Shown in pieces: positions 1 to 64,000 of a DNA stretch of 64,000 bases (the first letter of the stretch is position 1; every line of letters starts with the position of its first letter). The translations under genes were made by a program, and so were the position numbers. Under the pieces are notes generated by a model. That model was given only the letters and a program-made list of their open reading frames with translations. It did no database searches and was not told the DNA's origin. Source of the DNA: Salinibacterium sp. dk2585 (GTDB taxonomy: Bacteria; Actinomycetota; Actinomycetes; Actinomycetales; Microbacteriaceae); contig NZ_CP042856.1 of assembly GCF_008001035.1 (NCBI RefSeq), positions 2,480,001 to 2,544,000 on the forward strand, given 5' to 3'.

Positions 1-194
1 TCGAGGAAGACGCGGGCGCCATCCTGCTCGAGCACCTGGTCGCTGGCCTCGGGAGCTTCGACGACCGAGACTCCGAGTTCAGCATTGGCCGCGGTGCCCT
101 CGGAGTTGATGCGAAGACCGGCGCTCTCGACATCCGGGTTCTGGTCGATGATGGCCTTGACGACGTTGCTGGCGGTCTCGGTGAGGGTGAGCAT
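1..194 (-). CDS. HesB/IscA-like protein (3' part outside the window)
   Basis: The start codon is an ATG at 194, preceded by a GGAAGGAG ribosome site; the reading frame runs off the left window edge after 64 codons. The N-terminus (MLTLTENAS-like, followed by GLRINSEG) resembles the HesB/IscA-like family often labelled Fe-S cluster assembly or adhesin in Actinobacteria. The cysteines that would show cluster binding would lie further on and are not visible, so an iron-sulfur role is inferred from the family only. Confidence 0.7.
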   Translation of the reverse strand, partial: MLTLTETASNVVKAIIDQNPDVESAGLRINSEGTAANAELGVSVVEAPEASDQVLEQDGARVFL

Positions 195-315
195 GGCGCT
201 CCTTCCAGTTCGGGGTTGGCCCCCCACGCTCCCGCAGAGTGAGGCGCAGCTCAAGCCACGGCGGTGCTTTGTGCGGGCATTCCCACCTGCCTTGCACGGG
301 ATGCTCAGCGGCCCG

Positions 316-513
316 TTACTCCCCCGCGTCGCCTTCGCCCGGCCTCACCGGCGCGTCGTCGCGCCAGTCGATACGGGTGTTGCCCTCGGGCGTCGTCGTC
401 ACGTCGATGCGGGGTGCGGCATCCTCTTCGACCGCGTCTGGCGCGGCCGTGAGCTGGTCGTGCCGCTTCTCCTCGAAGGTCATGTCGTCATCGTCGCTGT
501 CGCGGGGTTCCAT
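316..513 (-). CDS. small acidic hypothetical protein
   Basis: A 65-residue frame between the HesB-like gene and the divergent GGDEF-EAL gene. The product is very acidic, with an Asp run near the N-terminus (residues 5-10), and has no cysteines, membrane segment or signal peptide. No family is recognised. It is kept as a gene because it fills the gap on the same strand as the next gene and has the acidic, Pro/Glu-rich composition of small actinobacterial hypotheticals. The alternative is a chance frame. Confidence 0.5.
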   Translation of the reverse strand: MEPRDSDDDDMTFEEKRHDQLTAAPDAVEEDAAPRIDVTTTPEGNTRIDWRDDAPVRPGEGDAGE

Positions 514-602
514 GACACCATCGTGCCCCTGGTCATGCCAGACTTACAGGGGGCGACCCGAGCCCTGTGAGCTCACTGCACAGTGAAGCGACGGAAGGCA
601 CA

Positions 603-2462
603 GTGACCACTATCGAGACGGGGCGCCTCGACAACGGCGACGAGACCGCCGCTGAACTTGCACGCCAACGAGACACGAGCGAGATGCTCCTGTCGGTCGC
701 CCGGGCGCTGTGCGAACCGACAGACCTGCCGGCCGTGTCACAGATCATCGCCGACGCCGTGCCGACCGTCTGCCAGGTCGACCGAGGCGCCGTCATCCTG
801 TGGGACGAGATGACCGACACCTTCGTTGTCTCCGCCGTCGCGGGCTGGTCCGGCGCACTGAGTCGCCGCCTCGGCCTCTGGGCCGGCACCCCGTTCTCGG
901 CACCCGCGCTGTATGACCTCATGCGTTCCGGCGGGCCCGTGCTTCTCGACGGTGCGCATGAGGACTGGACGCACGAGATCGTCAGGGATTTCGACATCCG
1001 CGCCCTCGCCCTCGTGCCCATCACGGTGTCGGGCCGCTCAATGGGCTTCGTGGCGGCGCACTGGGCCGACACCGAGCCCCCCGCGCAACTCGACGAGATC
1101 ACGCGCAGTCGCCTCACCGGCCTGGCAGGTCTCGCCGGGGTTGCGCTCGACAACAACCGTCTCGCCAATGAGATCGAGTGGAACGTCGAGCACGACCGCG
1201 TCACGCGCCTCCCCAACCGCCAGGCGCTCGAGCGCACCCTCGCAGGCATGGTGGAACAGGCGGATGCCGCGGGCAGGGGCACGGTCGTGATCGTCTGCGA
1301 CATCGACCGCTTCAAGCGCATCAATGACCGCCTCGGACAGCAGGCCGGCGACACGGTGCTGCAGGAGGTGGGCGAACGGCTCAAGCGGGTCGTGCGCCAG
1401 GGTGACACGGTCGCGCGCTACGGCGGCGACGAGTTCGCGATCACCTTCGCCCGGGCGACGCACCCCGACGAGGTCGCACCCGCGATCGCGCGCATCCAGC
1501 GCTCCTTCAAGCATCCGATCGCGGTCGAGGGCCAGGATGTCGTCGTCTCGCTCTCGCTCGGCATCTCCTCACTCGTCGAGATCGGCACGGAGGGCTCCGT
1601 CGCCGAGCGCGCGCAGCGCCTGGCCGCGAGCGCCGAGTCCGACCTCATGGCCAAGAAGGCTGGCCGCCGGCTGGCACGGGGCGCCACCGCCTCCGACGAT
1701 GAGCTGCAGCTCGACACCGACCTGCACGGCGCCGTCGTGCGCGGCGAGATCTTCGCGGTCTACCAGCCGCAGATCGACGTGCTCTCCGGTCGCGTCGTGG
1801 CCGTCGAGGCGCTCGCCCGGTGGAATCACCCCACGCGCGGCCTCGTGCGCCCCGACCAGTTCATCGCCCTCGCTGAGGAGAACGGCACGATCTCCGAGAT
1901 CGGCACCCAGGTGCTCCGCTCCGCCTGCCGGGACGCACTCGCGTGGGGCGCCGCGGGCTACCCGGTCGAGGTGTCGGTCAACGCCTCGGTCGCACAGTTG
2001 GAGACCGACGGCTACGCGGCATCCGTCGCCCGCGACCTCAAGCTGCTCGGCTTTCCCCCGGAGCGGCTCACGATCGAGGTGACCGAGTCGAAGGTCGTCA
2101 CCGACATGAGCGTGGCGCAGTCGGAGCTCCGGGCGATCCACGAGCTCGGCGTGAGCATCTCGGTCGATGACTTCGGCACAGGCTTCTCCTCGCTCACGCA
2201 GCTCAGCAACCTGCCCGTGAGCGAACTCAAGATCGACCGCTCCTTCGTCGGGCGCAAGGACCGTGCGGGCGCCAAGATCATCGCGGCCGTCGTCGGCCTC
2301 GGCCACGGCCTCGGCCTGCGCGTCGTTGCGGAGGGCGTCGAGACCGAGGAGCAGCTCAGCGTCCTCAGCGAGCTGCGCTGCGACCGCTCGCAGGGCTACC
2401 TGCATTCCAAGCCGGTCGACGCCGATGCCCTCATGACCCTGCTCCAGCGCCAGTCGGACTGA
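603..2462 (+). CDS. GAF-GGDEF-EAL cyclic-di-GMP turnover protein
   Basis: The product makes and/or degrades the second messenger cyclic di-GMP. An N-terminal GAF sensor (about residues 25-180) is followed by a GGDEF cyclase domain and an EAL phosphodiesterase domain. The cyclase signature GGDEF is intact (near codon 275) and has an RQGD inhibitory I-site five residues before it. The EAL domain also looks active: VEALARW, VTESKV, DDFGTG and EGVETEEQ are all present. There is no membrane segment, so the protein is probably cytosolic. The GTG at 603 has a GGAAGG site four bases upstream; an in-frame GTG at 567 is possible but less well placed. The net direction of activity cannot be told from sequence. 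Confidence 0.9.
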   Translation: MTTIETGRLDNGDETAAELARQRDTSEMLLSVARALCEPTDLPAVSQIIADAVPTVCQVDRGAVILWDEMTDTFVVSAVAGWSGALSRRLGLWAGTPFSAPALYDLMRSGGPVLLDGAHEDWTHEIVRDFDIRALALVPITVSGRSMGFVAAHWADTEPPAQLDEITRSRLTGLAGLAGVALDNNRLANEIEWNVEHDRVTRLPNRQALERTLAGMVEQADAAGRGTVVIVCDIDRFKRINDRLGQQAGDTVLQEVGERLKRVVRQGDTVARYGGDEFAITFARATHPDEVAPAIARIQRSFKHPIAVEGQDVVVSLSLGISSLVEIGTEGSVAERAQRLAASAESDLMAKKAGRRLARGATASDDELQLDTDLHGAVVRGEIFAVYQPQIDVLSGRVVAVEALARWNHPTRGLVRPDQFIALAEENGTISEIGTQVLRSACRDALAWGAAGYPVEVSVNASVAQLETDGYAASVARDLKLLGFPPERLTIEVTESKVVTDMSVAQSELRAIHELGVSISVDDFGTGFSSLTQLSNLPVSELKIDRSFVGRKDRAGAKIIAAVVGLGHGLGLRVVAEGVETEEQLSVLSELRCDRSQGYLHSKPVDADALMTLLQRQSD

Positions 2463-2492
2463 GCAGCCGAAGCGGCCGGCCGCAGAAATGAC

Positions 2493-2524
2493 GGATGCCC
2501 GGCCGCGCACGCGACCGGGCATCC
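2493..2524. terminator. bidirectional terminator between convergent genes
   Basis: A perfect 10-bp inverted repeat (GGATGCCCGG ... CCGGGCATCC) with a 12-base loop lies between the convergent GGDEF-EAL and acyl-CoA dehydrogenase genes. On the plus strand it is followed by a pyrimidine-rich GCTTCTTCTT. A run of nine G follows at 2535-2543, just before the dehydrogenase stop codon. Confidence 0.7.
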
Positions 2525-2543
2525 GCTTCTTCTTGGGGGGGGG

Positions 2544-4319
2544 TCAGCTCGCGAGCGCCTCCGCGTCGAGCGCGAAGAGGTCGCGGTCGCCGGCCGTGAC
2601 GGCACCGGCAAGCCCGCTTGCCGCGGGAAGCAGCTGCTCGGCGTAGAAGCGGGCGAGCACGAGCTGCGACTCAGCCTGCTTCGCGTCGTCGAGGGCTGCC
2701 GCCGCAAGCGCGGACTCCGCCATGAGCCAGCCGCCCACGACGAGCGACCACTGGCGGAGGAACGGCACTGAGCCCGACAGCACCGACGAGAAGTCCCCGC
2801 CTGCGCCCGTCTGGAGCATGTAGCCGGTCGTCTTCAGCAGCACGTCGAACTGGCGGCCGAGCTGCGTGCGGATCGACGCGAACTCGTCACCGGCGGCCTC
2901 AAGCTTCGCCTCGACCTCCCGCATCTGCGCGATGAACTCCATGAACGACTGGCCGCTGCGCACGCCCATCTTGCGACCCACGAAGTCAGCGGCCTGGATG
3001 CCGTTGGTTCCCTCGTAGATGGCGGCGATGCGGACGTCGCGCATGTACTGGGCGACTCCCGTCTCCTCGATGAAGCCCATGCCGCCGTGGATTTGCACCG
3101 TCAGCGAGGTGACCTCGTTGCCGAGGTCGGTGCCGAAGGCCTTGCTGATGGGGGTGAGGAGGGCGGCGAGCTCTTCCGCACGCGCCCGCTCCGTGGCATC
3201 CGGCGAGTACAGCGCCTTGTCCATGTAGATGCCGTTGAGGTAGATGATGCGGCGGAGGGCCGAAAGGTAGGCCTTCTGTGTCATCAGCATGCGGCGCACG
3301 TCGGGGAAGTCGATGATCGGCGAGTCCTGCGTGGCCCCGATCGCCTTGCCCTGGATGCGCTCCTTCGCGTAGGCGAGGCCCGCCTGGTAGGCGCGCTCCC
3401 CCACCGCGAGGCCCTGCATGCCGACCGAGATGCGCGCGCTGTTCATCATGACGAACATGGCGCGCATGCCCTGGTTCTCCTCGCCGACCAGGTAGCCCTT
3501 CGCGTTCTCGTAGGAGAGCACGCAAGTGGGCGAGGCGTGGATGCCCATCTTCTCCTCGAGGGAGACCGTGTGCACCGAGTTGCGCTCGCCGATCGTGCCA
3601 TCCGCGTCGACGTTGAACTTGGGCACGATGAAGAGCGAGATGCCCTTCGTGCCGGCGGGAGCACCGGGGGTGCGCGCGAGAACCAGGTGGATCGTGTTCT
3701 CGGTGAGGTCGTGGTCGCCCCAGCTGATGAAGATCTTCTGGCCCGAGATCGAGTAGGTGCCGTCGTCGTTGGGCACTGCCTTCGTCGTGAGGGCGCCGAC
3801 GTCGGAGCCGGCGTGCGGCTCCGTGAGGTTCATCGTGCCGGTCCACTCGCCGCTGACCATCTTGGGCAGGAAGAGCTGCTTCTGCTCGGGCGAGCCGTAG
3901 TGCAGGAGGGCGTCGATCGCGCCCTGCGTCAGCAGCGGGCCGAGGCCGAAGCCCATGTTGGCCGCGAGCAGCTGCTCCTGGATGGCGAGGCCGACGAGCC
4001 AGGGGAAGCCGCCGCCGCCGAACTCCTCGGGGAACTGCAGCGAGATCCAGCCGGACTCGACGAGCTTGTTGTAGGCCTCCTTGAAGCCGGTCGGCGTCTT
4101 GACCGTGCCATCCGCCTGGAGCTTTGAGCCCTCCAGGTCGCCCGCGCGGTTCGTGGGCGCGATGACCTCGGCCATGAACTGGCCGCTCTGCTCCAGCAGG
4201 TCGACGACCGTCTCGAGGTCGGCGTGCTCGTAGTTCGGGTAGGCGGCGATGTCGTTGTAGCCCACGACGTGCTCAAGGATGAAGGCAGCGTCGGATGTCG
4301 GCGGTCGGTAGTCACTCAT
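2544..4319 (-). CDS. acyl-CoA dehydrogenase, long form (FadE5-like)
   Basis: An FAD enzyme that oxidises acyl-CoA to trans-2-enoyl-CoA in fatty-acid beta-oxidation. At 591 residues it is longer than the usual 380-390, matching the subgroup with an N-terminal extension and a C-terminal helical domain (AcdB/FadE5 type). MNLTEPHAGSDVG is the flavin/substrate motif (about residue 163), and YEGTNGIQA contains the catalytic glutamate (about residue 435). A TAGCAT hexamer sits six bases before the ATG, with no ribosome site, so the mRNA is probably leaderless. It stands alone, without other beta-oxidation genes. Chain-length preference cannot be read from sequence. Confidence 0.93.
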   Translation of the reverse strand: MSDYRPPTSDAAFILEHVVGYNDIAAYPNYEHADLETVVDLLEQSGQFMAEVIAPTNRAGDLEGSKLQADGTVKTPTGFKEAYNKLVESGWISLQFPEEFGGGGFPWLVGLAIQEQLLAANMGFGLGPLLTQGAIDALLHYGSPEQKQLFLPKMVSGEWTGTMNLTEPHAGSDVGALTTKAVPNDDGTYSISGQKIFISWGDHDLTENTIHLVLARTPGAPAGTKGISLFIVPKFNVDADGTIGERNSVHTVSLEEKMGIHASPTCVLSYENAKGYLVGEENQGMRAMFVMMNSARISVGMQGLAVGERAYQAGLAYAKERIQGKAIGATQDSPIIDFPDVRRMLMTQKAYLSALRRIIYLNGIYMDKALYSPDATERARAEELAALLTPISKAFGTDLGNEVTSLTVQIHGGMGFIEETGVAQYMRDVRIAAIYEGTNGIQAADFVGRKMGVRSGQSFMEFIAQMREVEAKLEAAGDEFASIRTQLGRQFDVLLKTTGYMLQTGAGGDFSSVLSGSVPFLRQWSLVVGGWLMAESALAAAALDDAKQAESQLVLARFYAEQLLPAASGLAGAVTAGDRDLFALDAEALAS

Positions 4320-4428
4320 GGCGTGATGCTAACGCTGGGCACAACAGAATGCCGAAAAGTTCGTGGCATGGGCACTGTTGGGCCCGCAGAACGGCGGCCC
4401 GGACTCGTGGAAACCACCACCCGCGCGG

Positions 4429-5070
4429 TCAGGCGGTGGGTGACGAAGGGTCCGTATCGATGGGGGCGGCGGGCCGCAGGGCGTGGGCCATCCACCACCA
4501 GGCGAAGACGCCGATGGCGACCGTCACCGCGAGACTCGCCAGCACGAGGAGCCCGCCGCCGACGAAGAGGGCTGGCAGCTCCCCCTCCCCGCGGCTCGGC
4601 ATGACCGTGAGCATGTTGCCCGGGATCGAGAGCACGGTGCTCGCGACCCATCCCGCTACGATGCCGATACCCAGCGCCGCCCACGTGATCGCCGTAGCGC
4701 GCGAGTTGCCTGAGGACTTCAGGATGCGCACGCTCGCGAAGTACCCGGCCAACCAGAGCGCGACGCCCAGTATTGCCACGACGAGGGCGATCCACCAGTA
4801 CGACTGCACGATGTCGGTGACGGTCTGCACGAAGTCGTCGGCCGCGCCGCCCGAGCGGGCAAGCGACGCGCCGATGAAACCCATGACCCCGAAGACGACG
4901 GTGACGATCACGACCGCGAAGACCGTGCCGAAGCCGAGGGACATGAGCGTGTAGCCGACACCACCGGCGATCATCGCGCCGCGCTTCTGCCCGACGGAGA
5001 GTGGCGGCCTGCGCGGCGGAGCCTGCACGGGGCCGGCGGGGCCATAGCCGTAGGGGGCTGGGGTGCTCAT
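4429..5070 (-). CDS. four-helix membrane protein of unknown function
   Basis: The 213-residue product has a Pro/Gly/Tyr-rich cytoplasmic N-terminus (about 30 residues) and about four hydrophobic segments (33-70, 91-113, 127-149, 167-195). The pattern is common for small actinobacterial membrane proteins, but I do not recognise a named family or any catalytic motif. The preceding 109 bases (4320-4428) hold no gene. It is transcribed in the same direction as the exopolyphosphatase downstream (58-base gap), with which it could be co-transcribed. Confidence 0.75.
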   Translation of the reverse strand: MSTPAPYGYGPAGPVQAPPRRPPLSVGQKRGAMIAGGVGYTLMSLGFGTVFAVVIVTVVFGVMGFIGASLARSGGAADDFVQTVTDIVQSYWWIALVVAILGVALWLAGYFASVRILKSSGNSRATAITWAALGIGIVAGWVASTVLSIPGNMLTVMPSRGEGELPALFVGGGLLVLASLAVTVAIGVFAWWWMAHALRPAAPIDTDPSSPTA

Positions 5071-5128
5071 GAAGACCTACCGATCCGATCGGTGACGCGG
5101 GTTGGCAGCCAGACTAATGGGCGGGCGC

Positions 5129-6079
5129 TCAGTCGGCGAGAGACAACGCGGTTCCATCGAGGATGTCGTGCTCGCTCGTCACGACCCAGTGGAGCGGTGA
5201 TCCGGCGGCCTTCGTCTCCGCAGCGACCCTCTCCAGCACGGTCGACCAGATGGTGGCGCCCGCCGCGATCACGTCGACGCGGCCGGGGTGCACGTAGGGC
5301 AGGATGAGTCGCTCCTCCCGCGGCATGCTCGCGAGCGACCGGCAGGCCTCCAGCACGTCGTCGAGGCGCAGCCGGCTCCCGTTGACCGCGGCGGAGTCGT
5401 AGTCGCTCAGCTCCATCGCGTGCGCCGTCACGGTCGTGACGGTCCCTGCGACGCCGATGACCTCCCGCGCGGCACCGAGGTCCACGATGCTCGCCGCATC
5501 GTCGAGGGCCAGCTCGACATCGCGGCGCACCGCAGCCAGCTCCTCGGCCGTGGGCGGATCGGAGCGGATGTCTCGTTCCGTGAGCCGCACGCTCCCGACA
5601 TCCATCGAGTGCGCCGCCTCCGGCACGGTCTCGCCAAGCACCAGTTCGGTCGACCCACCGCCGATGTCGACGACGAGTCGGCGGGAGCGCTTGGCCGCGG
5701 CATCCGGAATCGCACTCAGCGCCCCGCGGAACGACAGCCGCGCTTCCTCGTCGCCGTCGATGACCTCAGGCTCGATGCCGAGTATCTCGCGCACACTGTC
5801 GAGAAACAAGTCGCGGTTCGCGGCGTCGCGGGTGGCAGATGTCGCGACGAACCGCATCCGCTCGACCCGGTGCTTGCGGCACAGCTCGGCGTACTGCTGG
5901 GTCACCGCGAGGGTGCGCGCGAGGGCGGTCTCGTCGAAGCGCCCCGTGCGGTCGACACCCTGGCCGAGACGCACGATCTCGAGCGAGCGCACGATGTCGT
6001 GCAGGCGGCCGTGCTTGATGTCGGCGATGAGGAGACGCAGCGAGTTGGTGCCGCAGTCGAACGCGGCGACGCGGGTCAC
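5129..6079 (-). CDS. ppx: Ppx/GppA family exopolyphosphatase
   Basis: A 316-residue phosphatase of the Ppx/GppA family, which cleaves terminal phosphate from polyphosphate or pppGpp. The ASKHA-fold phosphate motifs are visible: FDCGTNSLRL at residues 8-17 and VVDIGGGSTELVLG at about 139-152. The length fits the short actinobacterial form, which lacks the HD domain of E. coli Ppx. The start is a GTG at 6079 preceded by AGGAG. Its GTGA overlaps the stop of a nine-codon leader frame (6076-6105), suggesting translational coupling. Polyphosphate or pppGpp as the substrate cannot be decided here. Confidence 0.9.
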   Translation of the reverse strand: MTRVAAFDCGTNSLRLLIADIKHGRLHDIVRSLEIVRLGQGVDRTGRFDETALARTLAVTQQYAELCRKHRVERMRFVATSATRDAANRDLFLDSVREILGIEPEVIDGDEEARLSFRGALSAIPDAAAKRSRRLVVDIGGGSTELVLGETVPEAAHSMDVGSVRLTERDIRSDPPTAEELAAVRRDVELALDDAASIVDLGAAREVIGVAGTVTTVTAHAMELSDYDSAAVNGSRLRLDDVLEACRSLASMPREERLILPYVHPGRVDVIAAGATIWSTVLERVAAETKAAGSPLHWVVTSEHDILDGTALSLAD

Positions 6080-6105
6080 AGGGCGCTCCTGACGGTGGTG
6101 CTCAT
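6076..6105 (-). CDS. nine-codon leader peptide coupled to ppx
   Basis: The frame encodes MSTTVRSAL and ends in TGA that overlaps the GTG start of ppx. Its own ATG overlaps the TGA of the upstream dehydrogenase/esterase gene. A TAGGAT hexamer ends seven bases before the ATG, so a transcript starting there would begin at this ATG. The ppx ribosome site (AGGAG) lies inside the mini-frame. Either this is a leaderless mini-ORF that feeds ribosomes to ppx, or the overlaps are chance. Confidence 0.35.
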   Translation of the reverse strand: MSTTVRSAL

Positions 6106-8288
6106 AGACGCGATCCTACGCGTGCGTGCGTGAGGACCCCGGGGATCTCGCCCCGCTCGGGAAGGTCGACGCCGCGCGCAAAGTCTGCCCACAGCTGGCG
6201 CACCTGCCGCGCGTGCCGCTCGACCTCGGCCCACGGCGCGCCCGCGAGGATCTTGGAACGCTTCCACGTCTCCTCGTTGCCGAACAGGAACGGCAGGTCG
6301 ATTGTGTGGGCGGCACCGAAGTCATTGTCGGGAGCTGACCAGGAGAAGACGTAGTGCCGCGCTCGGCCCCCTGCCGCCGCATGACGGCGGGCGAAACGAC
6401 GGGATGCCGCGCCGTAGATGATGCGGGTCAGCACCGAGTCGATCGCCCCGACGGCAGGGCGGCCCAGCACGGGCACTTTCGCCAGCCGCTGCACCTTCTC
6501 GACCTGGGGGGCGAAAAGGCGCGACTCCTGGGAGGTGTGACCAATGAGCACCTCGATGTGGGGAGCCGCAGCATCCAGTGCCGCATCGAGCTCGTGCTCG
6601 GCCGGCAGCGGCACGTGGCCGGGCTGCGGCCCGAACGGCATCCCACCGACGAGGCCGAAGCTGCCCCCGATCGCGGAGACCCGCGCCTGTCGCGCGAGCA
6701 CCGCACCCACGGTCGATTCGGCCGTCAGCCCCGCCGCGGCGGCACCCATCGCCTCGTTCATTGCCTGCCGTCCACGGCCGATGCCGAGGGGCGCGCTCTG
6801 GAGGATCGCCCGGGAGAAGAGGCGCGGGGCATCCGGTGTCGCCATGATGTGGGCGATCGCGTCGGCGCCCGCCGACTGGCCGAATGCCGTCACCCGCTGC
6901 GGGTCGCCACCGAACGCGGCGATGTTGCGTTGCACCCAGCGGAACGCCTCGATCTGGTCGAGCAGGCCAAGATTCGCAGGATGCCCGTCGGGCGTCGCGA
7001 GGAAGCCGAAGAGGCCGAGGCGGTAGGTCACGCCGACGACGATGACGCGCTGCTCGGCGACCAGCGCGGCGGGATCGTGCATGGGGATGTCGGCGGCGCC
7101 GATGACATAGGAGCCGCCGTGGATGAAGACCATGACGGGCAGCGATTCGCCGGGCCGGAGGTCGGCCGGCACCGTGACGCTCACGTTCTGGCAGTCCTCG
7201 CTGTCGTCGATGAAGGACTGCCCCGTGCCCATGGCGTCGGCGAGCGCGAGCGACGGCAACTGCGGGCAGGCAGGCGCGGGAGCCGTCGCCTGCAAGGGCT
7301 CTGCCCAGTCGGCCACGGGCGCGGGCGGGGCGAACCGTGCGGCGCGGGCGTACGGGATGCCCGTCGCTCGGATCACCGCGCCGTCGAGCCGCCCAATGAC
7401 CGGCCCGCACGGCGGATCAAAACGGCCGTCGTGCTTGTGGGATGCGGGCTCCGGCGACGCGGTGAGCCCGAGCATCCGCTCGCTCTCCTCCCACAGCCGC
7501 CGCGCCGCCTCAGCATCGTAGGCCTGCGGGTTGGTCTTCGCGATGCGCTGATGTTCGTAGAATTCGCCCGAGATCCAGTCGACCCCAGGCTGCCCCTCGG
7601 CGAGCGCGACGAGCCCGCTCGCGCCCTCCTCCGGTGTGATGAGGCGCAGCAGGTGACGCAGCGGCGTGCCATAGACCAGGCGCATGGGGCTGGTCGTGTC
7701 GCTCGCGAAACTCGTCGCCACCACCCCGGGGTGGAACGCGGCCGTCGAGATGCCCTCGCCGTTGAAGCGCAGGTTGAGCTCCCTCGTGAAGAGGATGTTC
7801 GCCAGCTTCGCATTGCCGTAGGCACGGTTTGCGGATGCGCCGCGGTCATTGTTGAGGTCGTCGAGGTCGAGCCGGGCGAACAGCTTGGCGGCGGCGCTCG
7901 ACGTGTTGATGACGGATGCCCGGCTCGCAATCAGCGTCGGCATGAGCAGGTTCGTCAACAGGAACGGCGCCAGGTGGTTGACCTGGAAGGTCTTCTCGAA
8001 GCCGTCCTCCGTGCGCTCGCGTGTGCCGAAGATCCCGCCCGCGTTGTTGGCGAGCACGTCGATGTGGGGGAAGTCTCGGGCAAGGGCAACCGCCAGCTCG
8101 CGGACCTCGCTGAGGCGGGCGAAATCGGCGAGGTAGAACGGCGCATCCAGCTCGGCCGCGATACGCTCCGTCTTCTCACGGGAACGGCCCACGATCACGA
8201 CCCTGTGCCCGCGGCGGGACAGTTCCCGCGCCGCTGCTGCCCCGATGCCGTCGCTTGCCCCTGTGATGATGATCGTCTTGCCGCTCAC
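6102..8288 (-). CDS. fused short-chain dehydrogenase / type-B carboxylesterase
   Basis: A 728-residue protein with two complete enzymes. Residues 1-275 form a short-chain dehydrogenase: the nucleotide motif TGASDGIG (9-16), NNAG (about 80), a TSS serine and YGNAK with the catalytic Tyr/Lys. Residues 290-728 form a type-B carboxylesterase: oxyanion HGGS (about 392), nucleophile GQSAG (about 469), an acid Glu in HTSQES (about 587) and a His in AAHTIDLP (about 660). The roughly 15-residue linker has no start codon, so the esterase cannot easily be made alone. The GTG start at 8288 has a GAGGGGA site. Substrates are unknown; the coupling suggests that one substrate is hydrolysed and the alcohol oxidised, which is inference. 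Confidence 0.88.
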   Translation of the reverse strand: MSGKTIIITGASDGIGAAAARELSRRGHRVVIVGRSREKTERIAAELDAPFYLADFARLSEVRELAVALARDFPHIDVLANNAGGIFGTRERTEDGFEKTFQVNHLAPFLLTNLLMPTLIASRASVINTSSAAAKLFARLDLDDLNNDRGASANRAYGNAKLANILFTRELNLRFNGEGISTAAFHPGVVATSFASDTTSPMRLVYGTPLRHLLRLITPEEGASGLVALAEGQPGVDWISGEFYEHQRIAKTNPQAYDAEAARRLWEESERMLGLTASPEPASHKHDGRFDPPCGPVIGRLDGAVIRATGIPYARAARFAPPAPVADWAEPLQATAPAPACPQLPSLALADAMGTGQSFIDDSEDCQNVSVTVPADLRPGESLPVMVFIHGGSYVIGAADIPMHDPAALVAEQRVIVVGVTYRLGLFGFLATPDGHPANLGLLDQIEAFRWVQRNIAAFGGDPQRVTAFGQSAGADAIAHIMATPDAPRLFSRAILQSAPLGIGRGRQAMNEAMGAAAAGLTAESTVGAVLARQARVSAIGGSFGLVGGMPFGPQPGHVPLPAEHELDAALDAAAPHIEVLIGHTSQESRLFAPQVEKVQRLAKVPVLGRPAVGAIDSVLTRIIYGAASRRFARRHAAAGGRARHYVFSWSAPDNDFGAAHTIDLPFLFGNEETWKRSKILAGAPWAEVERHARQVRQLWADFARGVDLPERGEIPGVLTHARVGSRL

Positions 8289-8504
8289 CGCTTGTCCCCT
8301 CGCTCGGTGGTCAGGCTACTCCGGCACCGGACGCTGCAGCAGGTGTTTGCCAGCGAACGCCCACTTGCGAGGAGCCGTGCCGCTCAGCCCCGGATATCGC
8401 GCAGACGCACCGACGAATACGAAGGCGCGGCCTCCGTAGTTCGGGATGGTCGGGATCGTCTCTGCGTCACTTTCCGTGATGGCAAGTCATTATGGCACCG
8501 CGAC

Positions 8505-9227
8505 TCAGAGGAGGGAACGAAGGTACACAGCATCGCGCTCATACTCCTCCGACTCATCCAGCAGGTGCGGCTTGCCAAGCTCCGCCGCCTTCTCCCGCGA
8601 GAACTCAGCAAGGTCGTGGAGTCGGATGACCGCAACCCGCAACACATCAGCCCATGTGGCATCCGTGCCGTAGGCATCGAGAATCGTTTGCACCCGTCGG
8701 GGCGCCTCATCCATGCCCGGCGCACCCTCGGGAGTCTCGGCAGTGAGGGGCACCGCCCGAGTGGCGAAGTACGCGATATCCCAGAGCCTCGGCCCCGGGG
8801 AACACATGTCAAAGTCGATGGCGCCGACGATCGCGCCGTCACGGAACGCCAGGTTGTGGGGCGAGAAGTCGTTGTGGCAGATGACCTCCGCGGGAACCTT
8901 GGCCGGGGACTGCCACACGGCCTCATCGAGTGCGAACCCGATGCTCGCGTCGTGCAGCTGGCGCAGCAGCCGGCCGCCCTGCGAGAGCACCGACTCATCC
9001 CACACCCACTCGGGCAGCGGATAGACCGGCACAGTGCCGTCGATGAAGCTGAGACGCTCGCGGTCTCCCTCGATGCCGAGCGGGCGCGGCGCCCAGTCGA
9101 CCCCTGCGATGGCGAGGTGGTCGAGGTACCGGTGCACCGTGGGCGTCCACGGTCCGGCCTGGCGCAGCACGGTATCGCCCTCGCGCGTGACGTTGTTCAT
9201 GTTGCCGCCAACCAGCATGCCGTCCAT
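8505..9227 (-). CDS. aminoglycoside phosphotransferase-like kinase
   Basis: A 240-residue kinase-like protein of the phosphotransferase enzyme family (APH/choline kinase fold). The catalytic loop HNDFSPHN (about residues 115-122) and the metal-binding IDFD (about 137-140) are both present. The N-terminal nucleotide-binding part is short. Members phosphorylate small molecules such as aminoglycosides, homoserine or choline; the substrate here is unknown and resistance should not be assumed. A TAGCCT hexamer ends six bases before the ATG, so the mRNA is probably leaderless. The 216 bases between this gene and the dehydrogenase/esterase (8289-8504) show no gene. Confidence 0.82.
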   Translation of the reverse strand: MDGMLVGGNMNNVTREGDTVLRQAGPWTPTVHRYLDHLAIAGVDWAPRPLGIEGDRERLSFIDGTVPVYPLPEWVWDESVLSQGGRLLRQLHDASIGFALDEAVWQSPAKVPAEVICHNDFSPHNLAFRDGAIVGAIDFDMCSPGPRLWDIAYFATRAVPLTAETPEGAPGMDEAPRRVQTILDAYGTDATWADVLRVAVIRLHDLAEFSREKAAELGKPHLLDESEEYERDAVYLRSLL

Positions 9228-9244
9228 GCGGTCAGGCTAGCGGC

Positions 9245-10075
9245 TCAGCGCAGGTAGGCATCCACCATCAGCGGCCCACGGATGTCGCGGAGCCGCTCGA
9301 TCAGGCGGTCGATGCCCTTGCCCGTCACCGACGACATCTGCAGGTCGAAGGGACCGATCGGCTGCAGCTTGCCGGTGCGGATGCGCACCACTTCCCAGCC
9401 CGCCGAGCGGAGGGCCCGGTCCTTGCGGCGGTCGGCCTGCTCCTTCTTGCCGACATGCTCCAGGCCGTGCCGACCGGTGCTGTCGTACTCGATCGCGATG
9501 CGGAGTTCCGGCAGCAGGATGTCGGGCCACACCTCCGTGTGCTGGAAGAAGGGACGGGCGACCTTGACCGCGTTGAATTCATCCGTCAGGTCGAGACGTT
9601 CGAAGAGATCGGCGCGTAGCTGCGCCTCGACCGAGGAGGCCGGTTTGGGCGCGCACTGGCTGAGGAAAGCCTCCCCCGTTGGCAGCTGCGGCGTCTTCAG
9701 GCAGATCGACGGCGCGGGCTTTCGCGGCTTCGCGCGGCTCGCGACCGGCACACCGGCCTGCACGGGGCGAGGTTTCGCCATCGCGAGGCATTCGGGGCAC
9801 CACACCGAGCGGCGCCGCTCACGGCCTGGACGTTCGCGTTGCTCGGTCGGGGTCGCGACAAAGTAGTGACCGATCTCGCACTGCCACGTGAGATAGACAT
9901 CGGCGGCGGGCGGAACCTGCGTCAGCGTGATGCCGGCGTTGAACTCGGGGTGGTACTGCCGCACGAGCACGGGATAGTGGGCCCAGGCCTCGCGGTAGGT
10001 TCCGACCGGGTAGGGCACCTCGCTTCCCCGTGAGAACTGGCGGCGCGCCCACCAGTCCTCGATCCTCTCCGGCAT
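9245..10075 (-). CDS. zinc-ribbon protein with a PD-(D/E)XK-like nuclease C-terminus
   Basis: The N-terminal half (about residues 20-100) carries a treble-clef/zinc-ribbon pattern: WQCEIGHYF followed by WCPECL, as in DUF4379-type domains. The C-terminal half (about 150-276) has DILLPELRIAIEYDS followed by DRKDRALRSAGWEVVRIR-type spacing, the Asp ... Glu-X-Asp core and Arg-rich strand of Vsr/DUF559-like endonucleases. A nucleic-acid cleavage role is inferred and the target is unknown. The ATG at 10075 has a TACCGT hexamer seven bases upstream (leaderless); an in-frame ATG at 10105 is an alternative. It lies directly behind the signal-peptidase gene. Confidence 0.72.
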   Translation of the reverse strand: MPERIEDWWARRQFSRGSEVPYPVGTYREAWAHYPVLVRQYHPEFNAGITLTQVPPAADVYLTWQCEIGHYFVATPTEQRERPGRERRRSVWCPECLAMAKPRPVQAGVPVASRAKPRKPAPSICLKTPQLPTGEAFLSQCAPKPASSVEAQLRADLFERLDLTDEFNAVKVARPFFQHTEVWPDILLPELRIAIEYDSTGRHGLEHVGKKEQADRRKDRALRSAGWEVVRIRTGKLQPIGPFDLQMSSVTGKGIDRLIERLRDIRGPLMVDAYLR

Positions 10076-10111
10076 GGCGGCAACGGTAGTCGCTACCACC
10101 GACATCGCCAG

Positions 10112-10642
10112 TCAGCGGCGCTGCATCGCTCGCGGGGATGGAGTTGCAGCCGGCGTGCGGCGGGCACCCTCAGCCACCGGAGAGCTGGAGGTCGTCGCAG
10201 GTTGCCGCCGCGGAGCAAACAGGGCGGCGACGATGACCGCGCCGAGCACGAGCCGGGCGGGCACCGACGTGGCCGCGGTGAGCCACTGCGCCGCGGCGCC
10301 GCCGACATGCGCGAGCGGGATGCCGTAGACGTCGTCCTCCATGATCCACCCCGGGTCGGGCGCGGCGTTGGCGTCACCCTTGAGACGCGCCTCCCCTTGA
10401 CCGGCCTCGACAACCCGGTGCGCGTACACGGTGGGGGGCTCCCCCACGAACACGATGTTGCCGACCTCGAGGTCATCACCCGTGGGTGCCCCGATGACGA
10501 CGACGTCGCCATACCGGTAGGTGGGTTCCATCGAGCCGCCATCGATCATCATGAGCGAAACACCGGCGCCTAGGTGGAGCAATGCGGGCGCCGCGAGCAG
10601 CGTGGCCGCAACACCGGCGACGGTCCAGCGCAGCATGCGCAT
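10112..10642 (-). CDS. SipW-type signal peptidase I
   Basis: A 176-residue membrane protease of the archaeal/ER-like (SipW) type. After an N-terminal membrane helix it has the serine nucleophile in GGSMEPTY (Ser37) and a histidine in YAHRV (His75) in place of the usual lysine, followed by LKGDANAAPD as in SipW. A second hydrophobic segment lies near residues 118-140, with a basic, Pro/Ser-rich tail. The ATG shares a base with the TGA of the RCC1 gene (TGATG), so translation is coupled. SipW enzymes process a special signal-peptide class; three upstream genes in this operon encode such proteins, so it is very likely their dedicated peptidase. Confidence 0.88.
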   Translation of the reverse strand: MRMLRWTVAGVAATLLAAPALLHLGAGVSLMMIDGGSMEPTYRYGDVVVIGAPTGDDLEVGNIVFVGEPPTVYAHRVVEAGQGEARLKGDANAAPDPGWIMEDDVYGIPLAHVGGAAAQWLTAATSVPARLVLGAVIVAALFAPRRQPATTSSSPVAEGARRTPAATPSPRAMQRR

Positions 10643-12234
10643 CACTGTAGCGGCGCGGTGACACCCGTCGCCGCGGGCGCCACCCACCCGCGCTTCGTGT
10701 AACCGACTGAGTAGGTCACCGATACACCTGCGCCAGGCGCGCAGCGGGTGCCGCCGGATGCGACGACCCACGCCGTCTGGCAATTCGCTCCCTTGAAGAG
10801 GTCGGCAACGACGCTCGTGGCAGGTGTGGACTGCTGCCACGTCGCGAGGCCGTCACCGATCTGTCCGGCGTTACCCTGTCCCCAGCATCGGGCGGTGCCA
10901 GACACCTGCACGGCGCACGTGTGATACCAGCCCGACTCCATCGTCGCGACCGAGGCGAGCACTGCGCTGCCCGGGGAGTTCGTCTGGGTCGTGGTGCCCT
11001 TCCCGGTCTGGCCGTAATCGGCGCTGCCCCAGCAGTAGGCCGAGGCGGATGCGATGGCGCAGGTGTGGTAGTTGCCCGCCGTGATCCGCGTGACGTTCGT
11101 GAGGCTCGGCACTCGGGTCGGCACTCGTTTGTTGGTGGTGTCACCGTTGCCGAGCTGGCCGTTGTAGGCCTCTCCCCAGCAGTACGCGTTGCCACCGGCG
11201 ACGGCACAGGTGTGCTGCGTGCCGACATCCATCTGGGTGACGCCGCTGATGCTCGGCACTTGCACAGCGGCGAGCGACTCGTTCCCCGGCACCTCCACCC
11301 CGAGCTTGCCCGAGGTACCGTGCCTGCCCCAGCAGTAGAGGGCACCCGTCGACGCGAGCGCACAGCCATGCTCGGTAGCGACTGACACGGCGGTGATCGT
11401 GAGATTCCCCAGCCCTGCGACGGCGGCGGGGGTCGCTTGCGTCCACGGGTAGACGGGGGCGACACCGAGTCCAAGCTTTGGCCCCTGAGTGTTACCCCAG
11501 CAGTACGCCTTACCGCTCGCGACGGCGCATGTCGCGCTGTACCCCGCGCTGACCGACGTCACGGTGCCAGCGAGGCCGGTCACCTTGACGGCACTGTTGG
11601 CGGCGTTCCCCGTCTCGCCATTGCCGAGCTGGCCATACTGGTTGTCGCCCCAGCAGAAGAGTTCCCCGCCGGCCACGGCACAGGCGTGGTTCTGCCCTGC
11701 GGCGATGTCGGTCACGGGCGACGCCGAGATGCCGGCCACCCGCACGGGCCGATCGATGCCCATGGGGTAGAGCTCCCCGTTACCCGGACGGAGGCTTCCC
11801 CAGCAATACGCGGCGCCAGCAGCGATTGCGCAACTCAGGCTCGACCCTGCCCCGACCTTGGTGACGGGCTGCTGCGTCAGCGTCGCCTCCACCGTCAGAT
11901 CGTCAGTGAACCCTTGGTGCCCGGCCGCCCCCGCTGGGCCGATCGTCGGGGTGATCGTCGTCGTGACTCCGGCGACCGTGCGCGTCGCGGTGTAGTTGGG
12001 CGCGACATCCGGTCGGAGCGTCGGGGTCGCCCAGCTGACGGTCGCCGTGCCTGAAGCGTTCCGGTACGCCGTCACGCTCGTCGGCGCACCGAGGGACGCC
12101 GTGGCGATCGACTGCGGTGTCGTGACCGCTGCGGTGTCGGTGAATGATGCACCCGCGAGACTGACGCCGGACGGCAGCAGCACAGCGGCAGCGAGCACGG
12201 CAACGATCGCGAGCCCTGGGCCCTTGCGCCTCAT
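10642..12234 (-). CDS. secreted RCC1-repeat protein with SipW-type signal peptide
   Basis: A 530-residue exported protein. The N-terminus has RRK, a hydrophobic stretch and SLAGASFTDTA, the SipW-dependent signal-peptide pattern. After a fibronectin-like segment (about 45-120) come seven RCC1 repeats, each marked by C-(A/S)-hydrophobic ... YCWG ... GQLGNG (about residues 125-500). These should fold into a beta-propeller with a conserved Cys pair per blade. In bacteria RCC1 proteins are usually secreted or cell-surface proteins with binding roles. The ATG overlaps the stop of the upstream gene (ATGA). No sorting signal or C-terminal membrane anchor is visible. Ligand unknown. Confidence 0.85.
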   Translation of the reverse strand: MRRKGPGLAIVAVLAAAVLLPSGVSLAGASFTDTAAVTTPQSIATASLGAPTSVTAYRNASGTATVSWATPTLRPDVAPNYTATRTVAGVTTTITPTIGPAGAAGHQGFTDDLTVEATLTQQPVTKVGAGSSLSCAIAAGAAYCWGSLRPGNGELYPMGIDRPVRVAGISASPVTDIAAGQNHACAVAGGELFCWGDNQYGQLGNGETGNAANSAVKVTGLAGTVTSVSAGYSATCAVASGKAYCWGNTQGPKLGLGVAPVYPWTQATPAAVAGLGNLTITAVSVATEHGCALASTGALYCWGRHGTSGKLGVEVPGNESLAAVQVPSISGVTQMDVGTQHTCAVAGGNAYCWGEAYNGQLGNGDTTNKRVPTRVPSLTNVTRITAGNYHTCAIASASAYCWGSADYGQTGKGTTTQTNSPGSAVLASVATMESGWYHTCAVQVSGTARCWGQGNAGQIGDGLATWQQSTPATSVVADLFKGANCQTAWVVASGGTRCAPGAGVSVTYSVGYTKRGWVAPAATGVTAPLQ

Positions 12235-12821
12235 CGCTGCACCGCCGTCACTACGAGCGACACGGGCGTTCCGCTTGCCTGCACCCCGTTGCCCACGGTC
12301 TCGGGGAGGGTGAGGAACAACTCCGCCGTCACCGTCTCCCCCGCACCCAGCACGACCTCGTCAGCCTGCCCGCCGAGCTCCACCTCGGCGGTGAATGCCT
12401 GGGCGAGCGTGGATGCGGCATCCAGGCGTGCTTCGGCACTCACCTCGATGCTCCGGCTGAAGGTGTTGGTCACGACCGCGCTGATAGCGGCGACACGGTC
12501 ACCGGGGAGGATGTTCGCGGTGCTTGCGTCGAGCACGATGTCGCCCACTTCGATGACGGTGCATCCGTCGGTATAGCTCACCCCACCCGTGGCCGCTTGC
12601 ACTGGCCCTTCGTTGCCCGGGAGCGCCACCAAGACGACCGTGAGCGCGAGGGCTGCCACAGTAATGCGGCCGGTCCGGCGCCGAAGCAGCAGGACTACAC
12701 CACCAGTCAGCAGCAACGCGACCGCGAGGAACACGAGCGGCGCTACGCCGCCCCCGGTTGCGGGAAGCGCAGCGACCGTGGCCTGGCACACCGGTGGTGC
12801 CGCAGGGAGAGGAATGGGCAT
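12231..12821 (-). CDS. camelysin/TasA-like exported protein with N-terminal LPATG segment
   Basis: A 196-residue product with an odd order of parts. Residues 18-50 read as a textbook sortase signal (LPATG, hydrophobic helix, RRR), normally found at a C-terminus. Next come a second hydrophobic segment (about 53-75, signal-peptide-like) and a beta-rich domain with SYTDG and NILPGD. The upstream TasA-like protein has a matching NFLPGD segment, so this looks like a paralogue. The ATG at 12821 follows the upstream stop by seven bases. The same frame stays open back to 12932 under the end of the upstream gene, so the sorting signal may have belonged to that gene before a frame change. Confidence 0.7.
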   Translation of the reverse strand: MPIPLPAAPPVCQATVAALPATGGGVAPLVFLAVALLLTGGVVLLLRRRTGRITVAALALTVVLVALPGNEGPVQAATGGVSYTDGCTVIEVGDIVLDASTANILPGDRVAAISAVVTNTFSRSIEVSAEARLDAASTLAQAFTAEVELGGQADEVVLGAGETVTAELFLTLPETVGNGVQASGTPVSLVVTAVQR

Positions 12822-12828
12822 CTGAGCC

Positions 12829-13446
12829 TCAGCGCGTCGCCCAGCCAGCAGTCGGCACTGGCGTGTTGCGAACCTGGATGGCATCGAACTGGGCGGTGAA
12901 GGCCGCATTCTTGCCCTGGAGTACATCGTCAACCGTGCCGGGCAACGTCACCGTAATGGTGACGTCGACGGCGTCGCCTGCAGCGAGCGCGACAGCCGAC
13001 TGCAGGTAGCCGTCCTGCCATGCGGCGAGCGTCTGGGTCGCGGAAGGACCACCCGCGACGGCGACCGTGACCTGGAGCGCGTCCGCGAGGACGTCGTCGC
13101 CGCCCGCCTCGCGCGGCAGCGAGACGCCGTAGTACACCGACTCTGAGCCCGTGTTCGAGAGCGTAAGGGTGGTCGCGGTGCTGTCACCCGGCAGGAAGTT
13201 CGTCGCGGTGATCCGCTGCGATGTCGCCTTCGTCGCTGCGCCGATCTCGACGGTCGCGGTGGCCACGCTCTGGTTGGTGACGGTGGCCTGGGATGTGAAG
13301 TAGGCGCCCGCCATCCCAAAGCCACCGCCGAGGGCGAGGGCACCGGCTGAGATCACGACAACAGTTCGGATGCCTCCGCGCCGTACCGTCCTGTTTGTGT
13401 GCGCTGTCGCTTCGGGTGCGCCATCGCGTACAGGGGTAGCGTCCAT
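12829..13446 (-). CDS. TasA/camelysin-like secreted protein with SipW-type signal peptide
   Basis: First gene of the four-gene operon, 205 residues from the ATG at 13446. A charged N-terminus (about 30 residues) precedes a hydrophobic helix ending in [17 protein letters not shown], the alternate signal peptide cut by SipW. The rest is beta-rich with [16 protein letters not shown], as in TasA/camelysin proteins, which form extracellular fibres or act as surface proteins. In Bacillus, TasA and SipW share an operon and build biofilm fibres; a similar role here is inference. The 129 bases between this start and the divergent LuxR-type gene must hold the promoters for both. Confidence 0.8.
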
Positions 13447-13575
13447 CGTGTCGAGTCCTGTTCTGTGAGTCGGATGCATCGCCCTCCCGCGACGCAGCGT
13501 TCAGTTTGGCTTCGACGGATCTGCGAGAATCGCGTATATCGCACCTGGTTTTGTGCGCGGGGTGGAGGCAGCGAG

Positions 13576-15942
13576 ATGGCAACGTGGCGTAGGGTCAGGG
13601 TCCCGCTCCGCCCAGCCAGCGTGAATCGCTACACCGAACTTGCGCGTCGCGAGCGTCGCTCGATGTTCTTCGTCGGCGCCCCTGGGGCGGGCGCTTCACA
13701 ACTCGCGGGGAACATCGCGACGCAATTGCGTCTCTCCAACATCCCGGTCGCCCGATTCGACGATGCTGATCGCGCGCGGCGGATACCGCCGGTTCCATCG
13801 GACGCCGTTGTTCTCGCATCGGGCCGCGCCGGTGCGCCGCTCGACCCTGACGTGCAGCGCTTCCTCCAACAGCACACCGAGACAGTGCCGGTTTCGGCCC
13901 TCACCCGCGCCGAGCTTGAGCGCGTCGTTTCGCTGGCCTTGTCGAGCCCGCCGTCGTCGCGGCTGCTCGAAGCCCTCTGGCGCGCGTCCCACGGCAACCT
14001 GGCTGCTGCGCATACGGCCTACGAGGAGTTCGATCGCCAAGGCTGGATCACCAGCTCGCACGGGCACATGCACTTGAGCGTTCCCGTGCGAGATGCAGTC
14101 GACGCCATCGCCGTCGACACCTCCAGATGGGTGCCTTCCGACAGCGAGCACGTGCTGGTGACGCTCGCCCTGGAACCGCGGGCGCGGCTCGATGACCTCG
14201 AACGCGCGCACGAACCCGCCGCCGTACAGGGCGCCTTGGCGCGGGGGGTGCTGGCGCGGCACGGCGACGCGCTGTCATTGCATCCGCCCCTCCTCGCCGC
14301 CCCGCTACGTCGCCGTGCCGCGTCCACTGTGCGCGCTGACACCTTCGGGACGCTTGCCGATGCCCCCGGCGCGATCACCCGCCTTCCCGCGGTGGCGCTG
14401 TGGGCGTTGGGCCGGAAAGGGGATGTGGCCGCCGCCGCGAGTGCCGCAAAGGTCGCCTTCGCCGCACACGATTACACCACCGGCCTCGCACTCAGCGACA
14501 CCGCCCTCTCGCACCATTGCGATCAGGCAACCCGCATAGCGCTTCTGCTGTTGCGCGCGCAGTGCCTCCGAATGCTCGAACGGCTAAGCGAGGCCAACAC
14601 GAGCCTGAAGGAGGCGGCCGCGCTTGCCTACGCAACCCCAATAGTGAGCACCGAGTCCTTTGCACTCGCGCTTGACCTCGTTGCGACGCGGGCCGACCTG
14701 CTCCACTACCGCGACCGCTCCCCCGACGCGGCGCTACGCGTCATTGATGAAGCCAGCTCGCTCCTCGGCGAAGCGGCGGAACCCACCCTCGGGGCACTCT
14801 CGGTGCTCCATCTCGCGTATGCGGGACGCTTCCGCGACGCCCTCATGGAACACGCCCGCCTCGGGGATGCCGCGCCTGGAGCGCTCGCGCGCCGCATCGA
14901 AGCCATGCGCATCCTGGCCCTCGACGCGACCGGGAGCTCCGACGAAGCTGCCGTACTCCTCGGCCGACTCGACCGACAGGCGACAAGCACCGACGCCGGA
15001 GAGTGGGCCTCGGAGGAGCATTTGGGTGCGCGGTTCTCGGTGATGCTCCACGGACGCGGCGTGGCGGCGCTCGCCGCCGAGACGAATCGCTTCGCAGCTG
15101 CGGACACCGACGGCCGGATGCGCATCGATCACGGGATCCGTCGCCTGGCCGACGCTGAGATCGCGGTCAATACTGGCGATCTCGTGGCCGCTCTTGCCGC
15201 CGCGAGCGACGCGGTGAACACGATCGAACGTGATGGCCCCGAGGACTACCTGCCGCGAGCGCTGTCGCTTCGGGCGCTCGCGCTCGCGGGCACGGGCGAG
15301 TCGGTTGCGGCGCTCCGCGAACTGGTGCGGGCGAGGGCGCTCCCCGGCTTCGCCAATTCCCCTGTCGGCCCTGAGACCCGCGCGGCGATTGCCGGCACCT
15401 TCTCCCTGTCGGGCGACCACGAGTCGGCGATTTCGGAGTGCCGCGCACTCGTCGATGACGGGCTCCACGGTGTCGCCGTTCGCGCGGGAGTATTCGGAGT
15501 TCTTGAACGCCACGAGGAAACATGCCGTCTGCTGCTCGAACTCGAAGCGAGCGGCGACGTGGCAGCGCTCGTCCGGTCGCTCGCGAGCGTCACGCTCGCT
15601 CCGGGCGTTCGAGACGCCATGCGGGTCAGCAGGCAGGCGAGTGCGCTTGGCCAGTTCGCCATTGCGCACGCCGCCGCCCGTCTCGCGCAGGAACTGTGCG
15701 AACCCGGCTCTGCCCTGCACTCGACGGCCGGCAGGCTCGTCGCCGCAGCATCCGCCCACATCACCGGTAAGGCTGCCACCCCCGGCCGGGGCAGCCTCAC
15801 CCGACGAGAGTCGCAGGTTTCCCAGCTCATGAGCGAGGGGCTCAGTAACGCCGAGATCGCCGAGCGCCTCCATCTGTCGAAGCGCACCGTCGAGGGGCAC
15901 ATCAACCGCATCTACGCGAAAACCGCGGGTGCATCGGCTTAG
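13576..15942 (+). CDS. large LuxR-family transcriptional regulator with degenerate P-loop
   Basis: A 788-residue regulator with an N-terminal NTPase-like region, a long helical repeat region (about 200-720) and a C-terminal LuxR/GerE helix-turn-helix: [18 protein letters not shown] and SKRTVEGHI (about 735-785). The architecture is that of LAL/MalT-type regulators. The P-loop reads GAPGAGAS (residues 34-41): the invariant lysine is replaced by alanine, so ATP binding may be lost. The ATG at 13576 has GGAGG seven bases upstream, which decides it over an in-frame ATG far upstream at 13399. Its divergent position makes the SipW/TasA operon the obvious target; this is inferred. Confidence 0.88.
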
Positions 15943-15955
15943 GTCGCCTTGGCGG

Positions 15956-15976
15956 GGGCCCGGAGCGCTCGGGCCC
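15956..15976 (+). terminator. GC-rich hairpin after the LuxR-type gene
   Basis: GGGCCCG and CGGGCCC arms, separated by seven bases, follow the regulator stop codon by 14 bases. There is no T-run, so termination at this site would be weak or would need other factors. Confidence 0.4.
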
Positions 15977-16046
15977 AGCGCCAAGCCGGAGTAGTATATG
16001 GGCGAATCGCCGTTTCGAGCGATCGGGGGAACACAGGGGAACTCAC

Positions 16047-18140
16047 ATGCGCCGCAGCTTCGGAGCCGCCACCGTCACGCTCACTCTCGTACTGGCACTG
16101 GGCTGGCCCACGGCTGCTATCGCGGCGCCGTCTCCGGCAACCATCACGATCTCCGACACGGCGCTCAAGATCGGGGATACCGCGACGGTCACCATCAGCT
16201 TCTCCAGTGCAGTGCTCGGGTTGGCTGCGGACGACTTCACGGTCGACAACGCGGAGCTTACTGACGTCGACTCGCCGAATGGCGGCATCACATGGACGGC
16301 GACTCTCACGCCCGACGTGAACGTGACCTCGTTGACAAACGTGCTCACGCTCGACTACGCCGGAATCACCGACTCGGCTGGCGTCCCTGGCACCGGCACG
16401 GTCGACTCCCCCAACTACTGGGTCGACACGGTGCGGCCGTCCCTCGCCTCGCCCATTGGCATCTCAGACACGGCGCTCAAGATCGGGGATACCGCGACGG
16501 TCACGTTCCAGTTCGCCGAGCCGGTGCTGGGATTCACCTCTGCCGACGTCACGACCCCCAACGCAAGCCTCTCGAACCTCAGCTCCTCCGACGGCGGCGT
16601 CACCTGGACCGCAACACTGACCCCCGCAGGCGCCGTGACCTACGCCACGAGCGTGCTCACGCTCAACTACGTCGGAATCACGGACCTCGCGAGGAACGCT
16701 GGCATCGGAACCGCAGACTCCGGCAACTACGCGATAGACACGGTCCGACCCAGCCTGGCCACAGCGATCACCATCTCCGACACCACCCTCACCCCGGGCG
16801 CGACAGCGACCGTCACGTTCATATTCACAGAGAGTGTCACCGGCTTCGACGTGGGAGACGTCACCGCCCCCAACGCAAGCCTCTCGGACCTCAGCTCCTC
16901 CGACGGCGGCAGCACCTGGACCGCAACACTGACCCCCGCACGCAGCGTGAGCGACGCCACGAACGTGCTCATCCTCGACTACACCGGCCTCATGGACCTC
17001 GCGGGCAACGCCGGCACCGGCTCGGTGAGCTCCGGCAATTACATCGTGAACACCGGCACGCCAACCGCCACGATCTCGATTCTTCCCACGACCTATGGCA
17101 TCGGCGACAGCGCGATCGTCACTATTACGTTCAGCGAAGCGGTCGTTGGATTCACTGTCGAAGACCTCACCGCACCCAGCGGCACCCTCAGCGCACTCCG
17201 CACCGCGGATAACATCACCTGGACAGCCACGTTCACCCCGGCCCCCGACACGGAGCTTGCGAACGCGGCGATCACCCTCGAGTTGACTGGCGTCGCCAGC
17301 TCCGCGGGCAACGCCGGCGTCGGCACGGCGACATCAGGCGCATATGCCGTCGATACGATCCGGCCTGAGTTGACCTCGGTCAGCGTCTCCGACACGGAGC
17401 TCGGGATTGGGGATGTCGCGCTGGTCACGTTCACGTTCTCGGAGGCCGTCTCGGGCTTCGTCCTTGGCGACGTCACGGCCGAGCACGCAACGGTGGGCAA
17501 CCTCTCTGGCAGCGGCTCTTCCTACACCGCGCAGCTCACGCCGAATCCCGGAACCACCGATTCGGGAACCGTCACGGTTGCCCTCGCAGGAATCACGGAT
17601 GCCGCAGGCAACACGAGCACCGGAACCCCAATGTCCGCGCTCTATAGCGTCGACACCGTCCGGCCCACCGCTACGGTGACGGTCGCGGATTCTGAGATCG
17701 GCGTGGGCGAGACATCCGTTGTCACGATCACCTTCTCGGAGCAGGTCACAGGGTTCTCGGCCAGCGACTTCACGGCTCCCGGCGGCACAATCAGCGCCCT
17801 CGCGTCTGCCGACGGCGGACGCACGTGGACCGCCACGTTCACGCCGAGCGCCAACGTGGCCGCTCCCGCCAGCACGGTCACGGTAGACCTCGCCGGTGTC
17901 GCCGACGCGGTAGGCAACGCCGGCGTTGGCACGGCTGTATCGGCTGCCTTCGCGATCGACACCGTCGTCTCGACACCCACGCCAACTCCCACGCCTACTC
18001 CGGCTCCCACGCCCACGCCCGCGGCCGCCGAAGCGCTTCCCGTCACCGGAAGCACACCGGCCGGGGCACTGCTGGCCGGCAGCATGCTGGCCGCCGCAGG
18101 AATCGCCCTCCTCGCGCTGCGCCGCCGCGCCCGCGCATAG
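16047..18140 (+). CDS. LPXTG-anchored surface adhesin with six Ig-like repeats
   Basis: A 697-residue cell-wall protein. It has a signal peptide (residues 1-27, ending IAA) and six repeats of about 104 residues. Each repeat opens with ISDT-like and IGDTATVTF-like strands and carries a (G/N)ITWTATLTP-like segment, and each boundary is marked by (V/I)DTVRP. A Pro/Thr spacer and a C-terminal sorting signal follow: LPVTG, hydrophobic helix, RRRARA. The repeats resemble bacterial Ig-like domains of adhesins. A sortase, not in this window, should link it to the wall. It lies downstream of the LuxR-type gene on the same strand (104-base gap). Repeats 1-3 are almost identical at DNA level in places. 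Confidence 0.88.
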   Translation: MRRSFGAATVTLTLVLALGWPTAAIAAPSPATITISDTALKIGDTATVTISFSSAVLGLAADDFTVDNAELTDVDSPNGGITWTATLTPDVNVTSLTNVLTLDYAGITDSAGVPGTGTVDSPNYWVDTVRPSLASPIGISDTALKIGDTATVTFQFAEPVLGFTSADVTTPNASLSNLSSSDGGVTWTATLTPAGAVTYATSVLTLNYVGITDLARNAGIGTADSGNYAIDTVRPSLATAITISDTTLTPGATATVTFIFTESVTGFDVGDVTAPNASLSDLSSSDGGSTWTATLTPARSVSDATNVLILDYTGLMDLAGNAGTGSVSSGNYIVNTGTPTATISILPTTYGIGDSAIVTITFSEAVVGFTVEDLTAPSGTLSALRTADNITWTATFTPAPDTELANAAITLELTGVASSAGNAGVGTATSGAYAVDTIRPELTSVSVSDTELGIGDVALVTFTFSEAVSGFVLGDVTAEHATVGNLSGSGSSYTAQLTPNPGTTDSGTVTVALAGITDAAGNTSTGTPMSALYSVDTVRPTATVTVADSEIGVGETSVVTITFSEQVTGFSASDFTAPGGTISALASADGGRTWTATFTPSANVAAPASTVTVDLAGVADAVGNAGVGTAVSAAFAIDTVVSTPTPTPTPTPAPTPTPAAAEALPVTGSTPAGALLAGSMLAAAGIALLALRRRARA
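16155..16955 (+). repeat. 312-bp-period direct repeats inside the adhesin gene
   Basis: A 38-base stretch at 16155-16192 recurs without change at 16467-16504, and an approximately 75-base stretch starting at 16555 recurs at 16867 with very few changes. Both pairs are exactly 312 bases (104 codons) apart. This points to recent duplication or gene conversion of whole domains, and the repeats could expand or contract by recombination. Confidence 0.8.
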
Positions 18141-18191
18141 GGTTCGCTTCGCAGCCCTCCGGGATCCCCCAGCGCTGGAAGACCGCCCGCA

Positions 18192-18213
18192 GCGCGCCCT
18201 GGGCTGGGCGCGC
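18192..18213. terminator. hairpin between adhesin gene and tRNA-Arg
   Basis: A perfect 8-bp inverted repeat (GCGCGCCC / GGGCGCGC) with a six-base loop lies between the plus-strand adhesin and the minus-strand tRNA. It could stop transcription from either side, though no T-run follows. Confidence 0.45.
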
Positions 18214-18272
18214 CAGAACTCCTTCGCCACCTCGGTGCGCTTGACGAGCGCGTCGAAGCGTGGAATGCGGTG

Positions 18273-18347
18273 TGGTGCCCCTGGAGGGACTCGAACCCCC
18301 AACCTGCTCCTTAGGACGGAGTTGCTCTTCCATTGAGCTACAGAGGC
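18273..18347 (-). tRNA. tRNA-Arg (anticodon CCU)
   Basis: The minus strand folds as a tRNA. The acceptor arms are GCCTCTG and CAGGGGC, with a D arm starting AGCTCAATGG. The anticodon loop GTCCTAA gives CCU, which reads the arginine codon AGG. The T arm contains GGTTCGAGTCC. The 3' CCA is encoded (18275-18273). AGG is a rare codon in such high-GC genomes. Confidence 0.95.
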
Positions 18348-18398
18348 TGGCCCGTCGAGTCTAGCGAACGTCGCCGGATACGGTGCGAGGATGGCGCA

Positions 18399-18959
18399 GT
18401 GACCCGCAACGACAGCCCCCGCCGCCCCGACGTCACCGCTGTCGAGATTGTGGGCGGGCCCGAGGCGCTGACAGTGCCACTCCGCCCTCACGATGACGGA
18501 TGGGCGCGCGTCTTCGCCGAGCATCGGCAGCGCATCCGGAATGCTCTTGGGCCTGCAGTCGAGATCGAGCACATCGGGTCGACAGCCGTTGCCGGCCTGG
18601 CCGCGAAACCCATCGTCGACATCGTGGTCGCCGTGAGCGACATCACGGCGGAGGAGGACTACCTCGCTCCCCTGCTCGCGGCCGGATATGAGCTTCGGGT
18701 TCGCGAGCCCGGGCATCGCCTGGTGCGCACGCCTGCCCGCGACGTGCATGTGCACCTCTACGAGTGGGGCGCCACAGCCATCGACGAATACCTGCTGCTG
18801 CGTGACCACCTGCGAGCCGACGCCGACGATCGCGCGCTCTACGAGAGCACCAAGCGGGCACTCATGAGTCGCCAGTGGGACGACATGAACGACTACGCGG
18901 ATGCTAAGACCGAAGTCATCCAGGCCATCAAGGCTCGAGCGCGCAAGGCGCGAGGCTAG
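18399..18959 (+). CDS. GrpB family protein (UPF0157)
   Basis: A 186-residue member of the GrpB/UPF0157 family, which has a nucleotidyltransferase-like fold. The family core is visible: EIEHIGSTAVAGLAAKPIVDIVVAV (about residues 48-72 counted from the GTG), with His, Ser and two Asp residues, then RDVHVHLYEWG. The GTG at 18399 is preceded by GCGAGG; the longer open frame would run back into the tRNA, so it was not used. The cellular role of GrpB proteins is not settled. The upstream gap is only about 50 bases from the divergent tRNA-Arg. Confidence 0.87.
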   Translation: MTRNDSPRRPDVTAVEIVGGPEALTVPLRPHDDGWARVFAEHRQRIRNALGPAVEIEHIGSTAVAGLAAKPIVDIVVAVSDITAEEDYLAPLLAAGYELRVREPGHRLVRTPARDVHVHLYEWGATAIDEYLLLRDHLRADADDRALYESTKRALMSRQWDDMNDYADAKTEVIQAIKARARKARG

Positions 18960-18975
18960 CCACCACCAGCGCTGC

Positions 18976-19476
18976 CTACGCGGCGACCGGGGCCAGGAAC
19001 TCCTCCCACTGCGGCTGCGCACTCTCGACCCCGCGCACCATCCACGAGGTCCCGTGCGGCGCCTGGGGGCGGGAGCGAAGCATCCACCCCATCTCGCGCG
19101 GCGTGCGGTCGCCCTTCTTGTTGTTGCACTTCAGGCAGCAGGCGACAAGGTTCTCCCACGTGTCGCGCCCTCCGCGCGAGCGGGGCAGCACATGGTCGAT
19201 CGTGGTCGCGTGATGTCCGCAGTACCCGCACTCGTGATTGTCTCGCCGGAGGACACCCCGACGGCTGACGGGAATCGCTCGGCTGCTCGGGATGCGCACA
19301 TAGCGATTGAGCAGAATGACCGACGGTCTCTCAAAGATGTCCGACTGGGAGTAGACGGGGCGCTCCGGGTCGTGGGCGAGCACTGTCGCCTTCTGGTTGA
19401 TGACGAGCACGACAGCCCGTTTGAAGCTGACGATGGCAAGGGGTTCATATCCGGCGTTCAATACGAGCGTGCGCAT
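18976..19476 (-). CDS. HNH endonuclease domain protein
   Basis: A 166-residue protein of a widespread actinobacterial HNH family. The N-terminus is MRTLVLNAGYEPL. The nuclease core has two zinc-type Cys pairs (CGYCG and CCLKCNNKK), with DHVLPRSRGG carrying the catalytic histidine and W-E-N-L in between. The ATG at 19476 is preceded by AAGGA with a seven-base spacer. The role of this family is not established; a nuclease activity is predicted from the motif. An intrinsic terminator on the same strand lies about 90 bases upstream of its start. Confidence 0.88.
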   Translation of the reverse strand: MRTLVLNAGYEPLAIVSFKRAVVLVINQKATVLAHDPERPVYSQSDIFERPSVILLNRYVRIPSSRAIPVSRRGVLRRDNHECGYCGHHATTIDHVLPRSRGGRDTWENLVACCLKCNNKKGDRTPREMGWMLRSRPQAPHGTSWMVRGVESAQPQWEEFLAPVAA

Positions 19477-19570
19477 TGCTGTCCTTTGCGATTGCGCCCT
19501 GCACGGCTTGCAGGGACCTAACCGTGCAACCTGCGAACCTCGGGAACGAGCATCCTCGTTAACAAGAAAA

Positions 19571-19594
19571 GGCACCGCCCATAAGGGCAGTGCC
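19571..19594 (-). terminator. intrinsic terminator on the minus strand with no gene before it
   Basis: GGCACTGCCC and GGGCGGTGCC arms (one mismatch) enclose a TTAT loop on the minus strand and are followed by TTTTCTTGTT. This is the only clear T-tailed terminator in the window. It sits 5' of the HNH gene and more than 500 bases after the previous minus-strand gene (dtxR). It may end an unannotated small RNA or act as an attenuator in the HNH leader. Confidence 0.65.
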
Positions 19595-19856
19595 ATGCGG
19601 GCGCGGCGCACAGAAGAGCGCACCTCGCCGACCGCTCGAGCGTATGAGTCCGTACTGCGCAGGGCAGCACACATCCGCGGTTCGGATGCTGTCGCCCCTG
19701 GTCATACGCTCTCCCGAATTCTGGTTCGAAATTGCAAGGCCTCCAGACTAACTCCCGCTTGCCCAGAAACCGGTAGGAACCGGTTACACGCCGGTGAACA
19801 ACATCGCCCAACCGAGCCGCCCCGCGGCGAAGCAAACGGACGTACGCTCCCCCACG
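19595..19856. other. gene-free stretch upstream of the orphan terminator
   Basis: No convincing protein frame is present on either strand. The minus strand contains a perfect 7-bp hairpin (AACCGGT, loop TCCT, ACCGGTT) at about 19769-19786. Together with the terminator at 19571-19594 this could be a structured RNA transcribed leftwards. I could not match it to a known RNA family. Confidence 0.3.
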
Positions 19857-20147
19857 TGAGACAGAGCGGTGGATGGCGCACGCTCTGGCTCCTCACCTCG
19901 GCCACGCTCCTGATCGCCGCAAGCGAGCGGCTCGCTCATCGCCTGGACGACACAGCTCGACGAGACACGCGCACCCGCAGGCACGTCGCTGCTCTTCATC
20001 CTGCTCGTGCTCGGTCAAGCCCTAGGCGCCACGGTCGCCGGCGCGCTCATCGAGTCGCTCAGCGCAGCGAGTGCCTTCCTTGCCGCAGGCGCGGTGACCC
20101 TGCTCGGAACCCTTGTCGGCAGGCTGCCGGGTGGCCGGGCTACTTGA
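19857..20147 (+). pseudogene. decayed fragment of a transporter (MFS-like C-terminus)
   Basis: One frame starts with WRTLWLLTSATLLIAAS, a membrane helix, and then turns into arginine-rich nonsense. A second frame, open from about 19907 to the TGA at 20147, reads GTSLLFILLVLGQALGATVAG and then AFLAAGAVTLLGTLVG, two more helices. Joined by one frameshift near 19910 they would give three helices like the last part of a 12-helix major-facilitator transporter. The N-terminal remainder is missing. The fragment overlaps the 3' end of dtxR by eight bases. Confidence 0.4.
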
Positions 20148-20835
20148 TGCCGACGTAGACGTGCTGGGCGACCTCGTTGGGAAGCTCGATGCCCTCGTCG
20201 CTGCCCTCGACCTCGACAAGCACGTAGGCGCCCGCGGAGGAGAACTTCGCACGGACGCCCGGCACGACACCGGCGACCCGCAACTGCTCGAGGAGTTCCG
20301 CTTCGTACTGCACGGGCTCGCCGAGCCGCTTGATCTCGCCGCTGACCGAACCGACCGCCCCCAGCGTGTAGTTCACGATGTTGACGACGCCGGTGCCGAA
20401 GGGCGTCGTGGGGTTCTCGCCCAGCTCGTCGAGGCCCGGGATCGGGTTGCCGTAGGGCGAGTGTGTTGGGTGGCCGAGCAACTCGACGATGCGACGCTCC
20501 ACCTGCTCGCTCATGACGTGCTCCCACCGGCAGGCTTCCTCGTGCACGAGGGCCCAATCAAGGCCGATGATGTCGGAGAGGAGCCGCTCCGCGAGGCGGT
20601 GCTTGCGCATGACGGCGACCGCCTTCGCTCGGCCCGCCTGCGTGAGCTTGAGGTGACGGTCGCCCTCGACTGTGAGGAGGCCATCGCGCTCCATGCGGGC
20701 GACAGTCTGGGAGACCGTCGGGCCGGAGTGCCCGAGCCGCTCGCTGATGCGGGCGCGCAGCGGAATGATGGCCTCTTCTTCGAGCTCGTAGATGGTGCGC
20801 AGGTACATCTCAGTGGTGTCAATGAGATCAGCCAA
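20140..20835 (-). CDS. ideR: DtxR/IdeR family iron-dependent repressor
   Basis: A 231-residue metal-dependent repressor. The N-terminal winged helix (residues 1-65) contains the recognition region GHSGPTVSQTVARMERDG. The dimerisation/metal domain has CRWEHVMSE (about 102-110) with the Cys, Glu and His ligands of site 2. A C-terminal SH3-like domain (about 150-231) is complete. With iron bound, such proteins repress siderophore and haem uptake genes. Matching boxes occur at 36347 and 41148 in this window. The ATG has GGAGGG upstream. Iron rather than manganese specificity is inferred from similarity to IdeR/DtxR. Confidence 0.9.
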   Translation of the reverse strand: MADLIDTTEMYLRTIYELEEEAIIPLRARISERLGHSGPTVSQTVARMERDGLLTVEGDRHLKLTQAGRAKAVAVMRKHRLAERLLSDIIGLDWALVHEEACRWEHVMSEQVERRIVELLGHPTHSPYGNPIPGLDELGENPTTPFGTGVVNIVNYTLGAVGSVSGEIKRLGEPVQYEAELLEQLRVAGVVPGVRAKFSSAGAYVLVEVEGSDEGIELPNEVAQHVYVGIK

Positions 20836-20911
20836 TGTCGCCCTCCAGATGCCGCAAGCGTGTCAGGCCAGCCTAACGTGTGGCCCACGACATCCCCGTG
20901 CCGAGCCCTAG

Positions 20912-22033
<1,122 letters not shown>

Positions 22034-22037
22034 ACTT

Positions 22038-22274
22038 ATGCGCCTCTGGCTGAAGCCATCCGAGCGCCGGCCCAACCCTGAGCCGGTGGAGACCGACGAC
22101 CGCAAACCGCTGGTCGTCGGCCTCATCGCCTGGATGCTCGGCCTCATCGCGGTCGTCGCGGCGCCGCCGCTGTTCGGCGTGGAGCTGCCAAGCATGTGGC
22201 TGTGGTCGTGCATCGCCGGCATCGTGCTCGGCAGCCTGGGGCTCGCCAACGCTCAGCGGCGCGGGCCCCGCTAA
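22038..22274 (+). CDS. DUF2530-like two-helix membrane protein
   Basis: A 78-residue protein whose ATG follows the serC stop by four bases, so the two are co-transcribed. It has a hydrophilic, Pro/Arg-rich N-terminus and two hydrophobic segments (about 27-46 and 50-70). Size, topology and the R-K-P-L-V-V-G-L start of helix 1 fit DUF2530 proteins of Actinobacteria. Function unknown. It converges with the DUF3027 gene with only three bases between the stops. Confidence 0.75.
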   Translation: MRLWLKPSERRPNPEPVETDDRKPLVVGLIAWMLGLIAVVAAPPLFGVELPSMWLWSCIAGIVLGSLGLANAQRRGPR

Positions 22275-22277
22275 GGC

Positions 22278-22920
<643 letters not shown>

Positions 22921-22928
<8 letters not shown>

Positions 22929-23301
22929 CCAGCTCGTCCGCGACCTTGCGCAGCATTGCCGCGATCTTGGCACCGTGCGACTTGTCGGGGTAGCGACCGC
23001 GCTTGAGGTTCGCGCCGATGCCGTCGAGCAGCTTCACCAGGTCTTCGACGATGATCGCCATGTCATCGGCAGGCTTGCGCGTCATGCGGGTCAGGCTCAC
23101 GGGCGCCTCGAGCACACGCGCCGACAGCGCCTGCGCGCCGCGCTTGCCGTCGGCGATGCCGAACTCGAGCCGGGTGCCGGCACGCACGGTGGTGCCTGCA
23201 GGGAGTGCCGACGCGTGCAGGAAGACCTCCTGGCCGTCGTCTGAGCTGATGAAGCCGAAGCCCTTGTCGTCATCGTAAAACTTCACCTTGCCGGTTGGCA
23301 T
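22921..23301 (-). CDS. cold-shock domain protein with C-terminal extension
   Basis: A 126-residue protein. Residues 1-65 are a cold-shock domain with the RNP motifs KGFGFI and VFLHAS, so it should bind single-stranded RNA or DNA. The additional 60 residues (KPADDMAIIVEDLVKLLDGIG ...) are helical and not part of the standard fold. This longer form is common in Actinobacteria next to DUF3027. It is distinct from the short CspA at 34959. Its stop overlaps the DUF3027 start by eight bases. Confidence 0.87.
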
Positions 23302-23388
23302 GGCCCTACCTCTCGATCGTGTTGCCGGGCGCGAAGAGACGCCTGCGACATAAGACTATCCGGCTTCCCCTGCCCTTATCCTTGTGCT

Positions 23389-23652
23389 GTGAGCAAACCA
23401 GCAGCGGAACCCGCAAGCCGCGTCCAGCGCATCCTCGCCTTCATGGTCGCGGGGCTCGTGATCATCTCCCTCGTCTGCTTCGCCATCGCGATGATCGGCT
23501 ACGCCACGGGCGCCGTGTCGGGCGAGGTCGACGGCTTCTGGCAGACGGTCGTGATGCTGCCGTACTTCGCCCTCCCGGCGGCGTTCGTGCTCACGATCAC
23601 GCTCCTCGTGCTGACGGCGGTGCGCCGCTCACGCTCGAATCGCGCGGGCTGA
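23389..23652 (+). CDS. small two-helix membrane protein
   Basis: An 87-residue product with two hydrophobic segments (about 15-39 and 53-76) and a basic C-terminus. No family is recognised. The start is a GTG with TATCCT ending six bases upstream, so the mRNA is probably leaderless. The 54-base gap to the helicase-associated gene could allow read-through. Confidence 0.7.
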   Translation: MSKPAAEPASRVQRILAFMVAGLVIISLVCFAIAMIGYATGAVSGEVDGFWQTVVMLPYFALPAAFVLTITLLVLTAVRRSRSNRAG

Positions 23653-23706
23653 GCCACTCCACCACCGAAGGTTCCCGCAGCGAGGCGAGGACGGAACGCA
23701 GGCAAC

Positions 23707-25626
23707 ATGGGCAACACACTGACGCTGGCCAGACACCTGCGCGGCATGCCCGAACAGGACCTCGTCAACGCCCTTGTTGCGCGCGAGCTCGGACTGTCGT
23801 TGACCGCGATCGCGGGCATCCGTGACTACTTCGACCTTGCCGACGTGCTGCTCGAGCATGGTGCCGTACAGAAGGCCCTCACGCGGCTCGATCGCCACAC
23901 ACTGACGGCACTCGCGGTGCTCGCGCGCGACAAGCGACCCATGACCCCGCAGGAGGTGGTCCAGGAACTCGCGCCGCTCTCGTCGCGTCCCACGCACGCG
24001 GGCGCGATCGGCGAAAGCCTGGATGCGGCGGCATCCCTCCTGCTGGTGCATCCGCAGGGCGAAGCCTTCACCTGCTACGACGCTGTCTGCGACCAGTTGC
24101 GCGGATGGCCCACCTTCGGCCTGCCCAGCTTGGAGGAGCTGGCCGGCACCGATGCGGGCGGTGCGCTCGAGCGGGTGCCCGACGTCGACCGCCGCTTCAT
24201 CGACAAGCTGGCCGCCGAGCGCGCCTTCGCCGCGACGGGAGCCGTCACCGAGCTGCTGCTCGAACTCGAGCGGCAGCCCGCGCGTGAACTCGCGAAGGGC
24301 GGAATCGCGCTCCCGGACGCCAAGCGCCTCGCCGCCGCCATGAGGGTCGACCTCGAGACGGTCACCGACTACCTGGCGCTTGCTGAACGCGGCGCATTCG
24401 TGCGGCGCGACTCCACCGGCTGGATGACGACCGAGACGGGCAACGGCTGGCTGGGCCACCCGACGAGCACGCGGTGGCGCCTGCTGACCGACGTCTGGTT
24501 TGCCCGCCTGCCCGGCGACATCCGCACCCTCCTCGCAGAGCGCGCACACTCCCCCTGGGGCGACGGGCTGCGCTCCTACATCGACTGGCTGTACCCGGCC
24601 GGCGGCGAATGGATGGACGAGCGCGTCACCTCCTACACGCGCGGCGCCGAGCTGCTCGGCATCACGGCGGCGCAGGCGCCGAGCAGCCCCGGTGCCCTGC
24701 TCCTCGCGGGCCGGCCCGACGAGGCAGAGGAGTTCCTCCGGCCGCTCCTGCCCCGCGAGGTGTCGACCGTGTACCTGCAGCACGACCTCTCCGTCGTGGC
24801 CCCCGGCCCGCTCGAGCCGGCGATCGACGAGCGGATGCGCGTGGTCGCCGACGTCGAGAACCGGGGGCTCGCTACGACCTACCGCATCTCCGCGGCCACC
24901 GTGAATCGGGCGCTCACGGCGGGCGAGACGGCGGAAAGCCTGCGCGAATTCCTGGGCGAGATCTCGAGCACCGGCATCCCGCAGCCGCTCGACTACCTGA
25001 TCACGGAGGGCGCCGCACGCTACGGCCTGCTGCGCGTCGGCACGCTCGACGGCGCGGCACTCGACCCCGACGATCCCAGCTATGGTGCGCGCAGTTATGT
25101 GCGCTCCGATGATGCGCACCTGCTGCAGACCGTGGCGGTCGACCAGTCGCTCGCGTCGATCGCGCTCACGCGCGTCGGCGAGCACCGCCTGGTCAGCCGC
25201 TTCGACCACGACATCGTGTTCTGGTCGCTCAGCGACGCGCGCTACCCCGTCGCCGCCGAGGACGAGCACGGCGCGGTCCTGGCCCTGCGCCGCCATCGCA
25301 TCGCCCGCGAACACCGCCACCACCTCTCCGACCCGCTCGTCGAGATGGTGACGCGCCTGGCATCCGACGCCGCAGAAGAGCTGGCGGCCGACGGAGACGA
25401 CACGAGCCAGGCGTGGCTCGCGCGGCAGGTGGAGTCGGCGGCGCGCGCCAAGGAGACCCTCGTCGTCAGCGTGCGGATGCCGGGCGGCGACGTCGTTGAC
25501 TACGAACTCGAACCAACGAGCGTGTCGGGAGGGCGGATGCGCGCCCGCGACAAGAAGAGCGACATCGAACGCACCCTGCCCCTGTCGAGCGTGACGGCCG
25601 TGCGCACGCTCCCGCTGGTTGAGTAG
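23707..25626 (+). CDS. helicase-associated protein (XPB/Ssl2-like N-terminal domain)
   Basis: A 639-residue protein with no helicase motifs of its own. The C-terminal part (about 440-570) resembles the XPB/Ssl2 N-terminal domain (PF13625 type), with SLASIALTRVGEHRLVSRFDHD in the middle, and the rest contains winged-helix-like segments. In many Actinobacteria this gene directly precedes the XPB helicase gene, as here (82-base gap). It probably works with the helicase in DNA repair or transcription, but this is inferred from proximity. Confidence 0.85.
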   Translation: MGNTLTLARHLRGMPEQDLVNALVARELGLSLTAIAGIRDYFDLADVLLEHGAVQKALTRLDRHTLTALAVLARDKRPMTPQEVVQELAPLSSRPTHAGAIGESLDAAASLLLVHPQGEAFTCYDAVCDQLRGWPTFGLPSLEELAGTDAGGALERVPDVDRRFIDKLAAERAFAATGAVTELLLELERQPARELAKGGIALPDAKRLAAAMRVDLETVTDYLALAERGAFVRRDSTGWMTTETGNGWLGHPTSTRWRLLTDVWFARLPGDIRTLLAERAHSPWGDGLRSYIDWLYPAGGEWMDERVTSYTRGAELLGITAAQAPSSPGALLLAGRPDEAEEFLRPLLPREVSTVYLQHDLSVVAPGPLEPAIDERMRVVADVENRGLATTYRISAATVNRALTAGETAESLREFLGEISSTGIPQPLDYLITEGAARYGLLRVGTLDGAALDPDDPSYGARSYVRSDDAHLLQTVAVDQSLASIALTRVGEHRLVSRFDHDIVFWSLSDARYPVAAEDEHGAVLALRRHRIAREHRHHLSDPLVEMVTRLASDAAEELAADGDDTSQAWLARQVESAARAKETLVVSVRMPGGDVVDYELEPTSVSGGRMRARDKKSDIERTLPLSSVTAVRTLPLVE

Positions 25627-25678
25627 GGCCTGCGGACACCAGGTTTCGATACGCTCGCTGGCGCTCGCCACTCAATCC
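25617..25678. repeat. REP-like intergenic element before the XPB gene
   Basis: The element begins with GGTTGAGTAG inside the stop region of the helicase-associated gene. It continues through a GGTTTCGATACGCTCGCTGG stretch and ends with CCACTCAATCC, so TTGAGT and ACTCAA are inverted. Related TGAGTAG/CTACTCA termini occur in the element at 58159-58219. I recall similar intergenic repeats in other Microbacteriaceae; this is memory, not a search. Confidence 0.5.
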
Positions 25679-25707
25679 TCAGAGTCGCGCGCGTAGACTG
25701 GAACGTT

Positions 25708-27357
25708 ATGACTGACGGGCCCCTCATCGTGCAGAGCGACCGCACCGTGCTGCTGGAGGTGGCGCATCCGCTCGCTGCCGATGCGCGCCACGACCTCTCG
25801 ATCTTCGCGGAACTCGAGCGCGCACCCGAGCACGTGCACACCTACCGCATCACGCGCCTCGGCCTCTGGAACGCGCGGGCCGCGGGGCACACGGCCGACA
25901 ACATGCTCGAGACGCTCGAGCGCTACAGCAAGTTCCCGACGCCGCAGAGCGTTGCCGTCGACATCCGCGAGACGGTCGAGCGCTACGGGCGGCTGCGCAT
26001 CGAACGCGACGAGGAGGGCACGCTCCTGCTCACCGCGACCGACGCGGCCGTGCTGGCCGAGATCGGGCGGGCCAAGAAGGTCGCCGAGTTGCTCTTCGAG
26101 CGGCGGGACGCCACGACGGTCGTCATCCAGCAGTGGGCGCGCGGGCAGATCAAGCAGGAGCTACTCAAGCTCGGCTGGCCCGCGGAAGACCTCGCCGGCT
26201 ACACGCCGGGCACCCCGCACGAGATCGACCTCGACGAGGCGGGATGGAGCCTCCGCCCCTACCAGCAGGATGCCGTGCGAAACTTCTCCGACTACGGCTC
26301 CGGCGTCGTCGTGCTGCCCTGTGGTGCCGGCAAGACGCTCGTGGGTGCGGGCGCCATGGCATCCGTCAAGGCCAACACGCTCATCCTCGTGACCAACACC
26401 GTCTCGGCCCGCCAGTGGCGCGCCGAGCTCCTCAAGCGCACCTCGCTCACGGAGGAGGAGATCGGTGAGTATTCGGGCCAGGTGAAGGAGGTCAAGCCGG
26501 TCACGATCGCGACTTACCAGATCCTCACTGCCAAGCGGAAGGGCCAGTACGCCCACCTCGAGCTGCTCGACGCACTCGACTGGGGCCTCGTCATCTACGA
26601 CGAGGTGCACCTGCTGCCCGCCCCCGTCTTCAAGCTCACGGCCGAGCTGCAGGCGCGCCGTCGCCTCGGCCTCACCGCGACGCTCGTGCGCGAGGACGGC
26701 CGCGAGGGCGACGTCTTCAGCCTGATCGGCCCCAAGCGCTTCGACGCACCCTGGAAGGAGATCGAGTCGCAGGGCTACATCTCGCCGGCGTCCTGCTACG
26801 AGGTGCGCATCGACCTGCCACAGGATGCGCGGCTGCAGTACGCGGCATCCGCCGACGATGAGCGTTACCGCCTGGCCTCGACCGCGCCAGCGAAGCTCGA
26901 CGTGGTGAAGCAGCTCGTCGCACGGCATGACGGGGAACGCATCCTCGTGATCGGGCAGTACCTCGACCAGATCGAGGAACTCGCGAATGCCCTTGACGCG
27001 CCCCAGCTCACCGGGTCAACACCCGTGGCGGAGCGGGAGCGGTTGTTCCAGGACTTCCGCGACGGAACACTCAAGGTGCTCGTCGTGTCGAAGGTCGCAA
27101 ACTTCTCGGTCGACCTGCCGGAGGCGACAGTCGCCATCCAGGTCTCCGGATCGTTCGGCTCGCGCCAGGAGGAAGCGCAGCGCCTCGGCCGCCTGCTGCG
27201 CCCCAAGGAGTCCGGCCTGCCCGCGAACTTCTACACGCTCGTCGCCCGCGACACCGTCGACCAGGACTACGCGCAGAACCGCCAGCGCTTCCTTGCGGAG
27301 CAGGGCTACAGCTACGAGATCCTCGACGCGCACAGCCTCGAGGTCGCCGCCGCCTGA
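25708..27357 (+). CDS. XPB-type DNA repair helicase
   Basis: A 549-residue superfamily 2 helicase of the bacterial XPB group. Walker A is PCGAGKT (about residue 201), the DEAH-type box is YDEVH (about 297) and the RED motif typical of XPB follows (about 327). Helicase domain 2 ends with QRLGRLLRPK. The N-terminal 180 residues contain the damage-recognition-like domain. Bacterial XPB unwinds DNA 3' to 5'; its repair role is not settled. A TAGACT hexamer eight bases before the ATG suggests an almost leaderless mRNA. It ends at a 76-bp palindrome. Confidence 0.93.
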   Translation: MTDGPLIVQSDRTVLLEVAHPLAADARHDLSIFAELERAPEHVHTYRITRLGLWNARAAGHTADNMLETLERYSKFPTPQSVAVDIRETVERYGRLRIERDEEGTLLLTATDAAVLAEIGRAKKVAELLFERRDATTVVIQQWARGQIKQELLKLGWPAEDLAGYTPGTPHEIDLDEAGWSLRPYQQDAVRNFSDYGSGVVVLPCGAGKTLVGAGAMASVKANTLILVTNTVSARQWRAELLKRTSLTEEEIGEYSGQVKEVKPVTIATYQILTAKRKGQYAHLELLDALDWGLVIYDEVHLLPAPVFKLTAELQARRRLGLTATLVREDGREGDVFSLIGPKRFDAPWKEIESQGYISPASCYEVRIDLPQDARLQYAASADDERYRLASTAPAKLDVVKQLVARHDGERILVIGQYLDQIEELANALDAPQLTGSTPVAERERLFQDFRDGTLKVLVVSKVANFSVDLPEATVAIQVSGSFGSRQEEAQRLGRLLRPKESGLPANFYTLVARDTVDQDYAQNRQRFLAEQGYSYEILDAHSLEVAAA

Positions 27358-27379
27358 CACTCCCAACTCAGGAGCTGGC

Positions 27380-27455
27380 CTTTCCCAACTCAGGAGTTTG
27401 CTTTCACAATTCAGGAGCTCCTGAATTGTGAAAGCAAACTCCTGAGTTGGGAAAG
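27380..27455. repeat. 76-bp perfect palindrome between convergent genes
   Basis: Two 38-base arms meet at the centre of GAGCTC (27417/27418) with no spacer and no mismatch. A third partial copy of the outer arm (CCCAACTCAGGAG) lies at 27362-27374. Position between the XPB and reductase stops suggests a bidirectional terminator. The length and perfection exceed what termination needs. Confidence 0.9.
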
Positions 27456-27461
27456 CCGCGG

Positions 27462-28205
27462 TCACGCACGGGTGTAGCGCAGCAGGACCGTGCCATCGTC
27501 GGCCGCGAGGGCATGAGCGAGCCGCAGTGAGAGCCCCGCGGCATCCGGCCCCCGGGCGATCCGCTCGGCGGGTCCCCCCTCAAGGAGCGGGCTGATCGTC
27601 AGGCACAGTTCGTCGATCGCGCCGTCGGCCGCCAGCGCCCCCAGCAGCTGCGGCCCACCCTCACAGTGCTGCTGCGCGAGGCCGCGATCGGCGAGGTGCT
27701 GCTTGAGCTGTCGGGTGTCGACGGATGCCACGCCACAGTCGACCACGTCGGCGACCGCCGAGAGGGCAGCTCTGCGTTCTGCGGGCGCGTTCTCGCACGT
27801 GACGATGATGGGCCGGTGCGCGGCTTCGGCGAAGAGCGCGCTGGCCGGGTCGAGGTCGAGACTGGCCGACACGATGGCGACCTGCGGATGCTCGGCGAGC
27901 CCTTCTTCGACACGCCACGCCTGCCCCTCCGAGCTGACGAGCAGCCCCGCGTATCCCTCGGCGCGCACGGTGCCCGCCGCGACGACGATGACGTCGGAGA
28001 GCCAGCGCAGCACGTCGAACACGCGGCGGTCGGCCGCGGTGCCGAGCCCACCGGAGCGTCCGTCCCGTGTGCCCGCCCCATCGGCGCTGGCGACCATGTT
28101 GACCCGCAGCCAGGGCTGCGCGCGATCGCGCACGGCATAGACGGCGGCGAGCCCGTCGTCATCGAGCGAGGTGTAGGGCTGCAGCATCCGGATGGCGTCA
28201 CTCAT
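27462..28205 (-). CDS. RibD C-terminal-like (dihydrofolate/pyrimidine) reductase
   Basis: A 247-residue reductase of the RibD C-terminal superfamily, sometimes called pyrimidine reductase family. Features are WLRVNMVASADGA (substrate side), GTVRAEGYAGLL (NADPH region) and EGGPQLLGALAADG. The family reduces the ribosyl side chain of riboflavin or folate-like intermediates with NADPH. Its ATG overlaps the stop of the FolP-like gene by eight bases (ATGAGTGA), so the two are translationally coupled and probably work in one pathway. The exact substrate is unknown. Confidence 0.83.
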   Translation of the reverse strand: MSDAIRMLQPYTSLDDDGLAAVYAVRDRAQPWLRVNMVASADGAGTRDGRSGGLGTAADRRVFDVLRWLSDVIVVAAGTVRAEGYAGLLVSSEGQAWRVEEGLAEHPQVAIVSASLDLDPASALFAEAAHRPIIVTCENAPAERRAALSAVADVVDCGVASVDTRQLKQHLADRGLAQQHCEGGPQLLGALAADGAIDELCLTISPLLEGGPAERIARGPDAAGLSLRLAHALAADDGTVLLRYTRA

Positions 28206-29097
28206 TGAACTCACCCCTGTTGTGCTTGAGATAGGCCGGTTCGCGGATGCCGAGGATCGCCTCGGCCATGCGCACGGCGGCGACCGTCGGCCCGGCCTCG
28301 TGCACGCGCACGATGCGGGCGCCCTGCAGCACGCTCGTGACGGCCGCGGCGAGGGAACCCTCCAGGCGCTCAGACTTGGGCGCGTCGAGTGTCTCGCCGA
28401 TGAAGTCCTTGTTGGAGAGGGCGGCGAGCACGGGCAGGCCGAGCGCCGCGATCTCGTCGAAACGGCGCACGATCTCGAGCGTGTGGAGCGTGTTCTTGTT
28501 GAGGTCGGGGCCAGGGTCGATGATGATGCGCTCTGCCGCCAGCCCACCGTCGACGGCACGCTCGACGCGATCGCGCAGGAACTCGACGACCTCAACGACC
28601 ACGTCGTCATAGTGCGGGCGGGGGTACTGCGTGCGGGGCGTCGCGAGACTGTGGGTGACGATGAGGCTCGCTTCGCTGTCAGCGACGACGCCGACCATGT
28701 TGGGGTCGCTGAGACCGGTCGTGTCGTTGATGATGTCGGCACCCGCCGCGATGCTTCGGCGAGCGACCTCGGCGTGGAAGGTGTCGACCGAGATCACGAC
28801 ATCGGATGCCGCGCGCACGGCCTCGATGACCGGCACGACCCGCTCGGCTTCCTCCTGGGGCGGCAACGGGTCGCCCGGTGCGAAGGGCACTCCCCCGATG
28901 TCGACGATGGCGGCGCCCGCGGCGACGGCCGCGAGTGCAGCGCTCACGGCCGCGTCGAGCCCGAAGGTGCGGCCTTGGTCATAGAAGGAGTCCGGGGTGC
29001 GGTTGACGATGCCCATGACGGCGACTTCGCGGGAGAAATCGAAGCTCCGCGCTCCGATGCGGCGCACGGGCGAGTCGAGGGGCGGGAGGGAGAGCAT
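28198..29097 (-). CDS. dihydropteroate synthase family protein, FolP2-like
   Basis: A 299-residue TIM-barrel protein of the DHPS family. The signature reads GIVNRTPDSFYDQG, which is the form of mycobacterial FolP2, instead of the N-V-T-P-D-S-F of classic FolP. Other motifs are ISVDTFHAEVA, INDTTGL, IDPGPDLNKNT, LALSNKDFIGETL and RVHEAG. As far as I know mycobacterial FolP2 has no clear DHPS activity, so a folate role is uncertain. The ATG at 29097 is preceded by GGGGGA. It is coupled to the reductase gene downstream. Confidence 0.85.
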   Translation of the reverse strand: MLSLPPLDSPVRRIGARSFDFSREVAVMGIVNRTPDSFYDQGRTFGLDAAVSAALAAVAAGAAIVDIGGVPFAPGDPLPPQEEAERVVPVIEAVRAASDVVISVDTFHAEVARRSIAAGADIINDTTGLSDPNMVGVVADSEASLIVTHSLATPRTQYPRPHYDDVVVEVVEFLRDRVERAVDGGLAAERIIIDPGPDLNKNTLHTLEIVRRFDEIAALGLPVLAALSNKDFIGETLDAPKSERLEGSLAAAVTSVLQGARIVRVHEAGPTVAAVRMAEAILGIREPAYLKHNRGEFNE

Positions 29098-29173
29098 TCC
29101 CCCATGCTCGCATTCGAGCGCGCGCTCCGCATGCATCCAGCCCGCGCTCAGGAAACTCGCAGAGACTGGACTC

Positions 29174-29866
29174 ATGAGCGACGGACCCAAGATTCTCATC
29201 GTTGACGACGAGCCGAACATCCGCGACCTTCTCACCACGAGCTTGCGCTTCGCCGGTTTCGCCGTGCGCGCCGTCGGGAACGGCGCACAGGCCATCTCGG
29301 CCGTGCTCGAGGAGGAGCCCGACCTCATCATCCTCGACGTCATGCTCCCCGACATGAACGGCTTCGGGGTCACCAAGCGCCTGCGCTCGAGCGGTTACAC
29401 CTCGCCCATCCTCTTCCTCACGGCAAAGGATGACACCGAGGACAAGATCACTGGGCTCACGGTCGGCGGCGACGATTACGTCACCAAGCCGTTCAGCCTC
29501 GACGAGATCGTCGCCCGCATCAAGGCCATCCTGCGTCGCACGATGCAGGACGAGGAGGATGCCATCATCCGTGCGGGCGAGCTCACGATGGACCAGGACA
29601 CCCACGAGGTCACGGTCGGCCAAGACCAGGTCGAGCTCTCCCCCACCGAGTTCAAGCTCCTGCGCTACCTCATGCTCAACCCCAACCGTGTGCTGTCGAA
29701 GGCCCAGATCCTCGACCACGTCTGGGAGTACGACTTCAACGGCGACGCGGGCATCGTCGAGTCCTACGTCTCCTACCTGCGTCGCAAGCTCGACCAGTAC
29801 ACCGAGGAGCCCATGATCCAGACGAAGCGCGGCTTCGGCTACATGCTCAAGGTCGACAAGTCCTGA
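29174..29866 (+). CDS. OmpR-family response regulator
   Basis: A 230-residue regulator. The receiver domain (7-120) has the acidic pair VDDE, the phosphorylation Asp in LIILDVMLPDMNG (about 53), Thr in LTAKD and Lys in VTKPF. The C-terminal winged helix (about 135-228) has ELSPTEFKLLRYL and VESYVSYLRRKLD. It resembles the actinobacterial MprA/TcrA/TrcR group. The partner kinase follows after 48 bases. It is divergent from the folP-like gene. The signal and regulon are unknown. Confidence 0.92.
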   Translation: MSDGPKILIVDDEPNIRDLLTTSLRFAGFAVRAVGNGAQAISAVLEEEPDLIILDVMLPDMNGFGVTKRLRSSGYTSPILFLTAKDDTEDKITGLTVGGDDYVTKPFSLDEIVARIKAILRRTMQDEEDAIIRAGELTMDQDTHEVTVGQDQVELSPTEFKLLRYLMLNPNRVLSKAQILDHVWEYDFNGDAGIVESYVSYLRRKLDQYTEEPMIQTKRGFGYMLKVDKS

Positions 29867-29914
29867 ACGGGAGGGGCGGATGTTTCGCCCAGCACGAGCG
29901 CGTAGCCTGAACCC

Positions 29915-31591
29915 GTGAGCCGAGAGCAGCCGATGGAGTGGTGGGATTCCGTCTCCCTCCGCACCAAGATCACCGGGGTGACGGTCTTCATCGTGACGGC
30001 GGGATTGCTCGTGGCCGGCGTCGGCACCATGACCGTGTTGCGCACCTACCTGCTCGACCGGGTCGACGCGAACATTGTCGCGGCGGCCGCCGACGTCGAG
30101 GCGTGGAGGATCGACCTCGACGAGGATGCGATCTCGAGCGGCAATCTCGTGCCGACCTCTTTCTACATGGCGCTTGTCGATCGAAATGGCAAGCTCATCG
30201 GCGACAACCTTGCCGAGGACGAGGCGCACCTGCGTCCGAACCTCGAGGAACTCACCCTCAGCAGGGTCGTGCAGCTTGAGGGCGCCGTGACCCTCCAGAA
30301 CCCGACCCATACGAGCCAGACCCGCGTCGTGGCCTTCCCTGCGGAGAATGCGCGCAACGGCGACCTCGCGACGCTCGTGATCGGCCAGCGTCTCGATGAC
30401 GTCAACGCGACCATTGCCCGCTACACGGCCATCTTCCTCGGCTTCGCACTCTCGGTCGTGGTGCTGAGTGCCGCGCTCACCCGGGTGCTCGTGACATCCA
30501 CGTTCCGTCCCCTGCGCGAGGTGGAGGCGACGGCCGCCGCGATCGCCGGCGGGGACTTCAGTCAGCGTCTGCCGGGCGCGACGCCCAACACCGAGGTGGG
30601 CAGGCTCAATCGCTCCCTCAACGTCATGCTCGGGCGCATCGACCGGGCCTTCGCTGACCGCGCCCGCACGATCGACCAGATGCGCCGCTTCGTCGGCGAC
30701 GCAAGCCACGAACTGCGCACCCCGCTCGTCTCGGTGCGCGGCTACGCCGAGCTCTACCGCATGGGCGCCCTCCAGAAGCCCGACGATGTCGCCCAGGCCA
30801 TGGAGCGCATCGAGAAGGAGGCGATTCGGATGGGCGAGCTGGTCGAAGACCTGCTCGAACTGGCCCGGGCCGATGAGAAGAAACCGCTCCGGCTCGCCCC
30901 CGTCGACCTGCTGCCGCTCGCCTACGACGCCTCGCTCGACGCGATGGCGCAGGCACCCGACCGCAAGGTGACCGTCAAGGTCGAGGAGCCTGAACTGCCC
31001 GCGAGCGAGGACATCGAGGCACCGCCCGAGTCCACGCCGAAGCCCGCGACGACGGCAACGGGGCCCATCGCGTTCGCGGGGGCGCAGCTGGCCCGCCTAC
31101 GCTCGCTCCGCCAGCGTGGGATGCGGAACGGTGCCACTGGGACGCCCGAGATGTTGCCGCTCGCCGAGCGTGAGCACATCAAGCTCGTCGTGCCCGCCGT
31201 TGTGCTGGGCGAGGAGAACAAGCTCCGGCAGGTCATCACGAACCTGATCGGCAATGCGCTGCGCTTCACGCCAGCTGGCAGTCCGATCGAGCTCGTCGTC
31301 TGCGTCGATGCCGCACGACGGGTTGCGCAGCTCGACATCGTCGACCACGGTGAGGGCGTGCCGCCCCAGATCCGCGACAAGATCTTCCAGCGGTTCTGGC
31401 GCGCCGACTCCTCGCGCACGCGCGAGACGGGCGGCAGTGGTCTGGGCCTCGCGATCGTCGCCGCGATCGTCGATGCCCACAAGGGCCACGTCGAGGTGCT
31501 CGAGACGCCGGGCGGCGGCGCAACCTTCCGACTGACGCTTCCGCTCCTCCCCGACACCTTCGTGTCGACGTCGCCCACAAGCAGCAGCTGA
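29915..31591 (+). CDS. membrane sensor histidine kinase
   Basis: A 558-residue kinase with two membrane helices (about 19-44 and 168-191) enclosing an extracytoplasmic sensor of about 120 residues. HAMP, HisKA (DASHELRTP, His265) and HATPase (NLIGNALRF, DHGEGVP, GGSGLGLAI) domains follow. About 70 extra residues, rich in Pro, Glu and Thr and then Arg, lie between the first strand of the HATPase domain and its N box (about 352-420). The start is GTG with TAGCCT ending six bases before it, so it may have its own leaderless promoter besides co-transcription with the regulator gene. Confidence 0.92.
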   Translation: MSREQPMEWWDSVSLRTKITGVTVFIVTAGLLVAGVGTMTVLRTYLLDRVDANIVAAAADVEAWRIDLDEDAISSGNLVPTSFYMALVDRNGKLIGDNLAEDEAHLRPNLEELTLSRVVQLEGAVTLQNPTHTSQTRVVAFPAENARNGDLATLVIGQRLDDVNATIARYTAIFLGFALSVVVLSAALTRVLVTSTFRPLREVEATAAAIAGGDFSQRLPGATPNTEVGRLNRSLNVMLGRIDRAFADRARTIDQMRRFVGDASHELRTPLVSVRGYAELYRMGALQKPDDVAQAMERIEKEAIRMGELVEDLLELARADEKKPLRLAPVDLLPLAYDASLDAMAQAPDRKVTVKVEEPELPASEDIEAPPESTPKPATTATGPIAFAGAQLARLRSLRQRGMRNGATGTPEMLPLAEREHIKLVVPAVVLGEENKLRQVITNLIGNALRFTPAGSPIELVVCVDAARRVAQLDIVDHGEGVPPQIRDKIFQRFWRADSSRTRETGGSGLGLAIVAAIVDAHKGHVEVLETPGGGATFRLTLPLLPDTFVSTSPTSSS

Positions 31592-31672
31592 GTCCCTTCA
31601 GCCGCAGCCAGGCCTCCCTATCGTTGCCGGCATCCGGATGCCACCCCCGGCACCTACGACGAAGGGAACACC

Positions 31673-31963
31673 ATGACGCAGTACCAGGTTGACAGCGACG
31701 CCGTCCTCAGCGCCGAGAGCGCCGTGCGCGCATCCGCCTCCCGAATCCAGGGCGAGGTCGCCGGCATGCTTGGCCAGCTCCTGAGCCTGCAGTCCTCATG
31801 GACCGGTCAGGCCTCGACGGCATTCCAGGGCGTCGTCGCCGACTGGCGCACCACCCAGCAGCACGTGGAGCAGAGCCTCGCGGGCATCACGCAGGCGCTC
31901 GGTCGCGCGGGGCAGCAGTACGCGGAGGCGGAGCGCGCCAACGCGAGCATGTTCATGCGCTGA
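31673..31963 (+). CDS. WXG100 family protein (EsxA/ESAT-6-like)
   Basis: A 96-residue helical-hairpin protein. The turn motif is SSWTGQAS with W43-T44-G45, and the length fits the 100-residue family. A C-terminal YAEAERAN gives the YxxxD/E-like secretion signal. Such proteins are exported by type VII (ESX/Ess) machinery, but no EccC, EccB or other ESX gene occurs in this window. The ATG has AAGGGA upstream. It stands alone after the histidine kinase. Export by a distant system is inferred. Confidence 0.88.
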   Translation: MTQYQVDSDAVLSAESAVRASASRIQGEVAGMLGQLLSLQSSWTGQASTAFQGVVADWRTTQQHVEQSLAGITQALGRAGQQYAEAERANASMFMR

Positions 31964-32004
31964 ACCGCTGCGGGTTTGATCCTGTCGAAACCCTGGCAAC
32001 GCCA

Positions 32005-32034
32005 AAGGGCGGCCCCCAATGGGGAGCCGCCCTT
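32005..32034. terminator. bidirectional terminator between esx-like gene and groEL
   Basis: AAGGGCGGC and GCCGCCCTT arms extend inward to CCC/GGG with one mismatch and a four-base loop. The hairpin lies between the two convergent genes, with A-rich and T-rich ends serving both strands. Confidence 0.7.
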
Positions 32035-32054
32035 CAGTGTTGAGAGTGGTCGGA

Positions 32055-33728
<1,674 letters not shown>

Positions 33729-33736
33729 TCAGCTTT

Positions 33737-33763
33737 TTGGCACTCTCGCGAAGAGAGTGCTAG
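33737..33763. promoter_or_regulatory. CIRCE operator 1 (HrcA site)
   Basis: TTGGCACTC, nine bases, GAGTGCTAG. This differs from the CIRCE consensus TTAGCACTC-N9-GAGTGCTAA at one base per arm. It lies 45 bases before groL and predicts heat-shock control by HrcA. Confidence 0.93.
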
Positions 33764-33769
33764 ATGATT

Positions 33770-33796
33770 CTGGCACTCTGCCCAAGGGAGTGCAAG
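33770..33796. promoter_or_regulatory. CIRCE operator 2 (HrcA site)
   Basis: CTGGCACTC, nine bases, GAGTGCAAG. It is a slightly weaker CIRCE match whose centre is 33 bp from the first, about three DNA turns, so two HrcA dimers could bind the same face. Confidence 0.85.
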
Positions 33797-33833
33797 CCGG
33801 GAGAGAGACGGGCGCGAAACGCTGGGCGCGCAC

Positions 33834-34883
33834 TCAGGCGGGCGGGTCGATCGCGACCGAGCCCTCGAGCGGCACGAGCTCGACCCACGTGTTGCCGGCC
33901 CCGAGCCTGATGGTGATGCCGTTGTCATCGACCAGGCTGATCGGGGCATCGATCGATCCCTTGCGCCAGGTCGCACTCACAGTGCCGCCGCCGGTCGAGA
34001 CCCAGGCCTCGCCGCTGCCGAGCAGTTCCGTCTTGGGCACGCCATGGCCGTGCGAGATGGGCACTCGCAGCGTCACGACATTGACCGCCGAGAGCTGTGC
34101 GCCGTTGGAGTCGAGGTCGGGCGCACCGTCCTGCGAGCGAAGGAAGGTGCCGGATGCCGCATCCCACGCCCATGAGGGCACGAACTGGTTCGAGAACGCC
34201 AGCCGAAGGACGGCGGTCGGCGTGCCCTCCTTCGCGGCAGTCGCCGAGGCGGCGTCGAGGGCGTAGGCGAACTGCTGGCGGGGCGCCGCGACATCCGGAT
34301 TGGCGGAAAGGAACTCACTCGCCCGCACGATCACATTGTGGGGCGCCCTGCGATCGCTCGAGCGGAACATGTATGCGGCCGTGTCGGGCTGCCCATGGAT
34401 CGCGTTATAGAGGGAGGTCTGCTGCATCATCGAGACGAACTGAGGCTGGCCACCCGCATAGAAGATGATGCCGCCGAGGGAACCCGCGATCTCGGGGTCC
34501 ATGGGCCGGATCGAGCGGATGGGGCCCAGCTGCTCGGGGATGTCGCTGTGCCACACGGCCACGTAACGCGTGATGCCGCCCTCGACGAGCTCCTCGAAGA
34601 CGATGTCGGTGCGCTCGAGCCCGAGCTGCGGGCGAGCATCCCAGTGGTTGTCGATCTTCGCTGACAGCGCTGCGTGCTGCAGCGAGCCCTCGGGCACGGT
34701 CGAGCCGCGCAGGGGGGCGACATCGGTGGGCTCTGGTGCCACGTAGTCCGAGACGTAGTCGGGCGACGGGGATGCGATGGTTGACGAGGCCGCCTCGCCC
34801 GAGCATCCGGCCAGCAGCAGCGCCGCCATGAGGGCTCCGAGGGTACCGAGACGACGTCGAGAGCTGCGCGGGGTGGGAATCAC
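33834..34883 (-). CDS. DUF3048 lipoprotein (YerB-like)
   Basis: A 349-residue secreted lipoprotein. The signal peptide ends with LLLAGCSG, so Cys (about residue 27) is lipidated. The mature part has the DUF3048 features: [38 protein letters not shown] and [11 protein letters not shown], with a C-terminal domain containing [10 protein letters not shown]. The family resembles B. subtilis YerB; its function is unknown. The GTG at 34883 is chosen because TAGTGT ends seven bases upstream (leaderless); the longer open frame from 34943 adds a non-signal-like stretch. Confidence 0.88.
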
Positions 34884-34958
34884 GCCTGAAACACTAACGC
34901 CGCCCCAGTCAGGGGCGGCGTCAGCGCGGGGCGAGCCCCGCAATCAATCACTACGTCG

Positions 34959-35162
34959 TCACGCGGGCCGCACAGACTCCGCCTGCGGGCCCTTCGACCC
35001 GGTGCCGACCTCGAAGGTCACCTGCTGACCCTCTTCGAGCACCTTGTAGCCGCTCATGTCGATGGCGGAGTAGTGGACGAAGACGTCTTGCCCTCCACCC
35101 TCGACGGTAATGAATCCGTAGCCCTTTTCAGCGTTGAACCACTTCACGGATCCGTTCGCCAT
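34959..35162 (-). CDS. cspA: cold-shock protein CspA
   Basis: A 67-residue single-domain cold-shock protein: [24 protein letters not shown] and [17 protein letters not shown]. It binds single-stranded RNA and is usually an abundant RNA chaperone. The ATG has AGGGAGT upstream. About 250 bases upstream of it (35163-35410) contain no gene and could hold a long 5' leader as in other cspA mRNAs, although I cannot define its start. Confidence 0.95.
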
Positions 35163-35410
35163 CTGTTACTCCCTGCTGTGTACCGTTCAACGGCGCTCGC
35201 GGTGCGGCGCCGAGTCACCGAGCGCGGACGGGTATCCCGCGTCACCAGGTTCACGAAGCGCGTAGTCGAGAGCCTCACAGAGCCGGATGGGCGACCAGTT
35301 CCAGATAGTAATGATCCGAGCCCCAAAAGGGGAGAGTCAGATGAGAATCTGTCGGCGGAAGACGCGAGATTAAACGGGCGCGTAACGTGCGGGGCGCTGC
35401 CGAAGGACGA

Positions 35411-35980
35411 TCAGGGGGTCGTCGCGTCGTAGTCGGCACCGATCAACACGACGATGGGCGACGCAGGATAGTCATTGGAGAGACGCAGCTCCCCGACGCC
35501 GAGATGCTCGATGATCATGCGCGCCGCGGCCTCGTTGACGGGGTCGTTATAGAACACCAGGGTGCGTTCGACGTCGTCAACCGCCGCATTTGCCCGGCTG
35601 CCGACATCCGTTGACGCACCTTCCCAGCCCTGGGCGACGAGAGCATCGCCCACCTGGGTCGCAAGACCCGGAGCGCCGGTGCCGTTGAGCACCGTGATCG
35701 GCACAGTCGGGTCGAGCATGGGCTCGACCGTCGGCTGCTCAGGCCCGGGATCCACGGGGTCGGCGGGTGCCGCCGCGTCGCGGCCCGGCACCCGCAGGTC
35801 GAGGTCGGGGTTGAGGAGCGAGAGGCCAAACAGTCCGCCGGCGACGAGCAGCACGGTCGCGAGCGCCGCCCAGGCGAAAGCGATCCAGCGACGAGCGGGC
35901 TCGGCCGGTGCGCGGTGAGCACCGACACGGGGAAGGTCGTCGGGGATTTCGTCGAAGCGATCTCGGATGCGGGTGGCCAT
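35411..35980 (-). CDS. LytR C-terminal domain membrane protein
   Basis: A 189-residue protein with a cytoplasmic N-terminus, one membrane helix (about 31-56) and an external LytR_C domain (about 92-187: ITVLNGTGAPGLATQVGDALVAQGW and GADYDATTP). Such stand-alone LytR_C proteins occur in Actinobacteria and are thought to act at the cell wall; no enzyme activity is established. A GAGGAA site precedes the ATG. The DUF3263 gene lies 37 bases upstream on the same strand, so the two are likely one transcript. Confidence 0.88.
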   Translation of the reverse strand: MATRIRDRFDEIPDDLPRVGAHRAPAEPARRWIAFAWAALATVLLVAGGLFGLSLLNPDLDLRVPGRDAAAPADPVDPGPEQPTVEPMLDPTVPITVLNGTGAPGLATQVGDALVAQGWEGASTDVGSRANAAVDDVERTLVFYNDPVNEAAARMIIEHLGVGELRLSNDYPASPIVVLIGADYDATTP

Positions 35981-36017
35981 CGTGTTCCTCAGGTGGATCG
36001 TCGCCGCGACTGGGACG

Positions 36018-36275
36018 TCAGGCGCGACGCCGGGCGTCTCGCAGGCGCCGCAGGCGTCGCACGAGCATCGGGTCGTGGGCGAAGGCCGCCGGGGATTCGA
36101 TGACGGCGTTCAGCAACTGATAGTAGCGGGCCGGGCCGAGGCCAAGCTCAACGCGGATGGCCTCCTCCTTCGCGCCGGGGTGGCTCCACGGTCGGCGCTC
36201 GAACTCGAGGATGCGCGCATCGCGCTCGGAGATCTCGGGGAGATCCGAGCGTTTGTCGCTCGCGGTGGTGGGCAT
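36018..36275 (-). CDS. DUF3263 protein
   Basis: An 85-residue basic, helical protein with LSERDARILEFERRPW-like and GARYYQLLNAVIE-like segments typical of DUF3263, which contains a sigma-factor-like helix-turn-helix. DNA binding is possible but unproven. A TAGCCT hexamer ends seven bases before the ATG, so the mRNA is probably leaderless. It heads the transcript that continues into the LytR_C gene. Confidence 0.87.
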   Translation of the reverse strand: MPTTASDKRSDLPEISERDARILEFERRPWSHPGAKEEAIRVELGLGPARYYQLLNAVIESPAAFAHDPMLVRRLRRLRDARRRA

Positions 36276-36346
36276 CCATACAAGGCTACGGCGACAGTCA
36301 GCAGCAGCCAGGGAGGCGGCCGGAGGGTCGCGACATCGGGGCTAAG

Positions 36347-36365
36347 TTAGGATAGCCTTACCAAA
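36347..36365. promoter_or_regulatory. DtxR/IdeR box upstream of hmuT
   Basis: TTAGGATAGCCTTACCAAA matches the DtxR consensus TTAGGTTAGGCTAACCTAA at 15 of 19 positions. It lies 25-43 bases before the hmuT start codon, suitable for repression by the regulator encoded at 20140-20835. Confidence 0.8.
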
Positions 36366-36389
36366 AGCCCGACCATCGCAAGGAGCCCC

Positions 36390-37523
36390 GTGCCGCGCCG
36401 CCGAATCCCCGCCGCCCTCGCCGCGGTCGCGGCGGCACTCGCCCTCCTGACGGGCTGCATGGGCGGCCAGGCCTATTCCTCCGGTGAGGTCACCGACGCC
36501 GACGCGCAGCGCGTGCCCCTCGCGCAACTCGACCTGCTCGACGACCCGCGCGACTGGGTGGGCGAGTCCACCGCGAAGCTGGCGTCAGCATCCGTCGATG
36601 TCCTGATCGAGCGACCCGAACAACAGCTTCCGGCGACCGTCACCTCACACGACCTCGCAGGTGACACGACCGTGGCCGTCACGGAGACGACCCGGGTGCT
36701 CGGCCTCGACATGTCCGGTTCGATCGCGGCGACCATCGTCGGGCTCGGCTTCGGCGACACCCTCGTGGGCCGCGACGTCTCGTCGACCTTCGAGCAGGTC
36801 GTCGACCTTCCCGTCGTGACCTCGAGCGGCCACAGCATCAATTCCGAGTCGATCATCAGCCTTCGGCCGACACTGGTCGTCACCGACGGCAGCATCGGCC
36901 CGATCGACGTCGTGCTGCAACTGCGCGACGCCGGCATCCCCGTCGTCTTCGTCGATGACGTCGCCGGCTTCGAGGGCGTCGGCACGCTCGCCCGCCAGGT
37001 GGGCGCAGCATTCGGTGCCGCCGAGGCGGGCGAGGAACTTGCGACCCTCCTCGAGGCGCAGATCGAAGCGAAGGTCGCCGAGATCGCCGAGATCGCCCCG
37101 AGCGGCGGCGAGCGCCTGCGGATGCTCTTCCTCTACCTGCGCGGTGGCTCCGGCATCTACTACCTCTTCGGCAGCGAGTCGGGCGTCGACGACCTGATCA
37201 CGGGCATCGGCGGCATCGACGTCGCGACCGAGATCGGCTGGACGGGCCTCCAGCCCATGACCGATGAGGCCGTCATCGCGGCGAGGCCCGAGCTCATCCT
37301 CGTCATGACCTCGGGGCTCGACAGCACCGGCGGCATCGACGGACTCCTCGACGAGAAGCCGGCCCTCGCCCAGACACCGGCGGGCCAGAACCGCCGATTC
37401 GTCGACATGGCATCTGGCCAGGTGCTCGGCTTCGGCCCCCGCACGCCAGACGTGCTCGATGCGCTCGCCCGCGCTACCTATGCGCCCGCGCTGGGCGAGC
37501 AGGCCTCGAGCGTCTCCCCGTAG
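36390..37523 (+). CDS. hmuT: haemin ABC transporter substrate-binding lipoprotein (HmuT-like)
   Basis: A 377-residue lipoprotein: the signal peptide ends LLTGC, so Cys23 is lipidated. The mature protein is a class-III periplasmic-binding protein with VAVTETTRVLGLDMSGS, IGLGFGDTLVGRD, SLRPTLVVTDG and QPMTDEAVIAARPELILVM, matching HmuT of corynebacteria. It should capture haem (from HtaA) for an HmuUV permease/ATPase. Those genes do not follow here; the next gene is convergent and its end overlaps hmuT by 46 bases. The start is GTG with AGGAG, just after a DtxR box. Confidence 0.87.
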   Translation: MPRRRIPAALAAVAAALALLTGCMGGQAYSSGEVTDADAQRVPLAQLDLLDDPRDWVGESTAKLASASVDVLIERPEQQLPATVTSHDLAGDTTVAVTETTRVLGLDMSGSIAATIVGLGFGDTLVGRDVSSTFEQVVDLPVVTSSGHSINSESIISLRPTLVVTDGSIGPIDVVLQLRDAGIPVVFVDDVAGFEGVGTLARQVGAAFGAAEAGEELATLLEAQIEAKVAEIAEIAPSGGERLRMLFLYLRGGSGIYYLFGSESGVDDLITGIGGIDVATEIGWTGLQPMTDEAVIAARPELILVMTSGLDSTGGIDGLLDEKPALAQTPAGQNRRFVDMASGQVLGFGPRTPDVLDALARATYAPALGEQASSVSP

Positions 37524-38461
37524 GGGCCGCTGAAGGCGAGCGGATGCTCGTCAACGGCCAGCACGAAGCGCCCGCGGAGCTCGTCCTCCGCCCAACCCGC
37601 GTCGCGCAGCCGCCCTTCGACCCGGGGCAGCACCCTCGCGCCCTCGAGCGACACCCAACGGGCACCGCTCGCGCGGATGCGTTCCGCGAGCCGTGCGCGT
37701 CGCGGCGCCGGAATGTAGATGAGCACGCCCATCGTCACGACGACGGGCGTCGCTGCTTCAGGCGCGAGCGCGAGAAGCTGGTCGAGGGCCGCCTCGGCGT
37801 CACCCGCGAGCAGATGCGGTGGGTCGTGCCGTGCGATCGCGATTGCACCCCGCACCCTCGACTCGCGGTCGTGCTGGCCCGGCCAGGTGAGGGCGCCCAG
37901 CCACGCGGCATCCGCTGGGCTTGTCACGTCGAGCGGGCGGAGGTCGACGCCAGCGCGCGTCACGACGATTGGGAGCCTCCGCGGCGGCTCGACGCCGGCT
38001 CCGAGGGTGCACGTGAGGGTGACGGCGCTTGGCCCGTCGGCGGGGTGGAGACGGCGGCCGGAGTAGTCGTAGCTGTAGCGGTCGGGGTAGAGGCAGAGGC
38101 CGGCGGATGCCCCGATCTCGAGGAGCGCGACCGGCCCGTCGATCGTGGCGAGGGCTGCCGTGAGCGCCGCACACCGGCCGGGTTCGTTCGTCTGCACGGG
38201 CCGGGCGGCGAGTTCGGCGGCGAGCGCGCTGGCGTTCCTGCGAAGAAAGTCGGTGATGCCGGCGTCGTGGTCTCGTGCACCGAGCAGGCTCGCCACGGCG
38301 AAGACGAGGGGCGGCTGCCGGTGCTGCTCCGGGAACGTTTCGAGCAGGGCGACCGTGGCGGGGTCATCCGCGATGGCGCCCGCCCACGCTTCGTACTGGG
38401 GAGAGACGGATGCCGCCTGCCGCCCGAAATCGCGGAACCACTGGGCAGTGTCGCGGGCCAT
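37478..38461 (-). CDS. DUF2332 protein
   Basis: A 327-residue protein with the DUF2332 pattern: WFRDFGRQAASVSPQYEAW near the N-terminus, LLEIGASAGLCLYPDRYSYDY (about 113-133) and VVTMGVLIYIP (about 240-250). The GASAG-type glycine loop resembles an S-adenosylmethionine-binding motif, so a methyltransferase-like fold is possible, but no activity is known. Its 3' end overlaps the convergent hmuT end by 46 bases. A 17-bp hairpin lies just upstream of its start. Confidence 0.83.
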   Translation of the reverse strand: MARDTAQWFRDFGRQAASVSPQYEAWAGAIADDPATVALLETFPEQHRQPPLVFAVASLLGARDHDAGITDFLRRNASALAAELAARPVQTNEPGRCAALTAALATIDGPVALLEIGASAGLCLYPDRYSYDYSGRRLHPADGPSAVTLTCTLGAGVEPPRRLPIVVTRAGVDLRPLDVTSPADAAWLGALTWPGQHDRESRVRGAIAIARHDPPHLLAGDAEAALDQLLALAPEAATPVVVTMGVLIYIPAPRRARLAERIRASGARWVSLEGARVLPRVEGRLRDAGWAEDELRGRFVLAVDEHPLAFSGPYGETLEACSPSAGA

Positions 38462-38485
38462 GCACCGATCCTGCCCTCTCGGGCA

Positions 38486-38545
38486 CCGAGTTGCCCACTT
38501 CGACGCTCGCGGTGGTGCTCGATGCGCGCGAAGTGGGCAACTCGG
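38486..38545. terminator. 17-bp perfect inverted repeat after htaA
   Basis: The arms (CCGAGTTGCCCACTTCG and its exact complement) enclose a 26-base loop. It lies eight bases past the stop of the HtaA gene and upstream of the DUF2332 gene, so it probably ends the htaA transcript. The GAGTTGCCCA core resembles that of the palindrome at 27380-27455. Confidence 0.7.
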
Positions 38546-38552
38546 GGTGTGG

Positions 38553-41048
38553 TTACTCCTTGCTGCGGCGGCGCGCCAGCAGTGCGACCAGAAGGGCGAT
38601 CACGACGAGCAGGAGTACGCCGCTGATGATCCACGGCAGCCAGTCGCTTGTCGCCTCATCCGTTTCTTCTGCCTCTTCGGCCGCAGGCTGTTCGGCGCGC
38701 GGTGTGGCCGCAGCATCGCAGCCGTCCTCGACCGCGAGTTCGAGCGTGATCGGGTCGAGATCGGTGCCGGTTTCGTAGGTGCCGAAGGCTGCGGAACCCT
38801 GCGCGGTGAGCACGGCGGGTATGTCGGCGAGCCTCACACCGCCGCCGCGTTCTTCAGTCGTTGCGGCCGCGAGGTCGAGGTCGGCGAAGTGCACGCCGAT
38901 CTGGTTGACGGATTCGCCGTCGCGCGTCTCACCCGTGACATCGAGCAGGAGCCGCCCGGTGCCGTCGTCGAGCATCTCGATGTGGGGATTGCCAATCGTC
39001 GTGTTCAGCACGCCACCGTGACCGGTGAAGGTGATCGTTCCGGGGAAGCTGATGGTGCCTTCGCCCGTCGCGGGGTCGTAGCTGCCCGTGTCGCTCGTGA
39101 AGCCGAAGTTTGGGGTCTCGTAGGTCGCGCCCTCGCCGACGGTCCACTCCCCCTTCGCGATCGTGCCGCTCACATAGGAACGGAATGCCTCCTTGAAACC
39201 CCACGTGAGGCTGGCGCCTGTCACGACGCAGCCATCGAGCGAGGTCGTGGTGGCCATGATCTCCGCGATCGTGATCGGGATGCCGCGACTCACCGAACCC
39301 TGCAGGGTGAGCGTGTGCTCGCCCGTGAGCTCTGCGGGAAGCAAGCCCGTCCAGGTGACGTCACCGTTGGCATCCGCTGTCGCATTGCGGTCAAGCACTA
39401 TCGGCTCGGAGTAGATGACGACGAGAATGCCGGTCTCGTTCGGCTGGAAGCCCGACGCGGTGATGGTGACCTCTCCCCCGGGCACGGGCTCGCCTTCGAC
39501 GATCTCGACGCCGGTCGAAGCGGGCGGCGCGGGCGCGGGGGTGCGCGTGGCGGCACGGGCGGGGGCTGATGCCACGACCACGGTGCCTCCGGAGGCGGCC
39601 GCTGCGGGCGCCCCGACGGTGAAGCTGACGGGGTCGAGAGGGTCGCCCGTGGCATAGAAGCCGTTGAACGCGTTCGCCCCTGCCCCCGTGAGGGTCGCGG
39701 GTACTCCGGTGTAGGTGACGGCGCCGCCGACCTCGGTGCGGCTGGACGCCGCCAGATTGAGGGTCCCCATGAGCACGCGCGCGCCGTTCACGCTGACGTA
39801 GAGGTTCGCGCGCTGCGGCGAGACGACCTCGACGGTCGGGTTTGCGAACGTGAGGTCGAGCGATGCGCCGTGGCCCCTGAACCGGACGGAACCGGAGTAA
39901 TCGGCTGTGCCGGCACCGGTGGCCGCCGTGAAGGTGCCGCCGGCCTGGCCGAAGACGAATGCCCCGCCGGCGCTCCTCGCGCCCGCAACCGAGATGCTGC
40001 CGCTCGCGATCGGCCCGGTCACGTAGTTGCGGAACGCGGACTTCACGCCCCAGGTGAGCGACCCGGCCGCGACAGGTGCGACGGGCGTCGGGGGCGCCGG
40101 CGTGGTGGGGGGCGCCGGCGTCGTCGGCGTGGTCGGGGGCGTCGGAGTCGTCGGGGCGTCGTATTGGAGGGGCACGATGACGTCCTGCGACGTGTCGCGC
40201 ATCCCCTGGCCATGCGCCTTCGAGACGTAGACACTGAAACCGCTTGGCGCCGACGCCGGGGCTGTGACGTTCACGGTGAAGGAACCGCCACCCCGCGAAA
40301 TCACGGCGGTAGGCACGAACGATGTCGCGCCCGAGTCGATGCCTGCCTGATAGAAGCCGGGAGCACCGGAGGCAGCAACACCGAGGTACACACCGGGCGA
40401 CGTGCTCTCATCGGTTTCGAAGCCGGACCCCGTGACAGTGACCTCACCACCCGCAGCGGGCGCCTTCGTCACCATGATCGCCGGACCTGGTACCGCCGGC
40501 GCCTCGGCGAAGGTGATGGGTGTGTACGTCTCGAAGGGTGCGTGGGTCGCGCCCCCGCCGGCGTAGGTGTAGATGCCGTAGTTGCCGTCCGAGGGAGCGC
40601 CCTCGATGACGTCGTCCACCTTCAGCTGCACCTCGAAGGAGCCGTCAGGGTTGATCGCGACGGCGCCGTAGGTTGCGCCACCGATCGTCGCAACGTCTTC
40701 AGGATTGACGACCCAGCGCTGGTCGCCGTTCTTACGCGCCGAGGAGCTGGCCCCGTCGGAGGGCTTCCACACATCGGCATAGACGCCGAAGACGACGTAG
40801 AACCCCGCGAACTTGCCCGCGAGTGGTGGACGCGACGCCAGCACGGACTGGTCGCCGAATCCTGTGCCCTGGACCGTCACGACGTCCCCCGACGCGAGCC
40901 CCGCAGTCTTCGACACCGAGATGCTCGGGCCCGGCGCAGCATGCGCTGGCGACGCTCCCGCGACGAGGCCTGCGAAGGCGAGAGCGATGGCGACGAGCAA
41001 GGCGGGGATGGACCGCCATGTCCACGGGCGCGCGAGGACTGTGTTCAC
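38553..41048 (-). CDS. htaA: cell-surface haem-binding protein with two HtaA domains
   Basis: An 831-residue membrane-anchored protein. A signal peptide (1-37, ending AHA) is followed by two Ig/IPT-like domains (about 40-165 and 168-290), a Pro/Thr linker, HtaA domain 1 (about 330-490: SLTWGVKSAFRNYVTG), a third Ig-like domain (about 525-620), HtaA domain 2 (about 625-780: SLTWGFKEAFRSYVSG) and a C-terminal helix with RRRSKE. HtaA proteins bind haem at the surface and pass it to HmuT. The GTG start has AGGAG. Each HtaA domain keeps the conserved YV-G and FTGHGG-like segments. DtxR-type boxes lie upstream. Confidence 0.88.
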   Translation of the reverse strand: MNTVLARPWTWRSIPALLVAIALAFAGLVAGASPAHAAPGPSISVSKTAGLASGDVVTVQGTGFGDQSVLASRPPLAGKFAGFYVVFGVYADVWKPSDGASSSARKNGDQRWVVNPEDVATIGGATYGAVAINPDGSFEVQLKVDDVIEGAPSDGNYGIYTYAGGGATHAPFETYTPITFAEAPAVPGPAIMVTKAPAAGGEVTVTGSGFETDESTSPGVYLGVAASGAPGFYQAGIDSGATSFVPTAVISRGGGSFTVNVTAPASAPSGFSVYVSKAHGQGMRDTSQDVIVPLQYDAPTTPTPPTTPTTPAPPTTPAPPTPVAPVAAGSLTWGVKSAFRNYVTGPIASGSISVAGARSAGGAFVFGQAGGTFTAATGAGTADYSGSVRFRGHGASLDLTFANPTVEVVSPQRANLYVSVNGARVLMGTLNLAASSRTEVGGAVTYTGVPATLTGAGANAFNGFYATGDPLDPVSFTVGAPAAAASGGTVVVASAPARAATRTPAPAPPASTGVEIVEGEPVPGGEVTITASGFQPNETGILVVIYSEPIVLDRNATADANGDVTWTGLLPAELTGEHTLTLQGSVSRGIPITIAEIMATTTSLDGCVVTGASLTWGFKEAFRSYVSGTIAKGEWTVGEGATYETPNFGFTSDTGSYDPATGEGTISFPGTITFTGHGGVLNTTIGNPHIEMLDDGTGRLLLDVTGETRDGESVNQIGVHFADLDLAAATTEERGGGVRLADIPAVLTAQGSAAFGTYETGTDLDPITLELAVEDGCDAAATPRAEQPAAEEAEETDEATSDWLPWIISGVLLLVVIALLVALLARRRSKE

Positions 41049-41117
41049 GTGTGGGCTCCTGGGGAAGCGAGATGCCGCAGGTCATCAGGCAACCCTGTGC
41101 GACATAGATCTGGAAAC

Positions 41118-41136
41118 TTAGGCAACCCTAAGTTCA
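41118..41136. promoter_or_regulatory. weak DtxR-like half-site near htaA
   Basis: CTTAGG and CCTAAG form an inverted repeat with a four-base spacer. The 19-base window starting at 41118 matches the DtxR consensus at 12 positions only. It lies between the stronger box and the htaA start, so it may be a secondary site. Confidence 0.4.
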
Positions 41137-41147
41137 CTCGAAGACTA

Positions 41148-41166
41148 GTAGGTAAGGCTTGCCTAA
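41148..41166. promoter_or_regulatory. DtxR/IdeR box between htaA and msrB
   Basis: GTAGGTAAGGCTTGCCTAA matches the consensus at 15 of 19 positions. It is about 100 bases before htaA and 91 before msrB in the divergent region. Iron control of htaA is the simpler reading, parallel to hmuT. Confidence 0.78.
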
Positions 41167-41256
41167 GTCAAAGCGCCCCACGTGATGTGCCGTAACGCGG
41201 AACAATCGCAAAGCCCACGCGTTTAGTCTTGTTGAACCCACGTCGGAAGGCACCCC

Positions 41257-41679
41257 ATGAACTACCAGGTCAACAAGAGCGAACAGGAATGGCTCGAGGA
41301 GCTCGGCCCCGAACGCTACGCGGTGCTGCGCAAGGCCGGCACGGAGCGCGCATGGTCGGGCGAGCTGCTCGACGAGGAGCGCGCGGGAATCTACACCTGC
41401 GCCGCCTGCAACGCCGAACTCTTCAAGAGCGGCACGAAGTTCGATTCCGGATGCGGCTGGCCCAGCTTCTACGAGTCGGTACGCCCCGAAGCGGTTGAGC
41501 TTCGTGAGGACACGAGCCTCGGCATGGTTCGCACCGAGGTGCTCTGTGCCGCCTGCGGCTCGCACCTCGGCCACGTGTTCCCCGATGGCTTCGGCACCCC
41601 CACGGGCGACCGCTACTGCATGAACTCGCTCTCCCTCAACTTCGCGGAAAAGGACACCGCGGAGGGCGCGGGAGCGTAA
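41257..41679 (+). CDS. msrB: peptide-methionine (R)-S-oxide reductase
   Basis: A 140-residue MsrB, which repairs methionine-R-sulfoxide in proteins using thioredoxin. Two CxxC pairs (CAAC at about 48 and CAAC at about 95) bind the structural zinc. GCGWPSFYE and GTPTGDRYCMNSLSLNF carry the resolving region and the catalytic Cys (about 127). The GGAAGG upstream gives the start. It is divergent from htaA; oxidative repair beside haem uptake may be chance. Confidence 0.95.
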   Translation: MNYQVNKSEQEWLEELGPERYAVLRKAGTERAWSGELLDEERAGIYTCAACNAELFKSGTKFDSGCGWPSFYESVRPEAVELREDTSLGMVRTEVLCAACGSHLGHVFPDGFGTPTGDRYCMNSLSLNFAEKDTAEGAGA

Positions 41680-41732
41680 CCTTCGCAGCGCCGCGCGCTC
41701 GGGCTAGGATGGCTCGGGCGCTACGCGCATCC

Positions 41733-41809
41733 GCCTCCTTAGCTCAGTTGGCCAGAGCATCGCTCTTGTAAAGCGAGGGTCGTCGGTTCGAATCCGACAG
41801 GGGGCTCCA
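41733..41809 (+). tRNA. tRNA-Thr (anticodon UGU)
   Basis: The acceptor arms are GCCTCCT and AGGGGGC, the D arm starts AGCTCAGTTGG, and the anticodon loop CTTGTAA gives UGU, which reads the threonine codon ACA. The T arm contains GGTTCGAATCC, and CCA is encoded at 41807-41809. Confidence 0.95.
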
Positions 41810-41945
41810 CCACCGGGCATCCGTGTCCGGATCGTCTATCGACTGCCTCATCGCCGAGCTGGCTTGGGGTCGCTTGACCCGCGCAACACCCGTGGGCGGT
41901 CATGGGAGCACCGGGCGCCGCGATCTCGCGCCCCGAGGGCCCGGC

Positions 41946-42872
41946 TCAGCCGGCCGGGGCCGGGCTGGGGCTCGGCGAGGGGCTCGCCTTGAGTTCGTTC
42001 GAGAAGGCGTTGCCGCTCGCGGTGCTGACGAAGCGCGCGAAGTCGGTGGCGCTCGAGAGGTCCTCGCCGGGGTAGGCGGTGCCGTCGACGATCACGGTGG
42101 GCGTGCGGGAGATCGCGTCGAGGTCGGCGTTCGGCAGGGGCCCCTCGAAGGCGCGCGCCGTTGCCGCATTGACCCACTTCTTGAACTGCACATCGTTGAT
42201 GCACTGCTCGACCTTGCTTGGGGCGTCCACGCCGACCTGCTTCGCGAGGTCGACCAGCTCGTCATTCTTCAGGCCCGGCGTGTTCTCGGCGGGCTGCTCG
42301 GCGAAGAGGATACTGTGGAAGTCGAAGTAGCGGTCGGGCGAATAGTTCGCGACACAGGCCGCCGCGTTCGCCGCGCGGGTTGAGTACTGGGTGCCGAGCG
42401 AGAAGCGGTCGAGGAACGCGACGGGGTGCACCTCAAGCGTCGCCGCACCCGACGCGACCCAGGTGGCGATCTGCTCTTCGTTGGCCTCTTCGAAGACGCG
42501 GCAGGCCGGGCAGAAGTAGTCGACATACATGACGATGTCGACGACATCCGGGTCCTCAGAGGGTTCGAAAGCGACCGGCGCCGCACCCGGCCTGAGCCCG
42601 GGTGTCGCCTCCGCAACGAAGTCGGCGCCGATACGGATACCGTCGCTCAGCATGTTGCGCGGGCCAGAGCTCGTCTTGGGGATGGCGGCCATGATGCCAA
42701 AGACCGTGGCGCCAGCGACAGCGAGGATTCCAACCACGATGCCCACCTGCAGGAGGAGGCGGTTGCGGCGCTCCTTCTTCTTCTGCTCCAGGCGCGCCTG
42801 CTGCGCCTTTTCGCGGGCGGCGAGCCGCTTTTCGTTCTTCGTCGGCTTGGATCCCGGCGTGCCGTTCGTCAT
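41946..42872 (-). CDS. membrane-anchored DsbA-family thiol oxidoreductase
   Basis: A 308-residue protein. A Lys/Arg-rich cytoplasmic N-terminus (1-38, probably coiled) precedes one membrane helix (about 41-66) and an external thioredoxin-like domain with the active site YFCPACRVF (CPAC, about residue 120). The cis-Pro loop reads ISRTPTVIVDG. It belongs to the DsbA/BdbD-like group that oxidises or shuffles disulfides of exported proteins. The tail is Ser/Pro-rich. The roughly 135 bases after its stop and the 249 bases before its start (42873-43121) hold no gene. Confidence 0.9.
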   Translation of the reverse strand: MTNGTPGSKPTKNEKRLAAREKAQQARLEQKKKERRNRLLLQVGIVVGILAVAGATVFGIMAAIPKTSSGPRNMLSDGIRIGADFVAEATPGLRPGAAPVAFEPSEDPDVVDIVMYVDYFCPACRVFEEANEEQIATWVASGAATLEVHPVAFLDRFSLGTQYSTRAANAAACVANYSPDRYFDFHSILFAEQPAENTPGLKNDELVDLAKQVGVDAPSKVEQCINDVQFKKWVNAATARAFEGPLPNADLDAISRTPTVIVDGTAYPGEDLSSATDFARFVSTASGNAFSNELKASPSPSPSPAPAG

Positions 42873-43121
42873 GAAACCTCACTCAGTTCTCTCGAGAGCT
42901 CGCCCAGCGACAGCCGCTCTCGCCCCCTGGCCCGACCGGGCAACTTCCGCATCCGCGGCACGCCTCGATGCTAAACACCGTGTCTGGGAGTTGGCCAGAC
43001 GGTTACTCAGAGGGGGTCCGGTGACATAATGACACGATCGGGCCGCTCGCGGTCCGGTGCACAACATCCATTCACTACGGATCGTCCGGCACGTACCTGC
43101 CGGTGAAGGAGAAATACTGTC

Positions 43122-44216
43122 ATGGCATCTGTCACCTTTGACAAGGCAACCAGGCTCTACCCGGGCTCGACCCGGCCCGCAGTCGACAAGATCGACCTCG
43201 AGGTAGCCGATGGCGAGTTCCTCGTGCTCGTGGGCCCCTCCGGTTGCGGCAAGTCCACCACGCTCCGGATGCTCGCCGGCCTCGAAGAGGTCAACGAGGG
43301 CCGCATCCTCATCGGCGACAGGGACGTCACCGACGTGCCGCCGAAGGACCGTGACATCGCCATGGTCTTCCAGAACTACGCGCTCTACCCGCACATGACG
43401 GTCGCCGAGAACATGGGCTTCGCGCTGAAGATCGCGGGTGTGCCCAAGGAAGAACGCGCCAAGCGAGTGCTCGAGGCCGCCAAGCTCCTCGACCTCGAGC
43501 CCTACCTCGGCCGCAAGCCGAAGGCGCTCTCGGGCGGCCAGCGTCAGCGTGTCGCGATGGGCCGCGCGATCGTGCGGAGCCCCCAGGTCTTCCTCATGGA
43601 CGAGCCGCTGTCGAACCTCGACGCCAAGCTCCGTGTGCAGACCCGCACGCAGATCGCGTCGCTCACCCGCCGTCTCGGCGTCACGACCGTCTACGTCACG
43701 CACGACCAGACCGAGGCGCTCACGATGGGTGACCGCATCGCCGTGCTGAAAGACGGCGTGCTGCAGCAGGTCGGCACCCCGCGCGAACTCTATGCGGAGC
43801 CGAACAACGTCTTCGTCGCAGGCTTCATCGGTTCCCCCGCCATGAACCTCTTTTCGGCCGACGTCGTCGACGGCGGCGTGAAGTTCGGCACGGCCACGAC
43901 GCCCGTGGCCCGCGACACACTGAGCGCCGCTTCGGCACCCAAGGTCACGATCGGCGTGCGCCCCGAAGACGTCAAGGTCTCGACGACCGGCGAGGGCCTG
44001 CCCGTCGAGGTCGACCTCGTCGAGGAGCTCGGCGCCGACGGCTACCTCTACGGTCACACCGAGGTCGATGGCAACCGTGTCGACCTCGTGGCTCGTGTCG
44101 ATGGCCGCTCGCACCCCCACGCCGGTGACCGCGTGTACGTGCTTCCGACGGAGGAGCACCTGCACATCTTCGACACCGACTCGGGCCGCCGCATCAGCAA
44201 GCCCATCACGGACTGA
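43122..44216 (+). CDS. ugpC: sugar ABC transporter ATPase (UgpC/MsiK type)
   Basis: A 364-residue ATPase that energises carbohydrate importers. Walker A is GPSGCGKST (about 37-45), the signature LSGGQRQR (about 136), Walker B FLMDEPLSNLD (about 155-165), followed by the switch histidine in VTHDQ. The C-terminal TOBE domain (about 240-364) marks the MalK/UgpC/MsiK family. No permease or binding-protein gene is adjacent, so it probably serves several importers as MsiK does. AAGGAG lies upstream; CATAAT at 43025-43030 could be its -10. Confidence 0.93.
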   Translation: MASVTFDKATRLYPGSTRPAVDKIDLEVADGEFLVLVGPSGCGKSTTLRMLAGLEEVNEGRILIGDRDVTDVPPKDRDIAMVFQNYALYPHMTVAENMGFALKIAGVPKEERAKRVLEAAKLLDLEPYLGRKPKALSGGQRQRVAMGRAIVRSPQVFLMDEPLSNLDAKLRVQTRTQIASLTRRLGVTTVYVTHDQTEALTMGDRIAVLKDGVLQQVGTPRELYAEPNNVFVAGFIGSPAMNLFSADVVDGGVKFGTATTPVARDTLSAASAPKVTIGVRPEDVKVSTTGEGLPVEVDLVEELGADGYLYGHTEVDGNRVDLVARVDGRSHPHAGDRVYVLPTEEHLHIFDTDSGRRISKPITD

Positions 44217-44242
44217 GACTGACTCCGAAGGAGCACCGGCCC

Positions 44243-45547
44243 GTGTCAGGCTCCCTCCGCATCACCTCGTCGATCGCCGACTCGGCGCTGCTCGATCTCC
44301 CGTGGTCCATACCGCTGGAGGAGTGGCCCGAGTCGGTGATCGCCGCACTCCCCAAGGGCATCTCGCGTCACCTGGTGCGCTTCGCGCACATGGGCGGCGC
44401 CGTGATCGCCATCAAGGAGACATCCGCTGAACTGGCGCGGCGCGAATACGACCTCCTGCGCGCCCTCCAGCGTCTCGACATCCCCTGCGTCGAACCGCTC
44501 GCCGTCATCACCGACCGCAGCGACGACGACGGCAACCCGCTGCAGGCCGTGCTCGTCACGCGCCACCTCAAGTTCTCGCTGCCCTACCGGGCGCTCTATT
44601 CCCAGACACTGCGCCCCGACACCGCGACACGCCTCGTCGACGCGCTCGCGGTGCTGCTCGTGCGCCTGCACATCATCGGGTTCTTCTGGGGCGACGTGTC
44701 GCTGTCGAACACTCTGTTCCGACGGGACGCGGGAGCCTTCGCCGCCTACCTCGTCGACGCAGAGACGGGCGGGCTCTACGACGGCATCTCGGATGGGCAG
44801 CGCGAGAACGACCTTGAGATCGCCCGCATCAACATCGCCGGCGAACTGCTCGACCTCGCGGCGGGCAACCGCCTCGACGAGAACCTCGACCCAGTCGAGG
44901 TGAGCAACGGCATCATGGCCTCGTACCGCAGCCTGTGGGAGGAGCTCACGGGCGCGGAGTCGTTCAAGGCATCCGAACGTTGGCGCATCGCCGAGCGGGT
45001 CGAGCGCCTCAACCAGCTCGGCTTCGACATTGAGGAGTTGGCCATCCGCACCGATGAATCGGGGGCAGAGGTGCGCATCCAGCCGAAGGTCGTCGACGCT
45101 GGGCACCACCAGCGGCGCCTCCTGCGCCTCACCGGCCTCGACGCTCAGGAGAACCAGGCACGCCGCCTGCTCAACGACCTTGACTCCTATGCCGCGAGCT
45201 TCACCGCCAAGGATGCGGATGAGGAGATGGTCGCCCACCAGTGGCTCACCTCGGTGTTCGAGCCCGTCGTTCGGGCAATCCCGCGCGACCTCAAGGGCAA
45301 GCTCGAGCCGGCAGAGGTGTTCCACCAGCTGTTGGACCATCGCTGGTTCCTGTCGCAGAACGCGGGCCGCGACATCCCGCTCGCCGAAGCGGTCTCGTCG
45401 TACATCGACAACGTGCTGCGGCACCGCCGCGATGAGGCGACCGTGATCGATCCGTTGACCGGTACCTTCACGCAGCCCATCCAGACCGTCGGCAACGGCA
45501 AGGCACCAGGCCCCGACGACGAGGTCGACTGGCGCACGCTCGTCTGA
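44243..45547 (+). CDS. DUF4032 kinase-like protein
   Basis: A 434-residue protein. The N-terminal two thirds carry a kinase-fold resemblance (WaaP/lipopolysaccharide-kinase superfamily): VIAIKETSAELARREYDLLRALQ, then HIIGFFWGDVSLSNTLFRRD with the catalytic-loop-like D-S-N and an AYLVDAETG metal-site-like motif. The C-terminal part (about 250-434) is DUF4032. Its substrate is unknown. It starts 26 bases after the sugar ATPase gene (GAAGGAG site), an arrangement I recall from other Actinobacteria, which suggests a link to sugar uptake (inference). Confidence 0.86.
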   Translation: MSGSLRITSSIADSALLDLPWSIPLEEWPESVIAALPKGISRHLVRFAHMGGAVIAIKETSAELARREYDLLRALQRLDIPCVEPLAVITDRSDDDGNPLQAVLVTRHLKFSLPYRALYSQTLRPDTATRLVDALAVLLVRLHIIGFFWGDVSLSNTLFRRDAGAFAAYLVDAETGGLYDGISDGQRENDLEIARINIAGELLDLAAGNRLDENLDPVEVSNGIMASYRSLWEELTGAESFKASERWRIAERVERLNQLGFDIEELAIRTDESGAEVRIQPKVVDAGHHQRRLLRLTGLDAQENQARRLLNDLDSYAASFTAKDADEEMVAHQWLTSVFEPVVRAIPRDLKGKLEPAEVFHQLLDHRWFLSQNAGRDIPLAEAVSSYIDNVLRHRRDEATVIDPLTGTFTQPIQTVGNGKAPGPDDEVDWRTLV

Positions 45548-45560
45548 GGCCCCGCCGGTG

Positions 45561-46712
45561 TCAGGCGATCCCGAGCGAGCGGGCGATCACGAGCAACTGC
45601 ACCTCGTTCGTGCCCTCACCGATCTCGAGGATCTTGGAGTCGCGGTAGTGGCGGGCGACCGGGTACTCGTTCATGAAGCCGTTGCCGCCGAAGACCTGCG
45701 TCGCATCCCGCGCGTTGTCCATGGCGGCGTCACTCGCGGTGATTTTCGCGATCGCCGCCTCCTGCTTGAAGGGCAGTCCCGCGTCGCGCAGTCGTGCGGC
45801 GTGGTGCCATGCGAGCCTGGCGACGTGCACGCGCTGCTGCATGCGGGCGATCGTGAACTGGATGCCCTGGCGAGATGCCAGCGTCTCCCCGAACACGACG
45901 CGACTGCGCGAGTAGTCCACCGCCGCCTCGAGGCAGCCTTCCGCCGCGCCCGTCGCGAGCGCCGCGATCGCGATGCGGCCCTCGTCGAGGATGTGGAGGA
46001 AGTTCGCGAAACCGCGGCCGCGTTCACCGAGGAGGTTGGCCTCGGGAACCCGCGCGTCGCTGAAGGTGAGCGGATGCGTGTCTGAGGCGTGCCAGCCGAC
46101 CTTGTCATAGGCAGGCTCCACCGTGAAGCCCGGGGTGCCGCTCGGCACGATGATGGTCGAGATCTCGCGGCGCCCCTCGCTCTCGCCGGTCACCGCCGTG
46201 ACCGTGACGAAGCGCGTGATGTCGGTGCCCGAGTTGGTGATGAACTGCTTTGTGCCGTTGATGACCCATTCGCCGCCGTCGAGCCTCGCGGTCGTGCGGG
46301 TGGCACCGGCATCCGATCCCGCCTCGGGCTCCGTGAGGCCGAAGCCCGCGAGCGCCCGGCCCGCGAGCAGCTCGGGGAGCAGCTCCGCCTTCTGCTCTTC
46401 CGTGCCGAAACGGTGGATCGGCATCGCCCCGAGGCTCACGCCCGCTTCAAGCGTGATCGCGATGGACTGGTCGACCCTGGCGAGTGCCTCGATCGCCAGG
46501 CAGAGTGCGAAGTAGTCGCCGCCCTGCCCTCCGTGGTCCTCGGGGAACGGCAGGCCGAAGAGCCCGAGCTCGCCCATTTGCGCGACGACATCGAGCGGAA
46601 GGGTCTTGGTGCGATCGGCCTCGTAGGCCCGCGGCGCGACGACCTCCTCCGCGAACTCGCGGACCATGCGCGCGAGATCCCGCTCGTCCTCGTTCAGGTT
46701 GTGATGGTCCAT
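45561..46712 (-). CDS. acyl-CoA dehydrogenase of the branched-chain degradation type
   Basis: A 383-residue FAD dehydrogenase of normal length. Motifs are FGLTEPEAGSDAGATRT (about 125-140) and EIGEGTNEVQ near the C-terminus, with the catalytic glutamate in the common position. It is the last gene of an operon with an acyl-CoA carboxylase; its ATG overlaps the stop of the biotin-carrying subunit. The layout matches accD1-accA1-fadE19 of mycobacteria, so leucine or isoleucine breakdown is likely. Human isovaleryl-CoA dehydrogenase has no Glu at this site, so the substrate may instead be a 2-methyl-branched acyl-CoA. Confidence 0.9.
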   Translation of the reverse strand: MDHHNLNEDERDLARMVREFAEEVVAPRAYEADRTKTLPLDVVAQMGELGLFGLPFPEDHGGQGGDYFALCLAIEALARVDQSIAITLEAGVSLGAMPIHRFGTEEQKAELLPELLAGRALAGFGLTEPEAGSDAGATRTTARLDGGEWVINGTKQFITNSGTDITRFVTVTAVTGESEGRREISTIIVPSGTPGFTVEPAYDKVGWHASDTHPLTFSDARVPEANLLGERGRGFANFLHILDEGRIAIAALATGAAEGCLEAAVDYSRSRVVFGETLASRQGIQFTIARMQQRVHVARLAWHHAARLRDAGLPFKQEAAIAKITASDAAMDNARDATQVFGGNGFMNEYPVARHYRDSKILEIGEGTNEVQLLVIARSLGIA

Positions 46713-48637
46713 TACTCCTCCACTACGAACAGTCGGTCACCCTGTTTGACCTGCTGGCCCTTGCTCGCGCCGACCTCGGTCACGACACCGCTGATGGGTG
46801 CCGTGAGCGAGAGCTCCATCTTCATCGCCTCGATGATGCCCAGCGGTGAGCCCGCTTCCACGGTCTCGCCGACGGCGACGTTCGTGCTGAGCACGACCCC
46901 GGGCATGGGCGAGAGCACGACGCCGTTGCTCGCCTGCGCAGCCGCTTCGACACGGCGCCGGCGCACGAGAGGCAGGCGATAGCTCTGTCCCAGGTACGAG
47001 ACGTCTGCCCCGTGGGCCGAAACGACGACGGTCGCGGCGTGTACGCCACCGTCGATCTCCAGTCGCAGCCGTTCGGGACTCTCATCGACGAGCGATACCG
47101 AATGCTGCGAATCCCCCACCACCATGCGGCCGCCAGCGCGGTCGAGCGAGACACGGGTGGCAGCAGCGTCCACCGCGATGGTCGTGCTCCACGGTGCCGC
47201 GGGCTGCCCCATGCGCCACCCGTCGGCGACGCCGAAGGGATGCCGCGTGGCGGGCGTCGCCCGTGCGAGCGCCCACGTCGCGAAGACGGCAGGGATCGTG
47301 GCATCCGGAACGTCGACTGCCCCGGGATTCACATCGAGGAACGAGGTCGTGATGCTCGCGTCACGGAAGCCGGCGGAGTCGGCGAGCGCCCGCAGGAATC
47401 CGAGATTGGTCGTGACCCCGACGATGGCGGATGCGCCGAGCGCCTCGATGAGGACACGTCGCGCGACTTCGCGGCTCGGCCCGTGCACGATGACCTTCGC
47501 GAGCATGGGGTCATAGGCGGTGCCGACCCGCTGGCCCTCCTCGAGCGCGGTGTCGACGCGGGCATCCGCCGGCCAGACGAGGCGGCTGACGGTGCCGGTC
47601 TGCGGCAGGTAGCCGTTGAAGGGGTCCTCCGCGTAGACGCGCGCCTCGATCGCATGGCCCCGCATGCGCACATCCTGCTGCGCGAACGCAAGTGGCTCGC
47701 CCGCCGCAACCGCGAGCTGCAACTGCACGAGGTCGAGGCCCGTGATGAGCTCGGTCACGGGGTGTTCGACCTGGATGCGGGTGTTCATCTCGAGGAAGAA
47801 CACGTCCTCCCCCGCCACGAGGAACTCGACCGTGCCCGCGTTCGTGTAGCCGACCGTCTTCGCGAGCGCGACGGAGGCACTCGTGAGCTGCTCGCGCACC
47901 GTTTCGGAGATCGTGGGGGCGGGAGCCTCCTCAAGCACCTTCTGATGGCGCCGCTGCGTCGAGCAGTCGCGCTCGAAGAGGTGCACGACGTTGCCGTGCG
48001 CATCCGCGAGCACCTGTACCTCGACATGACGCCCGTCCGGGAGGTATCGCTCGACGAGGAGGGTCGCGTCGCCGAAGGACTTCTGCGCCTCACGCTCGGC
48101 AGCGTCGAAGGACGCATCGAATTCAGCCGGGGTGCGAACGATGCGCATCCCCTTGCCGCCGCCGCCAGCGGCCGCCTTGATGAGCACGGGAAACTCGAGG
48201 CCATCGGCCTGGGCGCCGCCGCGCGTCACCGCAACGGACGGCACGACCGGCACACCGGCCTGGATCGCGAGCTCGCGGGCCGCGTCCTTGCGCCCCATCG
48301 CCTCGATCACGTCGGCGCTGGGGCCCACGAAGACGAGTCCGGCCTCGGTGACGGCGCGGGCGAAAGGCGCGTGCTCTGAGAGGAAGCCGTAGCCAGGATG
48401 GATCGCCTCGGCACCCGTCGCCCTCGCCGCCGCGAGGATTGCCGGGATGTTCATGTAGGACTCGGATGCCGGCGTGGGGCCGAGCCGCACCGCGGCATCC
48501 GCCGCGCGGGTGTGGGGTGCGCCGCGGTCGGCATCCGAATACACCGCAACCGTGCGCAGCCCCCTGGCCCGGGCTGCGCGGATCACGCGCAGGGCGATCT
48601 CGCCACGGTTGGCCACCAGGAGTGTGCTGAATGACAT
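46712..48637 (-). CDS. acyl-CoA carboxylase alpha subunit (biotin carboxylase + biotin carrier)
   Basis: A 641-residue subunit. The N-terminal biotin carboxylase begins FSTLLVANRGEIALRVIR, contains KAAAGGGGKGMR (ATP grasp loop) and EMNTRIQVEHPVTE. A middle domain is followed by a biotinyl domain with EAMKMEL carrying the biotinylated Lys (about 608). The ATG at 48637 has AGGA ten bases upstream; GTG at 48646 is too close to it. It overlaps the stop of the beta subunit region. With that subunit it should carboxylate 3-methylcrotonyl-CoA or a similar acyl-CoA. Confidence 0.93.
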   Translation of the reverse strand: MSFSTLLVANRGEIALRVIRAARARGLRTVAVYSDADRGAPHTRAADAAVRLGPTPASESYMNIPAILAAARATGAEAIHPGYGFLSEHAPFARAVTEAGLVFVGPSADVIEAMGRKDAARELAIQAGVPVVPSVAVTRGGAQADGLEFPVLIKAAAGGGGKGMRIVRTPAEFDASFDAAEREAQKSFGDATLLVERYLPDGRHVEVQVLADAHGNVVHLFERDCSTQRRHQKVLEEAPAPTISETVREQLTSASVALAKTVGYTNAGTVEFLVAGEDVFFLEMNTRIQVEHPVTELITGLDLVQLQLAVAAGEPLAFAQQDVRMRGHAIEARVYAEDPFNGYLPQTGTVSRLVWPADARVDTALEEGQRVGTAYDPMLAKVIVHGPSREVARRVLIEALGASAIVGVTTNLGFLRALADSAGFRDASITTSFLDVNPGAVDVPDATIPAVFATWALARATPATRHPFGVADGWRMGQPAAPWSTTIAVDAAATRVSLDRAGGRMVVGDSQHSVSLVDESPERLRLEIDGGVHAATVVVSAHGADVSYLGQSYRLPLVRRRRVEAAAQASNGVVLSPMPGVVLSTNVAVGETVEAGSPLGIIEAMKMELSLTAPISGVVTEVGASKGQQVKQGDRLFVVEE

Positions 48638-48642
48638 GCGCG

Positions 48643-50199
48643 TCACATCCTGAAGACGCCGTAGGACGGCGACGGAATCGGGGAGTTGGCGGCGACCGAC
48701 AGGCCCATGCCCAACACACGGCGAGTATCGGCGGGGTCGATGACGCCGTCATCCCAGAGGCGGGCGGTCGAGTAGTAGGGCGAACCCTGTTCCTCGTACT
48801 GCGTGAGGATTGGGTCGCGGAAGGCGGCCTCCTCCGCGGGCGACCATTCGCCACCCTTCGCCTCGATCGCGTCGCGACGCACGGTCGCGAGCACGGATGC
48901 TGCCTGCTCGCCGCCCATGATCGAGATACGGGCGTTGGGCCACATCCAGAGGAAGCGCGGGTCGTAGGCGCGGCCGCACATGCCGTAGTTGCCGGCACCG
49001 TAGGAGCCGCCGATCACGACCGTGAACTTGGGGACGACCGACCCGACCACGGCCGTCACCAGCTTCGCGCCGTCCTTCGCGATGCCGCCGTTCTCGTATT
49101 CGCGCCCCACCATGAAGCCCGTGATGTTCTGCAGGAACACGAGCGGGATGCCGCGCTGGTTGCACAGCTCGACGAAGTGGGCGCCCTTCAGCGCGGACTC
49201 CGAGAAGAGGATGCCGTTGTTGGCGACGATGCCGACGGGATAGCCCCAAATGCGGGCGAAGCCCGTGACCAGCGTCGTGCCGTAGAGCTCCTTGAACTCC
49301 TGCAACTCGGAGCCGTCGACGATGTGCCGGATGACCTCGCGCACGTCATAGGGGGTGCGCGAGGAGACGGGCACGACGTCATACAGCCCCTCCTGCTCGT
49401 GCAGCGGCTCGACGACCTCACGCTGCTGCAGGCTGGGCGCCTCGTGCCGCTCGAAGGTGGCGACGATGGTGCGCACGATCTGCAGTGCGTGGTCGTCGTC
49501 CTCCGCGAGGTGGTCGGCGACACCTGAGGTGCGCGCGTGCACGTCGCCGCCGCCGAGGTCCTCCGCGCTGACGACCTCGCCCGTCGCCGCCTTCACGAGT
49601 GGCGGCCCGCCGAGAAAGATCGTGCCCTGGTTCCGCACGATGACGGTCTCATCCGACATCGCGGGAATGTACGCCCCGCCCGCCGTGCAGGAGCCCATGA
49701 CGGCCGAGACCTGTGGGATGCCGCGAGCGCTCATCTGTGCCTGGTTGTAGAAGATCCGCCCGAAGTGTTCCTTGTCGGGGAACACCTCATCCTGCATCGG
49801 CAGGAAGCCCCCACCGGAGTCGACCAGGTAGATCGCGGGAAGCCTGTTCTGCAACGCGATCTCCTGCGCACGCAGGTGCTTCTTGACCGTGAGCGGATAG
49901 TACGTGCCCGCCTTCACGGTCGCGTCGTTGGCAACGATGACGCACTGGCGGCCGCTCACCAAGCCGATGCCGGCGATGACGCCCGCGCTCGGCACCTCTC
50001 CCCCGTACATGCCCTCGGCGGCGAGGGGAGCGATCTCGAGGAACGGGCTGCCTGGGTCGAGCAGGCGGTCCACGCGTTCGCGCGGCAACAGCTTGCCGCG
50101 TGCCGTGTGCTTCTCGCGGGCGCTGGCCGAGCCGCCCTGCCGCGCCGCATGCATCCGCTCCCTGAGTTCGTCAACCAGTGTGCGCAGTGATTCCGTCAT
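48643..50199 (-). CDS. acyl-CoA carboxylase beta subunit (carboxyltransferase)
   Basis: A 518-residue carboxyltransferase. It has the two crotonase-like halves: [16 protein letters not shown] and [13 protein letters not shown] in the first, [30 protein letters not shown] and [20 protein letters not shown] in the second. The length and [17 protein letters not shown] start fit the methylcrotonyl-CoA carboxylase type rather than propionyl. The ATG at 50199 overlaps the stop of a 26-codon upstream frame. It heads a three-gene operon with the alpha subunit and acyl-CoA dehydrogenase. Substrate assignment rests on operon structure. Confidence 0.93.
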
Positions 50200-50276
50200 G
50201 CGGCCGGGCCCTGTGGCCTGCCATAGGTCGCGGCGGCACCGAGACCGGTGCCAGCGACACCCCATCGTGTCTCCAT
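50196..50276 (-). CDS. 26-codon leader ORF coupled to the carboxylase operon
   Basis: The frame starts [12 protein letters not shown] and ends GPAA, with its TGA overlapping the ATG of the carboxyltransferase gene (ATGA). TAGGAT ends seven bases before its ATG, so it should be the first, leaderless, reading frame of the operon. The peptide contains only one Leu, so classic leucine attenuation is unlikely. It may be a coupling ORF, or its start may be chance. Confidence 0.4.
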
Positions 50277-50411
50277 ACCGCGAATCCTAATCACGCGATC
50301 TGGGCGGTGTCAGTCAGCGAGGGCCCGAAAAGGTCCGAGCGCTCGGAAGCGCACTCGACAGCAGGGCCACGCGATACTCCATTGCCGCTCCCCGCGTCGA
50401 CGGCATCGACC

Positions 50412-51431
50412 CTAGCGGGCGGCGCGTTGCCTCGACACCTCATAGAGGGTCACGCTCGCGGCGATGCCCGCGTTGAGCGACTCCGTCGCCGCGCTGATCG
50501 GAATCGACACGATCGCGTCGCACGTCTCGGTCACGAGGCGCGAGAGCCCCTTGCCCTCGCTGCCGACGACGATCACGAGCGGTTCCTTCGCGAGCTGGAG
50601 CGACGGCAGGTCGATGTCGCCGTCACCGTCGAGACCGAGCACGAAGGCACCGCGGTCCTTGAGCGACTTGAGCGTCTGTGTGAGGTTCGCTGCCATCGCG
50701 ACGGGGGTGCGGGCGGCGGCACCGGCCGAGGTCTTCCACGCCGAGGCGGTCATGCCCACCGAGCGACGCTGCGGCACGATGACGCCGTGCCCACCGAAGG
50801 CGGCGGTCGAGCGGATGATCGCCCCCAGGTTGCGCGGGTCGGTGATGCCGTCGAGTGCCACGAACAGGGGCACCTGGCCACGGTCGACCGTGAGGTCGAA
50901 GAGGTCGATGGGGTGCGCGTACTCGTACGGCGGCACCTTGAGCGCGACGCCCTGGTGCACAGAGTCGAAGCCGCCCATGCGGTCGAGCTCCGGACGCATG
51001 ACCTCGAGCACGGGGAGGCCGCGCTTCGTGGCGATCGACATGATCTCCTTGACGCGGTCGTCGTATTCGATGCGCGTCGCGATGTAGAGCGCCGTCGCCG
51101 GAATTTTGGCCCGCAGTGCCTCAACGACGGAGTTGCGCCCGGTCACGACCTCGGCCTGGTTGGCGCCCTGCTCCGACTTGCGCTGGCGAGACTGCGGCGG
51201 GCGGCCGCCATCGGCCTGCTGCGGCTTGCCGCCCCGGCCGCCGCGCTTCTCGGCGAGGCGTTCCTGCGACGCCTTGCGCTTGCCCGCGGGGTGGTATGGC
51301 CGGTCCTCCGCCTTGGGGGTCGGCTTGCGACCCTCGAGGGCCTGGCGTCCCTGGCCGCCAGAGCCGACCTGGGGCCCCTTGCGGCTCTTGCGCACGGCTC
51401 CGGCCCTGGGCTTGTTTCCGCTGTTCTTCAT
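50412..51431 (-). CDS. rlmB: 23S rRNA (guanosine-2'-O) methyltransferase RlmB
   Basis: A 339-residue SpoU/TrmH-family methyltransferase that modifies G2251 in 23S rRNA. The catalytic knot motifs are LDGITDPRNLGAIIRSTAAFG, VVGSEGKGLSRLV and ESLNAGIAASVTLYE. An N-terminal substrate-binding domain (GRNSVVEALRAKIP) follows a strongly basic, glycine- and lysine-rich leader of about 85 residues, usual for actinobacterial RlmB. The gene order rlmB-cysS-ispDF-carD is conserved. Confidence 0.95.
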   Translation of the reverse strand: MKNSGNKPRAGAVRKSRKGPQVGSGGQGRQALEGRKPTPKAEDRPYHPAGKRKASQERLAEKRGGRGGKPQQADGGRPPQSRQRKSEQGANQAEVVTGRNSVVEALRAKIPATALYIATRIEYDDRVKEIMSIATKRGLPVLEVMRPELDRMGGFDSVHQGVALKVPPYEYAHPIDLFDLTVDRGQVPLFVALDGITDPRNLGAIIRSTAAFGGHGVIVPQRRSVGMTASAWKTSAGAAARTPVAMAANLTQTLKSLKDRGAFVLGLDGDGDIDLPSLQLAKEPLVIVVGSEGKGLSRLVTETCDAIVSIPISAATESLNAGIAASVTLYEVSRQRAAR

Positions 51432-51456
51432 GGGGTGTCCCTACTGCTCGGCACTG

Positions 51457-52875
51457 CTATCTGTCTGTGAGGCTCCAATGCGGGCCTTCCGGGGTGTCCT
51501 CGATCTGGATACCCGCGGCTGCAAGCTCGTCGCGGATGCGGTCGGCCTCGGCGAAGTCCCGCGCCTCGCGCGCAACCCGCCGACTGTCGAGCAGTCGCGT
51601 CACGAGGGAGGAGAGGGCCGTGACGGCCGGCTCATCCGCTGCAGTCTGCCACTCTACGCTGAGCGGATTGATGCCCAGGATGTCGGTCATCGCCAGAACG
51701 CCTCCCAAAGCGCGCGCGACCGCCGCGAGATCCTCGTTGTCGAGCGCCGCATTGCCAGCCCGCACGGTGTCGTGGATGACGGCGATCGCCTGGGGCACCG
51801 AGAGATCGTCGTCCATCGCGGAGGCGAACTCCTCGGGCACATCCTGCACCGCCTCGGCCGCGAAACGCGTGGACGAGATGCGTCGCTCAGCTCTCCGGAG
51901 GAAGCCCTCGATGCGTTCGATCGCCGAGTCGGCCTCCTCGAGCACCCCGTCGTGGTAATCGATCGTGGAGCGGTAGTGCGCCGAGCCGAGGTAGTAGCGC
52001 ACCGCGAGAGGGCGCGCGGCCGAGAGTAGGTCGCTGGCGAAGACGGAGTTGCCGAGCGACTTCGACATCTTCTGCCCGTTGACGTTCACGAGGCCGTTGT
52101 GCACCCAGTAGCTGGCGAAGCCATCCCCCGCGGCAGCCGACTGGGCGAGCTCGTTCTCGTGGTGGGGAAAGCGCAGGTCGAGCCCACCGCCGTGGATGTC
52201 GAACTGTGGCCCCAGGTAGCGCGACGACATCGCCGAGCACTCGATGTGCCATCCGGGTCGGCCGGCACCCCACGGCGATGGCCAGCTCGCCGACTCGGGC
52301 TCGTCTGCCTTGTGCCCCTTCCAGAGGGCGAAGTCGCGGGGGTCGCGCTTGCCGCGCGGGTCGGCGTCCGTCGCGGGCGCCATGTCGTCGCGCCCCTGAC
52401 GCGTCAGCTCCCCGTAGCTCGGCCACGACGCCGTGTCGAAGTAGACGTCCCCCGAGCCATCCTCCGCCGGGTAGGCGTGGCCGCGCTCGATGAGTCGCTG
52501 GATGATCTCCTGCATCTGCCCGATGCTCGCGGTCGCGCGCGGCTCATAGGTTGGGGCGAGGATGCCCAGGGCGCGGTAGCTCGCCGTGAACTCGAGCTCC
52601 ACGCGGTAGGCCAGTGCCCACCACTCCTCCGTCTCGGAGGCGTTCGCGAGGATCTTGTCATCGATGTCGGTGACGTTGCGCACGAAGGTGACGTCGTAGC
52701 CGCGCCACGTGAACCAGCGGCGCCACAGGTCGTAGACGAGGGCCGAACGCAGGTGCCCGATGTGCGGCGACGACTGCACGGTGGGCCCGCAGACGTAGAT
52801 ACCCACGCGACCTGGCTCGAGCGGTTCGAAGTCGAGCAACTCCTGGGCACGGGAGTCGTAGAGGCGCACGGTCAT
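51457..52875 (-). CDS. cysS: cysteinyl-tRNA synthetase
   Basis: A 472-residue class I synthetase. The motifs are HIGH ([10 protein letters not shown], about 40), KMSKS ([11 protein letters not shown], about 269), the zinc Cys in YVCGPTV and [10 protein letters not shown] with [15 protein letters not shown]. It charges tRNA-Cys. It is a complete CysRS rather than MshC, as shown by the C-terminal anticodon-binding domain ending with HWSLTDR. TAAGCT ends seven bases before the ATG, so the mRNA may be leaderless. Confidence 0.97.
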
Positions 52876-52934
52876 GCGCCCAAGCTTATTCGAGCCACGC
52901 GCGGCGCGACTCGGCCGACGGATGCCCCGGCCTG

Positions 52935-54110
52935 CTAGTTCACCGAGCGGATGAGCGCCGTCGCGAGCGCCGTCAGCCCCTCGCCGCGCCCCGGGAACCC
53001 GAGACCATCCGAGGTCGTCGCAGAAACGCTCACGGGCGCGCCGACGAGACCGCTGAGGTTCTGCTCGAGTTCGACGCGGCGCCCCGCGAGCTTGGGCTGG
53101 TTCGCGATCACCTGCACGGCGACGTTGACGACCTCATAGCCTGCCCCCGCGACGAGTCGCACGGTCTCCCGGATGAAGACGTCACCGTGGGCGCCAGCGA
53201 AGCGGTCGTCGGCGGTGCCGAAGCGACCGCCGATGTCGCCGAGCCCCGCCGCCGAGAGCAGTGCGTCGCAGATGGCGTGGCAGACGGCATCCCCGTCGCT
53301 GTGGCCCTTGAGGCCCGGCTCGTCCGGCCAGTAGACACCGCCGAGCCAAAGGGGGCTCTCGGGGTCGAAGGCGTGCACGTCGAGGCCGATACCGCTGCGG
53401 AAGGCCTGCACGTCACGCGAGCGCCCGGCCGCAAGCGTCGCGGCGCGCGAGAGGTCCCACGGCGTCGTCACCTTGAAGGCGAGCGGGTCGCCCGAGACCG
53501 TCGTGACGGTATGCCCGGCCGCCGCGAAGAGCGCTGCGTCGTCGGTGTGCTCGACCGTGGCAGCGGCATAGGCGGCCACGAGTTCTTCGCGGGGGAACCC
53601 CTGCGGCGTCTGCGCTGCAGCGAGCTCCGCACGATCCGGCGTGCCCACGACCGCACCGTCGCGCGTCACCTGCTTGATCGTGTCGGCGACCGGCAGCACA
53701 GGCAGCACGCCCCCACGAGTCGAGCGCGCGGCATCCGCCACCGTGTCGAAGAGCGACGAGGGCGTGAAGGCCCGGGCAGCATCGTGCACGAGCACGACGT
53801 CGACCGAGCGGCGCACCGCGGCAAGCCCCGCCGCGACCGACTCCTGGCGAGTGGCACCACCCGCGACGGCCGTGACGAGGTCGGCGACCGGCCCCGCGAG
53901 CTCCCCCGCAATCGACTTCGCAGCCTCGACGCGATCCGTCGGCGCGACGACGACGACCTGGGCCGGCGAGGTCATGCCCAGCACGGATGCGACGGCGTGG
54001 CCGAGCAGGGTGCGCCCGGCGACCCTGACGAAAGCCTTTGGCTCGCCGAGTCCGAGGCGGGTGCCGCTGCCTGCGGCGACGATCACGACAGCGGTGCGAG
54101 GCTCATGCAT
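52935..54110 (-). CDS. ispDF: bifunctional IspD/IspF of the MEP isoprenoid pathway
   Basis: A 391-residue fusion of two non-consecutive MEP-pathway enzymes. Residues 1-225 are the cytidylyltransferase IspD ([20 protein letters not shown]). Residues 232-391 are the cyclodiphosphate synthase IspF ([54 protein letters not shown]). The ATG at 54110 is chosen because TACCCT ends seven bases upstream (leaderless); an in-frame start at 54137 is longer. The terminator at 54144-54175 separates it from carD. Confidence 0.95.
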
Positions 54111-54143
54111 GGTTACGAGGGTAGCGCCGGCCGACAACGCAGA

Positions 54144-54175
54144 AGCCCCGCCGTCGCAGACGCGAGGGCGGGGCT
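54144..54175 (-). terminator. terminator after carD
   Basis: A 9-bp GC-rich stem (AGCCCCGCC / GGCGGGGCT) with a 14-base loop begins 18 bases after the carD stop. On the minus strand it is followed by TTCTGCGTTGT, a weak T-rich tail. Confidence 0.65.
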
Positions 54176-54193
54176 GTGAAGCGTTGGTGCCGA

Positions 54194-54676
54194 CTAGGAG
54201 GCGAGCACATCGTCGAGCATGCCCGACGCCTTCTCCTCATCGGTCTTCTCTGCGAGGGCGAGCTCCGAAACGAGGATCTGGCGCGCCTTGGCGAGCATGC
54301 GCTTCTCGCCGGCGGAGAGGCCGCGGTCCTGGTCGCGGCGCCAGAGGTCGCGCACGACCTCGGAGACCTTGATGACGTCGCCGGAGGCGAGCTTCTCGAG
54401 GTTGGCCTTGTACCGGCGCGACCAGTTGGTGGGCTCCTCGGTGAAGGGAGCGCGCAGCACCTCGAACACCTTGTCGAGGCCCTCCTGGCCGATGACGTCA
54501 CGCACACCGACGAGGTCGACGTTGTCAGCCGGGACCTCGATCGTCAGGTCACCCTGGGTCACATTGAGCTTGAGGTAGAGCTTCTCTTCGCCCTTGATGA
54601 CGCGCTTCTTGACCTCAATGATGGTTGCAGCACCGTGGTGCGGGTATACGACGGTTTCGCCGACCTCGAAAAGCAT
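54194..54676 (-). CDS. carD: RNA polymerase-binding transcription factor CarD
   Basis: A 160-residue CarD/CdnL. Residues 1-60 form the Tudor-like RNA polymerase interaction domain ([19 protein letters not shown]). The rest is the helical DNA-binding domain with [17 protein letters not shown], where the conserved Trp (about 85) wedges the promoter, and [20 protein letters not shown]. It stabilises open complexes, especially at rRNA promoters. Its upstream region is shared with a divergent lipoprotein gene. Confidence 0.96.
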
Positions 54677-54841
54677 GGGTTAAGCTCCATTCCGTGGCTC
54701 CCAGTTTACCACAGGGGCGCCCTCCTCCAGCCTGCCGCCGGGCAGCGGCCCGAAGAGCCGTAGGATAAACTCACAAGCACCGCGGCGGGGTCTCTCCCGG
54801 CCGGCCCCTGCACCTGTTCCCACTCACCTGGAGGGTTCCCC

Positions 54842-55303
54842 GTGAGAGCTCGCACCGTCGCCACCGTCGCCCTCTCGGCGAGCATCGCGCTCGTCGCCAC
54901 GGGGTGCACGTTCATCACGCCGCAGGCGACGACCCAGAACTACGACCCGAGCGACGGAGTCGGCGCCACGATCGGTGACGTCAAGGTGCTCAACGCAGTC
55001 GTCATCTCCGACAACGGGGAGAACGGCAACCTCATCGCGGGCTTCGCCAACAATGGCACCAAGCGCACCCGGATCGTGATCCAGTTCGAGGGCGCCGACG
55101 GCAAGCAGGACCGCACCGTCACGGTCGCGCCCGGCGAGGTCAAGTCGGTCGGCAGTGAAGAACTCTTCGAACTCGAGGGCATCGACGCGGAGCCCGGCTC
55201 GCTCTTCCCCATCTTCGTGCAGCACGGCGCCGAGACGGGCAAGCAGTTGCTCGTGCCGGTGCTCACCGATGCGCTGCCCGAGTACGCCGACCTCGCGCCG
55301 TAG
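54842..55303 (+). CDS. predicted lipoprotein
   Basis: A 153-residue exported protein starting with GTG (GGAGGG eight bases upstream). The signal peptide ends LVATGC, so Cys22 would be lipidated. The mature part is one beta-rich domain (NAVVISDNGENGNLIAGFANNG, VTVAPGEVKSVGSEE), somewhat like copper-chaperone PCu(A)C or FixG-type Ig folds but without the metal-binding Met/His. I do not recognise a family. TAGGAT occurs upstream (54759-54764). Confidence 0.75.
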   Translation: MRARTVATVALSASIALVATGCTFITPQATTQNYDPSDGVGATIGDVKVLNAVVISDNGENGNLIAGFANNGTKRTRIVIQFEGADGKQDRTVTVAPGEVKSVGSEELFELEGIDAEPGSLFPIFVQHGAETGKQLLVPVLTDALPEYADLAP

Positions 55304-55320
55304 TCCGCCCGCCGCATCCG

Positions 55321-55362
55321 CCAGTCCGAGCTCGCCAGTCCGAGCTCGCCAGTCCGAGCTCG
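55321..55362. repeat. three tandem 14-bp repeats
   Basis: CCAGTCCGAGCTCG occurs three times in direct succession, each unit containing the palindrome CGAGCTCG. It lies in the 135-base space between the convergent lipoprotein and regX3 genes. A variant CCAACTCTGGCAT follows. No protein frame explains it. Confidence 0.85.
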
Positions 55363-55438
55363 CCAACTCTGGCATCCGTCAGTCGAGGCGCTGGCCGGGG
55401 CCCCTGACGCGGCGCTTCCGCGCCGCTCGGCCCGACGC

Positions 55439-56131
55439 CTACGCCGCCTCGTCTTCGAAGCGGTAGCCGAGTCCACGCACCGTCACGAGCAGCTTCGGCT
55501 GAGACGGCACCTGCTCGATCTTCGAACGCAGCCGCTTGATGTGCACGTCGAGGGTCTTGGTGTCGCCGAAGTAGTCGGCGCCCCACACGCGATCGATCAG
55601 CTGGCCGCGCGTCAGCACCCGCCCGGCATTGCGCAGGAGCACCTCGAGCAGCTCGAACTCCTTGAGCGGCATGGCCACCTCGGCGCCGCCCACCTCGACC
55701 GTATGCCGGTCGGTGTCCATGCGCACGGGGCCGACCTCGACGATGGCGGGGTCGAGTTCGTCGGCCGGCTCCACCCGCCGGCGCAGCACGGCGCGCACGC
55801 GGGCGAGCAGCTCCCGGCTCGAGTACGGCTTCGTGACGTAGTCGTCGGCGCCGAGCTCGAGCCCCACGACGATGTCGACCTCGGAGTCCTTCGCCGTCAG
55901 CATGATGATCGGCAGCTGCGAGACAGCACGGATGCGCCGGCACACCTCGGTACCTGAGATGCCGGGCAGCATGAGGTCGAGCAGCACGAGGTCGACGCCC
56001 CCGCGCTCGAACTCCTGCATCGCGGCAGTGCCATCGTCGGCGATGACGACGTCATAGCCCTCCTTCGCGAGAAGGTACTCGAGCGGCTCGCTCAGCGAAC
56101 GTTCGTCTTCGACGATCAGGATGCGGGTCAC
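55439..56131 (-). CDS. regX3: response regulator RegX3
   Basis: A 230-residue OmpR-type regulator. The receiver (1-118) has VEDE, the phosphorylation Asp in LVLLDLMLPG (about 52) and VTKPYSSREL. The winged helix (about 130-228) has PLKEFELLEVLL, DTKTLDVHIKRLRSKIE and the RGLGYRFE end typical of RegX3/PhoB. The GTG at 56131 has AGGGAG upstream; its GTGA overlaps the senX3 stop. Under phosphate starvation it should activate genes with Pho boxes such as the one at 57405. Confidence 0.93.
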   Translation of the reverse strand: MTRILIVEDERSLSEPLEYLLAKEGYDVVIADDGTAAMQEFERGGVDLVLLDLMLPGISGTEVCRRIRAVSQLPIIMLTAKDSEVDIVVGLELGADDYVTKPYSSRELLARVRAVLRRRVEPADELDPAIVEVGPVRMDTDRHTVEVGGAEVAMPLKEFELLEVLLRNAGRVLTRGQLIDRVWGADYFGDTKTLDVHIKRLRSKIEQVPSQPKLLVTVRGLGYRFEDEAA

Positions 56132-57333
56132 GAGACTCCCTCTAGGGTTGCTGGGCTCGGCAGGAGCGGGGTCGGGCCGGTCGCGGCATCCGTCATCGAC
56201 TTGAGCGACGACTGCGACGCCTCGGGAAGACGGATGGTAAAGGTCGACCCGCGGCCGACCTGTGACCACACGCGCACGTCGCCACCGTGGTTCTGCACCG
56301 CGTGCTTGACGATGCTGAGGCCAAGACCCGTGCCGCCCGTGTTGCGGGCACGGGCCGGATCGATTCGGTAGAAGCGCTCGAAGACCCGCTCGACGTCCTC
56401 CTCCGGGATGCCGATGCCCTGGTCGGTCACGGCGATCTCGACGACGCCGTCGCTGTGCGTCACGCCGACGCCAACCCGCGAGCCGTCCGGCGAATACTGC
56501 ACGGCATTCGAGACGAGGTTATGGACGGCGGCGACGAGTATCGGCTCGTCCCCGTAGACCTGCGCGCCCGTCGCGCCGCCGCTGACGAGGGTGATGCGGT
56601 GCTTCTCGGCCTGCACACGGCTCGCGTCGATCGCGGAGGCCACGATGTCGTCGACATCGATGAGCTCAGGCTTGGCCAGGGCATCCGCCGCCTGCAGCCG
56701 CGAGAGTTCGATGATCTCCTTCGTGATGCGCGCCAGCCGGTCGGACTCCTTCGTGAGGCGCTTGGCGAAGCGTCGCACCTGCTCAGGGTCATCGGATGCC
56801 GACTGCAGCGCCTCGGCGAGCAGCCCGACCGCGCCGATCGGGGTCTTCAGCTCGTGGCTGATGTTGGCGACGAAGTCACGACGCACCTCGTCGAGCCGGT
56901 ATGCCTCCGTGCGGTCCTCCGCGAGCAGCAGCACGAAGCGGGAACCGATGCGGGCGACGCGCACGAAAAGGTGCACGTTGGCGTCGCTGAAGGGGCCACG
57001 CGCGAGCACGACCTCCTGCGAGACGGGGTCGCCCTCGCGACGCACCCGGTCGACGATCTCCACGAGCTCCGGATGCACGAGCGACTGCTGCGAGACGAGG
57101 CCGAAGGCGAGCGCGCCCGGCGAGGCCTTCATGACGTTGTTGGAGGGGTCGACCACGACGCCGGCGGTCTCGAGCGCGTCGAGCACCTGTTCCACGCCGT
57201 CAGGAACGCCACCGCGCACCACCGCCACGGCTCGCTCGCCCCGGCGGGCGGCATAGTGAATCAAGCTGGCCAGCGCAGCGCCCACGGCAAGGCCGAAGAG
57301 CAACGACAGGGCAACCAGCACGCTGGGTTCCAT
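56128..57333 (-). CDS. senX3: sensor histidine kinase SenX3
   Basis: A 401-residue kinase with one N-terminal membrane helix pair (about 5-27), a PAS-like region (about 45-150), HisKA with NISHELKTPIG (about 162-170) and HATPase with NLVSNAVQYS, DQGIGIPEED and GGTGLGLSIV. Size and context match SenX3, which senses phosphate status together with PhoU and the Pst transporter. TAATCT ends seven bases before the ATG, so it is probably leaderless. Its stop overlaps the regX3 start (GTGA). Confidence 0.93.
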   Translation of the reverse strand: MEPSVLVALSLLFGLAVGAALASLIHYAARRGERAVAVVRGGVPDGVEQVLDALETAGVVVDPSNNVMKASPGALAFGLVSQQSLVHPELVEIVDRVRREGDPVSQEVVLARGPFSDANVHLFVRVARIGSRFVLLLAEDRTEAYRLDEVRRDFVANISHELKTPIGAVGLLAEALQSASDDPEQVRRFAKRLTKESDRLARITKEIIELSRLQAADALAKPELIDVDDIVASAIDASRVQAEKHRITLVSGGATGAQVYGDEPILVAAVHNLVSNAVQYSPDGSRVGVGVTHSDGVVEIAVTDQGIGIPEEDVERVFERFYRIDPARARNTGGTGLGLSIVKHAVQNHGGDVRVWSQVGRGSTFTIRLPEASQSSLKSMTDAATGPTPLLPSPATLEGVS

Positions 57334-57404
57334 AGCGACTAGATTAGTTACATCTCGACCCCGTCCGCCCGGGTGGCAGCAGGTTCGCTATGAGAAGCCG
57401 AGGT

Positions 57405-57433
57405 GTTCAACGGATGCTCACCGAGCGTTAACC
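57405..57433. promoter_or_regulatory. Pho box: three 11-bp direct repeats
   Basis: GTTCAAC, GCTCACC and GTTAACC occur at exact 11-base steps (57405, 57416, 57427). The unit and spacing match the GTTCACC-type direct repeats of actinobacterial PHO/RegX3 boxes. The site lies in the divergent region between senX3 and phoU, 72 and 77 bases from their starts, so phosphorylated RegX3 could control both. Confidence 0.78.
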
Positions 57434-57509
57434 TTCCCCGGTCAGGATGGCCCGGGATTGTGCGGGCTCACTGCCCCGCACCATTAACGCCAGGAATGAG
57501 GAACGGTCG

Positions 57510-58160
57510 ATGCGCGAAGTCTTCCAACAGGAACTCCAGGAGGTGCAGGAGCGACTCGTCGAGATCGCGAGCCTCGTCGCTATCTCGATCGAGAACGCCA
57601 CCCGCGCCTTCAACGAATCCAACGTCTCGCTCGCCGAGCGGGTCATCGCCGACGACGACAAGATCGACGATCTCGCCGTCAGCCTCGACGAGTTGGCCAT
57701 CAACATCCTCGCGCGCCAGCAGCCCGTCGCGCGCGACCTGCGCATCGTCGTGAGTGCCCTGCGCATCTCGGCCTCGCTCGAGCGCATGGGTGACATGAGC
57801 GAGCACATCGCCCAGCTCGCGCGCTACCGCTTTCCCGAGAAGGTCGTGCCCAAGACGCTGCGGCCCACCTTCGCCGAGATGGGGCAGCTCGACGTCGCCA
57901 TGGCGCGCAAGCTCGCGGAACTGCTGCGCACGGAGGATGTGCGCCTGGCGGAGGAGATCCGCAACGACGACGACAAGGTCGACGCGCTGCACCTCAGCGT
58001 CTTCGACACCGTGCTTGGCGAGAAGTGGAAGGGCGGCGCTGAAGACACGGTCGACGCGACGCTTGCCTCGCGGTACCACGAGCGCTTCGCAGACCACGCA
58101 GTCTCGATCGCCAAGAAGGTGCAGTACCTCGCGACGGGTGACTGGATTCCGGTCGACTAG
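57510..58160 (+). CDS. phoU: phosphate signalling protein PhoU
   Basis: A 216-residue PhoU made of two three-helix repeats, each with the acidic metal-binding motif: ERVIADDDKIDDL in the first and EEIRNDDDKVDALH in the second. PhoU links the Pst transporter to SenX3 and keeps RegX3 inactive when phosphate is plentiful. The ATG at 57510 has GAGGAA upstream. It is divergent from senX3-regX3 across the Pho box. Confidence 0.95.
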   Translation: MREVFQQELQEVQERLVEIASLVAISIENATRAFNESNVSLAERVIADDDKIDDLAVSLDELAINILARQQPVARDLRIVVSALRISASLERMGDMSEHIAQLARYRFPEKVVPKTLRPTFAEMGQLDVAMARKLAELLRTEDVRLAEEIRNDDDKVDALHLSVFDTVLGEKWKGGAEDTVDATLASRYHERFADHAVSIAKKVQYLATGDWIPVD

Positions 58161-58219
58161 CGCTGCTTGGCGGGCTGAGTAGCGGCCCTGGCGGGCCTAC
58201 TCAACCCGCGCTCAGCGCT
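58159..58219. terminator. REP-like hairpin filling the phoU-gpmA gap
   Basis: Two nested stems span the whole space between the convergent genes: outer AGCGCTG/CAGCGCT and inner CGGGCTGAGTAG/CTACTCAACCCG (one mismatch). The TGAGTAG/CTACTCA core recurs at 25617-25678. It probably works as a bidirectional terminator. Confidence 0.65.
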
Positions 58220-58962
58220 TAGTGCTTGCCCTGTGCTGCGACGGCGGCGGCGCCGGCGGCTGCGGCCTCGGGGTCGAGGTACCGCGAGGGCGCAACCGGC
58301 ATGAAGTCTTCGCCGAGTTCGTAGACGAGCGGGATGCCCGTTGGGATGTTCAGGGCCGCGATGTCATCGTCCGAGATGCCGTCGAGGTGCTTAACGAGGG
58401 CGCGCAGTGAGTTGCCGTGCGCCGTGACCAGCACGGTCTTGCCCGCCGCGAGGTCGGGCGTGATGTCGGACTCCCAGTAGGGAAGCATCCGCTCGATCAC
58501 GTCTTTCAGGCACTCCGTGCGGGGCAGCTCGTCGCCGAGATCGGCGTAACGGGGGTCGCTAGCCTGCGAGAACTCGTTGTCGTCGTCGAGGGGCGGCGGC
58601 GGGGTGTCGAAGCTGCGACGCCATGTCATGAACTGCTCCTCGCCGTACTTCGCGAGGGTGTCGGCCTTGTCGAGGCCCTGCAGCGCGCCGTAGTGACGCT
58701 CGTTGAGCCGCCACGAACGGGTCACGTCGATCCAGTCGCGGTCGCAGGCCTCGAGCGCGATGTTCGCCGTGTGGATGGCGCGCTTGAGCCGCGAGGTGTG
58801 GAGGATGTCGGGCAGCAGGCCCTCCTGGGCCATGAGTTCGCCGGCGCGACGCCCCTCGGCGCGGCCCTCCTCGGTGAGGGGCACGTCCACCCAACCTGTG
58901 AAGAGGTTCTTCTCGTTCCAGTCGCTGCGGCCATGGCGGAGGAGGATGAGCGTGTAGGTCAT
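58219..58962 (-). CDS. gpmA: 2,3-bisphosphoglycerate-dependent phosphoglycerate mutase
   Basis: A 247-residue glycolytic enzyme. The phosphohistidine is in [18 protein letters not shown] (His10); the second catalytic His lies in [10 protein letters not shown] (about 184). [16 protein letters not shown] is the substrate loop. The length fits dPGM. TACACT ends six bases before the ATG, so the mRNA is probably leaderless. The genome position next to phoU is common in Actinobacteria. Confidence 0.96.
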
Positions 58963-59077
58963 GCGGACAGTGTACTGAGGGCTCGGGGCCTGGCGGATGC
59001 GACATCATCCCTCAGGACTACCGGGGGGCGACCTGCGGCCGACGCGGCAGGGGGCGCCCGCAGAGTGGGATGGAACC

Positions 59078-59614
59078 ATGAACGTTTCACGCCTACTCGC
59101 CGCCACCGCGGTCACCGTCCTCGCCACCTCGACTCTCGCCGGCTGCGCCATCATCGACACGATCTTCGAGGACGGCCCGCCCAAGGATGCCGAGGAGCGC
59201 CACTTCGAGGTGTATGCCGATGCGCCCACGACGGGCCACCTCGCCTTCGCGATGCCGAGCTTCGTGCCGAAGGACGCCACCGACATCGACGTGCGGCTCA
59301 TGCCGAGCGCCGAGCCCGGCTACCTGCTTCGCTACACGTCGGACAAGGGATTCAAGGATGCTCGCTGCGAGCCGATCGCGGAGGCTCCGCCCGCCGCGAT
59401 CACCTCGACCTGGTGGCCGGACGAGGAGTTCACGGAGGTGTCTGAGTGCGCCGAGAAGCGCATGGTTCGCCCCGTTTACGTGAGCATCGCCGGCGACACT
59501 GTCTTCGCCTGGACCTCCGACCTCGAGCCGGCAGACATGACGCCGGATGCCACGCCCGAGGCCGAGTCGGAGCAGGCCCCCAAGACGACCGACGGCACGC
59601 CCGGCACCGAGTAG
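59078..59614 (+). CDS. predicted lipoprotein with acidic tail
   Basis: A 178-residue exported protein: the signal peptide ends STLAGC, so Cys23 would be lipidated. The mature domain (about 35-140) has two cysteines (CEPIAE and SECAEK) that could pair. The last 35 residues are rich in Pro, Glu and Thr. No family is recognised. The ATG at 59078 was chosen because it starts the signal peptide; the open frame reaches back to 58997. Confidence 0.75.
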   Translation: MNVSRLLAATAVTVLATSTLAGCAIIDTIFEDGPPKDAEERHFEVYADAPTTGHLAFAMPSFVPKDATDIDVRLMPSAEPGYLLRYTSDKGFKDARCEPIAEAPPAAITSTWWPDEEFTEVSECAEKRMVRPVYVSIAGDTVFAWTSDLEPADMTPDATPEAESEQAPKTTDGTPGTE

Positions 59615-59616
59615 TC

Positions 59617-60723
59617 CTAGGAGCTGGGGAGAAGCGCCCGCGCCTCTTCGGCCCGCATGCCGGTGGCCATGAGCAGGTCGACGACGAGCGGCCGCAGCAG
59701 GTGCACGACGATCGTCGTCGGCATGCGGGCACCGGGCAGGGAACTGCTCGGGTCGAGCATGGGCATGACGCCCACGAGCACGGCGCGGGCACGCTCGGCA
59801 GCGGCGGGGTCGTCGAGGCTTTCACCAAGCAGGTTGACGGCATCCGCCACCTGTTGCACGAGGTTCGCGAGCGCCGGTCTCTGCTCTCCATCGCGCACGA
59901 GGAAGGCGATCCGGCGGGAGATGACGCGAAGGTGACGCGCGGCAAGGTCGAGTCCCGCCAGCACCTGTGACTGGCGCCGCAGCGCCGGGAGGTGACGCCG
60001 CAGGAACGGTGAGATGCGCGCGATTGCGATCGCTGATTCCTGCGACTGCGCCCACGCGTCAATGAGCGCCTGCGTGCGCCGCAGGCGGGAGAGCGCGAGG
60101 GACGCCGCAGGTTCCTGCCCGTCACGGAGCGCCTCGACGACCGAGGCGATCGACTCCGAGAGCGTCGCGAGCAGCCGCTGCGCGTCGCGCCGCGCGATCC
60201 GTCGCGGGTCTCGCGGAAGCAGTGCGGTGACGACGAGGGCCACGAGCCCTCCCACGAGCCCGTCGATGCTGCGCGTGAACACTCCGCCGTCGGGCGCGGG
60301 CAGCACCATCACGAGGATCGACTGCACTCCCGCCGCGATCGCGAATGGTGCGCTTGGCGACAGGAGCCGGGCCACGAAGAGGGTGACGGTGAGCACCATG
60401 GCGATCTGCCACCAGCCCGACCCGACGACCAGCAGGGCGACCTCGCTGAGCACGATGCCGACGAGGATGCCGACTGCAGACTCGAGCACGCGGCGCGGGC
60501 GGGCATCGCGGTTGAATCCGAGGATCGTCAGGGTCGAGACGAGCGCGATTGCGGGGGTCGGATGGCCGAGCACCTCGTGCGCGATAAGCCACGCGAGCAT
60601 GGCCGCCAGCACGATCTGCGCGATGTTTGGCGCCGATTCGGCAGCACGCCCCAGCGCCGCCCGCGCGTCCAGGCTGCGATTGAGGCGGCGCTCGAGCCGC
60701 CGGGCGCTGCCGCTCTCAGTCAT
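59617..60723 (-). CDS. FUSC family membrane protein (aromatic acid exporter-like)
   Basis: A 368-residue protein with about six hydrophobic segments in residues 32-170 (two groups of three) and a long cytoplasmic helical part (175-340), as in the FUSC/YccS/AaeB family that exports aromatic acids or similar compounds. The conserved HPTPAIAL and RIxGT-like (RVLESAVGILVG) segments are visible. It is about half the length of AaeB, like other half-size actinobacterial members. The ATG overlaps the stop of the YgfZ gene by eight bases. Substrate unknown. Confidence 0.85.
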   Translation of the reverse strand: MTESGSARRLERRLNRSLDARAALGRAAESAPNIAQIVLAAMLAWLIAHEVLGHPTPAIALVSTLTILGFNRDARPRRVLESAVGILVGIVLSEVALLVVGSGWWQIAMVLTVTLFVARLLSPSAPFAIAAGVQSILVMVLPAPDGGVFTRSIDGLVGGLVALVVTALLPRDPRRIARRDAQRLLATLSESIASVVEALRDGQEPAASLALSRLRRTQALIDAWAQSQESAIAIARISPFLRRHLPALRRQSQVLAGLDLAARHLRVISRRIAFLVRDGEQRPALANLVQQVADAVNLLGESLDDPAAAERARAVLVGVMPMLDPSSSLPGARMPTTIVVHLLRPLVVDLLMATGMRAEEARALLPSS

Positions 60724-61864
60724 TCACGCCGGGGCGCGTGGGGCGCGTTGCCGCCCCCAGCCGCGGCAGGCGCGGGACGTCGGCCGTCGCGCCTGCGCCG
60801 ACGGGCACGATGACCTCCTGGCCGGCAGCGACCGGGCCGCCATCCGTCATCACCATCAGGGTCTCGACCGGGTCGGTCGACCGCTTGATGACGGCGAGGG
60901 CGATGGGCCCGAGCTCGTGATGACGGGCGACGGATGTCACGGTGCCGACCTCCTTCTCGCCCAGCACGACGGCGTCACCGCGCTGCGGCAGCAGGTCATC
61001 GGAACCGTCGAGGTGCAGCATGACCAGGCGGCGAGGCGGACGACCAAGGTTGTGCACCTTCGCGACCGTCTCCTGGCCGCGGTAGCAGCCCTTGTTGAGG
61101 TGCACGGCGCTGCGCAGCCAGTCGAGTTCGTGGGGAATGGATCGCTCGTCGGCCTCCGTCACGAGCCGTGGGCGCCAGGCGGCCACCCGCAGCGCCTCCA
61201 GCGCGAGCACTCCCGCGGGGGGTGTGTCGAGGGTCTGGAGGGCGGCGCGCTCGATGAGCGTCTCCTGGTACGGGAACGCAGGCGAGGGATGCTCGCCCTC
61301 CGCGTACTGCCATCCGCCCGCGACAACCTCGGTCCACGGGTCGCGCCACACGAGCGCCACGCCAGCGCGCTCCACAGCGGGCAGGTCGACGGGCCCGATG
61401 TGGCCAAGCGTCGCGAAGTCGGCGCTGCGGTCGGCGATCTCGACCCGCATCATGAAGCGCATGCGCAGGAGCCAGGCGGCGAGGGCATCCGCTTGGCTGC
61501 GTTCGATGAGGAGCCACGCGGTCTCGCCGTCGTCGAGAATGCGTACGGCGTGCTCGATGCGGCCCTGAGGGTCGAGGATGAGCGTCTCGGCGGAGTCGCC
61601 GGGCGCGAGGCGGGCGATGGACTGGCTGCTGATCGAGTCGAGCCAGGTCAGGCGGTCTGGGCCCGTGAGGGAGAGCACTCCCCTGTGTGACAGGTCGACG
61701 ACGGCGCGGCCCGCCTCGAGATCGCGCTGCTCGCGCACGGGGTTGCCGTAGTGGGCGGCGACGCCGGCATCGGGCTCTTCGGCCTCGACCGCGCCAGGAC
61801 GGTCAAGCCACGGGGAACGCCACGGCTCGGCGGCGGGCTCGGTGTCGGCAGGCTCAGTCGACAC
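60716..61864 (-). CDS. ygfZ: folate-binding protein YgfZ/GcvT-like
   Basis: A 382-residue relative of the glycine-cleavage T-protein. The YgfZ signature KGCYRGQE (about 257-264) is intact, including the Cys. YgfZ helps iron-sulfur proteins mature and uses tetrahydrofolate. The GTG at 61864 lies in the end of the FABP gene (overlap of 11 bases). The first 25 residues are Glu/Pro-rich. It sits between FABP and FUSC genes in one tight operon. Confidence 0.9.
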   Translation of the reverse strand: MSTEPADTEPAAEPWRSPWLDRPGAVEAEEPDAGVAAHYGNPVREQRDLEAGRAVVDLSHRGVLSLTGPDRLTWLDSISSQSIARLAPGDSAETLILDPQGRIEHAVRILDDGETAWLLIERSQADALAAWLLRMRFMMRVEIADRSADFATLGHIGPVDLPAVERAGVALVWRDPWTEVVAGGWQYAEGEHPSPAFPYQETLIERAALQTLDTPPAGVLALEALRVAAWRPRLVTEADERSIPHELDWLRSAVHLNKGCYRGQETVAKVHNLGRPPRRLVMLHLDGSDDLLPQRGDAVVLGEKEVGTVTSVARHHELGPIALAVIKRSTDPVETLMVMTDGGPVAAGQEVIVPVGAGATADVPRLPRLGAATRPTRPGVND

Positions 61865-62456
61865 GCGCGAGCCTCGCGGATGCGTGGGAGGTGAGCTGCT
61901 GGCCGAGAGCCGCGATGTCCCAGGCCCACAGCAGGTGATCTTCGACGAGCCCATAGATGCGGGTCGACGCCGAGTGCTCCTTGGCGTCTGCCGAGCGCAT
62001 GACGGCATCCGTCGCAAGGTCGATGCGCGGGCCGTTGACCTGCCCGAGATAGAGTTCGCTCACTCCGCCCGGGTGGATGATCGACACCTCGATCTCGAAG
62101 GCGCCCGCACCGTTGCGGAGGGTCTCGACCTCGCTCGCGGTCGAATACGGCTTGTCGCCCACGCCGGGAAGCATCCCGGGGCCGACGTCTCCTTGGCCGA
62201 GGGGACGCGAGAGGCGCCAGTACCCCGTCTCGGCGGTGAGGACGGAGGGCTGCTCCCCCTCATCGAGGAGCCACACGGAAGAGCTGTAGTTGAGGTAGGA
62301 CGTGCCGTCGTGGCTGAAGCTCATGCGCTGGCCGAACTCGAACTCCCTGACGTCACCGTCGACGGGGTAGGAGATGACCCCGGTGCCTTCCCAGACGCCG
62401 AGCAGCCAGGAGAGAGGCACCAGCTCGGAGGGGAGCGAGGCGTCGAGTTCGATCAT
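61854..62456 (-). CDS. nitrobindin-like beta-barrel haem protein (FABP family)
   Basis: A 200-residue ten-stranded barrel of the THAP4/nitrobindin family. Motifs are LLGVWEGTGVISYP (barrel opening), FGQRMSFSHDG and a C-terminal TSHASARLARV with the His expected to bind haem iron. Members bind haem and can react with nitric oxide or peroxynitrite. GGAGGTG precedes the ATG. Haem binding here is inferred from the conserved His. Confidence 0.87.
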   Translation of the reverse strand: MIELDASLPSELVPLSWLLGVWEGTGVISYPVDGDVREFEFGQRMSFSHDGTSYLNYSSSVWLLDEGEQPSVLTAETGYWRLSRPLGQGDVGPGMLPGVGDKPYSTASEVETLRNGAGAFEIEVSIIHPGGVSELYLGQVNGPRIDLATDAVMRSADAKEHSASTRIYGLVEDHLLWAWDIAALGQQLTSHASARLARVD

Positions 62457-62508
62457 TCGGGCACCTCCCGTGGCGATGCGATCGGATGCAGCGTGCTGCG
62501 ACCCCGGC

Positions 62509-62619
62509 TTAGCGCTGGCCGCGGAAGAGGTTGTACAGCACCACCGCGGAGACTCCGCCGATGGCCAGCAGGGCGAGGATCAGCAGTCCGACGTAGAAGA
62601 GTTCGAGTGCAAGGAGCAT
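62509..62619 (-). CDS. 36-residue single-helix membrane peptide
   Basis: The frame (MLLALELFYVGLLILALLAI, then a second hydrophobic part and YNLFRGQR) forms a full membrane helix with a basic end, followed by TAA. It is short but lies in frame-clean space between FABP and the next membrane gene on the same strand, and its codon use is normal for the genome. The sequence just before the ATG is TAGAATCGCCGC; TAGAAT ends six bases before the ATG, again a leaderless arrangement. Confidence 0.6.
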   Translation of the reverse strand: MLLALELFYVGLLILALLAIGGVSAVVLYNLFRGQR

Positions 62620-62628
62620 GCGGCGATT

Positions 62629-62928
62629 CTACCCCTCCGCCGAGGCGACGAGGGCGAGCACCCCGGTCGCCACTGCGAGGATCACGACGGAGCCCCCCAG
62701 GCTCGTCATGAGGCGATTGACGAAGCCCACCTTGCTGTCGAGCGCGAGCTGCAGGCAGAACGAGAGGATGGTCGCGGCTGCGAGCACGATCGGGAACCAC
62801 TGGAGCCGAGCATCCGGAGCAACGAACACGACCGTGATGACGGCGCCCACCACGACGAAAAGCCACACCGCCGCAACGCTCAGCCGCGCCGTGGAGCGGT
62901 TCGGTGCCGTGTTCTCGTCGACCGTCAT
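62629..62928 (-). CDS. three-helix membrane protein of unknown function
   Basis: A 99-residue product with a short hydrophilic N-terminus and three hydrophobic segments (about 18-37, 43-61, 75-95). No family is recognised. The ATG at 62928 has CAGGAT ending six bases upstream, which could be a weak leaderless promoter or a ribosome site. It is divergent from glnR across 101 bases. Confidence 0.65.
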   Translation of the reverse strand: MTVDENTAPNRSTARLSVAAVWLFVVVGAVITVVFVAPDARLQWFPIVLAAATILSFCLQLALDSKVGFVNRLMTSLGGSVVILAVATGVLALVASAEG

Positions 62929-63029
62929 GCCCCAATCCTGCCTGATGTCCCCGAAAACGCCCCGACGCGGCCTAGACATCGACGGCTCCGTGGTCTGGAT
63001 AGACTTGCTCCAAAATTTTGGAGGCCCCG

Positions 63030-63692
63030 TTGGCGCAGCTGTTGATACTGACTCCGGCAGTCGACAGCGAGGTGCTGCCATCCCTGGCCCTCCTCAGTCA
63101 CCGGGTGCGGCAGGTGCCCGCCACCTCATCGCAGTTGGTCAACACGCCGAGCTGTGACCTCATGATGGTCGATGCGCGCAAGGACCTCGCCGCCGCCAAG
63201 GCACTCTGCAAGATCCTTGGCAACACGGGAGTCTCCGTTCCCGTGATCGCCATCGTCACGGAGGGCGGGCTCACCGCCGTGACGCCCGAGTGGAACGTGG
63301 CCGACGTCGTGCTCGTTGATGCCGGCCCTGCTGAGGTGGACGCACGCATCCGCCTGGCCATCGGTCGCTCCTCGGCGGATTCCTCGAACCGCAAGATCCA
63401 GGCATCCGGTGTCGTGATCGACGAGGTGAGCTACTCGGCCAAGGTGCAGGGCAAGCCCCTCGACCTCACGTTCAAGGAGTTCGAGCTGCTGCGCTTCCTC
63501 GCGAGCCACCCATCCCGCGTGTTCACCCGCGAACAGTTGCTGAGCGAGGTGTGGGGCTACGACTACTTCGGCGGCACGCGCACGGTCGACGTGCACGTGC
63601 GTCGCCTTCGCGCGAAGCTCGGCGACCTCGAATCGCTCATCGGCACGGTGCGCAATGTCGGCTACCGGTTCACGGGACACGATGACGCCTGA
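63030..63692 (+). CDS. glnR: OmpR-type nitrogen regulator GlnR
   Basis: A 220-residue orphan regulator. The N-terminal receiver-like domain (about 1-120) has [19 protein letters not shown] and [12 protein letters not shown], as in GlnR, with an incomplete acidic pocket, so it is not expected to be phosphorylated by a kinase. The winged helix ends [21 protein letters not shown]. GlnR controls ammonium assimilation genes. A TTG at 63030 is taken as the start because GGAGG lies five bases before it; TTG at 63018 is four codons longer but has no such site. Confidence 0.9.
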
Positions 63693-64000
63693 GCAGCTTC
63701 CCCAGTGGTTGCGCGCGCTCGCGACCCGCGCGGCCGAGGTCGACGGCCAACCGCCTTTCTCCGACCAGACCTGGGTGGAACTGCGCGACGGGCGCCGCGA
63801 ACTGCTCGCGACGGGTGAGGACGCCGCAGCGGCCGTGCGGCCCGGAACCCCCGGCGAGCTCGAACTGGTCGTGCACCCCGATGCCAGGGGCCGCGGCCTC
63901 GGCGGCGGCCTCCTCGAGCGGGTGCTCGGCGAGCACCCCGACGTGCTCGCGTGGGCACACGGCGACCACCCCGCATCGAGGGCCCTCGCTGCGCGCACGG
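63682..64000 (+). CDS. mshD: mycothiol synthase, N-terminal part (runs off the window)
   Basis: The first 106 residues of a GNAT acetyltransferase: a short N-terminal domain, then [19 protein letters not shown] with the acetyl-CoA loop, and [16 protein letters not shown], the MshD pattern. MshD acetylates Cys-GlcN-Ins in the last step of mycothiol synthesis. Its ATG overlaps the end of glnR by 11 bases, so the two are coupled, as glnR and mshD are adjacent in mycobacteria. The 3' end is outside the window. Confidence 0.88.

Follow-up and report, generated by a model that had tools for sequence, protein, structure and literature searches.

Does an RCC1 propeller protein encoded together with a SipW-type signal peptidase and a TasA-like protein belong to the same fibre, or does it only share their route of export? 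This question is raised by a locus of Salinibacterium sp. dk2585, which we analysed within a stretch of 64,000 nucleotides (contig NZ_CP042856.1, positions 2,480,001 to 2,544,000; hereafter, the window). In the literature searched, descriptions of TasA-type fibres concern almost exclusively Bacillus and related bacteria, where the partner is TapA or CapP, and SipW was not found named together with RCC1.

An operon within a strain-specific block

Four genes lie close together on the minus strand, with the positions and tight spacing given in the preliminary description: tasA-like (12829-13446), g2 (12231-12821), rcc1 (10642-12234) and sipW (10112-10645). A gap of 7 nt separates tasA-like from g2, g2 and rcc1 overlap by 4 nt, and rcc1 overlaps sipW by 1-4 nt, depending on whether the latter starts at GTG 10645 or at ATG 10642. 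The operon faces a divergent gene for a large LuxR-type protein (13576-15942, plus strand), which lies 129 bases from tasA-like when its start is taken as ATG 13576 (the frame opens at 13399) and which matches GerE with 49.9 bits (E 2.4e-13). Next comes a plus-strand gene (16047-18140) for a surface protein with six Big_12 repeats (PF19078, 551.6 bits in six stretches). The repeats of this supposed LPXTG adhesin are thus confirmed and a C-terminal LPVTG-TM-RRR is visible, but anchor models score below their cut-offs (TIGR01167, 12.1 against 15.9; NF058582, 17.6 against 27). One sortase match was found in the genome.

All these genes are contained in a strain-specific accessory block of about 8.1 kb (10106-18172), slightly larger than the unit 10112-18140 first proposed. 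In the genome G195 the same site is empty: in blastn alignments, positions 8458-10105 of the window correspond to 13298-14947 of locus L130 and positions 18173-18269 to 14970-15065, so that flanks with 93-94% identity to the window are only 22 bp apart. The block is likewise missing in G199. A tRNA-Arg (CCT) gene (18273-18347, minus strand; ARAGORN) borders this variable site; the stretches examined from four relatives contain it as well, and at this site relatives carry other content or almost nothing. The list of direct repeats of at least 16 nt held no att-like repeats linking the block ends to the tRNA gene, and no relative of the RCC1 protein or of SipW was found in viral contigs with the patterns used. 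What connects the LuxR-type gene to the operon is adjacency and co-inheritance of the block; its designation as the operon's own regulator is not supported as written. As a conserved partner it was rejected, given that a LuxR-type protein beside a SipW/RCC1-like locus of another genome (G290) shares just the HTH with it.

The peptidase and the proteins encoded beside it

SipW (177 aa) is a signal peptidase of the ER/archaeal type, with 54.2 bits for TIGR02228 (cut-off 51.85) and just 18.2 for the bacterial-type TIGR02227 (cut-off 47). Ser38 and His76 are invariant in all nine rows of the SipW alignment A1, including that of the window, and Asp91 also falls in an invariant column. The catalytic residues are presumably this Ser-His pair, where the bacterial type has Ser-Lys. 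The assignment as a SipW-type peptidase with a Ser-His pair is therefore upheld, although the score for the Bacillus SipW equivalog NF046067 (27.4) is far below the cut-off of 190.

The tasA-like gene encodes a protein of 205 aa with a probable SipW-type signal peptide, suggested by its terminal AYFT and by an N-terminal HMM common to nine TasA-like proteins. The profile of this set (A6; nine rows, that of the window included) matches the TasA structures 5of1 (E 5.8e-5) and 8aur (E 6.8e-5), the latter a fibre form, across the mature domain; the next match has an E of 0.31. Taken alone, the window protein scores below the cut-offs of the camelysin family Peptidase_M73 (18.8 against 22.5, E 0.0016) and of the NCBIfam TasA model (14.1 against 450), and it is not one of the four of the nine members matched by TIGR04088.

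The second protein previously called TasA/camelysin-like, g2 (196 aa), departs from that description. An N-terminal tail with Cys12 is followed by LPATGG (residues 19-24, read from the sequence; 12750-12767), a first transmembrane segment (TM1), RRR, a second segment (TM2) with a VQA signal-peptidase site, which looks ordinary by eye, and a TasA-related domain with Cys87; there is no SipW-type cleavage motif and no LPXTG-TM-positive tail at the C-terminus. Residues 19-49 just exceed the cut-off of TIGR01167 (16.0 against 15.9, E 0.014) and remain below that of NF058582 (24.7 against 27). The relationship to TasA appears when alignments are compared (hhalign of the seven-copy g2 alignment A4 with A6: 95.6%, E 1.2e-8); the A6 profile did not match the window g2 alone. 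Both cysteines, one before the motif and one after the cleavage site, are invariant in the seven copies, six of which keep the TG of the motif and one the exact LPXTG. We considered whether g2 might be a frameshift product, its LPATGG part being the lost C-terminus of tasA-like, and rejected this because the two-TM layout is maintained within a single frame in seven copies from five genomes, among them the copy of locus L058, where the order of tasA-like and g2 is swapped. A related domain occurs in seven TasA-related proteins with a C-terminal LPXTG encoded beside actinobacterial SipW genes (set A5; 93.9% against A4 and 96.4% against A6). Both g2 and this set have a sorting signal, a TM segment and an Arg stretch, but in g2 the signal-like part precedes the signal peptide and the domain, an order resembling that of a permuted protein. 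This raises the question of what function an LPXTG-like signal could have ahead of a signal peptide.

The RCC1 protein (530 aa) fits its earlier description as a propeller with a SipW-type signal peptide. It exceeds the Pfam cut-offs for PF25390 (192.8 bits against 150) and PF00415 (147.5 against 21.7), and the model of residues 122-461 (10852-11871), in which the repeats form a seven-bladed propeller, matches RCC1 and UVR8 in Foldseek (E 5.1e-33 for UVR8). AlphaFold2 reached a pLDDT of 32 with the protein alone; with a 19-row alignment the propeller is mostly above 70, with a dip at residues 150-158. BLIP-II is among the matches both by sequence (1jtd, E 7.9e-11) and by fold (Foldseek, 1.5e-14). 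Judging from the sequence, the propeller seems to be inserted in a split fibronectin-like domain, whose putative halves span about residues 48-118 (11881-12093; alignment A8) and 480-530 (10645-10797; AlphaFold2 confidence below 50); the prediction with 19 rows gave no confident FN3-like part. When joined, the halves from relatives match PF16656 and fn3, those of the window protein matched no Pfam family, and the A8 profile had only weak matches in the PDB (best titin, E 0.08).

The signal peptide itself (residues 1-29, followed by SFT; 12148-12234) was detected with an E of 8.6e-6 among 683 proteins by the HMM of the nine TasA-like N-termini; absent from its matches were the RCC1 proteins of L058, L106, L055 (two) and L056. 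By eye, the starts of the RCC1 protein of G163 and of one from G051 resemble ordinary signal peptides. Compared with TasA-like donor segments, the mature N-terminus of the window protein beats 998 of 1000 shuffles, and its best partner is the TasA-like protein of its own operon. A significantly TasA-like mature N-terminus was found in two (window and L058) of six unfused RCC1 proteins and is lacking in the other four. The full TasA-like profile did not match the window protein.

Recurrence of the pairing and fused proteins

Conserved neighbourhoods of SipW and RCC1 genes, which the preliminary description had suggested looking for, are present in six other family genomes (G132, G233, G122, G051, G163 and G053). 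Among the 299 genomes sampled, the A1 profile exceeds 150 bits at 14 places in eight genomes (next score 101), and RCC1 is present in the surrounding stretch at 13 of them. Nine of these places are rows of the profile itself; the remaining five belong to G233, where RCC1 is nearby every time and where six RCC1 genes and two g2 genes lie within about 30 kb. With the window SipW alone as query, RCC1 adjoins the peptidase gene in four of the five best other genomes against one of 18 weaker ones (Fisher p 0.003). Since SipW-like peptidases are found in 200 of the 299 genomes and RCC1 in 33, most SipW loci are without RCC1. Nevertheless, the pairing recurs with two separate SipW groups, the second supported group comprising four loci with RCC1 (one) or RCC1-like (three) neighbours. 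Our RCC1 unit HMM misses degenerate repeats, finding none in L107, L109, L110 and L117, contrary to Pfam, so that loci counted as lacking RCC1 may hide RCC1-like proteins: on the long neighbours at nine loci beyond the strict RCC1 definition, Pfam recognised these four as RCC1-like and not L066, L067, L073, L080 and L083. A scan of genome contigs with the RCC1 protein yielded four distant RCC1 proteins.

The supposition that the four genes stay together in relatives holds in part. The same four gene types are found together in G122, G132 and G233, G158 has tasA-like, g2 and sipW without RCC1, and in G051, G163 and G053 the full TasA-like profile did not match the small exported proteins encoded next to SipW. 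In four other genomes of the window's genus there is neither an RCC1 gene nor g2, and their SipW relatives are distant (78-85 bits). Full-length g2 was found as seven copies in five of the 299 genomes, all within these SipW loci; five copies were rows of the g2 profile and the two of G233 are independent of it.

In two congeneric genomes, G132 and G233, a full TasA-like domain sits in front of the propeller in five RCC1 proteins (L054, 1341-3515 and 3755-5860; L105, 3276-5450, 5739-8210 and 8309-10432). Their matches to the TasA-like profile cover almost all of it (E 2e-35 to 4e-26), and none of the five proteins is a row of A6. All five belong to these two genomes of a single genus.

A candidate fibre with a propeller and its known counterparts

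We consider it somewhat probable that the operon builds a SipW-processed, TasA-type matrix fibre, with g2 as its base and the RCC1 protein replacing the usual partner, as a TapA-like strand donor or as a head. That SipW would cut both the TasA-like and the RCC1 precursors is suggested by their signals, by their place in one operon and by the way in which the pairing recurs. By analogy with Bacillus TasA, the TasA-like subunit may polymerise through donor-strand exchange, in which every subunit is completed by the mature N-terminus of the one before it (for the Bacillus TasA donor strand and TapA mechanism, see PMC9674648 and PMC10151520). In the RCC1 protein a TasA-like mature N-terminus would be followed by an Ig/FN3-like domain expected to be complete by itself, so that, like TapA, it could give a strand and need not take one. 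The fibre may thereby begin or finish with this protein, whose propeller would serve as a binding head; in the two relatives with fusions, the full TasA-like domain means that the fused protein could itself enter the fibre. As its charges suggest, g2 would have its N-tail outside, RRR inside between TM1 and TM2, and its domain outside, held near the membrane. The LuxR-type and Big_12 proteins share the block, and any role of theirs in the fibre is putative. An elaborate version appears unlikely: there, the RCC1 protein would play the part of TapA in starting or capping the fibre, and the Ig/FN3-like domain behind its donor strand would carry the propeller in one of its loops. Of g2, sortase would attach only the short N-tail to the wall, and a Cys12-Cys87 disulfide would keep the domain tethered once an ordinary signal peptidase had released it.

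The RCC1 protein might instead be a freely secreted propeller, for instance a binding protein or inhibitor like BLIP-II, that borrows the operon's SipW while a separate TasA-like matrix forms without it. The BLIP-II matches and the four unfused proteins without a clearly TasA-like mature N-terminus agree with this possibility, which we nonetheless regard as doubtful in view of the five fusions, the N-terminus that best matches the operon's own TasA and the pairing with two separate SipW groups. It is rather improbable that the locus is a general cassette of surface proteins, having export and mobility in common, no joint structure and an incidental gene order. Its place beside the tRNA-Arg gene, the variable content of that site and the four congeners lacking RCC1 and g2 would suit such a cassette, but the recurrence of the four gene types in three other genomes and the restriction of g2 to such loci, the two profile-independent copies included, do not. 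Finally, the weak, below-cut-off camelysin match might indicate that the TasA-like proteins are camelysin-type proteases or soluble antimicrobial proteins and not fibre subunits; this is highly improbable, since over the mature domain the profile aligns with TasA structures, among them the fibre form.

Like the BLIP-II proteins (1jtd, 3qhy), the propeller protein of our candidate fibre is an exported bacterial RCC1-type propeller; unlike them, it combines FN3-like halves with a SipW-type signal peptide and has relatives with fused TasA-like domains. BLIP-II is of actinobacterial origin, and we know of no SipW operon around it. The tapA-sipW-tasA operon of Bacillus subtilis also places a SipW-type peptidase beside a TasA-type substrate. 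It encodes TapA as well, an exported protein whose N-terminus is TasA-like and whose Ig-like domain is complete without a donated strand; by analogy, its counterpart here would be the RCC1 protein. The operon studied here differs in that this partner carries a propeller and in the addition of a two-TM TasA-related protein, and TapA-named families were not among the matches with E up to 1 of the seven proteins scanned (for the LuxR-type protein, among the best 25 of 29). In Bacillus cereus the TasA/CalY/CapP system resembles the present one in having more than one TasA-type subunit and a modulating partner and, according to PMC13082335, is sortase-independent; CapP is set apart there by its description as chaperone-like, with no propeller mentioned in the abstract, whereas the partner here has an RCC1 propeller. 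If our reading is correct, the recurrence of a SipW/TasA/RCC1 module with fusions outside Bacillus, probably in Actinobacteria, would suggest that such fibres can bear a binding head, as chaperone-usher pili bear tip adhesins.

The SipW operon and RCC1 genes in the family

The window covers positions 2480001-2544000 of a complete 2.84-Mb genome in one contig, which by its gene content and G+C probably belongs to an actinobacterial family such as Microbacteriaceae. Four genes lie nose to tail on its minus strand, in the order tasA-like (12829-13446), g2 (12231-12821), rcc1 (10642-12234) and sipW (10112-10645). On the opposite strand, 13576-15942 encodes a LuxR-type protein of 788 aa (GerE E 2.4e-13), and 16047-18140 a protein of 697 aa carrying six Big_12 repeats (551.6 bits). 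The SipW protein scored 54.2 against the archaeal/ER-type signal peptidase model, above the cut-off of 51.85, and had no match at cut-off to the bacterial signal peptidase model. Its Ser38, His76 and Asp91 did not vary across the nine rows of the SipW alignment, one of which is the window.

With the window SipW as sole query, a match at E <=1e-8 was found in 24 of 199 genomes, its own included, and neighbourhoods were retrieved for all 23 others. An RCC1 gene adjoins SipW in four of the five best-matching genomes (G132, G051, G163 and G122, but not G158), compared with one of the 18 weaker-matching ones (G053; Fisher p 0.003). The nine-row SipW profile scored >150 bits at 14 places, distributed over 8 of 299 genomes, and no more than 101 elsewhere; RCC1 genes occur within the fetched stretch at 13 of these 14 places, a count that is partly circular because nine places are rows of the profile itself; the five of G233 are not. 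RCC1 is rare in the family (33/299 genomes) and SipW-like peptidases are common (200/299). A class sample of 364 genomes contained no other SipW at >=100 bits.

In a SipW tree of 56 rows, midpoint-rooted for drawing purposes only, the window SipW fell within a supported group of 13 rows, 12 of them with RCC1 genes alongside. The neighbours in a second supported group (n=4) are RCC1 (G053) or RCC1-like (G178, G014, G225), and the SipW of G290, placed near that group, also has an RCC1-like neighbour, RCC1-like being assigned where PF13540 was above and PF25390 below cut-off. Long neighbours checked with Pfam at five further SipW loci included none that was RCC1-like. Just downstream of the G290 SipW gene, L110 4217-6766 (L numbers denoting stretches fetched from relatives) encodes a large protein of LuxR type; its start matches AAA weakly, and its likeness to the window LuxR is confined to the HTH.

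Gene content varied among the related loci. The genes g2, tasA-like, rcc1 and sipW form a single same-strand run in G122 (L058 3015-7985), and cassettes with the four gene types were found in two copies in G132 and several in G233, which belong to the same genus. G233 carries an expanded array of the module (L105 1263-18050, L106 3591-6734), with six RCC1 genes, five SipW, two g2 and a number of TasA-like ones within ~30 kb. Between the RCC1 and TasA-like genes of expanded clusters are small proteins of 135 and 150 aa (L054 9665-10072 and L106 2923-3375), with C-termini alike by eye. G158 has tasA-like, g2 and sipW without RCC1; G051, G163 and G053 have SipW, RCC1 and a small exported protein, unmatched by the TasA-like profile, without g2, and SipW of G051 also adjoins a C-terminal LPXTG protein.

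An accessory block beside tRNA-Arg(CCT)

The operon, the LuxR-type gene and the Big_12 gene form an accessory unit (10106-18172), as this whole interval is missing between matching flanks in G195, where window 8458-10105 and 18173-18269 align (blastn) to stretches 22 bp apart. Identity of these flanks is 93-94%, and 85-89% beside the tRNA. The stretch without blastn match between the 9245-10105 gene and tRNA-Arg(CCT) measures ~0.2 kb in G199 and ~7.1 kb in G080; in G143, the 9245-10105 gene was unmatched (blastn), and 10.7 kb separate the tRNA from the match of window 5144-6099. The interval adjoining this tRNA (window 10106-18347; L127, L128, L129, L130) varies within the genus. Profile searches of the four other genomes of the genus found neither RCC1 nor a g2 match; LuxR matches there were weak, and SipW matches reached 78-85 bits vs 205 for the window.

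No recombinase was found among the six block proteins scanned, and the direct-repeat list held no repeat joining both block ends. A G195 ORF of 308 aa (L130 14966-15892) aligns at one end with the ~97 bp at 18173-18269, and most of this gene seems to have been removed from the window by the arrival of the block or by another event. The 286-aa gene adjoining the block (9245-10105) has blastn matches in G080, G199 and G195; its product, which weakly resembles a treble-clef domain (DUF4379), an REase family (MTES_1575) and Vsr, is perhaps a nuclease.

TasA-like proteins and g2

Across the mature domain, the nine-row TasA-like profile matched the TasA structures 5of1 (E 5.8e-5) and 8aur (6.8e-5), the following PDB match having an E of 0.31. 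Because individual proteins were mostly below curated cut-offs, the relation to TasA is a statement about the set. Run on the fetched loci (683 called proteins), the profile also matched five RCC1 proteins that are not among its rows, all from G132 and G233 (E 2e-35 to 4e-26). The match spans nearly the whole profile, ahead of the propeller, and therefore TasA-like domain and propeller share one chain there. The full-length window RCC1 protein was unmatched.

At E 1e-3 the g2 profile had some match in 57 of 299 family genomes, but full-length g2 amounts to seven copies in five genomes, all seven in the SipW loci described (five are profile rows, the two of G233 are not); the other matches cover an LPXTG-like stretch or only part of the domain. 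The class sample yielded the window copy and one partial match (G463). The protein opens with a short N-terminal tail that contains an invariant Cys. Next come a TG motif (kept in 6/7 copies, as exact LPXTG in the window copy only), TM1, an Arg-rich segment and TM2, whose end resembles by eye a signal-peptidase site (the window copy has VQA there, the six other copies AxA); a domain with a second invariant Cys follows. By hhalign, the g2 profile resembles the TasA-like profile (95.6%) and that of a domain found in C-terminal LPXTG-type proteins encoded next to other SipW genes (93.9%), and the latter two sets resemble each other (96.4%). Given these likenesses and the N-terminal motif layout, g2 looks like a C-terminal LPXTG-type protein whose sorting-signal part was relocated to the front. 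Other SipW genes of the class adjoin genes for small proteins that combine a C-terminal LPXTG with a TasA-related domain (L114 6654-7262, L116 6247-7089, L121 6268-6942 and 10943-11590), which suggests that wall-anchored base proteins may be a wider component of SipW loci.

The RCC1 protein and its predicted role

The RCC1 protein is predicted to act as strand donor and head of a putative fibre; the main rival explanation is a free secreted propeller of the BLIP-II type. An HMM built from the signal peptides and initial mature residues of the nine TasA-like proteins, run on the 683 proteins, matched nine RCC1 proteins at E <=2e-4 (window, 8.6e-6); its matches besides its own nine rows were other SipW-locus proteins, mostly small exported ones. 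The RCC1 proteins of L058, L106, L055 (two) and L056 and the RCC1-like proteins of L107, L109 and L110 were not among the matches listed, and those of L068 and L117 gave E 0.009 and 0.07. Judged by eye, one L055 RCC1 protein and the one of L056 have an ordinary signal peptide. Beyond AxFT, the window protein's mature N-terminus beat 998 of 1000 shuffles against TasA-like segments, its best partner being the TasA of its own operon. The L058 protein behaved likewise. Four of the five fused RCC1 proteins, those with a TasA-like domain, were significant in this test, and none of the four other unfused ones tested was.

The propeller (residues 122-461) was modelled with good confidence and matched UVR8, HERC and RCC1 structures. 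The two stretches flanking it look like halves of a single FN3-like domain. When the halves of ten RCC1 proteins were joined, Pfam matches at E <=0.1 were FN3-like PF16656 in four (best 2.9e-8, 34.6 bits vs a cut-off of 30), PhoD_N in five and fn3 in two (best 0.00099, below cut-off); the window's own joined halves had no Pfam match. Against the PDB, the joined-halves profile gave weak matches, with a titin domain pair at the top (E 0.08).

In full text, SipW together with RCC1 was found in none of 5.39 million open papers, and such a system was absent among the top matches listed in wider literature searches, likewise confined to open papers. According to PMC9674648 and PMC10151520, Bacillus TasA polymerises as each subunit donates its mature N-terminal strand to the one that follows; TapA, whose first five residues are almost identical and whose Ig fold is complete, supplies the first strand. 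The reading of the RCC1 protein as strand donor and head is based on its sharing the plan of TapA, namely a SipW signal and a TasA-like first strand followed by an Ig-like domain; unlike TapA, it carries a propeller in the Ig-like domain part.
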